Source of the DNA: Nitrososphaerota archaeon
Lineage (GTDB): Archaea > Thermoproteota > Nitrososphaeria > Nitrososphaerales > Nitrosopumilaceae
DNA: 44,110 bases
Direction: 5' to 3'
NCBI GenBank assembly: GCA_021325595.1
Contig: JAJPGX010000001.1
Coordinates: 79,491 to 123,600, forward strand
The notes under the pieces were generated by a model, which was not told the DNA's origin, did not search any database, and worked only from the letters and a program-made list of their open reading frames with translations. Position 1 is the stretch's first letter. The number at the start of each line of letters is the position of its first letter. Below, in pieces: positions 1-44,110 of the stretch. Position numbers and translations under genes: made by a program.

Positions 1-547
1 AGGGATATCCTGCCCCTGAAATTACATGATCTGATGTTATGTTATCATATTTACTATCAAATATTGAGGGTCTTCCATTTTGAATATCAGTTGCAGTTAT
101 AATTAATCTTGGTCTATTTGCTTCTTTTAGTTTAGAAAAATCTACATGCTTTTCCATCGTTTTCTTTAGTGGTGTTATATCATAGAGATATGGCATGTTG
201 TAAGTCATTCCTGATGGGTTAAACCATATTGGGAAAAACATGTTTGGATTTCCCCATACTGCAGAATACATAACAGATGTGACCTCTCTTACTTGTTTTG
301 GAAGAAACGGAGGAGTTATGGTCTCTGCCAGTGTCAACCAGAAATCTTCCAAGTCTTTTGCAGGTTCATCATTTTTGTTTGCAGCAATAATCGCTGCATT
401 GATTCCGCCTATTGAGGTTCCTGCTACAATATCGCATTTTATGTTAAGCTTGTGTATTGCCTTGTAAACCCCGCATTCGTACGCCCCTAACGAGCCGCCC
501 CCTTGAAAAATCAATACATTTTCTTCACAAAACTTCTCTTTTGCCAT
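1..547 (-). CDS. Patatin-like phospholipase, C-terminus outside window
   Basis: The frame opens with ATG at 547 and runs off the left edge, giving 182 residues of the N-terminal part. The oxyanion-hole motif GGGSLG lies at residues 16-21 and the nucleophile elbow GTSIG at 43-47, so Ser45 is the likely catalytic serine. A later segment SGAGYP resembles the conserved strand that precedes the catalytic Asp of patatins; the Asp itself lies outside the window. Patatin-family enzymes hydrolyse acyl esters of lipids. It follows an alpha/beta hydrolase and a methyltransferase on the same strand, suggesting a lipid or acyl-ester cluster. The substrate is unclear, because archaeal membrane lipids are ether-linked; polyester or exogenous acyl lipids are possible. 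Confidence 0.85.
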   Translation of the reverse strand, partial: MAKEKFCEENVLIFQGGGSLGAYECGVYKAIHKLNIKCDIVAGTSIGGINAAIIAANKNDEPAKDLEDFWLTLAETITPPFLPKQVREVTSVMYSAVWGNPNMFFPIWFNPSGMTYNMPYLYDITPLKKTMEKHVDFSKLKEANRPRLIITATDIQNGRPSIFDSKYDNITSDHVISGAGYP

Positions 548-613
548 ACGTACAACTTGATGGCAGTAGCGTCATATAGTAATTATGCTCTTTTCCACCA
601 ATTGGAATCCAAA

Positions 614-1471
614 TCAATGTGATTTTACCCAATTGCATATCAAAGTAATTACCTTCATTCTATCCTCTTCAGAATATGCATCATCCTGGTTGTAAAAAAC
701 TGCATGGTAAAACCAATGGTCACAATCTAAAATTTCAATTTTTTTGTCTTTGCTTTTGACTAACTTATAAAATGCTTCTGAGACTTGGGGGTAGACATTC
801 TTGTCTTTTTTACCATGGATGATTAACAAAGGCGCATCAACATCTGATAAATTTGCTATTTTTGTATTTTTTAAAGCAAGAACGTCTACTATGTATCTAT
901 ATGAGTAAGCAAAGTTAAGTTTCTTGTCTCTTGTCATCTGTTCAATTTCTTTTCCGCCAACCTTTAGAAAATTAGGTAAGTTTGTTGCATGCATTTTAGT
1001 TTTTGGACTAAATATTTTCCGCAACAAAAGGTACATAAAATAAGTATTTGATGGTTCAAGCCCACTTCTTTTTTTAATTGATGGTATCCTTATGTATGGT
1101 GATAGTAGAATCATGCCATCTATGTTCCTAAATCTATGGTCACACCATAAACCATAGGTACAACCTAAACTGTGCGCTAATATGTAGACCTTATGATCAC
1201 GTTTCAAATCATTAATAATTTCATTTATTGAGGAAAGGGCCTTCTCAAAATCAGGGTCTCCCTTTTCCCCGTATGATTCTCCATGTCCTGGTAAATCTAT
1301 ACTACATACATTAAATCCGTTTTTAGCTAATTCGATGCTTAAATAATTAAAAATTCTACAATCGCTACAAAAACCGTGAATGCACAGTATGGTTTTATTT
1401 GACGTTTCTTTTGGGAAATTAAATATGGCGTTTATTTTTCCATTGCGTGTCTCAATCACTTTTTTATCCAT
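614..1471 (-). CDS. Alpha/beta hydrolase, monoacylglycerol-lipase-like
   Basis: A 285-residue serine hydrolase. HGF near residue 33 forms the oxyanion strand, AHSLG places the nucleophile at about Ser101, and HGKKD and CDH supply the likely catalytic Asp (about 223) and His (about 252). A lid-like insertion lies between strands 6 and 7. I chose ATG at 1471; a TTG at 1486 would add five residues. It lies 57 bp downstream of the methyltransferase gene on the same strand and 66 bp before the patatin gene, so the three may be co-transcribed. The fold and triad are clear. The substrate is not, although the sequence is closest in style to lysophospholipase or monoacylglycerol lipase. Confidence 0.8.
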   Translation of the reverse strand: MDKKVIETRNGKINAIFNFPKETSNKTILCIHGFCSDCRIFNYLSIELAKNGFNVCSIDLPGHGESYGEKGDPDFEKALSSINEIINDLKRDHKVYILAHSLGCTYGLWCDHRFRNIDGMILLSPYIRIPSIKKRSGLEPSNTYFMYLLLRKIFSPKTKMHATNLPNFLKVGGKEIEQMTRDKKLNFAYSYRYIVDVLALKNTKIANLSDVDAPLLIIHGKKDKNVYPQVSEAFYKLVKSKDKKIEILDCDHWFYHAVFYNQDDAYSEEDRMKVITLICNWVKSH

Positions 1472-1528
1472 GATGTATTCTGACAATATCTATTAATCTG
1501 AATATGATATTTAGGTGTGTGACAGATG

Positions 1529-2338
1529 TCAAATCATCTTTTTCCCAATTATGCTAAAAAGCCTTGAATATATGACAAAACTATGAGGATCCTTGGACAT
1601 GTTTTTTAGATCATTAAACATTTTTTGATATTCTGTTGCAGTCATTAAACCAGTATCTAGAATCTGATTTTTTAGGCTTTGTGCAATCCTCCACCCTAAT
1701 TCATTAAGAGGTTTCTGTTTCATGACAAGACACGGTGAATAACATTCTACATGACTGTTCATTTTATTTTCTACAAACATTTTGTATAGTTTTCTACCTG
1801 CAAGTGGATCCCCTCCTGATTTTTTAACAAGATTAACGTATGCATGCCTTAATATTTCCACACTTTTTCTCCGAGGATATGATAACCACGAATCTGGAGC
1901 ATGATCTAATTCCTGAATTATTATAGTGCCGCCTCTCTTAGTCATTTGCAACATTGATTTTAATGCAGCAGATTTGTTAGCTAAATGTACAAACATGAAT
2001 CTAGAGTATGTAAGATCAAATTTTTCTGAAAATAGATGATTATGTTTTGTTATGTCGTGATAGATAAAAGATGTATTTTTATTTTTTATATTTGATTTAC
2101 AATATTTTACATAATTTTCATTTATGTCCATACCTATCACTCTTCCTTTTTCACCTACCAACTTACCGATCACTTTTGTTACGTATCCTGGCCCGCAACC
2201 TATGTCTGCGCATACACTGCCATTTTTTATACCAGCTTTTTTTAGTGCGTCTGTAGCCATTGGTTCAAAAAGTGATGATTGAAGTTCTAACCGTTTTATT
2301 TCATTTGTTGTATTTCCTAAGACATATCTGTTCTTCAA
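1529..2338 (-). CDS. Class I SAM-dependent methyltransferase
   Basis: A 269-residue Rossmann-type methyltransferase. SAM motif I (ADIGCGPGY) is at residues 44-52, and the acidic residue that binds the ribose hydroxyls is Asp71 at the end of strand 2. The motif IV/V region follows (about residues 105-140), then a helical C-terminal portion. The start appears to be TTG at 2338, because no ATG or GTG lies in frame upstream. It is the first gene of a likely minus-strand cluster with the hydrolase and patatin genes and is divergent from the UbiA gene. The substrate cannot be told from sequence; family members act on lipids, quinones or small molecules. Confidence 0.82.
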   Translation of the reverse strand: MKNRYVLGNTTNEIKRLELQSSLFEPMATDALKKAGIKNGSVCADIGCGPGYVTKVIGKLVGEKGRVIGMDINENYVKYCKSNIKNKNTSFIYHDITKHNHLFSEKFDLTYSRFMFVHLANKSAALKSMLQMTKRGGTIIIQELDHAPDSWLSYPRRKSVEILRHAYVNLVKKSGGDPLAGRKLYKMFVENKMNSHVECYSPCLVMKQKPLNELGWRIAQSLKNQILDTGLMTATEYQKMFNDLKNMSKDPHSFVIYSRLFSIIGKKMI

Positions 2339-2602
2339 AACATCGCCTGTGTTATACCAACAAAACTGTTTAATTATTATCGATTTTGGTTAGCGATTTT
2401 TCCATATTGCTTTTTTATTTACTTAGATACTATCATAACTAATTTAATCATACAAAATTTCATAATTTTTTCTTAATTTGATATAATAATTTTATATAAT
2501 GGTACGTACTTTCTAAAAAGTTATAATATACAGATATAAATGTCCTAATATGGAGAATACTCTAATTAGTTTCCCATTCTTAGTGAAAAGTGGTGTGCAG
2601 TA

Positions 2603-3517
2603 ATGTCTATAGCTATTGCCATCTTTGAATCTAAAGTATACCGTGTGATAAAATCCATAACTTCGCTGATAAAATCAAGGACTCTAGTCTATGTATTTGC
2701 CATTGTGTCATTAGGCACATTTCTTATTTCCTCAGGACCTCAAGTTCCGAATTTGTTGGTTATGTCAGAACTAGTTTTTTCTGTCTATTTTTTGGCATTG
2801 GCTACTTACTTGTACAATGATCTTACGGATTACTCAGTTGACAGAACAAATAATAGAAAAACGCCAAGTTCAGATCCTTCTAGATATCGTACGACTTTTT
2901 ATGTTACGCTTTTTTTCTTTGCCATTTCTATTTTATCGGCCCTCGCAATAAATATTCAAACAGGTATAGCGTCAATAGCTTTTCTGATTATTGCGATAAC
3001 TTACTCTCATCCAAAAACTCACCTAAAAGATCGATTTGTTGTAAAAACTGTAGCTACTGCGGCCGGTGGTGCTATCGCGTCATTGATGGGTTACACTGCA
3101 TCTGATAGTATTTCTTATGCTGGACTGATACCACCTTTTATTGCATTCATGTTTTGGTTTACTCTAGGACCATTAGGTGATATATCTGATATTCGAGGCG
3201 ATAGAGAAAATGGAAGAAAAACATTTCCAATTGTTTTAGGAATATGCAATACCTTTCGTTTAATGTATTTGGCAATATTTTCTATAATGGCTGGGATCTT
3301 TGTAATGTACTATGTTAACGCAATTAATGTCACTGGTTTAATTCTTAGTCTAAGCACATGCGTATTTACAATTTTCGTGATAAAACGAGTCTCAAAACAA
3401 TATGAAAATAAAAAAATAATTAAACAAAGTAGAACTATGCTTAGATATAATATTTTTATAATTCAGTTTGTAATGTTTGTTGGATTAGTATTGGATAAAA
3501 TTCAAGTACACAATTGA
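2603..3517 (+). CDS. UbiA-family prenyltransferase
   Basis: A 304-residue polytopic membrane protein with about eight to nine hydrophobic segments. Both Asp-rich motifs of UbiA enzymes are present: NDLTDYSVDR (Asn72, Asp73, Asp76, Asp80) and GDISDIRGDR (Asp193, Asp196, Asp200). They bind the prenyl diphosphate through Mg2+. Family members attach prenyl chains to aromatic rings, chlorophyll-type acceptors or, in archaea, geranylgeranylglyceryl phosphate. Which acceptor is used here is not decided by the sequence. A TATA-like AT-rich stretch precedes the gene at about 2520-2545. It is divergent from the methyltransferase and convergent with the regulator at 3527, with a 9-bp gap. Confidence 0.88.
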   Translation: MSIAIAIFESKVYRVIKSITSLIKSRTLVYVFAIVSLGTFLISSGPQVPNLLVMSELVFSVYFLALATYLYNDLTDYSVDRTNNRKTPSSDPSRYRTTFYVTLFFFAISILSALAINIQTGIASIAFLIIAITYSHPKTHLKDRFVVKTVATAAGGAIASLMGYTASDSISYAGLIPPFIAFMFWFTLGPLGDISDIRGDRENGRKTFPIVLGICNTFRLMYLAIFSIMAGIFVMYYVNAINVTGLILSLSTCVFTIFVIKRVSKQYENKKIIKQSRTMLRYNIFIIQFVMFVGLVLDKIQVHN

Positions 3518-3526
3518 AGATTTTTT

Positions 3527-4477
3527 CTATTGATTTGCTATCTGTGGTGGGTTTGGGTTAGCTTTTTCCCATAAATCTGTGAAAAACGTCTCCATCTGAG
3601 ATGCCAATTGACTGTCAGTTACAAATAATGCATTTTTGAATTTATTTGGATCGTGATTATCCACTAATTCTATTCCAACATGTTTTTTATCTACAATCAA
3701 AACACAATATGGGGTTTTAACATATCTTCTTGATATAGGTGTTGGGTAATATGGATCTGCGACCACTGATATTCGCTCTTTTTTATTCTTATCGTTAATT
3801 TTTGTTTTAGGTCCAGCTTTATCGAAAAATGAATCTACCATGCTGATATCTGCTAAAACTTTGACCTGTACACCCGCATTTGATTTTTTAATCATTGTGT
3901 TAATTATTAATTCATTAGTGAATCTAGAAACTAAAATGATCTCACTTTCAGCAAACTCCATAATTTCCAATACTTTTGTTATCATTTTGTCAAATGCCGA
4001 AATAATTACTGGGGATTTTCTTTCTTCTTCATCAATAAAACTTGCCTGTGGACCTATTTTTGAAATGAACTCCATTATATCGGTATCAGTGAATCTGGAA
4101 TTCCCTTTTAGCGTGTCAATCATTTCTAGGTATTTGGAATTTTTTACATTGTTAAGTAAACCCATGAGATGTTTTTTGTAGACTAGCTTTCCAAAAGCTG
4201 TTTGTATGTATGAATCTCCGTGTTTTACAAGTAGTCCTAGATCCACTAGTTGTTTTAGTCTTGTATAGTACTGCTTCTTCGTCAATCCTATTTTTGTGGG
4301 CGTATCTAATTCTGATTTGATGCCTTTTGCTGCCATTAAGAAAATTGTTAATGCGTCATTTTTTGAGAGAATAGATAAAACCTCCATTACCTGATTTAAT
4401 ACCTCGGGACCATCATTAGGAGGCAGGCCAATTTCTTGTATTATTGAAGGACTCAGTTGTATGCTATCTGTCTTCAC
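3527..4477 (-). CDS. Winged-helix regulator with C-terminal sensor-like domain
   Basis: 316 residues. The N-terminal part (about 20-110) looks like a winged-helix DNA-binding domain: a helix-turn-helix near residues 55-80 (PTKIGLTKKQYYTRLKQLV) followed by a wing. The C-terminal half (about 155-310) is alpha/beta and resembles the phospholipase-D-like or TrmB-type effector domains attached to archaeal winged-helix regulators; no HKD catalytic motif is visible. The start is GTG at 4477. Its promoter overlaps the dyad TATCA-N4-TGATA at 4511-4524, which fits autoregulation. The ligand is unknown. Confidence 0.7.
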   Translation of the reverse strand: MKTDSIQLSPSIIQEIGLPPNDGPEVLNQVMEVLSILSKNDALTIFLMAAKGIKSELDTPTKIGLTKKQYYTRLKQLVDLGLLVKHGDSYIQTAFGKLVYKKHLMGLLNNVKNSKYLEMIDTLKGNSRFTDTDIMEFISKIGPQASFIDEEERKSPVIISAFDKMITKVLEIMEFAESEIILVSRFTNELIINTMIKKSNAGVQVKVLADISMVDSFFDKAGPKTKINDKNKKERISVVADPYYPTPISRRYVKTPYCVLIVDKKHVGIELVDNHDPNKFKNALFVTDSQLASQMETFFTDLWEKANPNPPQIANQ

Positions 4478-4510
4478 GTCTTATTCTCTAGTGAATTAGA
4501 TATAGTCATA

Positions 4511-4524
4511 TATCAATTTTGATA
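4511..4524. promoter_or_regulatory. Dyad operator candidate TATCA-N4-TGATA, copy 1
   Basis: Perfect dyad TATCAATTTTGATA in the divergent spacer between the regulator at 3527-4477 and the gene at 4587. On the minus strand it abuts an AT-rich TATA-like stretch about 28 bp before the regulator's GTG start. The same core occurs at 6376, 28251 and 35519. Confidence 0.5.
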
Positions 4525-4586
4525 CTATTTTTCAATATTTCCCAAAATAGGAGAATTTATAATGTACGGTACGAATAGTATAAGCC

Positions 4587-4895
4587 ATGACCACGTTAAT
4601 AGAACGCAGCAGAATTGTAAATGATACCTCCGACCTGGGACGGGCAATTGTAACCCTATCAATAGAGAAGGCGTTAATTGATGTTGGCAAACCAGTATAT
4701 GCTCTAGTACTTGACAGATTAGAGACAGATAAAACAACAATACCTGATTTTTATGAAGATCCTGCATACCTACAACTTTTGCTAGAAGAACTGTTTGGTG
4801 CGGCACATGGGGAGATTATAAAATCAATTAAAAAATATCTAGAAGAATTTTCAGATCAGGTACAAATTAAGAATTTTCTTAATTCACTTAATTGA
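4587..4895 (+). CDS. Small helical protein, possibly NitrOD5/DUF3227 type
   Basis: A 102-residue protein with no signal peptide or membrane segment. It looks all-helical, with a conserved-looking core of the form EKALIDVGKPVYALVLDRL followed by LLEELFG and a final amphipathic helix. This pattern recalls a small output-type domain known from Nitrososphaerota (NitrOD5/DUF3227), but I assign it from memory of the pattern only. A TATA box (TTTATAATG, near 4557) lies about 27-30 bp before the ATG, so the transcript is probably leaderless. The biochemical function is unknown. Confidence 0.65.
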   Translation: MTTLIERSRIVNDTSDLGRAIVTLSIEKALIDVGKPVYALVLDRLETDKTTIPDFYEDPAYLQLLLEELFGAAHGEIIKSIKKYLEEFSDQVQIKNFLNSLN

Positions 4896-4930
4896 TTATT
4901 TAATAACTGGACCAGTCGAATAAATCGCTA

Positions 4931-6313
4931 ATGGAAAATCATTTTCCAACTCGCAGATTGCTTGTTTTCTTTATGTTATTTCTTGTAATACTTGATGGTG
5001 GCATAGTAAACCTTTCTTCTGTTTATGCAATTGAACCACTACTCCCGCAATTTGAACCTACCACCCATTCTTCCAGTAATCCAAACCTGTACGTATCAGC
5101 AGAAAATTCTTTTTTTAAAAATTATTTTGCCGGACCTCAAGTAATTGAAGTAATAGTAAGTGATCCTGATATCAATAGACTGGATCAAGCGTATGGTGAG
5201 CCGGATGTAACTATAAATGGAAAACGATTGAGGATGGCTCAAGCATCTGATGGTAATTGGTATGCATATTTTGCAGATGTAAAACAAGCTCAAATTGCGG
5301 ACTCGACACAAATTAGTGGTTCTGGAAAAGGTTTGGATTTTGGTAAGTTTTGTTCTTCAACTAGTGCAAATATAGCAACAGGTGTAGATTTTTCTGAAAC
5401 AAACGGGATCTCAATTGCACGAAGTGCCCCCGGTTCTTCTGATGGGCAGATTTCTATATCTAGCACAATTACTGCTACTTGTACCGGACCTGTTGATCAC
5501 GCTGTTTCAAGCATTACTGGAGATAAACTAAACTTGCTTAATCATGTTGTTCGAGAAAATAAGACTTTGAATGTAAATGCGCCAGGAAATAGAGTAGGCC
5601 AAATAGCCACACCATCATACAATCAAGCATTCACTGAAGCATGGCCTGTAATACAACTGTACGACCTTTCTGGTTTTCCAACTCCGGTTACAATACAGTA
5701 CAGCAAAGGAGGATCTGTACAAAGCGTCACACTGACTTTTGACCGAATTCCATCAAATTTGATTGGTATTGTAAGTAACAGACAATACTGGCCACGTGGT
5801 GGTCAAGTTCACGGTGACTTGCTTGATCCTCAGCTCAACATCGACCCAACTGAGGAAGACTCTTGGACATGGGGAACATCTGTGAGCAACACAACTCTGT
5901 TTTATCAGGCATTTGATAGAAGTGGTAACCTTGATGCAGATGGAACTGTTGGAATGCAAAATTTGATAGGGAATCTATCTTCTATGATGTTCAATCACAA
6001 TGGTAAATTGACAGAAGATCCTGCTCCGCAAGGAGTAGTTGTTGGTAGGCTGCAAAGCAATGAAGTACAAAAATTATTCAAAGGAAGCGACGGATTTCTT
6101 AGAACAAAATCAATTTCTGGTCTTTCTATTCCAATTACAGCATTAGAACTTCAACCAAATGTGGGAATTTTTGGAAACTATGATGCAAATGGAAATGCAG
6201 AAATTGTAATCTTAGATAACGCAAAATTAGAAAAATCGTTTACTGTTAGATACAACGATATTTCATATACTGTTCTAGTCAGAGCATCAAATGCCAAATT
6301 GACCATGGGCTAA
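4931..6313 (+). CDS. Exported S-layer-like protein, N-terminal-region paralogue
   Basis: 460 residues with an N-terminal signal peptide (about 1-33, ending near SVYA). The mature part contains a stretch with the pattern GPQVIEVIVSDPDI, EPDVTINGKRLRMAQ, DGNWYAYFAD and KGLDFGKFC. I recognise this pattern from the N-terminal region of the thaumarchaeal S-layer protein (Nmar_1547-type). S-layer proteins of this group are several times longer, so this looks like a short paralogue that keeps the N-terminal region and an SLTFDRIPS/QYWPRGGQVHG beta domain. It has no C-terminal membrane anchor or PEFG tail. A T-rich tract follows the stop. It may be an S-layer accessory or minor component; S-layer homology is from memory of the family. 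Confidence 0.7.
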   Translation: MENHFPTRRLLVFFMLFLVILDGGIVNLSSVYAIEPLLPQFEPTTHSSSNPNLYVSAENSFFKNYFAGPQVIEVIVSDPDINRLDQAYGEPDVTINGKRLRMAQASDGNWYAYFADVKQAQIADSTQISGSGKGLDFGKFCSSTSANIATGVDFSETNGISIARSAPGSSDGQISISSTITATCTGPVDHAVSSITGDKLNLLNHVVRENKTLNVNAPGNRVGQIATPSYNQAFTEAWPVIQLYDLSGFPTPVTIQYSKGGSVQSVTLTFDRIPSNLIGIVSNRQYWPRGGQVHGDLLDPQLNIDPTEEDSWTWGTSVSNTTLFYQAFDRSGNLDADGTVGMQNLIGNLSSMMFNHNGKLTEDPAPQGVVVGRLQSNEVQKLFKGSDGFLRTKSISGLSIPITALELQPNVGIFGNYDANGNAEIVILDNAKLEKSFTVRYNDISYTVLVRASNAKLTMG

Positions 6314-6330
6314 ATATCATACAAATTGAG

Positions 6331-6342
6331 TTTTATTTTTTT
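6331..6342 (+). terminator. Poly-T terminator after S-layer-like gene
   Basis: T-tract TTTTATTTTTTT starting 17 bp after the stop of the exported protein gene. Archaeal intrinsic termination relies mainly on such U-tracts. Confidence 0.55.
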
Positions 6343-6373
6343 AACCTGATTAACCATCGTAACCTTCATGGTT

Positions 6374-6391
6374 ATTATCAAACTTGATAAT
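6374..6391. promoter_or_regulatory. 18-bp dyad, TATCA-N4-TGATA copy 2
   Basis: Perfect dyad ATTATCAA-AC-TTGATAAT immediately upstream of a TATA-like TTTTAAATTAAAG (about 6400-6412) and the gene starting at 6432. A second inverted repeat, TAACCAT (6351-6357) and ATGGTTA (6368-6374), overlaps its left edge. The position before the TATA/BRE fits an activator or competing regulator site. Confidence 0.5.
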
Positions 6392-6431
6392 CAGATTTGG
6401 TTTTAAATTAAAGATTGATTATAACAAGGCC

Positions 6432-6767
6432 ATGACCAGTGCAGAAACTATCTATGATGGCTTTCTTGCCAGTCTGGATAAAGCATTAGGGAAAATCGAC
6501 ATGGAATTAGCACTCAAAGTCATGCTATATGAAAGAAAAATGCCTGACGTTCCTCCTTCAGTAGAACTACAAATACACTACAAAGATAACACAGACATAT
6601 CAAAAAAAGTCGAAGAGTTGAGGACAAAATATGGATTTGGAGTTGCATCATATGGACATAACGAGGTTTTTGCAAAAGGCAACATGAACCTGTCAATGAT
6701 ACAAGGAATCTCACAAGATCCACAAATTGAAAAAATAGAAGGTTTGGCTTCAGTTGCGTCCTACTAG
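6432..6767 (+). CDS. Conserved-looking small protein of unknown function
   Basis: 111 residues from the ATG at 6432; an upstream in-frame start at 6384 lies inside the dyad operator and before the TATA-like box, so I rejected it. The protein has an N-terminal helical half (MTSAETIYDGFLASLDKALG) and a beta-alpha-beta half with IHYKDNTDISKKVEELRTKYGF, reminiscent of a small ferredoxin-like fold. There is no signal peptide, membrane segment or metal motif. It is convergent with the CBS protein gene (15-bp gap). I do not recognise a family. Confidence 0.7.
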   Translation: MTSAETIYDGFLASLDKALGKIDMELALKVMLYERKMPDVPPSVELQIHYKDNTDISKKVEELRTKYGFGVASYGHNEVFAKGNMNLSMIQGISQDPQIEKIEGLASVASY

Positions 6768-6782
6768 TATCTGTTTGCAACC

Positions 6783-7580
6783 TCACATCTGATGAAGGTG
6801 CATGAGTATATCCCATGGACTAATCACTCTGTCCTTTGTTAGCAAGTAAGGGGATTTCATACTCTGCATGATTTTACATGCCTCGCTTATTGAAAGATCA
6901 TCTGATACAACTTCTGCTTGATCTAGACTGAATATGTCCGACTTCATATTTAGAAAGTCTTCTCCATTTTTAAGACAGTCTAAATCTCGTGATAATTTCT
7001 GTATGATTATCCTGTCATTGATAAAAGATTTTGAATTTGCTAAAACCAACTTGCGCGTTTTGTTGTCAAACATCTTTTGTATGATTTGTTTTACTGAATC
7101 ATTCTTATCAAATGTAATTATCTGTTTTTTTGGGATAAGCGATAGTTTTGTGCTAATATTAAAGGAAATTCCAATATCGAGAATTTTTCTAGCCGAAATT
7201 ACTGAATATCCATGATGTTGATTTGGTATTAATGCAAACGCTCTTCTTGTCTGAGACCACTGCTTTATCAAATCTGCAAATTTGCTCTTTGCATCAATTA
7301 TGACAAGTTTATCACTCATGACACTTCCAATTTTTGTATTACTTAGAAATTCAAACGTCGCTGTTTTTAATAGACTATCTAAAATTTCTATTCCGCCTAT
7401 TATTCCAACTGGTTTGTCATTATCTGTTACAACTAGAGAATCTGTTAGTGTTTCAAGATAATGTGGAAGAAGTATTGCCGCATCGCTTAGTGAATCCTCA
7501 ACCCTGATGCTTACTGCAGGTGTGGCAAAAACAGATTCATGAAAAATTTCTTCCAATGATTTCTGTGATAGACTGCTCAT
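6783..7580 (-). CDS. CBS-domain protein
   Basis: 265 residues. Two paired CBS regions are visible. The first pair spans about residues 15-135, with the typical strands SLVVTDNDKPVGIIGGIEIL and KLVIIDAKSKFADLIK followed by RRAFALIPNQHHGYSVISA. A more diverged second pair spans about 145-262, ending in the characteristic SPYLLTKDRVISPWDILMHL. CBS pairs bind adenosine nucleotides and usually act as energy or ligand sensors. No additional enzymatic domain is attached. The PHA locus begins about 100 bp upstream on the same strand; any link is positional only. Confidence 0.78.
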   Translation of the reverse strand: MSSLSQKSLEEIFHESVFATPAVSIRVEDSLSDAAILLPHYLETLTDSLVVTDNDKPVGIIGGIEILDSLLKTATFEFLSNTKIGSVMSDKLVIIDAKSKFADLIKQWSQTRRAFALIPNQHHGYSVISARKILDIGISFNISTKLSLIPKKQIITFDKNDSVKQIIQKMFDNKTRKLVLANSKSFINDRIIIQKLSRDLDCLKNGEDFLNMKSDIFSLDQAEVVSDDLSISEACKIMQSMKSPYLLTKDRVISPWDILMHLHQM

Positions 7581-7677
7581 ATTCTCATATTCTCTTTGAT
7601 ATTTTTATGATTGACTTGTAGTGGATACTTAATTAGATTGGCTGTGATTATCATATCTGATTTTATTATGCATGAAA

Positions 7678-8466
7678 TCATTTTGAAAGAAAGTCGATAA
7701 TTATCTTTGATAGTCTCTCAGGTTCTTCAACATATGCTGAATGCCCACATCCTTCCATGGGTACTAGAATGCAATTGTTAATAGATGAGGCAAATTTTTC
7801 TGAATATTCAAATGGTATTAGCTTGTCTTCTTTTCCCCAAATCAACAAGGTGGGTATCTTGATTTTTCCAAGTTTCTCTGTAATGTCTGGAGCGTTTTTG
7901 AGCCCAAGAAGTGTGGATAAAAATACCATCTTTGCATTCGGCCTGGACATATTATTGACAAATCTCTCTATTGAGGTATCTGAGACTGGCTTATTTGGTC
8001 CAACCATCATATGATATGCCGTTTTTGCTGATTCTTGTGTTGGATATAATGCAGCCATAGTGTATGCATCTAATGCAGGAGTGGACTTTTTCATGATACC
8101 TGCAGGTGAGATCATGATTATTTTCTCAATTATTGGATTTTGTAAAGCCGCGCATTCTGCTACTATCTGACCCCCTAATGATGTTCCAATCATGCTTGTC
8201 TTTTTTATGCCCAAGGCATCCATAAAATCAAAAACAAATTTTACGAAAAGCTCTGGTGTATAATCTACTGACGGCTTGTCACTTTGACCATATCCTATAA
8301 GATCTGGCGCAAAAATGTGATATTTCTTATTTAAAAAAGGCATCAATGCAAGCCATCTTTCTGCATATCCGCCAAGTCCATGTAAGAGGATTAAATTTGG
8401 ATCGGTTTGCCCAACTTCCAAATATCGAATCTTGTATTTACCAACGGTAACAAATTTCTCCTCCAT
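7678..8466 (-). CDS. Alpha/beta hydrolase, putative esterase of the PHA locus
   Basis: 262 residues. Oxyanion motif HGLGG is at 29-33, nucleophile elbow GTSLGG at 94-99 (Ser96), and acid and base come from GKED (Asp214) and GCGHS (His242). The ATG at 8466 is preceded by a clear Shine-Dalgarno sequence AAAGGAG seven to thirteen bases upstream; the longer TTG start at 8493 would swallow it, so I chose 8466. The fold matches haloperoxidase or C-C hydrolase-type enzymes. Its place next to phaE/phaC makes an intracellular PHA depolymerase or oligomer hydrolase a fair hypothesis, not a demonstrated one. Confidence 0.82.
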   Translation of the reverse strand: MEEKFVTVGKYKIRYLEVGQTDPNLILLHGLGGYAERWLALMPFLNKKYHIFAPDLIGYGQSDKPSVDYTPELFVKFVFDFMDALGIKKTSMIGTSLGGQIVAECAALQNPIIEKIIMISPAGIMKKSTPALDAYTMAALYPTQESAKTAYHMMVGPNKPVSDTSIERFVNNMSRPNAKMVFLSTLLGLKNAPDITEKLGKIKIPTLLIWGKEDKLIPFEYSEKFASSINNCILVPMEGCGHSAYVEEPERLSKIIIDFLSK

Positions 8467-8559
8467 CCGCTCCTTTGAAAGTTTTACAAACAAAATAAGC
8501 TTTTAGCGGCATTTGTTATGACCATGTTGGTAATGCCTTCTTACTAAAATGAGCTATAA

Positions 8560-9021
8560 TTATTCACTCTTTTTTGGAAGCATGGATGAAATATGTTCCA
8601 AAGTTTTGGCATATGATGATAGCATTATCTTGACGTAATCATCGTATACCTTCATGGCTGAGATCGCATTGTTGACAAATATTTTTTGTAAATTGTCGAC
8701 CATATCTATTTCAGAGATCGCATACTGAGATAAAACTTTGAGATATTTGTTAAACTCGATAATTACCTTCTGGTCTACTCCTATTTTATCAAGTAATTCT
8801 TTTTCTGCGATATAGCAAGTTCCAAAAAAATCTCTTGCAATGCGTAAATATTCTGATTGAAAGTCAGCAAAACTTTCAATACTTGATGGCAATAGACTCT
8901 CTATCTTCATAATGATTTCATCTGTGTTGTCTCTCATGGCATCGCACACGGATAATGTTGATTTTGAGTTCATTGTATCTTGAGATTCTGCATTACTTGC
9001 TGTCATGACTGTGTTTACCAT
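8560..9021 (-). CDS. Helical protein divergent from phaE, possible granule protein
   Basis: 153 residues, almost entirely helical after a polar N-terminus of about 25 residues. The long amphipathic helices (for example IESFADFQSEYLRIARDFF and YDDYVKIMLSSYAKTLEHI) have heptad-like spacing. There is no signal peptide, membrane helix or catalytic motif. Such low-complexity helical composition is typical of phasins and PHA-synthase partners. It is divergently transcribed from phaE across an 89-bp spacer rich in inverted repeats. A phasin-like role is inferred from composition and context only; helical regulators remain possible. Confidence 0.6.
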   Translation of the reverse strand: MVNTVMTASNAESQDTMNSKSTLSVCDAMRDNTDEIIMKIESLLPSSIESFADFQSEYLRIARDFFGTCYIAEKELLDKIGVDQKVIIEFNKYLKVLSQYAISEIDMVDNLQKIFVNNAISAMKVYDDYVKIMLSSYAKTLEHISSMLPKKSE

Positions 9022-9025
9022 TATG

Positions 9026-9096
9026 GTGTTTTTAACACTTAGCTAGATATCTAACACAATAAAAGACCAGTAACTCTATATGCAGTAACTGTGTTA
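9026..9096. promoter_or_regulatory. Repeat-rich divergent promoter of phaE and helical protein
   Basis: The 89-bp spacer holds a small dyad GTGTT-TTT-AACAC (9026-9038), an inverted repeat TAACACA (9052-9058) with TGTGTTA (9090-9096), and a direct repeat CAGTAACT (9069-9076 and 9083-9090). The common element is (T)AACAC or its complement. A TATA-like CTATATG lies near 9076. These are candidate sites for the AbrB-domain protein encoded at 11169-11588. Confidence 0.4.
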
Positions 9097-9110
9097 TTAG
9101 ACTACCTGAC

Positions 9111-9677
9111 ATGACGGTTTCTAGGGAAGTTAAAAAATCACTATCTGAGTACAAACACACCTCTCTATTTTGGACTGATCTGCTATACCTGATGTCTAGT
9201 AAACCACAATCATTGATGTCTGTGGGACCCTTTAGAAAGATGGCTTCCAATGCCAAAAAAATAAGCGTACAAACCATTGAAATGAACGAGGAATTGGCGG
9301 AGTTCAATTCCCGCCTTTCTGCTTATTACAAGCAACTATCTGATACTTGGTCGCAGGCACAAGAAGAATACAATAAAAAAGTCCCAGAAATCCCAAACGA
9401 TACTGAAAATATAGAGTCTTCAAAGCGAATTTGGATTGACATATTTGAGAACTATTTTACAAGACTGTTTGATTCGCCTGAATTTGCTGACAATTTTGGC
9501 AAACTTGTTACAAGTGAACTAGAACTTATGGGCCACTGGAACAACATCACATCTATTTTACTTGAGAGTGCTAATATGCCTACCAAAAAAGAGATGGATG
9601 AGGTTTACAAAGAGCTATACTCTTTGCGAAAAAGAATTGCTAAACTTGAAAAAATAGCAAATAAGGAAGGTTCGTAA
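9111..9677 (+). CDS. phaE: Class III PHA synthase subunit PhaE
   Basis: 188 residues, helical, no membrane segment. The C-terminal signature of PhaE is clear: NMPTKKEMDEVYKELYSLRKR at about residues 154-174, followed by a short coiled coil. PhaE is the non-catalytic partner of PhaC in class III synthases and is needed for polymerisation of hydroxyacyl-CoA. The length is close to the short PhaE proteins of haloarchaea and well below the roughly 320-360 residues of bacterial PhaE. The stop is one base before the phaC ATG, so the two are certainly co-transcribed and probably translationally coupled. Confidence 0.9.
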   Translation: MTVSREVKKSLSEYKHTSLFWTDLLYLMSSKPQSLMSVGPFRKMASNAKKISVQTIEMNEELAEFNSRLSAYYKQLSDTWSQAQEEYNKKVPEIPNDTENIESSKRIWIDIFENYFTRLFDSPEFADNFGKLVTSELELMGHWNNITSILLESANMPTKKEMDEVYKELYSLRKRIAKLEKIANKEGS

Positions 9678-9678
9678 T

Positions 9679-10749
9679 ATGGAAAGTGAACTTAAAATCA
9701 ACCCTAAATTATTTGAGGAATTTTTACAAATAAATAAGAATATCATTGATGCTCCAAACTTAGCAAGCGCATTAGATGAAATCAATCTGGAAATGACACC
9801 ATATGAGGTGGTGTACTCTGAAGACAAAGTACGCTTGTTGCACTTTACACCTCTTGTTCAAAAAACTGTCAAAACGCCGCTTGTAATTGCATACGCGTTG
9901 ATAAATCGTTTTCATATTCTTGACATTCATCCCAAAAAAAGCTGGGTCAAGAATCTGCTAAATCAAGGATTTGATCTATATTTGATTGACTGGGGCACGC
10001 CAACTGAAATTGATAGACATCTTGGCTTTGATGACTATGTGAATGGTTATATGGATAACTGCATTGATTTTGCAATCAAGGAATCATTATCAGACACAGT
10101 TTCATTGCAAGGATATTGTACTGGTGGCACGCTTTCCACTGTTTATACATCACTTCATCCAGAAAAGGTGAAGAATCTCATATTGACCGCGCCTGTAATT
10201 GATGGGAGGAGAGACAGTACTGTTGTAGCAAATATGGCAAAACATATCGACGTGGACAAGTTAACAGAGACGGTAGGAAATATGCCTCCTGAGATAATGT
10301 ATTACGTGTTTTCTATTCTAAAACCATTTGAGCAAGGATTTGAGAAATACATCAATTTTTTCAAAAATATCCACAATAAAGAATATGTTGATAATTTTAT
10401 TCGTGTGGAAAAATGGCTTTCTGATACACCGCCCATTCCTGGGGAATTATTTAGGCAATGGATAAAGGATGTCTATCAGGAAAATCTGCTTATTAATAAT
10501 GGAATGTATGTTGGTGGAAAACAAATATCATTAAAAAACATAAACATGCCTATTTTCACTCAAGTTGCAGTAGGTGATCATCTTGTCTCTCCAGAATGTA
10601 GTATGCCTATACATTATGCTGTATCAAGTACTGATAAGACTCTCAGAGTTTACCCTACCGGTCATGTGGGAATGATTGCAAGCTCCTTCTCACAACAAAA
10701 AGTATTACCTGAGCTTGGTAATTGGTTAAAAGAAAGATCGGAAAAATAA
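9679..10749 (+). CDS. phaC: Class III polyhydroxyalkanoate synthase PhaC
   Basis: 356 residues, the usual class III length. The lipase-like box GYCTGG (residues 145-150) holds the catalytic Cys147; GDHLVSP gives Asp300 and TGHVGM gives His329. These are each exactly two positions lower than Cys149/Asp302/His331 of the well-studied Allochromatium enzyme, a strong match. The enzyme polymerises (R)-3-hydroxyacyl-CoA into storage polyester at the granule surface. In this organism group the monomers could come from the 3-hydroxypropionate/4-hydroxybutyrate cycle; that is inference. It overlaps nothing and is convergent with the phasin-like gene, nine bases away. Confidence 0.95.
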   Translation: MESELKINPKLFEEFLQINKNIIDAPNLASALDEINLEMTPYEVVYSEDKVRLLHFTPLVQKTVKTPLVIAYALINRFHILDIHPKKSWVKNLLNQGFDLYLIDWGTPTEIDRHLGFDDYVNGYMDNCIDFAIKESLSDTVSLQGYCTGGTLSTVYTSLHPEKVKNLILTAPVIDGRRDSTVVANMAKHIDVDKLTETVGNMPPEIMYYVFSILKPFEQGFEKYINFFKNIHNKEYVDNFIRVEKWLSDTPPIPGELFRQWIKDVYQENLLINNGMYVGGKQISLKNINMPIFTQVAVGDHLVSPECSMPIHYAVSSTDKTLRVYPTGHVGMIASSFSQQKVLPELGNWLKERSEK

Positions 10750-10758
10750 AAAATAGTT

Positions 10759-11172
10759 TTAGTTCTTGGTGGGAGTCCACGTTGAGAACCATGACTGCAG
10801 TATATTTGCATTCATCTCAGTAAATGATTTTGTATTGTCATTGAAAGTTTTGACGTTTTGTCTTGCTACTTCCATTGCTGCTAATACTGCTTTACTTTGT
10901 ACAGAATTAGTCTTTAGGAACTCTTCTGTTGCATCATTTATTGTTTTGAGATATGTTGGTGGCAAGTTTGCATTAAGGCCAGTTTTTGTTGCCATTTCTT
11001 GTTGGTATTCTAATGTTGTTTCTACTGCGTTCTTGTATGCGGTTGCAAATTCTTGTTGTAGGTTTGAAACTGCTTGAATATACTGTGTTACATTCTTCTC
11101 TGCCTCTTCAAAATATCTGTCAACATTCTGTTTGTATACTGCGTAGATTTCTTTTGCTTCTGCTTTACTCAT
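10759..11172 (-). CDS. Phasin-like granule protein
   Basis: 137 residues forming one long, nearly uninterrupted amphipathic helical array without Cys. Features such as YIQAVSNLQQEFATAYKNAV and QSKAVLAAMEVARQNVKTF match phasin-like composition (Ala, Gln, Asn, aromatic anchors). The C-terminus is short and polar. Phasins coat PHA granules and limit their coalescence. Its ATG overlaps the stop of the upstream AbrB-fusion gene by four bases (11169-11172), so the two form an operon, and it faces phaC head-on. The family cannot be proven without a profile search, but the context is strong. Confidence 0.75.
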   Translation of the reverse strand: MSKAEAKEIYAVYKQNVDRYFEEAEKNVTQYIQAVSNLQQEFATAYKNAVETTLEYQQEMATKTGLNANLPPTYLKTINDATEEFLKTNSVQSKAVLAAMEVARQNVKTFNDNTKSFTEMNANILQSWFSTWTPTKN

Positions 11173-11588
11173 TTTTTCACCTCCTGTTGTGAATTGTACT
11201 TGTGGATAGGAACCACAATGACTTGGATTAGGTCGTTTTCTTTAATTCCAATAGCTTCTCTCTCTGCCTCTGGTATGGATATTCTTCCATTGCTTCCAAC
11301 CGTTGTTTTGAAAGCACCCCATGATGAAAATTGAGGCAAGTTTTGTGCGAAGCTAAGCCAATTGGATAGAGCCTTTGAACCTGAATCAGCGGCATTTTGT
11401 AAGTAATCTGTTTGTGTTTTGATTGTTTTATCAGCAATCTCTTTTAGCGTTTCAAGCGGATTTAATTGATTTGTACGGCTCATCATCTCTCCAAATACTC
11501 TCATAAAATCGAACTGAGCTTTTCCGCTTCTTTGAATCCATTCTTTAAAGTAGTCTGCCGCATCAATTTGGCTTTTATTACCGCTCAT
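11169..11588 (-). CDS. Helical-AbrB fusion, PhaR-like PHA regulator/granule protein
   Basis: 139 residues in two parts. Residues 1-90 are helical and phasin-like (DYFKEWIQRSGKAQFDFMRV, then TDYLQNAADSGSKALSNWLSF). Residues 93-128 are a swapped-hairpin AbrB domain with the hallmark pattern VGSNGRISIPEAEREAIGI followed by NDLIQVIVV. AbrB-type PhaR of haloarchaea is known to bind both pha promoters and granules; this protein has the same combination of parts. It starts at 11588 and shares a symmetric promoter with the divergent aldehyde dehydrogenase. It is the first gene of a two-gene operon with the phasin. Confidence 0.78.
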   Translation of the reverse strand: MSGNKSQIDAADYFKEWIQRSGKAQFDFMRVFGEMMSRTNQLNPLETLKEIADKTIKTQTDYLQNAADSGSKALSNWLSFAQNLPQFSSWGAFKTTVGSNGRISIPEAEREAIGIKENDLIQVIVVPIHKYNSQQEVKK

Positions 11589-11618
11589 TGGTAATGGTTA
11601 CCAGCCAAAGGTATATAA
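11589..11618. promoter_or_regulatory. Symmetric bidirectional promoter with dyad operator
   Basis: A single TATATAA (11612-11618, centre 11615) lies 27 bp from the first base of the aldehyde dehydrogenase ATG (11642) and 27 bp from the first base of the PhaR-like ATG (11588, minus strand). The box read on the other strand is also TATA-like (GTTATATAC). A dyad TGGTAA-N3-TTACCA (11589-11603) touches the PhaR-like start codon. Both transcripts would be leaderless. Confidence 0.6.
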
Positions 11619-11641
11619 CTGTATTGAATGGATGTGAGACT

Positions 11642-13027
11642 ATGTCCTTTAACACTACTAATCCGGCTACTGAGGAAATAATTTCTCAATATCAAAACAT
11701 AACTGAGGAGGAACTAAAATCCAAGGTAAAAAAATCCAAAGAAGCGTTTGCAAGATGGAAAATAGACATCAAAAAAAGAAGCAATTTTTTGCATTTAATC
11801 TCTGAAGAACTTAGAAAAAACAAAGAGTCTCTGGCAAAGACTGCAACAAGAGAGATGGGAAAACCGTTAAAGGAATCTCTGGCTGAGGTGGAAAAATGTG
11901 CATGGGTTATGGAGTTTTACGGAGATAATGGCGAAGTCTTTCTAAATCCTGAATCTGTAAACACAGACGCAAGAAAAAGTCTTGTGATATTTGAACCGAT
12001 TGGATTAATTGGTAGCATAATGCCATGGAATTTTCCTTACTGGCAAGCTCTGCGATTTGCCGCACCATCATTAATGGCAGGAAATACTATCATATTAAAA
12101 CCTGCAAGCTCAACAATGCAATGCGGTATAGAGATCGAAAAAATTTTTCACAATATAGGGGCAAATGACATCTTTCAAACAATTGTTGCAAATTCCAAAA
12201 TGGCAGAAACATTGATTGACTCTGATATTAACGCGGTAACTTTTACTGGAAGCAATATTGTGGGCTCCAAAGTGGCTCAAAGAGCAACATCACAAATTAA
12301 AAAATGTGTTCTTGAGCTTGGAGGAAGCGATCCCTTCATTGTGTGCTCTGATGCTGATGTCGAGAAAGCATCAAGTGGAGCAGTAAAGGGCAGGTTTATC
12401 AACTGTGGCCAAAGCTGTATTGCATCAAAAAGATTTTTTGTTGTAAAAAATGTTGCAAAAGAGTTTATTGAAAAATTTGTGCAAAAAGTAGAAAAGCTCA
12501 ACGTTGGAGATCCATTGTCAGATTCTACCGACATTGGACCACTTGTCAACCGTGATGGTTTGGAAAAAATTGAGACATTGGTAAAAGATGCAATTGATAA
12601 AGGGGCTGAAGTATTAACTGGCGCAAAAAGGCTTGGAAGCAAGGGTTACTACTATGCTCCAACCGTACTTGATAAGATAAGCCCCTCTATGATGGTCGCA
12701 CAAGAAGAAGTGTTCGGTCCTGTGGCACCGATAACAGTTGTACCTCATGAGAGAGAAGCAATTCGACTTGCAAACGAGTCTCAATTTGGGCTAGGCGCAA
12801 GCATATGGACACAAGATCTTGAAAAAGCCGAACGACTGTCAAGAGAGGTAGAATCGGGTATCGTTACAGTAAACAATGTGGTAATATCTGATCCGCGTGT
12901 TCCTTTTGGTGGTGTAAAACAAAGTGGCTTTGGAAGAGAACTATCAAGATATGGTATGCTAGAATTTGTTAATATAAAATCGGTAAGATTCTACGATCAA
13001 CTAGTTGTTAATCATAGAGTAGAATAA
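11642..13027 (+). CDS. NAD(P)-dependent aldehyde dehydrogenase, succinate-semialdehyde type
   Basis: 461 residues from ATG 11642; the in-frame ATG at 11588 lies before the TATA box and is rejected. Key ALDH features are PWNFP (Asn130), ILKPAS (Lys153), FTGS (202-204), catalytic-base motif LELGGSDP (Glu225), nucleophile GQSC (Cys259) and the C-terminal PFGGVKQSGFGRE. The overall length and motifs match short succinate-semialdehyde dehydrogenases. In ammonia-oxidising archaea enzymes of this family have been proposed for the semialdehyde/CoA reductase steps of the 3-hydroxypropionate/4-hydroxybutyrate cycle. Divergent pairing with the PhaR-like gene suggests shared control of C4 intermediates and PHA. 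Confidence 0.88.
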   Translation: MSFNTTNPATEEIISQYQNITEEELKSKVKKSKEAFARWKIDIKKRSNFLHLISEELRKNKESLAKTATREMGKPLKESLAEVEKCAWVMEFYGDNGEVFLNPESVNTDARKSLVIFEPIGLIGSIMPWNFPYWQALRFAAPSLMAGNTIILKPASSTMQCGIEIEKIFHNIGANDIFQTIVANSKMAETLIDSDINAVTFTGSNIVGSKVAQRATSQIKKCVLELGGSDPFIVCSDADVEKASSGAVKGRFINCGQSCIASKRFFVVKNVAKEFIEKFVQKVEKLNVGDPLSDSTDIGPLVNRDGLEKIETLVKDAIDKGAEVLTGAKRLGSKGYYYAPTVLDKISPSMMVAQEEVFGPVAPITVVPHEREAIRLANESQFGLGASIWTQDLEKAERLSREVESGIVTVNNVVISDPRVPFGGVKQSGFGRELSRYGMLEFVNIKSVRFYDQLVVNHRVE

Positions 13028-13101
13028 TAGTTTGTAAATGCGTTTTTTGCTTGAAGCATAAGATATTACATTTAATTATCTATTGTAAACTATTATTTTT
13101 C

Positions 13102-13710
13102 ATGATTGACCCTGAAGTACAAAAAACAAGAAAACCAACCTATGAAATTAACCCACTTTTTGTTAATAGGTGGTCATCTAGATCATTTGAATCGTATGAA
13201 ATTAAAGATAAGGAACTTTTTGCATTGTTTGAAGCTGCAAGGTGGGCACCATCATCATTTAACAATCAACCTTGGAGATTTATCTATGCTAAACGAGGCT
13301 CAGCTCACTGGGATAGTTTATTTGAACTCTTGGATGATTACAACAAACAATGGTGCTCTGATGCATCTGCATTGATGGTTGTTATTGCAAAAAAAACATT
13401 TGATCACAACAACGAGCCGATGCCTACTAATCAATTTGACACTGGTTCTGCATGGGAAAACCTTGCTCTGCAAGCTGTAACTCAAGGACTGGCAACACAT
13501 GCTATGGCTGGATTTGATCACAAAAAAGCACGAAAGAATCTTGGAGTTCCAGATGAGTATGATGTCATGGCAATGGTTGTAGTTGGAAAACGCGGATCTA
13601 AGGAAAGACTACCTCCATCACTAAAAGAACGTGAAATTCCTAATGGACGCAAGCCACTCTCCGAGATTGTAATGGAAGGAAAGTTTGGAAACAAGGTTAA
13701 TATGAAATGA
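13102..13710 (+). CDS. Nitroreductase-family flavoprotein
   Basis: 202 residues from the ATG at 13102; an upstream in-frame start (13051) adds only an AT-rich unlikely leader. The FMN-binding N-terminal motif RWSSRSFESYEI (residues 16-27) and AARWAPSSFNNQPWRFIYA are classic for the family; later SAWENLALQAVTQGLATHAM forms the dimer helix. These enzymes use FMN to reduce nitro compounds, quinones or flavins; the natural substrate is unknown. The stop overlaps the start of the next gene by four bases (ATGA), indicating a two-gene operon of flavin/deazaflavin-type oxidoreductases. Confidence 0.9.
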   Translation: MIDPEVQKTRKPTYEINPLFVNRWSSRSFESYEIKDKELFALFEAARWAPSSFNNQPWRFIYAKRGSAHWDSLFELLDDYNKQWCSDASALMVVIAKKTFDHNNEPMPTNQFDTGSAWENLALQAVTQGLATHAMAGFDHKKARKNLGVPDEYDVMAMVVVGKRGSKERLPPSLKEREIPNGRKPLSEIVMEGKFGNKVNMK

Positions 13711-14105
13711 GTATTTCACCTGATGTCAAAAAATTATTTGAAGACAAGAACCTTGCATTTGTTTCTACGTTGATGAAGGACGGTTCTCCTCAAATTACTC
13801 CAACTTGGATAGATATTGATGGCGAGGTAATCATAATTAACACTGCGGAAGGAAGAACAAAGCAAAAAAACCTATTACGTGATCCTAGAATTGCAATATC
13901 GATTGTTGAGAGGAACAACCAGTACAATATGGTAACAATACGGGGTAAAGTTATGGAACAAACAACAATTGGAGCTGACTTGCATATTGACAAGATGGCA
14001 AAAAAATATCTTGGAGTTGAGAAATATCCTTTTGCAAGACATGGTGAAAAAAGAATATTATTAAAAATCAAATCTGAAAAAGTTTTTCATATGGCTCCCA
14101 CTTGA
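13707..14105 (+). CDS. PPOX-class (F420 or FMN-dependent) oxidoreductase
   Basis: 132 residues with the split-barrel fold of the pyridoxamine-phosphate-oxidase-like superfamily. DKNLAFVSTLMKDGSPQITP and TWIDIDGEVIIINTAEGR at residues 13-50 are the typical first strands, then NLLRDPRIAISIVE and YNMVTIRGKVME. Length and pattern fit the F420-binding PPOX class found in actinobacteria and ammonia-oxidising archaea, which make coenzyme F420. FMN binding cannot be excluded. It is translationally coupled to the nitroreductase by an ATGA overlap. Confidence 0.85.
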   Translation: MSISPDVKKLFEDKNLAFVSTLMKDGSPQITPTWIDIDGEVIIINTAEGRTKQKNLLRDPRIAISIVERNNQYNMVTIRGKVMEQTTIGADLHIDKMAKKYLGVEKYPFARHGEKRILLKIKSEKVFHMAPT

Positions 14106-14174
14106 TGCTTTTTCAATGTTTCTCAATTAGTACTACCAAACCTGACCTTCTTGGAAAATCATTAATACCCCTAC

Positions 14175-15443
14175 TTGGGTGTTACTTTCATCTTGCCAAT
14201 TAACACAGGTGATGCCGCATGGCTCATGATAGCATCTAGCTTGGTGCTTTTGATGACTCCGGCTTTGGGTATGTTCGAGGCAGGTCTTTTACGAAGAAAG
14301 AACGCTGTCTCAGTTTTCATGCAGATCTTTTTTGGACTTGCATTGCTTAGTGTAATGTGGTTTACTGTAGGATTTAGCTTAACATTTGGACCTGATACTG
14401 GTGAAGGATTATCAGGAAATCTTGACTGGAGATTTCTAAAAGGTGTTCCATCAACTGAAGGACTCAAATATGCTCCAACCGTTCCAGGTCTGCTTTTTGC
14501 CATGTTCCAAATGATGTTTGCGGTAATTACTCCTCTGATACTCACAGGAGCAGTAGCTGAAAGGATGAAGTTTAGTGCCTATATTTTGTTCATAGTAGCA
14601 TGGTCAGCTCTTATCTATTACCCTCTAGTACACTGGATTTGGGGCTCAGGCTGGCTTGAAAAACTGGGAGTTGTTGATTTTGCCGGTGGTATAATAATTC
14701 ACACAACCACAGGTGTTGGAGGAATTGCAGCGGCTCTTATTTTGGGAAAAAGATTAAGGTTTGGACCAGGAATCATGGTTCCACATAATATCCCATTAGC
14801 TGTTTTAGGATCTTCGCTTTTATGGCTTGGATGGTTTGGATTTAATGCAGGTTCTGCTTATTCAGCAGGAGGACTTTCCGGTATCACTATAATTAATACC
14901 CAGATTGCATCTGCTGTATCGGCTCTAATATGGGTAATAGTATTTTGGATTAGGACCAAAAAATCAAGTGTGATTGCTGCAATCAATGGTGCAGTTGCCG
15001 GACTTGCAGGAATTACTCCAGCTTCTGGGTATGTTGGTGTTGAATATGCTCTTGTGATTGGAATAATTTGCGGTATTGCATCATCTCTAACTGTTCCACT
15101 ATTCAAAGAAAAATTAAAGATAGACGATGCTCTTGATGTTGGTTCTGTTCACGGTGTAGCTGGAATTATAGGTTCGTTGTTGGTTGGTGTATTTGCAAAT
15201 GCAGCGGTGAACCATCTGGGAATCAATGGTTTATTGTTTGGAAATCCACATCAACTTGAGTTACAAGCGATAGGAGTTGGGATTGCAGTACTAATGGGCT
15301 TTGGAGGAACATTTGTAATTCTCAAGATTCTAAAAACACTAATTCCAATCCGAGTTAAACCCGAAGTTGAGGAAGCTGGTCTTGATATTGAGGAACATGC
15401 AGAGCGTGCATACTCTGATGAAGAAGAATATGGAAAGCTCTGA
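14175..15443 (+). CDS. amt: Ammonium transporter Amt
   Basis: 422 residues with about eleven transmembrane helices. The twin pore histidines are His176 (IIIHTTTGVGG) and His326 (GSVHGVAG), and Asp168 (VVDFAGG) matches the conserved binding-site aspartate. ERMKFSAYILF and YPLVHWIWG complete the signature. It imports ammonium/ammonia, the energy substrate of ammonia oxidisers. The start must be TTG at 14175 or later, because a stop codon lies at 14163 and no in-frame ATG precedes the first helix. The C-terminal tail (about 30 residues) is acidic. No glnK/PII gene is next to it. Confidence 0.95.
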   Translation: MGVTFILPINTGDAAWLMIASSLVLLMTPALGMFEAGLLRRKNAVSVFMQIFFGLALLSVMWFTVGFSLTFGPDTGEGLSGNLDWRFLKGVPSTEGLKYAPTVPGLLFAMFQMMFAVITPLILTGAVAERMKFSAYILFIVAWSALIYYPLVHWIWGSGWLEKLGVVDFAGGIIIHTTTGVGGIAAALILGKRLRFGPGIMVPHNIPLAVLGSSLLWLGWFGFNAGSAYSAGGLSGITIINTQIASAVSALIWVIVFWIRTKKSSVIAAINGAVAGLAGITPASGYVGVEYALVIGIICGIASSLTVPLFKEKLKIDDALDVGSVHGVAGIIGSLLVGVFANAAVNHLGINGLLFGNPHQLELQAIGVGIAVLMGFGGTFVILKILKTLIPIRVKPEVEEAGLDIEEHAERAYSDEEEYGKL

Positions 15444-15488
15444 TAATCTCAAATAGATTAAAATAGAAAAAATGACATTTTTACATTA

Positions 15489-15644
15489 ATGGGTGGATTT
15501 GACAAAAACTGTCCTGTCTGCAATAAGCACTTTACAAGCTTGTTGGAATACACTACTCATATAGGAAAAGATCATAGGGATATACCACCGGAAAATATAC
15601 TCAAGATGAACAAGGAAGATAAATGGACGTTTTCAAATAAATAA
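15489..15644 (+). CDS. 51-residue C2H2 zinc-finger protein
   Basis: Short ORF read directly from the sequence. It has a single C2H2-type finger, Cys8-x2-Cys11-x12-His24-x4-His29 (CPVCNKHFTSLLEYTTHIGK), with the hydrophobic positions expected for a beta-beta-alpha finger, then a basic tail. A single finger of this size could bind nucleic acid or protein. It sits 45 bp after amt and its stop is one base from the end of the convergent gene at 15646. The intact finger and tight packing support that it is real. Confidence 0.75.
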   Translation: MGGFDKNCPVCNKHFTSLLEYTTHIGKDHRDIPPENILKMNKEDKWTFSNK

Positions 15645-15645
15645 C

Positions 15646-15993
15646 TTATTTTGGATTGAATTTCTTTAGGATTTCATCTATCTTAGAATTGAGATCTTGG
15701 ATTGAATCCAAAGATGACTCGTGTTTTTGATCAAACATATCTATTTTTTTCAAGATTTCATCATGATTTTCATCTAAATCCTTGATTCGTTTTAGTATGC
15801 GATCCTGCATATCTGATGTCTTTTTTTGCCTGTTGTATATCCACCAACTGACTATGGCACCAATGATTGCTCCCGCCAGTATTCCTAGATACGTGGATGA
15901 GGCATTGGTCATATCTGTACAATCTTTGGTTATTTCAGGAATGCACCCCCACAAGTTCAAAAACGTGGTTAACATGATTATGCTGTACTTCAA
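15646..15993 (-). CDS. Membrane-anchored coiled-coil protein
   Basis: 115 residues. A hydrophobic N-terminal segment (MLTTFLNLWGC) and a clear membrane helix (GILAGAIIGAIVSWWIY, about residues 36-53) are followed by a charged coiled coil to the C-terminus with repeated DLDENHD, KIDMFDQKHE and DLNSKIDEILKK heptads. I do not recognise a family. The start could also be MLTTF (residue 7) or MTNAS (residue 28), the latter leaving a single N-terminal membrane anchor. A strong hairpin lies nine bases upstream of the start (16002-16024). Confidence 0.6.
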   Translation of the reverse strand: MKYSIIMLTTFLNLWGCIPEITKDCTDMTNASSTYLGILAGAIIGAIVSWWIYNRQKKTSDMQDRILKRIKDLDENHDEILKKIDMFDQKHESSLDSIQDLNSKIDEILKKFNPK

Positions 15994-16001
15994 GTAATGT
16001 T

Positions 16002-16024
16002 TTGATACTTTCTATAAGTATCAA
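16002..16024. repeat. Perfect 9-bp inverted repeat before coiled-coil gene
   Basis: TTGATACTT (16002-16010), five-base loop TCTAT, AAGTATCAA (16016-16024). It is followed by a weaker hairpin TTCAC (16025-16029) and GTGAA (16036-16040) and by a further GTATCAA at 16067-16073. It lies at the promoter/leader of the minus-strand gene at 15646-15993 and may be an operator or a 5-prime-leader hairpin. Confidence 0.45.
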
Positions 16025-16177
16025 TTCACGTGATTGTGAAATGATAGTAAGTAATTCAATTTAAGTGTATCAAAAACATTTAGCATTTCTAAAAATTGTT
16101 TTGTAAGATAAAAATTTGAATTGTAATTGGGTTATCTGTTCATAATAAAATTTGTGTAGCAATGAATAGTTAATAAT

Positions 16178-16903
16178 ATGCTTCATGATACCAAAGAACT
16201 AAAAATGAAAGACGTACAGGACGATAAGGATTTTCTCCTCAAAGCAGACAAACATATTGAAGTAATTGGTACAGAAGATGAACGAATTAAAGTAATTGGC
16301 GAAGAACTTGCAAATGACACGGGAAGGGCAATAATCGGAAAACTATCACAACAAATTGCAAGCACAAACGATCTTGCAAAATCACTTGATATTTCGTTAC
16401 CTCTTGTTAATTGGCATATTAATCGATTGTTAAGTGTAGGATTAATTAAAGTAGAAAAAATTGAGATGAGCTCAAAAAATAAAGAAGTAAAATACTATGG
16501 TCAGATAAAAAATGCTCTGGTAATAGTACCTCAAGGAAATTTGCCAAACGGAGATGCAAGATCAAAAAAAGAGTCTGTGCTTTTACGTTTGCGTCATTAC
16601 TTGGCTAGCATTGCAGCATTTGTAATAAGCGGAACTACACTTTATCTAGCACAGGAGAATCAAGCAGTAACCCAAGTACCCGAAATGTCTAACATGGCAA
16701 AAAGTGTGCCACATGCTGCAGACACTCTGCGTTCAGCTGTACCTGATTCTCCATCTATTTCATCTGTACCAATGTCTGCAACAATTCCTTCATCTGATCC
16801 AATCATTATTCTTACTGCACTTGTTGGTGCTGCGATTGCTTTTTGTGCAGTCTTTTTTGGAATCAAACTTTACAAAAAGTCAAAAATGAAAATTACCAAG
16901 TAA
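16178..16903 (+). CDS. Membrane-bound winged-helix regulator
   Basis: 241 residues. The N-terminal half contains an ArsR-like winged helix (about residues 38-108: GRAIIGKLSQQIASTNDLAK, then LDISLPLVNWHINRLLSVGLI). A first hydrophobic segment (YLASIAAFVISGTTLYLA, about 144-161) and a second (IIILTALVGAAIAFCAVFFGI, about 208-229) flank a Ser/Pro-rich, likely external linker. This one-component arrangement is used for signal-sensing DNA-binding proteins in archaea. The start is ATG 16178, with an alternative ATG at 16205. A long AT-rich leader precedes it. The signal and targets are unknown. Confidence 0.72.
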   Translation: MLHDTKELKMKDVQDDKDFLLKADKHIEVIGTEDERIKVIGEELANDTGRAIIGKLSQQIASTNDLAKSLDISLPLVNWHINRLLSVGLIKVEKIEMSSKNKEVKYYGQIKNALVIVPQGNLPNGDARSKKESVLLRLRHYLASIAAFVISGTTLYLAQENQAVTQVPEMSNMAKSVPHAADTLRSAVPDSPSISSVPMSATIPSSDPIIILTALVGAAIAFCAVFFGIKLYKKSKMKITK

Positions 16904-17030
16904 CTTAGAAAATTTTTTAACATTGATAAAAAATATGTGATATGACAGATAATGATAGAATTTTTACTAAAAAGTTATGTTAAATTTCAATTTAATCAAA
17001 GGCTATAAGCTGCACTTTCTATACTATGAT

Positions 17031-17813
17031 ATGACAAAAAACAGAGTCATTATGATTGCAATTGCAGCAATCTTGATTGTTTCAACTACAGTCATTGCTT
17101 ACATGCAATCACCACAATTTAACGCATATGGACAACAAGTATCAGTCCTGTATCCATCAAGAGATAAAACAATCTCGGCAACTGGTAGTGCAACAACATC
17201 TGTTTTACCAGATTTAGTCACCGTTCAATTTGGTGTTGATACGGAAGGAAAGACAGCACAGGATGCAATAAGCTCCAACTCACAGTTGATGAATACTGTA
17301 GTTAGTGCTATGCAGAATATAGGTGTAAGCAAAGATGAAATCAGTACCGCGGGATTTTCTATTTATCCCGTGTACAATGATTCCATCCCAGACCAAAAAA
17401 CTGGGATACACCAATCTGTGCTAGCAGGATACCGAGCCTCGAACACCTTGTATGTCAAGACAACAAAGCTGTCATCTGCAGGAAACATAGTTGATACAGC
17501 AGTTGGAGCAGGTGCAAATAGAGTTGATAACATATCGTTTTCACTCTCACCTGACAAACAACAAAGCATACAAGATGATCTTTTGGGAAAAGCAGTCCTG
17601 AATGCAAAGGATCGTGCCCAAAAAGCACTAGCTCCATTGAATCAGAAAATTATAGGTGTAAAAATGGTGAGCCTATCTGATTTCAGCTCCCCGCCACCAA
17701 TTTACTATGGAGCAATATCAGCTGGGGTAATGGAAAAATCAACACCTGTGTTTTCTGCAAACCAGGATGTTTCAGTTAATGTGAACGTCATCTTTCTAAT
17801 AGACGATCAATAA
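17031..17813 (+). CDS. Exported SIMPL (DUF541) domain protein
   Basis: 260 residues from ATG 17031, where a signal/anchor helix begins (VIMIAIAAILIVSTTVIAYM). The SIMPL domain follows: ISATGSATTSVLPDLVTVQF at about residues 45-64, TAQDAISSNSQLMNTVV, then a Tyr/Asn-rich middle and the C-terminal SVNVNVIFLI. SIMPL proteins (BP26/OMP28, RSIPL) are extracytoplasmic and of uncertain function, linked to oxidative or surface stress. Upstream in-frame start 16977 gives an unlikely polar leader. Poly-T tracts follow the stop. Confidence 0.85.
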   Translation: MTKNRVIMIAIAAILIVSTTVIAYMQSPQFNAYGQQVSVLYPSRDKTISATGSATTSVLPDLVTVQFGVDTEGKTAQDAISSNSQLMNTVVSAMQNIGVSKDEISTAGFSIYPVYNDSIPDQKTGIHQSVLAGYRASNTLYVKTTKLSSAGNIVDTAVGAGANRVDNISFSLSPDKQQSIQDDLLGKAVLNAKDRAQKALAPLNQKIIGVKMVSLSDFSSPPPIYYGAISAGVMEKSTPVFSANQDVSVNVNVIFLIDDQ

Positions 17814-17823
17814 CTGAAAACTC

Positions 17824-17837
17824 TTTTTTATTTTTTT
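17824..17837 (+). terminator. Poly-T terminator after SIMPL gene
   Basis: TTTTTTATTTTTTT starts ten bases after the stop codon, followed by an extremely AT-rich spacer to 17986. Confidence 0.55.
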
Positions 17838-17986
17838 ATGTCCTATTGATTTATTCATATATAAAAAATTATATAATAATTTTAAAAAATCAAATATTAT
17901 TCATATAATAAAATATTTTCTAAAATAAATTAAAATAATTGTACTGTAATATAAAATTCATATAGTATGAATGCGCATTAATATGG

Positions 17987-18217
17987 TTGGAACGAGCCTA
18001 TGTGATGATAAATTGCGAAATGGGTTCAGAGGGGAATGTCATCGAACAGCTAAAACCGGTAACATGCGTTAAAGACATTCGTGGTGTGTATGGTAACTAT
18101 GACATATTGGTTGAATTGGAAGGACGATCAATTGATGAGATAAGCCATACTATCTCGTCTAAGATTCGTAAATTGGAGAAAGTACGTAGCACTACTACAA
18201 TAGTATGTGTTAACTAG
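17987..18217 (+). CDS. Stand-alone Lrp/AsnC effector (RAM) domain protein
   Basis: 76 residues: a complete RAM/ACT-like domain with AYVMINCEMGSEGNVIEQL, then VKDIRGVYGNYDILVELEG and a final strand STTTIVCV. The DNA-binding helix-turn-helix of full Lrp/AsnC proteins is absent. Such stand-alone domains bind amino acids and pair with full-length regulators. The start is TTG at 17987: a stop codon lies 24 bases upstream in frame and the ATG at 17983 is in another frame. The start just before the first strand fits known family boundaries. Confidence 0.82.
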   Translation: MERAYVMINCEMGSEGNVIEQLKPVTCVKDIRGVYGNYDILVELEGRSIDEISHTISSKIRKLEKVRSTTTIVCVN

Positions 18218-18312
18218 ATGAGTTTGTGGTATCTCTGTGAACCCGTCAATGTAAATTATGATAACCATGATTATGCTAACCTCTTTTAACCGGTATCACT
18301 TACAGCTATTAC

Positions 18313-19263
18313 ATGGAAATCATGGGGAGAGGTTTCAAACAGATAATTCAGGAAATGCCATGTTATATTCATATTTTCTCAAAGTTTGCTGGTTACAGGT
18401 TACTCCATAAAAAAAGTCCACTTTATGGATCTGCTGATATCATAAACGTGTGTAATTTACACTGTGAACATTGTTACTGGTGGCTCAACAGAAAGGAAAA
18501 CGAAGAGCTAACCGTTGAACAATGGAAAAAAGTAATTGATGAAAAATTCAAGAAAAACCATGTCTTCATAATAACACTTGTTGGAGGTGAGCCAACCCTG
18601 AGACCTGATGTGATTGAATTATTCATAAAAGAATTTCCAAAAAGAATATGTATTGTTTCAAATGGGACCATACCGCTGAAAAAATTTGAAAATCTATACT
18701 TTTATTGGATTTCAATAGATGGTACAAAAGAAATTCATAATAAAATTAGAGGTGATCAAGCATGGGAGAGAACACGAAAAAATGTTCTGGATTATGTGAC
18801 TAATAATGGTGAAAAAGCTTGGAAGGACATTTGGATTACGATGACAATAAATTCACAAAATTACAAAACCGTACCAGATGTAATTGAGGAATGGTATGAT
18901 TATTCAAATAAAATTGGATTTCAATTTCATACTCCTTTTATGAAAAATGATCCTCTGTGGCTTCCATTTGGTCCTGAGAGAACAGCATTAGTAGATAAAA
19001 TAATCGCAATGAAAGAAAAATACGATGATGACTATATCATAAATCCAAACAGTCAGCTAGAACTGATGAAGAAAAACTGGGGTGGAAAAGGAACAGTTCC
19101 CGTGGACTGCCCAACGTGGGCTATTATCTCAGTAGACCATTTGGGAAGAGAGAAACAACCATGTTGTATTGGAAGTGCAGAATCAAAATCTATGAAACCG
19201 ATATGTGAGGAATGTGGCCTTGGCTGTTATTCAGTTCTGGTTGGATATGGAATGAAAGGATAG
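18313..19263 (+). CDS. Radical SAM protein with C-terminal Cys cluster
   Basis: 316 residues. The radical SAM motif CNLHCEHC gives Cys47, Cys51 and Cys54 for a 4Fe-4S cluster; LVGGEPTLRPDVIELF and the SxDG segment (WISIDGTKEIHNKIRG) follow in the expected order. A C-terminal set of cysteines (CPTW, CCIG, CEECGLGC) probably binds an additional cluster, as in SPASM-type enzymes. The sequence resembles heme-biosynthesis/PqqE-type radical SAM proteins, but no peptide substrate or partner gene is adjacent. An AACCATGATTATG stretch and a TTTTAACC box precede it. Confidence 0.85.
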   Translation: MEIMGRGFKQIIQEMPCYIHIFSKFAGYRLLHKKSPLYGSADIINVCNLHCEHCYWWLNRKENEELTVEQWKKVIDEKFKKNHVFIITLVGGEPTLRPDVIELFIKEFPKRICIVSNGTIPLKKFENLYFYWISIDGTKEIHNKIRGDQAWERTRKNVLDYVTNNGEKAWKDIWITMTINSQNYKTVPDVIEEWYDYSNKIGFQFHTPFMKNDPLWLPFGPERTALVDKIIAMKEKYDDDYIINPNSQLELMKKNWGGKGTVPVDCPTWAIISVDHLGREKQPCCIGSAESKSMKPICEECGLGCYSVLVGYGMKG

Positions 19264-19266
19264 TGC

Positions 19267-20649
19267 CTAAGAATATTTGTTATTTTTTAAAATTCCTATT
19301 CTTGTAAGAAGTATTGCAAAACCCAAAACCCCAAGTAAAGTCAGAACTGAAAACGCCGGAAATTCTGGTACTGAAACAGATTTTGCAACAATTGCCGAAA
19401 ACTCTGAATCTGCAAAACTATTACCGTTTAGATTTTCAAATCCTATTGTAATAGGACCTGTATAATTTGAAGGAAATGGCACTACTACTGTAGTTAAAGA
19501 ACCATCAGATGTTGTTTTTCCCGTATTGTGATAAATCACATTACTACTTCCTTCTATTACGGTAAAATCATAATCTAGCGAGTTTACAGTCTTGTTTACT
19601 AGATAGGGATCCAATACCTTGAAACTGAACTTTGTTGTATTTCCAGGCAAAATCTTTGGAGGATCCCAACTCAAACTCACTTTGTACTGTGCATTACGTG
19701 TAAATTGTACTATTGGAAAGTTATCCTCACTGGCAGGTGATAGGGAATAGTTCATCTGTTGACTCGTGTTCTGAGTTTGATTTTTGATGTATGCCAATTC
19801 TTGTTTGTATAGTATGAGGTGAACTATTCTGATATCGTCTGAAGAATAATCATCTATGCTCATTGCTTTATCATCTAACTTTACACCATTAACGTATCCA
19901 TTATATTTTGTAACTATGAAATCTCCAAATGATTTTGGTATCTTGATCTCTTGATGTACTACTGTAACCTGCCTCAGATTAGCATCTGACCAATCAAATG
20001 GCATGGAAAAATTGATTGTTTTTTTGTTTGCATCATAATTGAAGTTGTTTATTTGATCATAATATGCAATCAAAGTAACATTTTGTTTTCCATATTCATT
20101 ATCGTACACCTGAAATTGGTTTGTTTCAGGTATAGATATAGCAGCATTGTATGGTTTGCTTACCTGATTGCTATATGATCCCATTGTGAGTACTTCTAAC
20201 TTGAATCTATACAGCCCACCAGAGTTGAAAATTGGACCTTTGACATCGTAACTCCCACTATTTTGCCCAATCATGCCTGAAAGAAATCCTCCTTTTTCTT
20301 CAAATGTTACACTACCTGATTGTTGTGGAATTATGTTGATTAGAAAATTTCCACTGTCACTTTTAAAGATGTGACCAAACAATGCATTGTTTCCTTTAAA
20401 GGCAGATACGGAGAGTGTAACATCTGGAAATGGTTGTTGAGTACCTGCATCAATTAAAACAAAATTAATTTGTGTTCCAACATGAGTATTATCAATAAGA
20501 AAAGGAGACGAATTAATACTCAAAGTGACATTTTTACTTCCAATCATTTCAGGTGGCAGTATCTCACTTGCCAATCCATCTCCATATGCTAGAGGTATGA
20601 GCATGCAGTTTGATAGTATGACGGCCAGAAGAGTTATTGATTTGAACAA
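19267..20649 (-). CDS. Exported protein with PEFG-CTERM-like tail
   Basis: 460 residues. An N-terminal signal peptide (ending near ALAYG, about residue 23) and a C-terminal VPEFP motif, hydrophobic helix (LTLLGVLGFAILLTR) and basic tail mark it as a PEFG-CTERM-like protein, the class predicted to be processed by thaumarchaeal archaeosortase. The body is beta-rich with Ig-like segments (NKTVNSLDYDFTVIEGSS and FEEKGGFLSGM) and resembles cell-surface proteins. It is convergent with the radical SAM gene (3-bp gap) and lies 77 bp downstream of the winged-helix gene on the same strand. No enzymatic motif is seen. Confidence 0.8.
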   Translation of the reverse strand: MFKSITLLAVILSNCMLIPLAYGDGLASEILPPEMIGSKNVTLSINSSPFLIDNTHVGTQINFVLIDAGTQQPFPDVTLSVSAFKGNNALFGHIFKSDSGNFLINIIPQQSGSVTFEEKGGFLSGMIGQNSGSYDVKGPIFNSGGLYRFKLEVLTMGSYSNQVSKPYNAAISIPETNQFQVYDNEYGKQNVTLIAYYDQINNFNYDANKKTINFSMPFDWSDANLRQVTVVHQEIKIPKSFGDFIVTKYNGYVNGVKLDDKAMSIDDYSSDDIRIVHLILYKQELAYIKNQTQNTSQQMNYSLSPASEDNFPIVQFTRNAQYKVSLSWDPPKILPGNTTKFSFKVLDPYLVNKTVNSLDYDFTVIEGSSNVIYHNTGKTTSDGSLTTVVVPFPSNYTGPITIGFENLNGNSFADSEFSAIVAKSVSVPEFPAFSVLTLLGVLGFAILLTRIGILKNNKYS

Positions 20650-20726
20650 GAGATATGCACTTGACAGTTATTGCTCTACTCTAAATAAACAGTGAGGTCT
20701 TTTTTCTAGTTCTGAATAACATCCTT

Positions 20727-21230
20727 CTAAAGATTGGAAAGGGTGTCTGCTAAATTATACGCTGTTCTTTCAAGTAATATTGGATTATATTTTTGAATTA
20801 TCTCTCGTGTCATGTCAGGATTTTTCAATCTATAGGACCTTTTGAGCTCAGAAATCTTTATTTCGATTATGTTGTCATCTGCAAGTCTGTTTAGGAATAC
20901 AGATACAGTTGATGGAGACTTGTGAACTTTACTAACTATCTCATTAAATGCTAAATCTTGCCCATCAATTAATGATAATACAATATGTCTAGGCGTATCT
21001 TGTCTTAGACTTTTTATTAAAACTGATTCTTGTTCTGTTACACAAAGTGGATAAAATCTGGTCTCTCCTATACTTCTTTCTATCTTAATGGAACCGCTTT
21101 CTTCTAGTTTCTTTGCATGATAACTTAGAACCCCATTCTTTAATCCGGTTTCACGCATTATTTCTCTAAATTTTATGCCGGGATTTTTTTCAATAACTGT
21201 AATGATTTTTGATGTGCGGTCCATGATCAA
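20727..21230 (-). CDS. Tandem winged-helix regulator
   Basis: 167 residues with two winged-helix units. The first (about 5-62) has SKIITVIEKNPGIKFREIMR then GLKNGVLSYHAKKLEESGSI and a wing; the second (about 80-140) has DLAFNEIVSKVHKSPSTVSV, FLNRLADDNII and a wing. This two-domain layout is common among archaeal regulators that respond to surface or metal signals. Its ATG overlaps the stop of the upstream membrane protein gene by four bases (21227-21230), so signal and response may be linked. Two copies of GTACA-N5-CGAAYA lie upstream of the pair. Confidence 0.82.
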   Translation of the reverse strand: MIMDRTSKIITVIEKNPGIKFREIMRETGLKNGVLSYHAKKLEESGSIKIERSIGETRFYPLCVTEQESVLIKSLRQDTPRHIVLSLIDGQDLAFNEIVSKVHKSPSTVSVFLNRLADDNIIEIKISELKRSYRLKNPDMTREIIQKYNPILLERTAYNLADTLSNL

Positions 21231-21643
21231 TCTTTCCTAAATACGCTTAATGTAAACATTCCTAATGTGCATAAAATGAAAAAGTGAGAGATTTCACCAG
21301 CTGGAAATGGTCCTAAATAATATGTATATTGCCATGCAGCATCTACTACATCCAAAGATTGTGATATTACTAACGCTGAAAATGCTAATAATGTAAAAAA
21401 CATCTTTTTTGTCTTTATTCTTGAATATGCAATTGCTGATATGATGCTAAGAAAGCCAGCAAGACTTAATCCAAAAATGTGTACCAAGATATGAAAGATT
21501 TGAAAGGTATGGAAAATATGCGGTGCAATTACTGGTATTGCCAAAATTCCAATTATAGTAAACATTACTATAGTAAACAAATTAGAACGATTTTCTAAGA
21601 TCCCTTCGTATCGAGACACACTATATAATCGTCGAATTTTCAA
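21227..21643 (-). CDS. Four-helix membrane protein paired with winged-helix regulator
   Basis: 138 residues with four hydrophobic segments (about 24-42, 45-72, 80-97 and 115-132). The second has several His residues (APHIFHTFQIFHILVHIFG), which could bind metal or heme. The start is TTG at 21643, giving MKIRRLYSV. It precedes and overlaps the tandem winged-helix gene by four bases. A sensory or anti-regulator role is a reasonable inference from this coupling; I do not recognise the family. Confidence 0.7.
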   Translation of the reverse strand: MKIRRLYSVSRYEGILENRSNLFTIVMFTIIGILAIPVIAPHIFHTFQIFHILVHIFGLSLAGFLSIISAIAYSRIKTKKMFFTLLAFSALVISQSLDVVDAAWQYTYYLGPFPAGEISHFFILCTLGMFTLSVFRKD

Positions 21644-21656
21644 TTTAAGCTAACTG

Positions 21657-21672
21657 GTACAACCATCGAACA
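21657..21672 (+). repeat. GTACA-N5-CGAAYA motif, copy A
   Basis: GTACAACCATCGAACA. It sits 14 bp beyond the TTG start of the minus-strand membrane protein gene. Confidence 0.5.
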
Positions 21673-21696
21673 ACTTTTCAGGAGTCTATGATACTA

Positions 21697-21712
21697 GTAC
21701 ATTTGTCGAATA
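21697..21712 (+). repeat. GTACA-N5-CGAAYA motif, copy B
   Basis: GTACATTTGTCGAATA, exactly 40 bp after copy A. With the preceding A and following TAC it shares 17 of 20 bases with copy D at 27460. Confidence 0.55.
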
Positions 21713-21776
21713 TACCATCGTCTTTATTTTCTTTGTAAAGGATGTATAATTAACAGATACGGTTCGACTTCATTTG

Positions 21777-21822
21777 TTCTGCTCTTTGTAGCATGGTAAG
21801 ATGCCGTCTGCAAAGAGCAGAA
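21777..21822. ncRNA. Perfect 12-bp stem hairpin, small RNA candidate
   Basis: TTCTGCTCTTTG (21777-21788) pairs perfectly with CAAAGAGCAGAA (21811-21822). The 22-base interior contains a second stem GCAT (21791-21794) with ATGC (21801-21804). The stem has five GC pairs in a very AT-rich gap. Strand is undetermined; it could be a small RNA, an antisense leader element or an operator. Confidence 0.4.
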
Positions 21823-22126
21823 TTAATTTATGATTGTAGAAATTTTCAAGTTACATAATTAAATCAAATCTCAGTTTTGAAAAGCACAGTAGAGATCCTT
21901 ATAGCTTACAAATTAAATTTTAATTGGCTGTGAATAAATATGAAAAAATATACTCTGGGATTATTAAAAATATGGATATATCAAAATCACTAATGATTTT
22001 TTTACGTTATCGTTTGTTGTGAAACGAGCGCTTTACTGTATTGTTTCAGATGCCGATGTTTTCAATTTTGCATACTCGAATTTTTAAAATAAGTTTTACA
22101 AAATGTGTTAGATACGGCAGGCGGTT

Positions 22127-22156
22127 AACTTGAAGACATTTTAAACAATTCAAGTT
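22127..22156. terminator. 8-bp hairpin downstream of CopCD-fusion gene
   Basis: AACTTGAA (22127-22134) and TTCAAGTT (22149-22156) with a 14-base loop, about 50 bp beyond the stop of the minus-strand CopCD-fusion gene. It may end or protect that transcript. Confidence 0.35.
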
Positions 22157-22179
22157 TTATGTTGTATTTTAGAAACTTG

Positions 22180-22195
22180 GTACAATCAACGAATA
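22180..22195 (+). repeat. GTACA-N5-CGAAYA motif, copy C
   Basis: GTACAATCAACGAATA, 12 bp downstream of the stop side of the CopCD-fusion gene. It is followed by a TATA-like TTGATATTAAAAG, so an antisense transcript is conceivable. Confidence 0.5.
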
Positions 22196-22207
22196 AAGGC
22201 TTTGATA

Positions 22208-25174
22208 TTAAAAGATCTTTTTGACTCTGTTAGTGTTATTTTTCAAATCTAATGCTGACCTTGCATAGAAGTATGCAACACCTATGAATCCTAGCATCAT
22301 AGAAGGAGCAGCTAAATCTCCATACGAAAATCCTAAATTGATGATCGATGAACTTGCTTGTGCATTTTTGACTGGCAAGGAGGGATTTGCTGTTGTGGTA
22401 ACTATAGCTATTGCATGTGCTCTCTGTTCGGCTAAAATTGGATGACCATCTGCATCAACAGTTAGGTACTGAGTAAAAGAAGAACTGGTAGGGATGGAAA
22501 ATTCATTTGTGTTTCCTGTTCTTGGGTCAACCACCGCAATTTTATCCAATGTGTGTTGTGCTATCCATAACTCATTATTGCCGTCAAAAACCATTCCAAA
22601 AGGCAGGCCATTAGGGTCAAGATCATATCGTGTAAAGGTTTTCAATAATGGATCGAATTTGGTAACAGCTTTTCCATCATGTTCTGATATGAAAAGATTT
22701 TCTGAGCGTGGATCAGCAACAATTGCAGTAGGACTAGTAAGTGTAATGTTTTGACTTTTTGTAGGATATTCGGAAATTAATTGCATGGTGGAACCATTTA
22801 TGTTTGCGATTTTTCCTGTACCGCTTTCTGCGATCCATGTTTGATTTGCTGATTGGTCAATATAGATTCCCAGCGGAGCTGAGCCAGAAGGAAGTTGGAT
22901 TGAAGTAAATTTATTGTTAGCAATGCTATACTTTAGAATTTCATCGGTACTTGATACTGCAAGCCATAGATTCCCTACTCCATCGTATGCCAGACCGGAA
23001 AGAATTCCCTTGGTTGGTAGGGTATACAACTTGTTAGAATTGTCTGAAGGATCAAAGTTACCCAGTGTTTTGTTTATGGGATCGATATACCAAATAGTAT
23101 TTTTTTCATCAAACACTAATGATGTTATTATGTTTACATTATTGATCTTGTGTTCTGTAAAGTTCTTTGAATCTAGATTGAATTCAAATATTCTACCACT
23201 TCCAATTTTAGTATCTCCAAACCACACTACGTTTCTTTGCTTATCGTATAGCGGAACTAGTGGCATTGTTGTATTATCAGGAATCTTGAACTCTTGTACG
23301 TTTGCAGTCATTTGACTTGGTTGGGGTTTGAAAATTAGATTATACGTGGCAACAAGATTTAATGCATTTGCAGTATTTGGTGTACCCTGCACCTGCATCT
23401 TCCAATTTCCAGGTATGGTTATGGCATTAGTATCTATTGAAAAAACTCCTTTAGATAATTGAGTGGCATTCAGGCTTATTGGACCAATTCCTTTATCGAT
23501 CTGGTTTAATGAAACAAGTACTGCAGTTGTATCAATTGGTTTTCCTTGACTGTCCAAGAATGAGATCTTGATATTGTTAGAACCTACATAATACGGATCT
23601 ATTGCAATTGATATTCTATTTCCATTATCTACAAATCTTGTATCTGAAAAAACAGTTTTTGAATTGTCCTGAAGTGATAAAGCAAACGCACTTGATTTTT
23701 GTATTAGTTGATCCTGAAACTCTGTGGCAGGAAGGCCAGAGTTTACCAATAATGCGACAGCAATTATTAGTGCAATTCCAGCAGCAGATTCAATTTTTGC
23801 ACTTAAGCCAAATCTATCAAGAAGTGATTTTGTATGATGTGTACTACTGACAGGCTCTGTACCAGTAATGGCACCTCTACTAATCGTAGTTCCCTTGTTT
23901 GTCATTAAAGCAAGAATTGATTTTGCCTTATTGTGTACAGAAATCTGATGGTATCCTCCTATCACTATCATGATTCCGGCAAAAGTAAGTTTTGCAATCA
24001 ATATTTTTCCGTAAATTGAGGATACGGTAAGTGATAGATCGCCCTCTAGCAGGTAAAGCAAAAATGGTCCTGTAATTAGAACTGCGCCAAGTATTGGTAA
24101 TACTAGGGTAGAAAATTTTGGTATCATCAAAGATATGATTGCAGATGGTGTATGATCATCTTTCATTTCTTTTAGCTTTGTGATTAGTATCCAATCGATA
24201 TAGATGACACCACCAATCCAAATTGATGCCGCAAGATTGTGAAGGAAATCAATTATGAATGGTAGACTGCCAACTGCAGCGCCATGGCTGATTATGCTTG
24301 TAGTCGCAAGAACTGCAAATCCTGTGGTAAGTATTGAAGCAGTCCACCTTACAGGGATTTTCGAATTTGATTTTTTTTGTCTTGAATATAGAATTACTGT
24401 TAACACAAGTAATGCTGACGAAAAGGCCATCCGGATTAACCACGACTGGCCAAACTTTGTCATAACCGCGTCTGCAAATCCTGCATTTATTGAATATGAT
24501 ACAGCAAAAATCATACCAAAACCAGATGCAAATACGATTGCAGAACCAATTAACATTAGAGTAGAAGCACGTCGGTCTATTCTGGGACGGATATTGGAAA
24601 TGATATTTTCAAGTCTGTTTATTTTTCCTACTGGTCTCCATAACCATAGGGTGGAAAAGGCCGCACCAACTACTATCACTTGACCTAGTATGGCAGGAAA
24701 CCTTGCTAATGCATCTGGTATGGATATTACATCTGAATAGCTAACAGCTTTTGCTGTTTGTGATGGTTGTGGAGATTGTACGCCTACAGCAAAGACAAAC
24801 GCATTTTCAGTTACATGACCATCTGTTTGGTCTAAGACTTTTGTAGAGACAGTATATACTCCATTTGGAAGCCCGGAAGGTAAAGTTACAGTAAGGGCAG
24901 TTTGATCACCATTGATGTACTGCACATCCTTGTTTTCAATTTCTTTTCCTGTAGGATCAAGAACTTTAATTTGACTATAATGAATATCCACTGGATCAGT
25001 AAATGTAACATCAATCTTTGATGGTGCTGAGCTAAGTGACTGTGATGGTTTTGGATTGCTGTTTGCTATCAATGCGTGTGCATAGGAATTTGGGATGTGT
25101 GGTATTGTTAGTAAAACTATCGGAGAAACAATCAACAAAAAAAGAATTAGTTTTTGTTTTTCTGATTTTTTCAA
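22208..25174 (-). CDS. CopC-CopD-beta-propeller fusion, probable copper protein
   Basis: 988 residues. The signal peptide ends at about SYA32, so the mature protein would begin with His33 (HALIANSNP), the N-terminal Cu(II) ligand of CopC; the conserved DGH motif (TDGHVTENAFVF) supplies the other ligands. A multi-helix CopD region (about 155-480) follows, then a YtkA/FixH-like beta domain (about 510-630), a propeller of NHL/Vgb-like repeats (about 650-930; motifs such as GNLWLAVSSTDEIL and ELWIAQHTLDKIAVV) and a final membrane helix. CopC/CopD handle copper at the cell surface. The extra propeller is unusual and may be an extracytoplasmic sensor or binding module. Copper enzymes are central to archaeal ammonia oxidation. 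Confidence 0.85.
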   Translation of the reverse strand: MKKSEKQKLILFLLIVSPIVLLTIPHIPNSYAHALIANSNPKPSQSLSSAPSKIDVTFTDPVDIHYSQIKVLDPTGKEIENKDVQYINGDQTALTVTLPSGLPNGVYTVSTKVLDQTDGHVTENAFVFAVGVQSPQPSQTAKAVSYSDVISIPDALARFPAILGQVIVVGAAFSTLWLWRPVGKINRLENIISNIRPRIDRRASTLMLIGSAIVFASGFGMIFAVSYSINAGFADAVMTKFGQSWLIRMAFSSALLVLTVILYSRQKKSNSKIPVRWTASILTTGFAVLATTSIISHGAAVGSLPFIIDFLHNLAASIWIGGVIYIDWILITKLKEMKDDHTPSAIISLMIPKFSTLVLPILGAVLITGPFLLYLLEGDLSLTVSSIYGKILIAKLTFAGIMIVIGGYHQISVHNKAKSILALMTNKGTTISRGAITGTEPVSSTHHTKSLLDRFGLSAKIESAAGIALIIAVALLVNSGLPATEFQDQLIQKSSAFALSLQDNSKTVFSDTRFVDNGNRISIAIDPYYVGSNNIKISFLDSQGKPIDTTAVLVSLNQIDKGIGPISLNATQLSKGVFSIDTNAITIPGNWKMQVQGTPNTANALNLVATYNLIFKPQPSQMTANVQEFKIPDNTTMPLVPLYDKQRNVVWFGDTKIGSGRIFEFNLDSKNFTEHKINNVNIITSLVFDEKNTIWYIDPINKTLGNFDPSDNSNKLYTLPTKGILSGLAYDGVGNLWLAVSSTDEILKYSIANNKFTSIQLPSGSAPLGIYIDQSANQTWIAESGTGKIANINGSTMQLISEYPTKSQNITLTSPTAIVADPRSENLFISEHDGKAVTKFDPLLKTFTRYDLDPNGLPFGMVFDGNNELWIAQHTLDKIAVVDPRTGNTNEFSIPTSSSFTQYLTVDADGHPILAEQRAHAIAIVTTTANPSLPVKNAQASSSIINLGFSYGDLAAPSMMLGFIGVAYFYARSALDLKNNTNRVKKIF

Positions 25175-25307
25175 GTAACATTCAAATCGTTTTCTTACTA
25201 TTTCATTCTTCCTAAACTTTTCAGTTTTTTGTTTTCAAGAATTTTCAAAAACTATTATTCGGTGTTTGTACTACAATCTTTTTAAATAACATGAAATAAG
25301 TTAGCGT

Positions 25308-26333
25308 GTGAAAAAATTACTCGCACCAGGGTTAGCAGGAATTATAGTTATGGGTATGATTTACACGCATCCTGCATTTGCACATAATTTTGGTGGAGAT
25401 GAGAGTGCATCATGGCTTTCTAAAGTTCAAAATCTTAAAGCAGAAATGGCAGCTCTAAAAATGGATCTTTCTGATTCTAAAGCAGTAGATTGGCATGTTG
25501 ATAAACTTGGAGAATATTGGAATGCTAACGATACAAAAGAGATGGGAGAAAGAAACCAATTATTAGCAAAAGAGATTCCTGATACGATAGATGCTATTAC
25601 TGCAGCTGCAAAACAACCAAGTCCTAACGCAGCAGATATTCAACAACAAATTGATACATTGGGTGGATATCTTGACGAAAGCATAACTGCGCGAGTTGAC
25701 AAAACAGCATTACAAAATGCTACAGTCCAAGGACTGGCAGTAACAGGTATCATTAGCGAAACCTTAGAGGATTACGCAGATGCAATTGGTACTGATGTGG
25801 ACTTGAACAATATGTCAAATATTATGGGAAGCACCTCCGGTAACATGAGTGGTATGAAGATGGGTACGTCATATCATGAACAAGCAAATACCATTCATTT
25901 TGTAATGGACATGCAATCAGGTGGTGCCATGCAGGGAACATCTGATACTAGTTCTGGTACAACAGGCTTGCCAATTGATAATATTGCAGCATATCACAGT
26001 GCACAAATGCTATCATCTGCAGCAAAAAACTATTATGAGAAAAATGTAATGTCTTTAGCTTCCTCTGCTCATTCTGCAGAAGCGCAAGCTGCAGATAATT
26101 ATTTAGGTCAACTAGTAGACGCAATAAATAACAAAGCTGACGGTAATACTGTTATGAAAATAGTTCACTTACATCTACATACAAATCTCATACCGGCATT
26201 TGGTCTTCCAGTCATGACGATGAATGCGGGAAGCGCAGTTCCAGAATTCCCATTGCCAGTATTACTAACTCTAATTGCAGTTACAGGTGTCATTGCAATC
26301 ACGAGAATAAAGCGTTCTTTTAAGATAAAATAG
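25308..26333 (+). CDS. Exported PEFG-CTERM-like protein with N-terminal His
   Basis: 341 residues starting at GTG 25308 (no in-frame ATG upstream). The signal peptide probably ends at AFA25, leaving His26 as the mature N-terminus. The body is helical, with Met- and His-containing stretches (NMSGMKMGTSYHEQ, MDMQSGGAMQG, KIVHLHLHTNLIP) that could bind copper. The C-terminus has VPEFP, a hydrophobic helix and a basic tail, that is a PEFG-CTERM-like sorting signal. It is divergent from the CopCD-fusion gene and followed by another exported protein, suggesting a copper surface module. The function is inferred from composition and context. Confidence 0.78.
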   Translation: MKKLLAPGLAGIIVMGMIYTHPAFAHNFGGDESASWLSKVQNLKAEMAALKMDLSDSKAVDWHVDKLGEYWNANDTKEMGERNQLLAKEIPDTIDAITAAAKQPSPNAADIQQQIDTLGGYLDESITARVDKTALQNATVQGLAVTGIISETLEDYADAIGTDVDLNNMSNIMGSTSGNMSGMKMGTSYHEQANTIHFVMDMQSGGAMQGTSDTSSGTTGLPIDNIAAYHSAQMLSSAAKNYYEKNVMSLASSAHSAEAQAADNYLGQLVDAINNKADGNTVMKIVHLHLHTNLIPAFGLPVMTMNAGSAVPEFPLPVLLTLIAVTGVIAITRIKRSFKIK

Positions 26334-26354
26334 AGGAAATATTATAGCCATATT

Positions 26355-27074
26355 ATGAAAACACGAATTCTTACCATAATTGCCATTGTAGTAATAGTAT
26401 CACTATCTGCTCCTCTGTCAGGACTTGTTCTAAAACCTGCATCTGCTCACATAACAAAAGCATTTGGAAATTATCTTGTTGAGGTTGGCTGGCTCAATGA
26501 ACCACCTATGACAGGTCAAGTCAACGATGTGATAGTAGTTGTTGTCAAAGGAACTCACCTTGACAGTGGCAAACCTGTAATTAACGCACTTGCAAATATG
26601 CAATTATCTATAAAATATGGAAATGCAGTAAAACAGCTTGATTTTCTCCCAAGTACTACAACTAATGGTGAATATGACGCCACAGTAATTCCAACAAAAA
26701 CAGGTCAATACAGTCTTGTATTTAGCGGCAAAGTTGAAGATCAGGATGTTAATGGCGAGATACCGCTTGATGAAGTACTAAGCTCTGATACGTTGAACTT
26801 TCCACAAGCAGGTGGTAGTACAACCGATACTGGATTGCAAGATATCAGCTCAAAACTTGGAACAATAATCAATCAACTCACAAGTGACATCAATGATGCA
26901 AAGAGTAGCGCTGATGCAGCAGCAAAAGGCTATGCTGATGTTTCAAAATCATTTGGCGATGTTAAAGATACCACTGATAGATTATACATGATTAGTCTTA
27001 GCGGTATAGGGATAGGAGCAGCAGGTATTGTAATTGCAGTGGTTGCAATAACACGTAACAAACAACAAAGCTAA
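26355..27074 (+). CDS. Exported membrane-anchored protein with N-terminal His
   Basis: 239 residues. The signal peptide probably ends at ASA31, leaving His32 (HITKAFGNY). A beta domain follows (about 32-150: YLVEVGWLNEPPMTGQVNDV then TGQYSLVFSGKVED), which resembles YtkA/copper-resistance-associated domains found next to CopC/CopD. A coiled coil (about 160-205) and a C-terminal membrane helix (SGIGIGAAGIVIAVVAIT) complete it. It lies 21 bp after the PEFG-CTERM-like gene and is probably in the same operon. A role in copper trafficking is plausible from context only. Confidence 0.78.
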   Translation: MKTRILTIIAIVVIVSLSAPLSGLVLKPASAHITKAFGNYLVEVGWLNEPPMTGQVNDVIVVVVKGTHLDSGKPVINALANMQLSIKYGNAVKQLDFLPSTTTNGEYDATVIPTKTGQYSLVFSGKVEDQDVNGEIPLDEVLSSDTLNFPQAGGSTTDTGLQDISSKLGTIINQLTSDINDAKSSADAAAKGYADVSKSFGDVKDTTDRLYMISLSGIGIGAAGIVIAVVAITRNKQQS

Positions 27075-27113
27075 TTTTGTGTATAGATTACAGCATTCAA
27101 ATCTCTGCATTGT

Positions 27114-27359
27114 TTATTTGTTCTTCTTTTTTCTGTCAATAAAAAATACAATTCCGCTTAACACGAGAACTCCTAATCCTACATAACTTATTGTAGAATA
27201 TGTATTGCTCATACCAATCATGTGATAATCTGCATCAGAAATTAATGCTGAATGTGCAGGATTATTTGTTGGAGCTAAATCAAGGATGGTCTGTGAAAGA
27301 AAACGCCCACCTACAAACATGCATATGCCAATTATCAATATTACAACCCAACGTTTCAT
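27114..27359 (-). CDS. Small two-helix membrane protein
   Basis: 81 residues with membrane helices at about 5-24 and 54-74, a connecting loop of about 30 residues facing one side (NNPAHSALISDADYHMIGMS) and a Lys-rich tail DRKKKNK that should stay in the cytoplasm. The loop has two His and two Met residues. I do not recognise a family. It is convergent with the exported protein at 26355. Confidence 0.68.
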   Translation of the reverse strand: MKRWVVILIIGICMFVGGRFLSQTILDLAPTNNPAHSALISDADYHMIGMSNTYSTISYVGLGVLVLSGIVFFIDRKKKNK

Positions 27360-27460
27360 ATTATCTGTATATTTCTAGCATCATTAAAACTTGATAAAAA
27401 TGTGAATCCATGTCCTACCATGTAAAGATTTCATGAATGACGTTTTCATTTTTCCATGTA

Positions 27461-27476
27461 GTACATTCGACGAACA
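27461..27476 (+). repeat. GTACA-N5-CGAAYA motif, copy D
   Basis: GTACATTCGACGAACA directly upstream of the TATA box (TATATTTTTTATATG, 27480-27494) of the pentapeptide-repeat gene. This promoter-proximal position is the best evidence that the motif is a regulator site. Confidence 0.55.
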
Positions 27477-27516
27477 TACTATATTTTTTATATGATAAGA
27501 TAAGCTAATCAGGAAT

Positions 27517-28230
27517 ATGCAAAACAAAAAACATCTGACTATTATACTGTCAATGATTATTGGTCTCTCTAGTTTCTCAATGGTTGGCTCTAACTTTTCA
27601 TCAGCATTTGCAATATCATCTGATAATGTACCACAAAAAAGTTGTATCGGAAAACATAACTTGGATCTTAGTGGCTGTAATGTAAAGGCTGCCCAAATGA
27701 GGTTTGCACAACTAGAATCAGCTGATATATCTAATGCAGTTTTTCATAATGCAGAATTTTATGCAGCTAATCTGCAAGGTGCCAATCTCTCAGGTTCAGA
27801 TTTTGTAGGATCTGACTTTGCTTATGCTAATCTGTCATATACAAATCTAACAGGTGCAAACCTCCAGCATGTAGATTTTTATCATGCTGACTTGACAGGT
27901 GCAGATCTTAGGGGAGCTAATCTGTATGGTGCTAGACTGCCAGGAACCATACTTGACGGCGCAAACCTTTCAGGCGTTGATATGACAGGAATTGATGCAG
28001 ACGCTGCAATATTCACAAACGCAAATTTGAAGAGCGCCATATTGATTAATGGTATGTTCATGAGTGCTGACTTTGGTAATGCCGACTTGACAAATGCAAA
28101 TCTCAGTCAAGCAACCCTAACAAGTGGAAGTCTAGCCGGTGCAAAGATGTATGATGCCATTGTGGGTGGAATTGCTACTGGTGGAACTGATATGAGCTGT
28201 ATTGGACACCCGGTATGTGAATCAGATTAA
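27517..28230 (+). CDS. Exported pentapeptide-repeat protein
   Basis: 237 residues. A signal peptide (about 1-33, ending near SSAFA) precedes CIGKHNLDLSGCNVKAAQM, then many A(D/N)LXX repeats (ANLQGANLSGSDFVGSDFA, ADLTGADLRGANLYGARL) forming a right-handed quadrilateral helix, and a C-terminal MSCIGHPVC. Four Cys (two at each end) could cap the helix by disulfides outside the cell. The role of such exported repeats is unknown. The TATA box at 27480-27494 is about 29 bp before the ATG. A GTACA-N5-CGAACA motif sits just upstream of the box. Confidence 0.85.
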   Translation: MQNKKHLTIILSMIIGLSSFSMVGSNFSSAFAISSDNVPQKSCIGKHNLDLSGCNVKAAQMRFAQLESADISNAVFHNAEFYAANLQGANLSGSDFVGSDFAYANLSYTNLTGANLQHVDFYHADLTGADLRGANLYGARLPGTILDGANLSGVDMTGIDADAAIFTNANLKSAILINGMFMSADFGNADLTNANLSQATLTSGSLAGAKMYDAIVGGIATGGTDMSCIGHPVCESD

Positions 28231-28240
28231 GTCTGATTCA
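28218..28240 (+). terminator. 9-bp hairpin overlapping pentapeptide-gene stop
   Basis: TGAATCAGA (28218-28226), loop TTAAG, TCTGATTCA (28232-28240). The stop codon TAA lies at the loop. It is a probable 3-prime-end hairpin. Confidence 0.5.
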
Positions 28241-28250
28241 TACTCATAAT

Positions 28251-28264
28251 TATCAGAACTGATA
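28251..28264. promoter_or_regulatory. Dyad TATCA-N4-TGATA, copy 3
   Basis: TATCAGAACTGATA in the spacer before the universal stress protein gene, about 43 bp upstream of its ATG, just ahead of an AT-rich stretch. Same core as at 4511, 6376 and 35519. Confidence 0.45.
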
Positions 28265-28306
28265 TTCATCTACATTCTATAAAGACAACAAGTTTGAATC
28301 TGATTT

Positions 28307-28771
28307 ATGGTTGACAGATATTCAATACTTGTTCCATTTGATGGATCAGAGTATTCAAAGCGAGCGCTAGACGAAGCAATCAAAATATCGCAGAACAGAG
28401 ATGCACAACTGTTGTTGGCAATGGCAGTTACTGCCCCCAAGGTGGAGCCAACAGCTCTTGTAATTTCAGGCATGATCAAAGGTGGGGTCAACAAGGCATT
28501 AGACAAGTATGCAAAAGAAGCAATTGAAAAAGCACACAAGCTCATGCAGGAAAATGTCAAGTACTGTGAAAGAAAGGGTATAGACGCTGCCTACAAGGTA
28601 ACCAGCGGTAATCCTTATGACATCATACTAGATTTGGCGCAGAAAAATCAAGTTGATTTGATTGTCATGGGCAGTCAAGGTCTTCGAGGCATTAAAAAAG
28701 TCAAAGTTCTGGGCAGTGTCAGTAGACATGTGCTAGAAAATGCCAAGTGTCCGGTAATGGTTGTACACTAG
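28307..28771 (+). CDS. Universal stress protein, UspA family
   Basis: 154 residues. The first strand and helix read YSILVPFDGSEYSKRALDEA, and the ATP-binding loop GSQGLRGIKKVKVLGSVS (GxxG-x9-GS) is intact, so it is probably an ATP-binding member. A short insertion rich in Lys/Ala (about 50-85) is typical of archaeal versions. Usp proteins act in the cytoplasm in stress or signalling. The dyad at 28251 may control it. No partner in operon is evident. Confidence 0.92.
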   Translation: MVDRYSILVPFDGSEYSKRALDEAIKISQNRDAQLLLAMAVTAPKVEPTALVISGMIKGGVNKALDKYAKEAIEKAHKLMQENVKYCERKGIDAAYKVTSGNPYDIILDLAQKNQVDLIVMGSQGLRGIKKVKVLGSVSRHVLENAKCPVMVVH

Positions 28772-28847
28772 ACGCAAAAACCTGCTTTTATTTTTATTAA
28801 TTTAGGTGTGACTAGGTTTTGTAATACTTAATCACTATACGTATTCA

Positions 28848-29183
28848 ATGCCGTATATAGTTAGGGCAAGAACAAATTTGAGATGTAAAGGGATTTGTTA
28901 TAGATATGCTGCAAAAAAACCATCTGGAAGATTTCGTTTTGCAATAGGACAAAGACCATGCTCTGTTTGCGGTATATTTATTGATTCATTACAAAATGAA
29001 CTTGTTCGATGTCCATGTTGTAATAATAAATTGAGATTAACTTCAAGAAATGCAAGATCTAGGAAAAACAGATTTGGTATATCTGATTCTAAAGTTTTGG
29101 AAAGAGCAGTCAATGTAGTGAGAACAATCAACAACGCAATCTCATATAACGAGAACAAAGGTACTCTAGCCTTAAATAAGTAA
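28848..29183 (+). CDS. Zinc-ribbon protein of unknown function
   Basis: 111 residues, basic, with several metal-binding pairs: CKGIC near residues 13-17, CSVC near 38-41 and CPCC near 55-58. The rest is Arg/Lys-rich (LRLTSRNARSRKNR), consistent with nucleic-acid binding. It lies 22 bp before the winged-helix gene and may share its transcript. An AT-rich TATA-like region (TAATACTTAATCAC) lies about 25-30 bp upstream of the ATG. I cannot name the family. Confidence 0.7.
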   Translation: MPYIVRARTNLRCKGICYRYAAKKPSGRFRFAIGQRPCSVCGIFIDSLQNELVRCPCCNNKLRLTSRNARSRKNRFGISDSKVLERAVNVVRTINNAISYNENKGTLALNK

Positions 29184-29205
29184 AAGGACCAACTGTGATA
29201 GAATA

Positions 29206-29919
29206 ATGGAGAACAAAGATCCGGAAAACAAGGAAATTGTGGGAAAAGAGATATCAGTAGATGATAAAGTAGTTCAGATAATTCTTGATGATTCTGCAGA
29301 TCTATCTGTAGACGATTTTCATACCAATGACAAAAAAGTTTTATCATTACTTAGCCAGGACACTTACCTAAGTGATAGTCACTATACCTTTAATGGGTTG
29401 GTCAGAAAATTAGGTATTCACCAACAAAGTTTGGCAAGGTCCTTACACAGATTAGAAGAAGTAGGTTTGGTTAAAAAAACAAACGCAGGCTACAAACTAT
29501 CAAAAAACCTAGACTCTGTCCTAGTTAAATCAAGAATCGATCTTGAGAATCTTTCAAAAAGAATATCTCATCAATATGCTTCATTTGAACAAATCCTACA
29601 ACTATATATTCCAACCACAATAAACGTTGAAGAGATAGTGACCAAGCTAGTTGGAAAATGGTTCGGTAATCTACGCTGGATAGGGTTCATTGATGGTGAT
29701 AATGGTTGTGTTCTACAATGGGCAAGCAATGACAAGTATTATGTTAACTTGAAGATTGTTTCAAGATATGCAATAATAGAAACCAACGCATCTGGTCAAA
29801 AGAACAAATCTGAATCTATCATTAGCGCATACAAAATCCTAGAACAGATAACCAAACTGCTAAAACCAAATGAAAAAACTCCTAAAAATAATCTAATTTC
29901 TTTTAATCAATATAATTAA
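29206..29919 (+). CDS. Winged-helix DNA-binding protein
   Basis: 237 residues. After an acidic N-terminal region (1-45) a winged helix is visible at about 45-105, with FNGLVRKLGIHQQSLARSLH as helix-turn-helix and RLEEVGLVKKTNAGYKLS as wing. The C-terminal half (about 125-215) is alpha/beta (EEIVTKLVGKWFGNLRWIGF, then VLQWASNDKYYVNLKIVSRY) and could be a ligand or dimerisation domain. Likely a transcription regulator specific to this lineage. Probably co-transcribed with the zinc-ribbon gene. The ligand is unknown. Confidence 0.75.
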   Translation: MENKDPENKEIVGKEISVDDKVVQIILDDSADLSVDDFHTNDKKVLSLLSQDTYLSDSHYTFNGLVRKLGIHQQSLARSLHRLEEVGLVKKTNAGYKLSKNLDSVLVKSRIDLENLSKRISHQYASFEQILQLYIPTTINVEEIVTKLVGKWFGNLRWIGFIDGDNGCVLQWASNDKYYVNLKIVSRYAIIETNASGQKNKSESIISAYKILEQITKLLKPNEKTPKNNLISFNQYN

Positions 29920-29940
29920 AAAATAAATTGGAAACTCGGA

Positions 29941-30600
29941 TTACTTGCGCAATGTCTTGCTAAAGTCTTTTCCAAGTTCAACTATTCCCGTTTCTACTAT
30001 GGGTTTTTCCCCGAGTGCTTTTTCAATTGCTTTTGTAGCAAGCTCAGTTGCTTGTTGTAAGGTCATATCTGCACTGTATCCTTTTGTGACTACATCTAGT
30101 GCCGTGTCAGATGCCTGACCTATGGCAAAGCCTGCACCTCTAAAGAAAGTACCGCTTGGATCTACTTGGTAAAGCTGAACGCCTGTCTGGTCTGCTCCAG
30201 CAAGTATGATTGAAGCTGCTTGTGGTCTTACTGCATAGGTTGTATAGTTGTGTAGGTACGTGCTGAGATGTTTTGCAAGCGAATCTACATCAATTGGACT
30301 TTCATATGTCAAGCGGTGCTTTTGTGACTCTAGACGCAATGTGTCTATTAGCTGTAATATGTCGCCAATGTATCCTGCACCAGTAGCTCCTATGTGGTGA
30401 TCGATTGCAAATATCTTTTCTGAAGGTTCTATCAAAGGATGTGTTGGCTTTATCTGACTTGATATTATTGCAAATTTTTGCGTCTTGATTCCAATAGTGG
30501 TCGAACCTCTGTTGACTGCCTCAAGTGCACTATCTACAAGTACTAGTCTTCCCTGTGGACCATAAAATGGAAATCTTCCAGCTTGGCCTGATTCTGACAT
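29941..30600 (-). CDS. psmA: 20S proteasome alpha subunit, divergent
   Basis: 219 residues with the alpha-type signature YGPQGRLVLVDSALEAVNRG at about 13-32 followed by STTIGIKTQKFAIISSQIK, GATGAGYIGD and FAIGQASDTALDVVTKGY. No catalytic N-terminal Thr is expected. It is about 15-25 residues shorter than typical archaeal alpha subunits, and the usual YSPDGR-type N-terminus is modified (FPFYGPQGR), which may alter the gate. The ATG abuts the beta-subunit stop codon with no gap, so the two are co-transcribed, beta first. Confidence 0.88.
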   Translation of the reverse strand: MSESGQAGRFPFYGPQGRLVLVDSALEAVNRGSTTIGIKTQKFAIISSQIKPTHPLIEPSEKIFAIDHHIGATGAGYIGDILQLIDTLRLESQKHRLTYESPIDVDSLAKHLSTYLHNYTTYAVRPQAASIILAGADQTGVQLYQVDPSGTFFRGAGFAIGQASDTALDVVTKGYSADMTLQQATELATKAIEKALGEKPIVETGIVELGKDFSKTLRK

Positions 30601-31176
30601 TTATGCAACAACCTCCTTTGTTAAATTCGATATGGCCAACAAGTCAATGCCGTTTCCCGAACCTGGATCTCGTTCCATTGCTGCAGATACTGCCTTTTTG
30701 GCAATCTCTTTGGCTTGCTCATTTGTTATCTCATTGTTGTACAAGCTTTCAAGTACACCATATGCCATGGGAGAGCCAGAACCTGATGACGCAAACTCTT
30801 CTTCGGTAATTGCACCACTCATGTCTGCAGCATAGACATGTGAGCCATCCGTATCTACTCCAGCAACTAGCAGTTCTACATAATATGGCTGATAGTTTCT
30901 CAAGCCAGAATACGCAATGTTTGCAATCAATCTTGTGGATTCTCTAACGCTTAACTGGAACCCTCTTCTTAGCTCCATCAATCTTCTTTCTGCTTTTGCT
31001 ACCTTGATGATATACTCTGCATCTGATAGCTGTCCTGCAATTGCAACTGCTAATGTGTCATCTATCTTTGCAATTTTTTGGACTATCTTTGATCCTATGA
31101 AAAAGCCTTTACTTGCTCTCTTGTCTGAGCCCAGTACGACTCCTTCCTTTGTTTTTATTCCTACTATTGTTGTCAT
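30601..31176 (-). CDS. psmB: 20S proteasome beta subunit, catalytic
   Basis: 191 residues. After the initiator Met the sequence TTIVGIKTKEG supplies the catalytic Thr1; Asp17 (GSDKRAS) and Lys33 (KIVQKI) are in the expected positions, and SGSGSPMAYGVLE carries the conserved Ser/Gly loop. There is no propeptide beyond Met1, which is unusual for beta subunits, most of which are made as longer precursors. Removal of Met1 alone would expose Thr1. It forms the catalytic chamber of the 20S proteasome with the alpha subunit encoded directly downstream. Confidence 0.92.
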   Translation of the reverse strand: MTTIVGIKTKEGVVLGSDKRASKGFFIGSKIVQKIAKIDDTLAVAIAGQLSDAEYIIKVAKAERRLMELRRGFQLSVRESTRLIANIAYSGLRNYQPYYVELLVAGVDTDGSHVYAADMSGAITEEEFASSGSGSPMAYGVLESLYNNEITNEQAKEIAKKAVSAAMERDPGSGNGIDLLAISNLTKEVVA

Positions 31177-31279
31177 GATATATGTATAATGCTAAGGAAT
31201 TAATTGACTAGTAGTTTTTCGAACCAGTCACAGCAAAATAATTTTTCCTCAAAAAATATTAAAGGAAGAAAAAATCAAC

Positions 31280-31492
31280 ATGAGTATGCGTGACATTAAT
31301 GAGGTATTGCCAAAGATTCCAAACATGAGGTGGGGCGCATTGACGAATACCGTGCCAACAAACAAAAAGATAAAGGAAATGAATGAAATGTTTCCACATG
31401 ATGGTAGGTGGCATACTGTTTTTGAGGAACCTGAACAAGTTTTCGTTGATGGTGTAAGAATATGGAAAAAAGATCCAAAATCATGGACCTAA
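31280..31492 (+). CDS. Small conserved-looking protein of unknown function
   Basis: 70 residues, no signal or membrane segment. The second half has a compact pattern MFPHDGRWHTVFEEPEQVFV, then DGVRIWKKDPKSW. The ATG AGT ATG start is preceded by a Shine-Dalgarno-like AAAGGAAG at 31260-31267, about 12 bp upstream. It overlaps the convergent gene at 31489 by four bases. I do not recognise it. Confidence 0.6.
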   Translation: MSMRDINEVLPKIPNMRWGALTNTVPTNKKIKEMNEMFPHDGRWHTVFEEPEQVFVDGVRIWKKDPKSWT

Positions 31493-32310
31493 GATGGACG
31501 AAATCTCTGATCTGCTATACCCGTAACTTTGAGTTCTACTGGTGTGTCTTGTACTGATCTAAGATTGAAATATGGTTCCCCCCATTTTCTAAAATATTTG
31601 ATGTGATCATCCAAATTCATATGAATTCCAATCACATTTCCTTTTGATGGTATGTTTATCATGTGAAAAGTACAAAGCTTTTCATCTGTTATCTGGTTTT
31701 CTTCTGTTTGCATAAAAATAAAATCTGCAATTCCTTTTTCATAAAGTGAAATTACAGGCTCAAATGGATTGTATGTCTGTTTATAGGTCTCGTTTATTAC
31801 ATAGCTGTTAAAGTGATATCTTGCATATTCTTCCATGTGTTCTGCCTCGTTTCTATATGTCCAAGGAGAATCTCTGTCAAACACAATATTGTATGGTACG
31901 TTGGAGGTAGGTGTGTCTACCTTATCTCCTTTTATGGCACAGTAGAGCGCAGCAAGTCCGAATCTTTTTGCCTTTGCATTGGTCAGTCCAAATATCTGAT
32001 GAAATACTTCATAGGTTCCTGCATCTTTGGAATCCGTTATTGATTTCATCATTGGTATTCCCATGGATGCACACAATGATATCTTGTATTTTTCTGCAAA
32101 TGGTCTAAAGGACAATATGGCCTTTTCTTTTAATTTTATAATTTCTGGGAGTCTATTTTCAAATTTTTTTAAATTTTCATAACTAAATGTTTTTGATTCA
32201 TCAATCAAGTCTATCCTGCTCAGAGATTGTATGATTGATTGAGCGATCTCTTTTTTGATATGTGGCTGTTTTATTATATCACTTGCTATTTCTTCGTCAG
32301 TTTCAAACAT
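31489..32310 (-). CDS. Unknown protein, cytoplasmic, possibly enzymatic
   Basis: 273 residues from the ATG at 32310; the frame extends further upstream but only into a low-complexity leader across the divergent spacer. No signal or membrane segment. The N-terminal third is helical (EIIKLKEKAILSFRPFAEKY); the rest is mixed, with DTPTSNVPYNIVFDRDSPWT and IHMNLDDHIKYFRKWGEPYF. Scattered His, Asp and Glu residues could bind metal, but no known motif is recognised. The stop overlaps that of the small gene at 31280-31492 (convergent, four bases). Divergent from the gene at 32356. Confidence 0.65.
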   Translation of the reverse strand: MFETDEEIASDIIKQPHIKKEIAQSIIQSLSRIDLIDESKTFSYENLKKFENRLPEIIKLKEKAILSFRPFAEKYKISLCASMGIPMMKSITDSKDAGTYEVFHQIFGLTNAKAKRFGLAALYCAIKGDKVDTPTSNVPYNIVFDRDSPWTYRNEAEHMEEYARYHFNSYVINETYKQTYNPFEPVISLYEKGIADFIFMQTEENQITDEKLCTFHMINIPSKGNVIGIHMNLDDHIKYFRKWGEPYFNLRSVQDTPVELKVTGIADQRFRPS

Positions 32311-32355
32311 ATTCGTTCTTGTCTTATTCCATAGAATTAAATTTACTTTCAAAGA

Positions 32356-32730
32356 TTGAAAATTACATTGGCACAAAGAGTGAGGGAGGCCGATCCGTAT
32401 ACAAAGATTCTTCAACTTGATGCATCAATTCGTTTTGTAGGTAGGATAAAAGACAGAAAACTAATTTCATTTGCAAGACGTTCAGATAAGGCGCCTCTGC
32501 TTGACGAAGAATTGAGCAACATGGTCCACTATCAAGCCTCAGTTAAAGCATCTTGGGAGGACATATTTAATGACAAACTTGGAAAAACAAATTGGATGAT
32601 CACATCGAAAGAAAAAGTAAAACTTGTGACACTCTTTTTAGATGATGGTCTTATAATACTCTCGCTTGAACCTAATTCCAACCATGATTCCATAATAAAA
32701 AAAATTCAAAACCTTAACATTCAACTCTAG
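32356..32730 (+). CDS. Small conserved-looking protein, unknown
   Basis: 124 residues, with TTG at 32356; TTG at 32368 (LAQRVREADPYTKI) is an alternative that lies about 30 bp after an AT-rich box (GAATTAAATTTAC). The pattern is beta-alpha with IRFVGRIKDRKLISFARRSD and VKLVTLFLDDGLIILSLEP, which suggests a small roadblock- or longin-like alpha/beta fold; a lineage-specific family I recall as DUF6659 is possible but unverified. Divergent from the unknown gene at 31489. Confidence 0.6.
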   Translation: MKITLAQRVREADPYTKILQLDASIRFVGRIKDRKLISFARRSDKAPLLDEELSNMVHYQASVKASWEDIFNDKLGKTNWMITSKEKVKLVTLFLDDGLIILSLEPNSNHDSIIKKIQNLNIQL

Positions 32731-33068
32731 ATCAGTTTTTTGTTTTTTAGTTCAGCTAATTCTATTATAATTAAGCTTTCATCATGAGCTAATTCTATAT
32801 GGTATGATTAAACATTAGATTATGAAAGTCAGATCAAATGGCCTTTTAATGTGTCTCTTAGTCAACATTTGATCAGGCAAGGACTTTCATGGAGAGGACT
32901 TCCTACCAAAGAAAGACCCTCCAGTTTTTTATCTCCACTTTGACTTGTTTTGCTTGATCTGTATATGTTATTACTGGAAGGTTCTATTATTGCCGTTACA
33001 GATTTCTTTTTATCTTAGATTTCTAAAATCTAATTAAAAATAACAAATTGTAGGTAATTTGATAGAAT
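32731..33068. other. 338-bp gap with structured RNA candidate
   Basis: No protein gene. The gap holds the paired structure described at 32822-32939; the remaining flanks are AT-rich promoter-like sequence (TCTATATGG near 32793 and GATTTAATTAAAAATAACAA-like sequence before the gene at 33069). Confidence 0.55.
32822..32939 (+). ncRNA. Structured small RNA candidate with poly-T end
   Basis: ATGAAAGTC (32822-32830) pairs with GACTTTCAT (32882-32890), and directly inside GATCAAATG (32832-32840) pairs with CATTTGATC (32866-32874). That is 18 base pairs broken by a 1-by-7 internal loop. A second domain follows: GGAG (32891) with CTCC near 32929, enclosing AGGA/TCCT. It ends at TTTTTT (32934-32939). 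A TATA-like TTCTATATGG lies about 25-30 bp upstream. It matches no RNA family that I recognise. Strand is inferred from the terminal T-tract. Confidence 0.55.
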
Positions 33069-33515
33069 ATGAAATTAATGCTACGTGGAAAGACAATCGA
33101 GGATGAACCTACAGCCGATGCAATCTTTAAGATCCTTGGAGATAAACACTCTAGAAAAATACTAGAATCACTAATTGAATCCCCGAAATCTGCATTTGAC
33201 ATTAGCAAGGAATGTAAAATCTCCTCAGCATTAGCATACCGCAAACTCAAGATTCTACAGAAATATGATCTGATACAACTTTTGACATCTGTAATTGTGG
33301 ATGGCAGAAAATATGCCGTATACAAGAGTAAGGCACATCCTATAATGGTACTTCTAAATCATAAGCACCCATCGCAGACTATTGTATTTGATACGGAAAA
33401 CTTGGTGAATTGTTTGGGATGCAGCTCCCTTAACTGTGGTGTATACTATGACGATAGGTATAACGGAGTAAGAAGCATATGTTATTCTTGCGGGGCCAAC
33501 TGGCCAGAATCTTAG
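33069..33515 (+). CDS. ArsR-type winged-helix protein with Cys cluster
   Basis: 148 residues. The winged helix (about 17-90) reads ADAIFKILGDKHSRKILES, SAFDISKECKISSALAYRK and LLTSVIVDGRKYAVYKS. The C-terminal part holds CLGCSSLNCGV and CYSCG, together four to five Cys for a metal centre or a redox switch. So DNA binding is probably metal- or redox-dependent. It is preceded by the structured RNA candidate and convergent with the gene at 33512 with a four-base overlap. Targets are unknown. Confidence 0.8.
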   Translation: MKLMLRGKTIEDEPTADAIFKILGDKHSRKILESLIESPKSAFDISKECKISSALAYRKLKILQKYDLIQLLTSVIVDGRKYAVYKSKAHPIMVLLNHKHPSQTIVFDTENLVNCLGCSSLNCGVYYDDRYNGVRSICYSCGANWPES

Positions 33516-33709
33516 CTCCAGTGTTTCTTTTGACCATATTCTGACAGGGTCTTGTTAATTCTGTCAAAAGACTCTCTAGTCAGAATTCCTTGTTCAGCCG
33601 TTCTTTGAATTAGGGATTCAATCTTGATCTGTTTTTGTTGAATCATCTTGATAACCTCATCAAATAACGCTGTCATCATCTCTGATTCTTTGTCTTTATT
33701 ATCTGACAT
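33512..33709 (-). CDS. Small helical protein
   Basis: 65 residues from the ATG at 33709 (an ATG at 33724 adds five residues). It is all-helical and charged (DEVIKMIQQKQIKIESLIQR, then ESFDRINKTLSEYGQ). The downstream ATG lies about 30 bp after a TATA-like TTAAGATATTA and is preferred. Its stop overlaps that of the winged-helix gene (TTAG). Function unknown. Confidence 0.55.
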   Translation of the reverse strand: MSDNKDKESEMMTALFDEVIKMIQQKQIKIESLIQRTAEQGILTRESFDRINKTLSEYGQKKHWS

Positions 33710-33839
33710 GAATTGTGATATCATATAGTAATATCTTAAGTTTTTATTTGCAAAGTTTTATTCTAACTCACAGAATGTTATTTGTGATTTAGTTTCTTAA
33801 AAGCACGTGGCAAGTATTTTTTAATTAGTTTGCCAAACC

Positions 33840-34097
33840 ATGAGTGTGAGTGCCAATACTATAAAAAAAGCAAAAATGCTTGCAAAAAATGGTGTTATAA
33901 AGATTGAGGACGACTTGTATCAAGTCAAATCATCAAGTGATCCTGCAAAATCATACTTTGTAACATCTGATAGCTGTGAATGTGAGGGATTCAAGAACTT
34001 TTACAAACTTCACCATGGTAAGGGACTGAAAGCAAACTGTTCTCACCTTGAGGCAATTCGAATATATAAAAAAACATACGAATCTGACTTGAAATAG
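33840..34097 (+). CDS. SWIM-type zinc-finger protein
   Basis: 85 residues. A SWIM finger is clear: Cys-x-Cys (CECEG, residues 46-50) followed about 18 residues later by NCSH, that is CxC-xn-CxH, with YFVTSDS before it. SWIM domains bind nucleic acids or proteins and occur in ammonia-oxidising archaea as stand-alone small proteins. The promoter has TATTTTTTAATTAG flanked by TGGCAA (33808-33813) and TTGCCA (33830-33835), which may be an operator around the TATA box. Confidence 0.82.
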   Translation: MSVSANTIKKAKMLAKNGVIKIEDDLYQVKSSSDPAKSYFVTSDSCECEGFKNFYKLHHGKGLKANCSHLEAIRIYKKTYESDLK

Positions 34098-34101
34098 GTA
34101 T

Positions 34102-34398
34102 CTATTTAGTTTCTTTTTCTTTGATCTTTTCTCTTATGAAAGGAAAATAGGATTCTATTAATTCACCAATCTGTAATATCTCTTCAGGAGCAGCGTCTCT
34201 TTCATATATCATCTTGAATGCCGTCAAACCTGTGCCAAGAATCTGTCCAACTACACACCCATAAAGAAAATCAAATTCGTTTTCATATCGCCATTCATTT
34301 TTGAATTTTGGATATTCACTTTTTAAAATAGGAATTCCTTCTATTATTCCAGCGATTGTGTCTTCCAAATACTGTGTGAATTGTACGTTAAGTGACAT
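34102..34398 (-). CDS. Small acidic protein of unknown function
   Basis: 98 residues, helical, acidic N- and C-termini (EYPKFKNEWRYENEFDFLYG; ELIESYFPFIREKIKEKE). A central patch CVVGQILGTGLTAFKMIY is hydrophobic but short for a membrane helix. Convergent with the SWIM gene, four bases apart. Divergent from the zinc-ribbon gene at 34499. No recognised family. Confidence 0.6.
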   Translation of the reverse strand: MSLNVQFTQYLEDTIAGIIEGIPILKSEYPKFKNEWRYENEFDFLYGCVVGQILGTGLTAFKMIYERDAAPEEILQIGELIESYFPFIREKIKEKETK

Positions 34399-34498
34399 GG
34401 TATCAGAGAATAATTGCCAGTATAAAGTCTCATATGTTTGAAAGATATCATCCGATAGACTTCGATATACATATCTGTAAGATCTACGTTAACAATGT

Positions 34499-34645
34499 AT
34501 GGGTGTGTTAGTATACTGTGAAGATTGTAATTATGAATATACAGTGATAGCATATGTACACGAAGATGTAGACTCTGGATTGCTATCAAAATGTCCCAAA
34601 TGCAAAAAATCATGTAGCATTGGAATTATACAAGACCTGCCATAA
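34499..34645 (+). CDS. 48-residue zinc-ribbon protein
   Basis: Short ORF read directly from the sequence. CEDC (7-10) and CPKC (32-35) form a rubredoxin-like or zinc-ribbon pair, with a third Cys at 39. The fold is small with beta strands YEYTVIAYV and SIGIIQ. It may help RNA-polymerase- or ribosome-associated complexes, but the role is unknown. The stop is one base before the convergent HAD gene stop. Confidence 0.7.
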   Translation: MGVLVYCEDCNYEYTVIAYVHEDVDSGLLSKCPKCKKSCSIGIIQDLP

Positions 34646-34646
34646 T

Positions 34647-35270
34647 TTAGCTTAATACAATACTTTCAATCTCTTCTGGATTTTCAATAACATGATCAGG
34701 TTTTGCCTTGAGTAAAGCATTCTTACTGTTGTATCCCCAAGATACTCCTATTACTCTTATACCAGCTTTTTTGGCTGCCTCGACATCTCTTATCTCATCT
34801 CCAACATAGATTGGATCGTCATGAGGAATTGTCTTGTCCTTCATCAATTTCTTTAACAATCGGCTTTTTCCAAAAACAGCCCTTCCTGAATATATGAAAT
34901 CAAACAATTCCAGATCATTATTTTTTAAAAACTCTGTAACGTTTTCTCTTGAATTGGTAGTCAAAATCCCAAGTACACAACCATTCTCTTTTAACTTGAG
35001 AAGTGTCATTCGTAAATCTACGGGTGTTTTAAGACGAACTATCTCTTTGTTCATTTCAAATCGTATCTTTCTTGCAATTATTGGAAGCTTGAAAATGGAT
35101 ATACCTAGATGTCTTAGTACCTCGCTGGGCTTTTTCTCACGTAGCTTTGGAAGATCGCTCATTGGTATTTTGTGATAACCGTAATGGTCTGCAAACTTGT
35201 TTGCTATTTTGATGACTACAGACATGGTATCAGCTAGAGTGCCATCGAAGTCAAATACCACGGTATGCAT
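34647..35270 (-). CDS. HAD-superfamily phosphatase, phosphoglycolate-type
   Basis: 207 residues. Motif I is DFDGTLAD (Asp7/Asp9), motif II LTTNS, motif III Lys in GKSRLLKK and motif IV VGDEIRDVEAA. The helical cap region between motifs I and II is type C1, as in phosphoglycolate phosphatase Gph. It removes phosphate from a small metabolite; the substrate cannot be fixed. Start ATG at 35270; upstream lies a small zinc-binding gene in the same direction at 35349. Confidence 0.88.
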   Translation of the reverse strand: MHTVVFDFDGTLADTMSVVIKIANKFADHYGYHKIPMSDLPKLREKKPSEVLRHLGISIFKLPIIARKIRFEMNKEIVRLKTPVDLRMTLLKLKENGCVLGILTTNSRENVTEFLKNNDLELFDFIYSGRAVFGKSRLLKKLMKDKTIPHDDPIYVGDEIRDVEAAKKAGIRVIGVSWGYNSKNALLKAKPDHVIENPEEIESIVLS

Positions 35271-35348
35271 GAATTCAGGCGAGAAATCGCCTTTAAAGAC
35301 TGTTATGAATTAAAACATTTTGCAATTTAAATTACTTTCAAGACTAGA

Positions 35349-35474
35349 TCAAGAGTTTTCATTATCCACCACAAAGGGCTTGCTTTTTTTAATATCATCA
35401 AAAAGGCATTCTTCAGAGCAATGGGTAGCATGAGGGTCGGTCAATTTCTTTCCACATTTTTGGCACTGTGACAT
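35349..35474 (-). CDS. 41-residue Cys-rich zinc-binding protein
   Basis: Short ORF read directly from the sequence. CQKC (Cys4, Cys7) and HCSEEC (Cys19, Cys23) form a typical small treble-clef or zinc-knuckle arrangement, CGKKLTDPHATHCSEEC. A matching type is found near tRNA- or rRNA-related functions in other archaea, but I do not assign one. It lies upstream of the HAD gene on the same strand. The promoter region contains the dyad at 35519. Confidence 0.7.
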   Translation of the reverse strand: MSQCQKCGKKLTDPHATHCSEECLFDDIKKSKPFVVDNENS

Positions 35475-35518
35475 TTCATAACCTGAAGCCTAATTATGAT
35501 AAATATTGCGATCATGAT

Positions 35519-35532
35519 TATCAAAAGTGATA
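35519..35532. promoter_or_regulatory. Dyad TATCA-N4-TGATA, copy 4
   Basis: TATCAAAAGTGATA; with flanking T and A it is TTATCA-N4-TGATAA, matching 14 of 16 bases of the 6375 copy. It lies in the divergent spacer between the small zinc protein (35349) and the TPR gene (35603). Confidence 0.45.
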
Positions 35533-35602
35533 ACGTGTTTACATGCGATCAATACAAATTCCACTAAAAGAATATTATCATCATAGTTGTTAGGTCAAGA
35601 CT

Positions 35603-36106
35603 ATGAGGGATGCTTCTCTCCTAAACGAAGCCTATGACTTGTGTGAAGAAGGGGAATACACCTTGGCATTGGAATATTATGATCTGATTTTATACAAAGA
35701 TCCAAAAAATATCACTGCCTTGATCAACAAAGGGGTAACACTGCAAAATCTAGGCAAACACAATAAAGCAATAAAATCCTATGACGCCGTCTTGGAAATT
35801 GACAAAGACAACATAGATGCATTAGTAAACAAAGGCTCTGTATTTCACACCTTGGGTAGATATCATGATGCAATTGATTGTTATAATAAAGTCCTAAAGA
35901 TTCAACCAAAATATGCTATGGCAATTGCATACAAAGGACTTTCACTTGGTGAGCTTGGGTTACTAAAAGAAGCCATTAGGTGTTTTAATTCTGCCTTGAA
36001 GATAGATAGGAAATATGATGTGGCATTAAACAACAAAGCAATTGCATTGGAGCTGCTCAAAGAAAACTCCAAGATAAAACCCAAGTTGTTAAAAAACAAA
36101 AAATAA
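35603..36106 (+). CDS. TPR-repeat protein
   Basis: 167 residues made of four tetratricopeptide repeats from about residue 4 to 145 (for example ALINKGVTLQNLGKHNKAIK and YDAVLEIDKDNIDALVNKGS). There is no signal peptide or membrane segment, so it is cytoplasmic. TPRs mediate protein interactions; the partner is unknown. The ATG follows a TATA-like AAAGAATATTATCA about 30 bp upstream. Convergent with the exported protein gene at 36109, two bases away. Confidence 0.9.
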   Translation: MRDASLLNEAYDLCEEGEYTLALEYYDLILYKDPKNITALINKGVTLQNLGKHNKAIKSYDAVLEIDKDNIDALVNKGSVFHTLGRYHDAIDCYNKVLKIQPKYAMAIAYKGLSLGELGLLKEAIRCFNSALKIDRKYDVALNNKAIALELLKENSKIKPKLLKNKK

Positions 36107-36108
36107 AC

Positions 36109-36645
36109 TTATTGAGCCTGTGCATATTTTACAAATCTGTAAAATCCATCTTCTAATGCAAATGATACCGAGTTATCTGGTACAAAGTTGAGCATCCACG
36201 AAAGAAGACCAGACGCCTTCATGTCTAAACTAATGTCTGCTTTGGTAGCTCCATCTCTTTGACCTCCAGGACCCCATGTTTTTTCAAGCATGGTAGTCAT
36301 AGTGGTACCCTTGAGGTCTCCTGATGTTACCTCAATCACATACTTGCCATCCTTGTCTAACGTGTACGTAGCCTGAGTATCAAAGTAAATTCCATTTATG
36401 CCTGCATTCATCTCGACTAGATGTGTATTGTTATCAAGCAGTCTTACATATCTTATATTATCTGGAAATATCTTGTTGTACTCTTGTAAATTGCTCATTG
36501 CTGATAACAATGATTCTTTTTTTACATTTACTACAGTTTGATATGTAATAATACGGTCTGCATAAGATGATGGAACAAAAGACGAAATTACAATTATTGT
36601 GGCAAGTATGAAGAAAATTTTTGATTCTGAGCTAAGTTGAAACAT
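36109..36645 (-). CDS. Exported SRPBCC-like protein
   Basis: 178 residues. A signal peptide (about 1-28, ending near SYA) precedes a domain like polyketide cyclase/START: RIITYQTVVNVKKESLLSAM, then YNKIFPDNIRYVRLL and GTTMTTMLEKTWGPGGQ. It probably binds a hydrophobic ligand outside the membrane. The gene starts inside the 3-prime end of the upstream exported coiled-coil gene (14-base overlap), so they form an operon divergent from a MarR regulator. Confidence 0.72.
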   Translation of the reverse strand: MFQLSSESKIFFILATIIVISSFVPSSYADRIITYQTVVNVKKESLLSAMSNLQEYNKIFPDNIRYVRLLDNNTHLVEMNAGINGIYFDTQATYTLDKDGKYVIEVTSGDLKGTTMTTMLEKTWGPGGQRDGATKADISLDMKASGLLSWMLNFVPDNSVSFALEDGFYRFVKYAQAQ

Positions 36646-37297
36646 GACTCAAAACTTGGGTTGGAACCTTGATGTAATCATCTGGCAGTAAACCATTTTG
36701 GTTAAACTGTGCTTGTATTGTGGAGTTTGCTAGTCCGTATTTTATATTGAGATTCTTGTTAAGCTCAATCATCTCTACTCGTTTAATTGCAGCATATTGT
36801 GAAAAAACTGTCATGGCTTCTTCCCATGTTCCACCATTTGCAAGCACTTGTTTCATTGCGGCGTGGCCTGCGTCAACTCTTTTAGTCATAAAATTAAACT
36901 CATCATAGAATACTTTTTTTGTGCTATTGTCAGATACTTCTGCTACAAATCTATCGAAGGCATTTTTTGAACTATTCACAGCAGTCTGTGTTTGTAATAT
37001 TTGTAAAGCTTGATCTTCAAGTTGTTTTGCAATTAGTCTCTGCTGCGCGATGAGTTTATCATTTGTTTCTTTGTCTTTTTGATTTTTTTCCAATTGTGCA
37101 ACTTGTTGTTTTGAATATTCTATCTCACTTAGAATCTTGGCAACAAGCGGATTATTTTTTAACTGATCTCCTGTCAGTGATTGACTTTGAAATTGATCAG
37201 ATGTAATTGCAAATGCGGAGTTACATGAGGTTAAGGATACAGCTGTTAGTACGGCTATTATGCCAAGAAATAGGCTCCGTATGTCTGTTTTTGACAT
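36632..37297 (-). CDS. Exported coiled-coil protein
   Basis: 221 residues from the ATG at 37297 (the in-frame ATG 37318 is only 11 bp from the TATA box and is rejected). Signal peptide about 1-30 (LTSCNSAFA), then a strong coiled coil (about 55-100: KQQVAQLEKNQKDKETNDKL) and a C-terminal helical domain (VDAGHAAMKQVLANGGTWEE). No enzymatic motif. It is the first gene of an operon with the SRPBCC-like gene and is divergent from the MarR gene across a spacer with GTATAC sites. Confidence 0.72.
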   Translation of the reverse strand: MSKTDIRSLFLGIIAVLTAVSLTSCNSAFAITSDQFQSQSLTGDQLKNNPLVAKILSEIEYSKQQVAQLEKNQKDKETNDKLIAQQRLIAKQLEDQALQILQTQTAVNSSKNAFDRFVAEVSDNSTKKVFYDEFNFMTKRVDAGHAAMKQVLANGGTWEEAMTVFSQYAAIKRVEMIELNKNLNIKYGLANSTIQAQFNQNGLLPDDYIKVPTQVLSHVST

Positions 37298-37323
37298 GCC
37301 CTGTTCATACCAATTCACCTAAT

Positions 37324-37374
37324 GGTATATAACTATTGGTATACCAATAATTTGTATACCAGTGATTTGTATAC
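37324..37374. promoter_or_regulatory. GTATAC operator array, 15-bp period
   Basis: GTATAC occurs at 37339-37344, 37354-37359 and 37369-37374, exactly 15 bp apart. The first is inside a perfect 14-bp palindrome ATTGGTATACCAAT (37335-37348). A near copy GTATAT at 37325 is part of the TATA box TATATAA (37326-37332) that serves the minus-strand gene. Likely operator array of the adjacent MarR protein. Confidence 0.65.
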
Positions 37375-37379
37375 AATAT

Positions 37380-37844
37380 ATGCAAAAATTAGATCTAAAT
37401 GAAAGTCTAGGCATGGCACTTATTCTTGCCACCAAGTCACTTGAAAGACTGGCCGACGCAAAAATGAAAACTGAATTAGGACTAACCTCTTCTCAATGGA
37501 AGATCATACTGGCACTCAACTTTATTGAAGGTCAAACACAAAAAGAGATTGCAGAAAAAATTTATTCTGACTCTAGCACCCTTGTTCCTATTATAGATAA
37601 GATGGTACAAAATGGCCTTGTAGAACGCAGAGTTGATCCAAATGATAGGCGAAACAACAGGATATATCTTACAAAAAAAGCAGGTAATGTAGTAGATGCT
37701 ATTGTTGATATTGTAATTAATATGAGAAAAATTGCATACAAAGGAATCACTAACGATGAATTAAAACTAGTACGCACAATTCTTGATAAAATTACTGCAA
37801 ATTCTGAAAATGCTATCAAAACGCAAAAACAAAGTGCCCCGTGA
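37380..37844 (+). CDS. MarR-family transcriptional regulator
   Basis: 154 residues from ATG 37380; a GTG at 37362 lies inside the operator array. The MarR winged helix is clear: LGLTSSQWKIILALNFIEG, QKEIAEKIYSDSSTLVPIID and the Arg-rich wing ERRVDPNDRRNNRIYLT. MarR proteins bind DNA as dimers at palindromes and respond to small molecules or oxidants. The three phased GTATAC sites at 37339-37374 overlap its own promoter, so autoregulation and control of the divergent exported operon are likely. The next exported gene begins five bases after the stop. Confidence 0.92.
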   Translation: MQKLDLNESLGMALILATKSLERLADAKMKTELGLTSSQWKIILALNFIEGQTQKEIAEKIYSDSSTLVPIIDKMVQNGLVERRVDPNDRRNNRIYLTKKAGNVVDAIVDIVINMRKIAYKGITNDELKLVRTILDKITANSENAIKTQKQSAP

Positions 37845-37848
37845 TAAG

Positions 37849-39054
37849 ATGTTAAAGTTTTTTGCAATTGCTCTTGTGTTGTTTTCTATATCTTCTGTTT
37901 ATGCAGAACCTGCTGTGCCTGGAACGATAATTACCTTTTACATTACAGATGATAATCTAAACACTGAACATAAAACCGCAATGAGAATTTCTACCGCAGG
38001 ACTAGTTGACTTTAGTATAAACGGAGTTCCGATACCTGGTCCATCAGAAATGGTTGAAACTGGAATTGATACGGGAGTTTTTCAAGTGCAGTTAACTTTA
38101 CCATCATCAGTAAATGGAAAGCCACTACAAAATGGGGATGTCGTACTTATGACATATCATCAACAAGCTGATTATTCTGGAAATCCAACTACTGTGACAC
38201 AATCACGTGTTCTTACTCTGACTCCTCCCAACCCTGTCTCAAGTTCAGCATCAAATGCAAGAATTGGACGTGATTTTACATTGACTCTATATGCACCAAA
38301 CTATAACCTGGATTCTTTTCATCCAGACGATATTCCATTGAGCATGATTGAATTCAGGATTGGTGGATTACAAACTACGCTTGCAAACTCTGCTTTTAGT
38401 GTAAATACGGGGGCATTACGTGAAACAGGTCCTGATACGGGTGTATTTCAGGCAACCTTCAAGATTCCAAAGGAAGTAAATGGTTTTCCAGTTGAACTTG
38501 GTTCTACAATAGAGTTTAGATTCTTGGACCCTAATTCTCCATCAAGTGTATTTGTAAGGGTAGGTACTACTGGCGTCACTCTTCCATCTACTGGTCAGTT
38601 CTCAATTCCTCCTCTTGCAGCACCAGAATTTGTGGTTCAGACATCAAACCCACAAGGGACAACTGTCAACTATCTCAATTCTACGATGCTTAGCAATCTA
38701 AATAGTCCTAGATGTTATCCTGCGCCTGGGAGCTTTTTTGGTATTGGGAAAACAACCGTTGTGTGTTCTGGCAAAGATCAGGTGGGTAATTCTGTTGTCA
38801 AGACATTTACCGTAACAGTACAGCCAAAACAAAATCCAATTCCAATGTGGATAAAGAATCTCTCTGGATACTGGTGCAGTGGCAAGATCGATGACGGCCA
38901 AATGAAAGCCTCTGTAAAGTATCTTATATCTTCTGGAATAATTCATGTGGACTCAAGTTCCGGAATTGTGGACAATTCCAAACTATGCCTTTGGGCAAGT
39001 GGAAAAGGTTCTGATAATGAGGCATCAAGTATCTTGTATCAACTTTCCAGATAG
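37849..39054 (+). CDS. Exported protein with HYR and WIKN-type domains
   Basis: 401 residues from ATG 37849. Signal peptide about 1-19 (VYA), then two related beta repeats (about 20-125 and 130-240; [20 protein letters not shown] and [20 protein letters not shown]), an HYR-like domain with [20 protein letters not shown] at about 285-304, and a C-terminal [18 protein letters not shown] unit. The last is a small repeated surface domain common in this lineage. It is co-transcribed with marR (5-bp gap), so the regulator may control it. No enzymatic motif is seen. Confidence 0.82.
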
Positions 39055-39086
39055 AATTTAATTTGTGTGTGTTTTTTAATGTATTT

Positions 39087-39542
39087 ATGAAAGCCACATT
39101 TGGTGCTGGATGTTTCTGGTGTGTAGAACATGTTTTTCGTAAGCTAAATGGAGTTACTAGCACTGCAGTAGGATACATGGGAGGAACTACTAATAATCCT
39201 ACATATGAACAAGTTTGTACTGACACAACAGGACATGCTGAAGTGGTTGAAGTAAATTATGATCCAAACAAGATTTCATATGATGAATTACTTCAAGTGT
39301 TTTGGGCAAATCACGATCCAACTACATTAAACAGACAAGGGCCCGACATTGGAAAACAATACCGCTCAGCCATATTCTTTCATACGCCTGAGCAACAGCA
39401 AACTGCTATCAAATCAAAAAATGATCTTGAAAAATCAGGTATGTACAAGAAAAAAATTGTTACAGAGATAACACCTGCCTCAGAATTCTACAAAGCCGAG
39501 GAATATCATCAGCAGTATTATACAAAATGCGGTATTGTCTAG
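39087..39542 (+). CDS. msrA: Peptide methionine sulfoxide reductase MsrA
   Basis: 151 residues from ATG 39087 (a TTG at 39063 is less likely). The catalytic motif GCFWC (Cys9; Cys12 possible partner) and [20 protein letters not shown] are classic, as are [11 protein letters not shown] and [14 protein letters not shown]. It reduces S-oxidised Met in proteins using thioredoxin. The length is typical of short MsrA. The stop overlaps that of the convergent gene at 39539 by four bases (CTAG). Confidence 0.95.
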
Positions 39543-40768
39543 CCTCTTACCTTGAGCAATCCATGCTCGATTAAGTAATCTGCCGCGTTCAAGAATGATG
39601 CATCATTAATTTCACCACTTGACCACAATCTTGCACTAGTCTTGAACCAAGCTGGGATTGTATCATGACTTGACAACTTGATAGGTGATTTCAAAACACT
39701 ATTGTCGCTCAAGTATTTGATTTTTCCAACAAACTCTGAATCAGAGATTGTGCCGTCGGACCACATGCCTGCGCTATTTCGTATTGTCTGTGGGATTTTG
39801 GTTATTGAACTCTCAGTTGTATTCTGAACCGTAAATCCAGAAATTACAACGTTTATAGCTGCCTTTTTTGGAATATCAAAAGCAACATGCCATTTTCCAT
39901 CAGGGTCTCTGCTTTGCAAAAAGTCAATCGGTTTACCATTTACATATACTGAAAAGTGTTGGTTGTCTGATATTAATGGAAACATGAAATTAACATATGG
40001 GGACGAGAATGACCATGGATTATTCATTGTCATAATCAAAGAGTTGTTGTCATCACTGAATTTGGCATCTCTTACATATGCATCAGAAATATAAGTAAGT
40101 GCAAACGTCTCATTTCCTCTTTTTACATTTCTGATTTTTGTAGGATCATCACCAAAGGCAAAACAACTATAATAGCTTACATTGCTAGCAAAAGTAGGTT
40201 CTGGATACATTGAAAACATGGTCTTTTCACTTGGCTCAATTTTTGTAATGTTTTCTATACTTTGTCCAACATCCATGAATTTTCCATCCTTGCCATAAAT
40301 TGCAGCAAAAACTACTACGTTATGACCTGTGACTGTACCGTTGTTTATTATGTATCCACTCGTATGACCATCTACGTGTTTTTCAAGTGTCTTGTCATAA
40401 ATCACTTCAATCTTTGTTGGTGTATGATTAGTAGTTGCAAATTTTATTTGTGGCATTCCAAGTATTGGATTAGAACTATTTACTTCTGGAACCTTGATCT
40501 TGAAAGGAAGATCAGCTGCAGGTTCTATGGGGGCCATAATGAATTCCTGTGAAACAATATGGCCGGAATCATTTACATTCACTGTTACTGTAGGAATGAC
40601 TGTCTGGTTTTCCAAATTTCTTACAACGCCAACTGCGGTGTATATTCCATATTGATCAAAATACCCTCGAAATTCATTTTGGGGTATGAATACCTCTGCG
40701 TTGGCAGTACTAATCATCACAGTGAACACTAGGACTGTTGCAAAAAACATCATTAACGGTTTTATCAT
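39539..40768 (-). CDS. Exported protein with two WxxG/IND-type C-terminal repeats
   Basis: 409 residues. Signal peptide about 1-24 (ANA); a beta-rich N-terminal half follows ([20 protein letters not shown], then [18 protein letters not shown]). The C-terminus has two copies of a small helical repeat: [20 protein letters not shown] and [20 protein letters not shown], related to the WIKN-type unit in the exported protein at 37849. Such units occur on extracytoplasmic proteins in this lineage. The role is unknown. The stop overlaps that of msrA. Confidence 0.78.
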
Positions 40769-40911
40769 AAGAATGGTTCCTAATGTGTTCCAATCCCATT
40801 TATTTTATGCCACAATTACTATTTGTGAATAATTTTTGTTGTACTTGACATAAAACTATACACAAACTGGTTCCATCTATTTTAAATCTGTGACAATGTA
40901 AAATTTCTTAG

Positions 40912-41106
40912 TTGAACAAGAAGAGAATAGGTAGGCTGATCTTGTGGTTTGGCCTGATAGGTTTAGGTACATTTCTCTTCCTGAATTTAGATCTTGCACA
41001 CCGCAGAAGAGACATCTATCTTATTTTTGCACTCTCATTGGGGCTCTTTATTGTTGGTTGGGTGGGACTTTTTAGATATTCTAGATTTTGGAATATGTTG
41101 GAATGA
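40912..41106 (+). CDS. Small two-helix membrane protein
   Basis: 64 residues with helices at about 8-24 and 37-53 separated by a basic loop AHRRRD. The start is TTG at 40912; a stop codon (TAG) lies directly upstream in frame. A TATA-like TATTTTAAATC lies about 30 bp upstream. Function unknown. Confidence 0.6.
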   Translation: MNKKRIGRLILWFGLIGLGTFLFLNLDLAHRRRDIYLIFALSLGLFIVGWVGLFRYSRFWNMLE

Positions 41107-41236
41107 TTGATCAATAACCTAATATGCGTAGTTTTTTTGTATTTTTGTCTCATTTAACTAAAATATATTTCTGAAATAAATTTTCTTGATGTGAAATCTT
41201 AGAAATTTTTAAATAATTTGAAATTTATATTATACA

Positions 41237-41362
41237 TGCACATGGCCCGCAAATCCATGGCTTGACAGTTGCGTGGTCTGGCAGGAACATGATAGATAAC
41301 CGCGCATAGGCGCAGGTTGAAACGGAGGTAATCTCCAATTGTCCTGCATGAGGACCACGCCC
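41237..41362 (+). ncRNA. Structured non-coding RNA candidate, three-way junction
   Basis: GC-rich island in an AT-rich gap. Closing stem GCGTGGTC (41271-41278) pairs with GACCACGC (41353-41360); stacked on it GCAGGA (41281-41286) pairs with TCCTGC (41342-41347). Inside, AACCGCGC (41298-41305) pairs with GCGC-A-GGTT (41310-41318) around an ATAG loop, and GGAG (41324-41327) with CTCC (41333-41336) around GTAAT. A 5-prime hairpin CATGG/CCATG (41241-41259) precedes it. Two TATA-like boxes (41206-41215 and 41224-41234) lie upstream. It matches no family that I recognise; the closing stem sits four bases from the convergent gene stop. Confidence 0.7.
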
Positions 41363-41363
41363 A

Positions 41364-41882
41364 TTATTTTGTTCTATTCTTGTAAAATTTTTGAAATATG
41401 AAAATGGCCCCTATGATTCCACCTGCACCTGCAATTCCTGCAGTAATAAGATATGAGAACATTGTATTGTAGAAACTTAATACGCTCAGATTAAATGCAT
41501 TTGAAGTAATTCCACCCGTTTTCAAGTTGTACAAATCAATTCTTACCACATGGTTGCCAGACTCTTGAAATACGTATCCAATATCCCAACTTCCTGCAGG
41601 GTATGTGGTTGCAGGAAAAGATCTGAGAAGCGCATCATTGTAAAAAATCTGTAAACCCATCCTAAACGAATCTACGAGGTTACCATTTTGATCTAGTACG
41701 CGAAGATGAATCTTTGTTTCCTTTCCTACTTCTGGGATGGGAGGGGTGGTAGACAATTTAATCTCATTATCTCCAATTTTGATAGAATCTGTACTAAATG
41801 GTGGGTTGAGCACTTCATAAACACCAAGGACAATAAAAAAACCAAAATACACTGGAAGTAAAAGGTAGTATTTCTTGTTCAT
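41364..41882 (-). CDS. Membrane-anchored extracytoplasmic protein
   Basis: 172 residues. An N-terminal hydrophobic segment (LLLPVYFGFFIVLGVYEVL, about 6-24) acts as signal or anchor; a beta domain follows (about 35-130, with IHLRVLDQNGNLVDSFRM and ESGNHVVRIDLYNL, similar to YtkA/Ig-like folds). A C-terminal membrane helix (LITAGIAGAGGIIGAIFIF) and basic tail end it. I do not know the function. Its stop is four bases from the structured RNA candidate. Confidence 0.72.
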   Translation of the reverse strand: MNKKYYLLLPVYFGFFIVLGVYEVLNPPFSTDSIKIGDNEIKLSTTPPIPEVGKETKIHLRVLDQNGNLVDSFRMGLQIFYNDALLRSFPATTYPAGSWDIGYVFQESGNHVVRIDLYNLKTGGITSNAFNLSVLSFYNTMFSYLITAGIAGAGGIIGAIFIFQKFYKNRTK

Positions 41883-41954
41883 CGTTTTTGGATGAGTATG
41901 TTTACTATATTATATTGACTGTAGTTTTCAAGAACCGGATCTCAATATAGCTGA

Positions 41955-42113
41955 CTACTTGTGTTTTTTTCTGAGTTCAAGAAGTGAATCTACAAATAGA
42001 CTGTTGTTAAGATCTGGGTCGTTTCGTTTTGCTTCCTGTGATGCTTTAATGAAGCGATTAAAGGTTTCAACCTTTACAGTTATTGTTTTGTATTCTTTTC
42101 TTGGCAACGACAC
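41955..42113 (-). CDS. Ribbon-helix-helix DNA-binding protein
   Basis: 52 residues, GTG start, read directly from the sequence. The strand KTITVKVETFNRFIKASQEA and second helix NSLFVDSLLELRKK match a ribbon-helix-helix (CopG/Arc-like) fold. Such proteins bind DNA as dimers. An AT-rich TTTATCAATTATAGCATATA precedes the start and may hold the TATA box. No toxin gene is adjacent, so antitoxin identity is not supported. Confidence 0.68.
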   Translation of the reverse strand: MSLPRKEYKTITVKVETFNRFIKASQEAKRNDPDLNNSLFVDSLLELRKKHK

Positions 42114-42165
42114 ATATTATATGCTATAATTGATAAAGTATGTGTAGTATTTTTACGGGAAAAAT

Positions 42166-42294
42166 ATGTCCGGTTCACCAATTTGGGACAATGAATTGTT
42201 GCTTCTTTTAATAGAAAATTATGGACTTGATCAAATGTTGCAAAATACGGTTCAGTATTTTTTGGTGGTTATATGCTGGAAACGTATTTTTTGA
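42166..42294 (+). CDS. Possible 42-residue protein
   Basis: ATG at 42166, with PIWDNELLLLLIENYGLDQM, then a hydrophobic tail. It is divergent from the ribbon-helix-helix gene and overlaps the end of the gene at 42269 by 26 bases, which weakens the case. No motif is recognised; it could be spurious. Confidence 0.25.
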   Translation: MSGSPIWDNELLLLLIENYGLDQMLQNTVQYFLVVICWKRIF

Positions 42295-42577
42295 TGTCAG
42301 ACAGTCGTAGCTCTTCTATGATAAAATGAATGAAATCTTCTTTTAAGATAGGTAATTCTAGCTCGGTTCTAGTTTTTTCATCTTTAAAATACTCTAACGA
42401 TGGAAGCCTGCCAAGTTGTGTTGTACATAATCTCTTTAATTGTTCAATGTTTAGATTTTCAAGCAATGCATATTTTTGTGGCAGTTCTTCATAGAATATT
42501 TTGTCTTCGTTTTCAATCTCTTTTCTTATTTTGAGAATTTCTGAAAGGCTTTCATTATGAAGTTTATCTTTGTACAT
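42269..42577 (-). CDS. Small helical protein of unknown function
   Basis: 102 residues, helical and acidic (ILKIRKEIENEDKIFYEELP; LKEDFIHFIIEELRLSD). There is no signal, membrane or metal motif. The ATG at 42577 follows an AT-rich promoter. The middle (LEYFKDEKTRTELELP) suggests a small coiled or bromodomain-like bundle. I do not recognise a family. Confidence 0.6.
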   Translation of the reverse strand: MYKDKLHNESLSEILKIRKEIENEDKIFYEELPQKYALLENLNIEQLKRLCTTQLGRLPSLEYFKDEKTRTELELPILKEDFIHFIIEELRLSDIKKYVSSI

Positions 42578-42844
42578 TTTTACTACAGGATTTTTTATCC
42601 AAAATATATACCATGAAGATCGTTTTTTGTTAGACTGAGTATTGGAAAATTAAGAACTCTTCTGTTTCACTTGTTCTAGTAACTATGGTTTTTGTGGGTC
42701 TGACCGATCATTATGATCTTGGCTATCATGCATGAATCTTGGTACATTTTGTCTTGTGGAAGGCTTCAGGTGAAGAACTTTTAGCTTGATCTTTGCTACT
42801 TCTGCCTAGTTGGTATATATGGTACTAATTTATTACCCATATAA

Positions 42845-43405
42845 GTGCCTCAAACAAAACCGATTGTGGACATTGTAAACGTGGTTGCCTCTGCTTCAGT
42901 CGATCAAAAAATCGATTTAGTTGAGATTACCAAAGTTTTTCCAGATGTAGAATATCATCCAGAGCAATTTCCAGGTCTAGTCTTTAGATTAAAATCTCCA
43001 AAGACTGCCACTTTGATATTTAGCTCAGGCAAGATGGTATGCACTGGTTCAAAATCAGAAGAAGCTGCAATCAATGCAGTCAAAACTGTGGTGCAAAAAC
43101 TCCGAAAAGGAAAAATAAAAATAAAAAATGATCCTGAAATTACAATCCAAAACATTGTTGCATCAGTGAGTCTTGGAGGAAAAGTTCACTTGGAAAGAGC
43201 AGCAAGAAGCTTGCCAAGATCAATGTACGAGCCAGAGCAATTTCCAGGACTTATACATAGAATGCTTGATCCAAGATCAGTAGTACTGATATTTGCATCA
43301 GGAAAGCTTGTCTGTACTGGAACAAAGAAAGAATCTGAGGTATACCGCGCAGTTCATAATCTACACACATTGTTAGAAGAAAAGAAACTAATGGAATACG
43401 AGTAG
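42845..43405 (+). CDS. tbp: TATA-binding protein
   Basis: 186 residues with the two TBP repeats (about 8-92 and 99-182). Each contains the characteristic FPGL(V/I)xR and GK(M/L)VCTG strands: EQFPGLVFRLKSPKTATLIF and SGKMVCTG in the first, EQFPGLIHRMLDPRSVVLIF and SGKLVCTG in the second. TBP binds TATA boxes and recruits TFB and RNA polymerase, so it controls basal transcription of all genes here. The start is GTG at 42845, about 27 bp after a TATA-like TGGTATATATGGTAC. The long upstream gap (about 267 bp) may carry extra control. Confidence 0.97.
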   Translation: MPQTKPIVDIVNVVASASVDQKIDLVEITKVFPDVEYHPEQFPGLVFRLKSPKTATLIFSSGKMVCTGSKSEEAAINAVKTVVQKLRKGKIKIKNDPEITIQNIVASVSLGGKVHLERAARSLPRSMYEPEQFPGLIHRMLDPRSVVLIFASGKLVCTGTKKESEVYRAVHNLHTLLEEKKLMEYE

Positions 43406-43425
43406 TACCTGTTCGTTTCCATTAT

Positions 43426-44110
43426 TCACATTCTTTGATCTTTTTTCTTCAAAACTAGACTGCCACCAAATGATATTGCTAGATTTATTGCTAAAGCTAT
43501 TACCGCTATATATAACGGACCAAATGTAGTCTTAAATAAAGATGAAGTGAGTGGGCCAAAGTCGTTTGCAGCCTCAACCATGTATATTCCACTTGTGATT
43601 CCTACTGCCAAACCAATTATGAGTGGTACTTTTTTTAATGATTTTACATATAACCCAAAAAATACAGCTGGAAGTATCTGTGCAATCAAAACTCCGCCTA
43701 ACAACTGTAGTGATATTGCATATGTTGCTGGCACTACAAACACAAACCCTAATGCGATGAATTTGAATACAGTTGACGCAATCTTGGTTATTCTAATTTC
43801 TGAACTATCAGGAAGATTTGGTTTTATCTCTTTGATTATGTTTCTTGTAAGAAGGTTTGCTTGGGACATTGCCATTATTGCAGCTGGTACAAGGCCACCA
43901 ACAAATATGCCAAGCAACGCAATCCCTGAAAACCATCCTGGCATTATATTCAAAATCAAAGATGGTACCACCAGTATGCCTCTGGAGCTTTCAGGAAAAC
44001 CTGAAAGAAAATTCATGGCGCTTGGAACACTATAAACTAGTATTCCCATAAGTGCAAGAATCGCAAGTCCTATACCATAGAAGGGAAGCATCGCTGTGCT
44101 TGTACGTAGC
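43426..44110 (-). CDS. Sodium/solute symporter, C-terminal part (partial)
   Basis: The frame enters from the right edge (LRTSTAMLPFYGIG) and continues 227 residues to the stop at 43426; the ATG at 44091 is internal, not a start. Several transmembrane helices and the motif FVGGLVPAAIMAMSQANLLTRN match the SSS family, nearest to the monocarboxylate-type branch (MctP-like). These proteins use Na+ or H+ to import organic acids. The substrate is not resolved. The protein's N-terminal half lies outside the window. Confidence 0.85.
   Translation of the reverse strand, partial: LRTSTAMLPFYGIGLAILALMGILVYSVPSAMNFLSGFPESSRGILVVPSLILNIMPGWFSGIALLGIFVGGLVPAAIMAMSQANLLTRNIIKEIKPNLPDSSEIRITKIASTVFKFIALGFVFVVPATYAISLQLLGGVLIAQILPAVFFGLYVKSLKKVPLIIGLAVGITSGIYMVEAANDFGPLTSSLFKTTFGPLYIAVIALAINLAISFGGSLVLKKKDQRM

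Follow-up and report, generated by a model that had tools for sequence, protein, structure and literature searches.

A conserved micro-ORF adjoins a three-way junction in a multicopy predicted small RNA family of the Nitrosopumilaceae

The RNA rnTrpL of Sinorhizobium is a trans-acting attenuator leader RNA, and dual-function small RNAs such as SgrS/SgrT, RNAIII/delta-haemolysin and Spot 42 encode peptides of 15 residues or more whose sequence is selected. In archaea, Tan1 is an abundant non-coding RNA (ncRNA) of 229 nt from planktonic marine Euryarchaeota (Ca. Thalassoarchaea), of unknown function (PMC5069720). Nitrification is driven by the ammonia oxidisers of the Nitrosopumilaceae, which rank with the ocean's most abundant cells and in which little is known of RNA regulation. 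We describe a family of structured RNA units of ~125 nt in the Nitrosopumilaceae, present in multiple copies and previously uncatalogued, whose transcription as small RNAs is inferred. It resembles Tan1 in being a lineage-specific archaeal ncRNA and differs from it in length and host group (the two sequences were not compared), while archaeal RNase P RNA and SRP RNA, which are also structured RNAs, of the housekeeping type, in similar genomes, differ from it in size (~280 and 310 nt). No earlier description of this RNA was found in the open-licence literature searched, although a brief earlier mention cannot be excluded.

The member analysed here occupies positions 41236-41362 (+) of the window, by which we mean the whole 44,110-nt stretch of DNA and whose numbering we use throughout; we consider it very probable that a conserved structured RNA gene is present there (Table 1). 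An initial sequence-only reading had proposed an independent RNA folded as a three-way junction, with a promoter of its own and outside any known family, built of nested stems, two inner hairpins and an extra 5′ hairpin, and all of these helices were present where it had placed them. The minimum free energy of 41206-41362 was -48.1 kcal/mol (z -2.6), with 1 of 200 shuffled sequences equally stable, and the antisense strand of this segment folded nearly as stably. Because the fold energy beat the shuffles only modestly and the antisense strand behaved alike, we set it aside as sole evidence for an RNA, and comparative evidence had to decide.

Table 1. Features of the RNA locus and its convergent neighbour, in window numbering.
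Feature	Position	Strand	Basis
TATA box TTAAATA of the RNA promoter	41209..41215	+	Fixed spacing; part of an invariant stretch across 22 aligned loci
Predicted transcription start, at or beside the start codon (leaderless)	41235..41237	+	TATA spacing (inferred; no transcript data)
Leaderless 9-codon micro-ORF, ATG CAC ATG GCC CGC AAA TCC ATG GCT TGA (MHMARKSMA)	41236..41265	+	Comparative
5′ hairpin P1, overlapping the micro-ORF	41238-41261	+	Fold; stability z in 34 representatives
Three-way-junction domain	41271..41360	+	Fold, covariation
Closing helix P2	41271-41279/41352-41360	+	Fold, covariation
Helix P3	41281-41286/41342-41347	+	Both-side changes in 6/7 modelled pairs
Hairpin P4	41297-41319	+	Sequence varies, pairing kept; both-side changes in 7/7 modelled pairs
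Hairpin P5, GGAG-GUAAU-CUCC, most conserved tip	41324-41336	+	Conservation, covariation
T-rich 3′ flank, probable termination region	41363..41385	+	Base counts, 52 copies
Convergent gene for a 172-aa membrane-anchored protein; neighbour, not part of the RNA	41364..41882	-	ORF list

That evidence came from compensatory changes. In an alignment of 46 diverse copies, which was not fitted to the structure, 20 of the 28 pairs displayed such changes, in 131 cells against 41 ± 7 in shuffles. The same proportion of pairs was supported in an alignment of 100 copies, which was fitted to the structure, with 272 compensatory cells against 56 ± 16 when shuffled and at most 50 in slid controls; 95% of its cells were paired, compared with at most 54% in the slid controls. 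The nested stems and three-way junction are thus maintained by compensatory changes, and the junction was also more stable than its shuffles (mean z -5.08). The least variable parts were the foot of P2 (GCGU with CGC/CGCC), invariant or nearly so, and the tip of P5, which reads G-N-A-A-U closed by GAG/CUC; across the 100 sequences the first G and last U of this loop and the CUC that follows are near-invariant. In the family the P5 stem has 5 bp, of which the outer two pairs covary. A role of the window's GGAGGU as an anti-Shine-Dalgarno mimic was rejected, since P5 stems of paralogues read GAGAG, GUGAG or AAGAG.

Known families were not found. Rfam 15 at its gathering threshold gave no match in the window or for the RNA of a further 20 loci, and none was obtained for eight diverse members at E ≤ 1; Rfam matches at lax E-values were dismissed as chance only. 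ARAGORN called no tRNA or tmRNA in the window, and elsewhere its only calls were tRNA-His genes that neighbour the RNA at two loci. Both RNase P RNA (RF00373) and SRP RNA (RF01857) were rejected, since the genome has one of each elsewhere, on contigs C14 and C21. Inspection, by eye only, revealed no ACA or C/D boxes. The sequence-only reading had named compensatory changes in relatives and a match to a known family as checks on its claim; both were run, and the presence of the former and the absence of the latter favour an RNA. Its independent, promoter-bearing RNA of no known family is accordingly supported by comparative evidence, in the absence of transcript data. It had overlooked the leaderless 8-9-codon ORF in the 5′ hairpin, the further copies that this genome holds and the wide occurrence of the RNA across the Nitrosopumilaceae.

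With blastn, the window spot was matched in 21 of 36 same-genus genomes, and in the aligned relatives conservation extended over the promoter, the 5′ segment and the four helices of the junction, with the same convergent gene following. With a covariance model built from 23 sequences, the RNA was detected in 204 of the 250 Nitrosopumilaceae genomes (the window's family), often two or three times, including all 37 genomes of the window's genus, Ca. Nitrosotalea. The window's own genome encodes two copies besides that of the window, at C1:1786-1920(-) and at C22:39547-39672(-), three in all. When the junction alone was modelled from 46 diverse copies and searched against 400 genomes of the class, this second model matched 199 of them, at 1-4 copies each, and none of its listed matches lay outside the window's family. 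A degenerate DNA pattern run against 84,980 bacterial and archaeal species returned at least 119 stretches; all of the records inspected were ammonia-oxidising archaea or archaeal MAGs from such samples, and the second model confirmed 91 of the 91 pattern loci tested. The pattern had no match in IMG/VR viral contigs, on which ground a viral origin was rejected. On copy number and position alone, a mobile repeat was also rejected: copies are few and corresponding loci are common to different genera. Nitrosopumilaceae genomes without a match included G037, G040, G061, G045, G063, G078 and G048, several of which are small; the absence may reflect loss, a late origin or divergence.

In the copies where it could be placed, the TATA box of the promoter, TTAAATA or a near variant, lies 58-64 nt upstream of P2, and the distance from its first T to the start codon is 26-32 nt, mostly 28-29 (27 in the window copy). 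The two TATA-like boxes of the sequence-only reading therefore held in part: only that of Table 1 is positionally conserved, and the other, TATATTATA (~41226-41234), sits immediately before the start codon and does not qualify as a further conserved promoter. Beyond the RNA, T was the commonest base at each of the first 12 positions in 52 copies; in the window this flank overlaps the 3′ end of the convergent gene. We infer, without transcript data, that the RNA is transcribed as a stand-alone unit from its own promoter.

The 5′ segment carries a second conserved feature. An ORF of 8-9 codons ending 3-5 nt before P2 was present in 132 of 134 distinct copies, against 1.9 in dinucleotide shuffles, and the same test at other anchor positions of the same sequences gave 0-5, mostly zero. 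Because the copies are related, these counts do not represent independent events; after clustering at 70% identity, 29 of 31 clusters had the ORF. Start codons in the 132 copies were ATG (106), GTG (17) and TTG (9), and TAA, TGA and TAG are all in use as stops, while TGG was never seen at the stop position (against 6.1 expected for independent positions). No stops interrupt frame 0, while +1 contains them in 113 and +2 in 48 of the 132 copies. Whole codons separate the 8-codon from the 9-codon form, and one 7-copy group has its start shifted inward by exactly one codon. The ORF is broken in two copies, L022:1476-1606 (-), with one base missing, and L184:7410-7504 (-), with its stop lost. The junction is intact in both, and the genome of the latter has four copies of the RNA; these two may be decaying copies or sequence errors. 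A readthrough or frameshift product was rejected, since the frames past the stop close at scattered distances.

The peptide sequence itself appears unconstrained. In 27 close pairs we counted 8 synonymous and 36 non-synonymous changes (expected 9.9 and 34.1), a test that, with 44 changes, has little power. Related peptides do recur (MPKDIIPID, MRKDIIPID, MSKDTILID), and no motif is common to the whole family. We concluded that the reading frame is kept and that selection on the peptide was not detected, within the limited power of the test. The micro-ORF segment also folds, with a mean z of -2.26 in 34 representatives compared with 0.09 in upstream control DNA, and frame conservation might conceivably ride on the conserved hairpin and its flanking motifs, but the variety of stops and the frame bias speak against this. 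Selection of the ORF for translation is, in our judgement, likely, in the absence of ribosome profiling.

Comparison of paralogues revealed two modules. Among 34 within-genome pairs the median identity was 88% for the junction and 68% for the ORF segment, and one genome has two identical junctions whose ORF segments are 68% alike; 51 of 57 ORF segments were nearer another genome's copy than their own paralogue. These identities, together with the nearness across genomes, indicate that the ORF follows the locus and that the junction tends to follow the genome.

The surroundings of the RNA vary by locus. Of 41 loci, 30 have their next ORF on the opposite strand and 11 on the same strand, from which we conclude that the RNA does not serve as a leader for the gene next to it. 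The commonest neighbours are a divergent short-chain dehydrogenase gene and a convergent gene for a ~145-aa membrane-anchored protein, and others are what we take to be thermosome, Hsp20, superoxide dismutase, TFB and CorA-like genes; these names derive from sequence inspection and general knowledge, without profile searches. In the window, the stop codon of the convergent gene adjoins the RNA 3′ end, and its 172-aa product has no Pfam family. The sequence-only reading had suggested that the closing stem could also serve as a 3′-end signal for this gene, which is not supported as its main role because the RNA recurs in many unrelated settings and, of 41 loci, 11 have no adjoining convergent gene. 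Upstream of the RNA is a 64-aa ORF (40912-41106, +) with hydrophobic, membrane-like segments (RIGRLILWFGLIGLG...). A TATA-binding protein gene (42845-43405, +) lies ~1.5 kb from the RNA, and the third copy in the genome (L100) adjoins a TFB gene.

We propose a stand-alone, translation-coupled small RNA in which an interchangeable minigene feeds a common junction, and as a whole we would regard this proposal as no more likely to prove right than wrong. Its structure, ORF, promoter position, family and modularity are shown; transcription, leaderless translation, action in trans and the existence of a partner are inferred, there being no transcript, ribosome-profiling or genetic data. Ribosomes would load leaderless on the 5′ AUG, GUG or UUG, elongate briefly through P1, with the peptide sequence of little weight, and terminate with their leading edge on the foot of P2. 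About a dozen nucleotides downstream of the ribosomal A site lie inside the mRNA channel, so that a ribosome terminating on the micro-ORF would reach the invariant P2 foot, and on our proposal translation of the minigene would thereby gate the junction, whether in its state, its stability or its binding to a partner. The junction would act in trans, probably via a protein or the ribosome itself, and the paralogues of one genome would combine differing minigenes as inputs with a nearly identical junction as output.

Of the alternatives, a purely non-coding RNA survives best, though we consider it unlikely. Hairpin and junction would form a protein-binding scaffold and the micro-ORF would be a by-product of hairpin and linker motifs, as might be suspected from the stability of both elements relative to shuffles and from the lack of detected peptide constraint. 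Against this stand the near-universal ORF, far above the 1.9 copies expected, the use of three starts and three stops and never TGG, the freedom from stops of frame 0 alone and the whole-codon length shifts. Conversely, the locus could be a peptide gene, with an 8-9-residue product (a signal, toxin-like or regulatory) and the junction as a stabilising 3′ untranslated region. The conserved, promoter-proximal ORF, the recurrence of similar peptides and the locus-specific ORF segments would fit; synonymous changes are not in excess, however, there is no family-wide peptide motif, and within genomes it is the junction, not the ORF, that is the more conserved module, making this reading very unlikely. 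Equally improbable is an antisense small RNA acting in trans, whose single-stranded or loop segments would base-pair with mRNAs: the RNA is multicopy, apparently stand-alone and ~125 nt long, and the variable P4 and joining segments could hold target specificity, but no conserved unpaired seed of useful length exists and the invariant bases lie in helices and the P5 tip. Finally, a cis element, either a 3′-end or termination structure of the convergent gene or a neighbour's leader or riboswitch, is suggested by the T-rich flank and by a convergent stop few nucleotides from the RNA end in the window and several loci, but is the least likely of these readings, given a TATA box that the RNA carries at constant spacing in almost every copy and neighbours that are unrelated across loci and universal on neither strand.

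The translation-coupled reading can be carried further. As a tentative possibility, these RNAs may constitute a new translation-gated class, in which several paralogues of one genome place different leaderless minigenes, as ribosome-read inputs, before a shared output domain; if so, the RNA would be a readout of translation, whether of initiation, of particular codons or of termination, and would act in trans. A multicopy RNA kept in most genomes of the family, small ones too, is probably important to them, and the fixed link between minigene and three-way junction is a testable claim on the coupling of translation termination with RNA structure. The covariance model and micro-ORF rule allow the RNA to be located in cultured species and in existing transcriptomes.

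Among known systems, the new RNA is most like the dual-function or trans-acting leader-peptide RNAs, yet it fails the defining features of both, because no peptide constraint was detected and there is no downstream gene. A leader-peptide attenuator requires a regulated same-strand gene downstream, which is not met with an opposite-strand ORF in 30 of 41 loci, and a dual-function RNA requires a selected peptide sequence, which is not met by the low-powered counts above (8/36 against 9.9/34.1). Compared with rnTrpL-like RNAs, it is archaeal and multicopy, has no downstream operon, is predicted to start leaderless at the transcript end, keeps a fixed 8-9 codons without recurring special codons, and forms a three-way junction rather than attenuator hairpins. 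Compared with dual-function small RNAs, its peptide seems unconstrained and its stop lies at a fixed distance from a helix. It shares with rnTrpL-type RNAs, which are released as small RNAs, a short ORF directly before an RNA structure (alternative or stable), and with the dual-function small RNAs the union of a small ORF and a structured part on one RNA.
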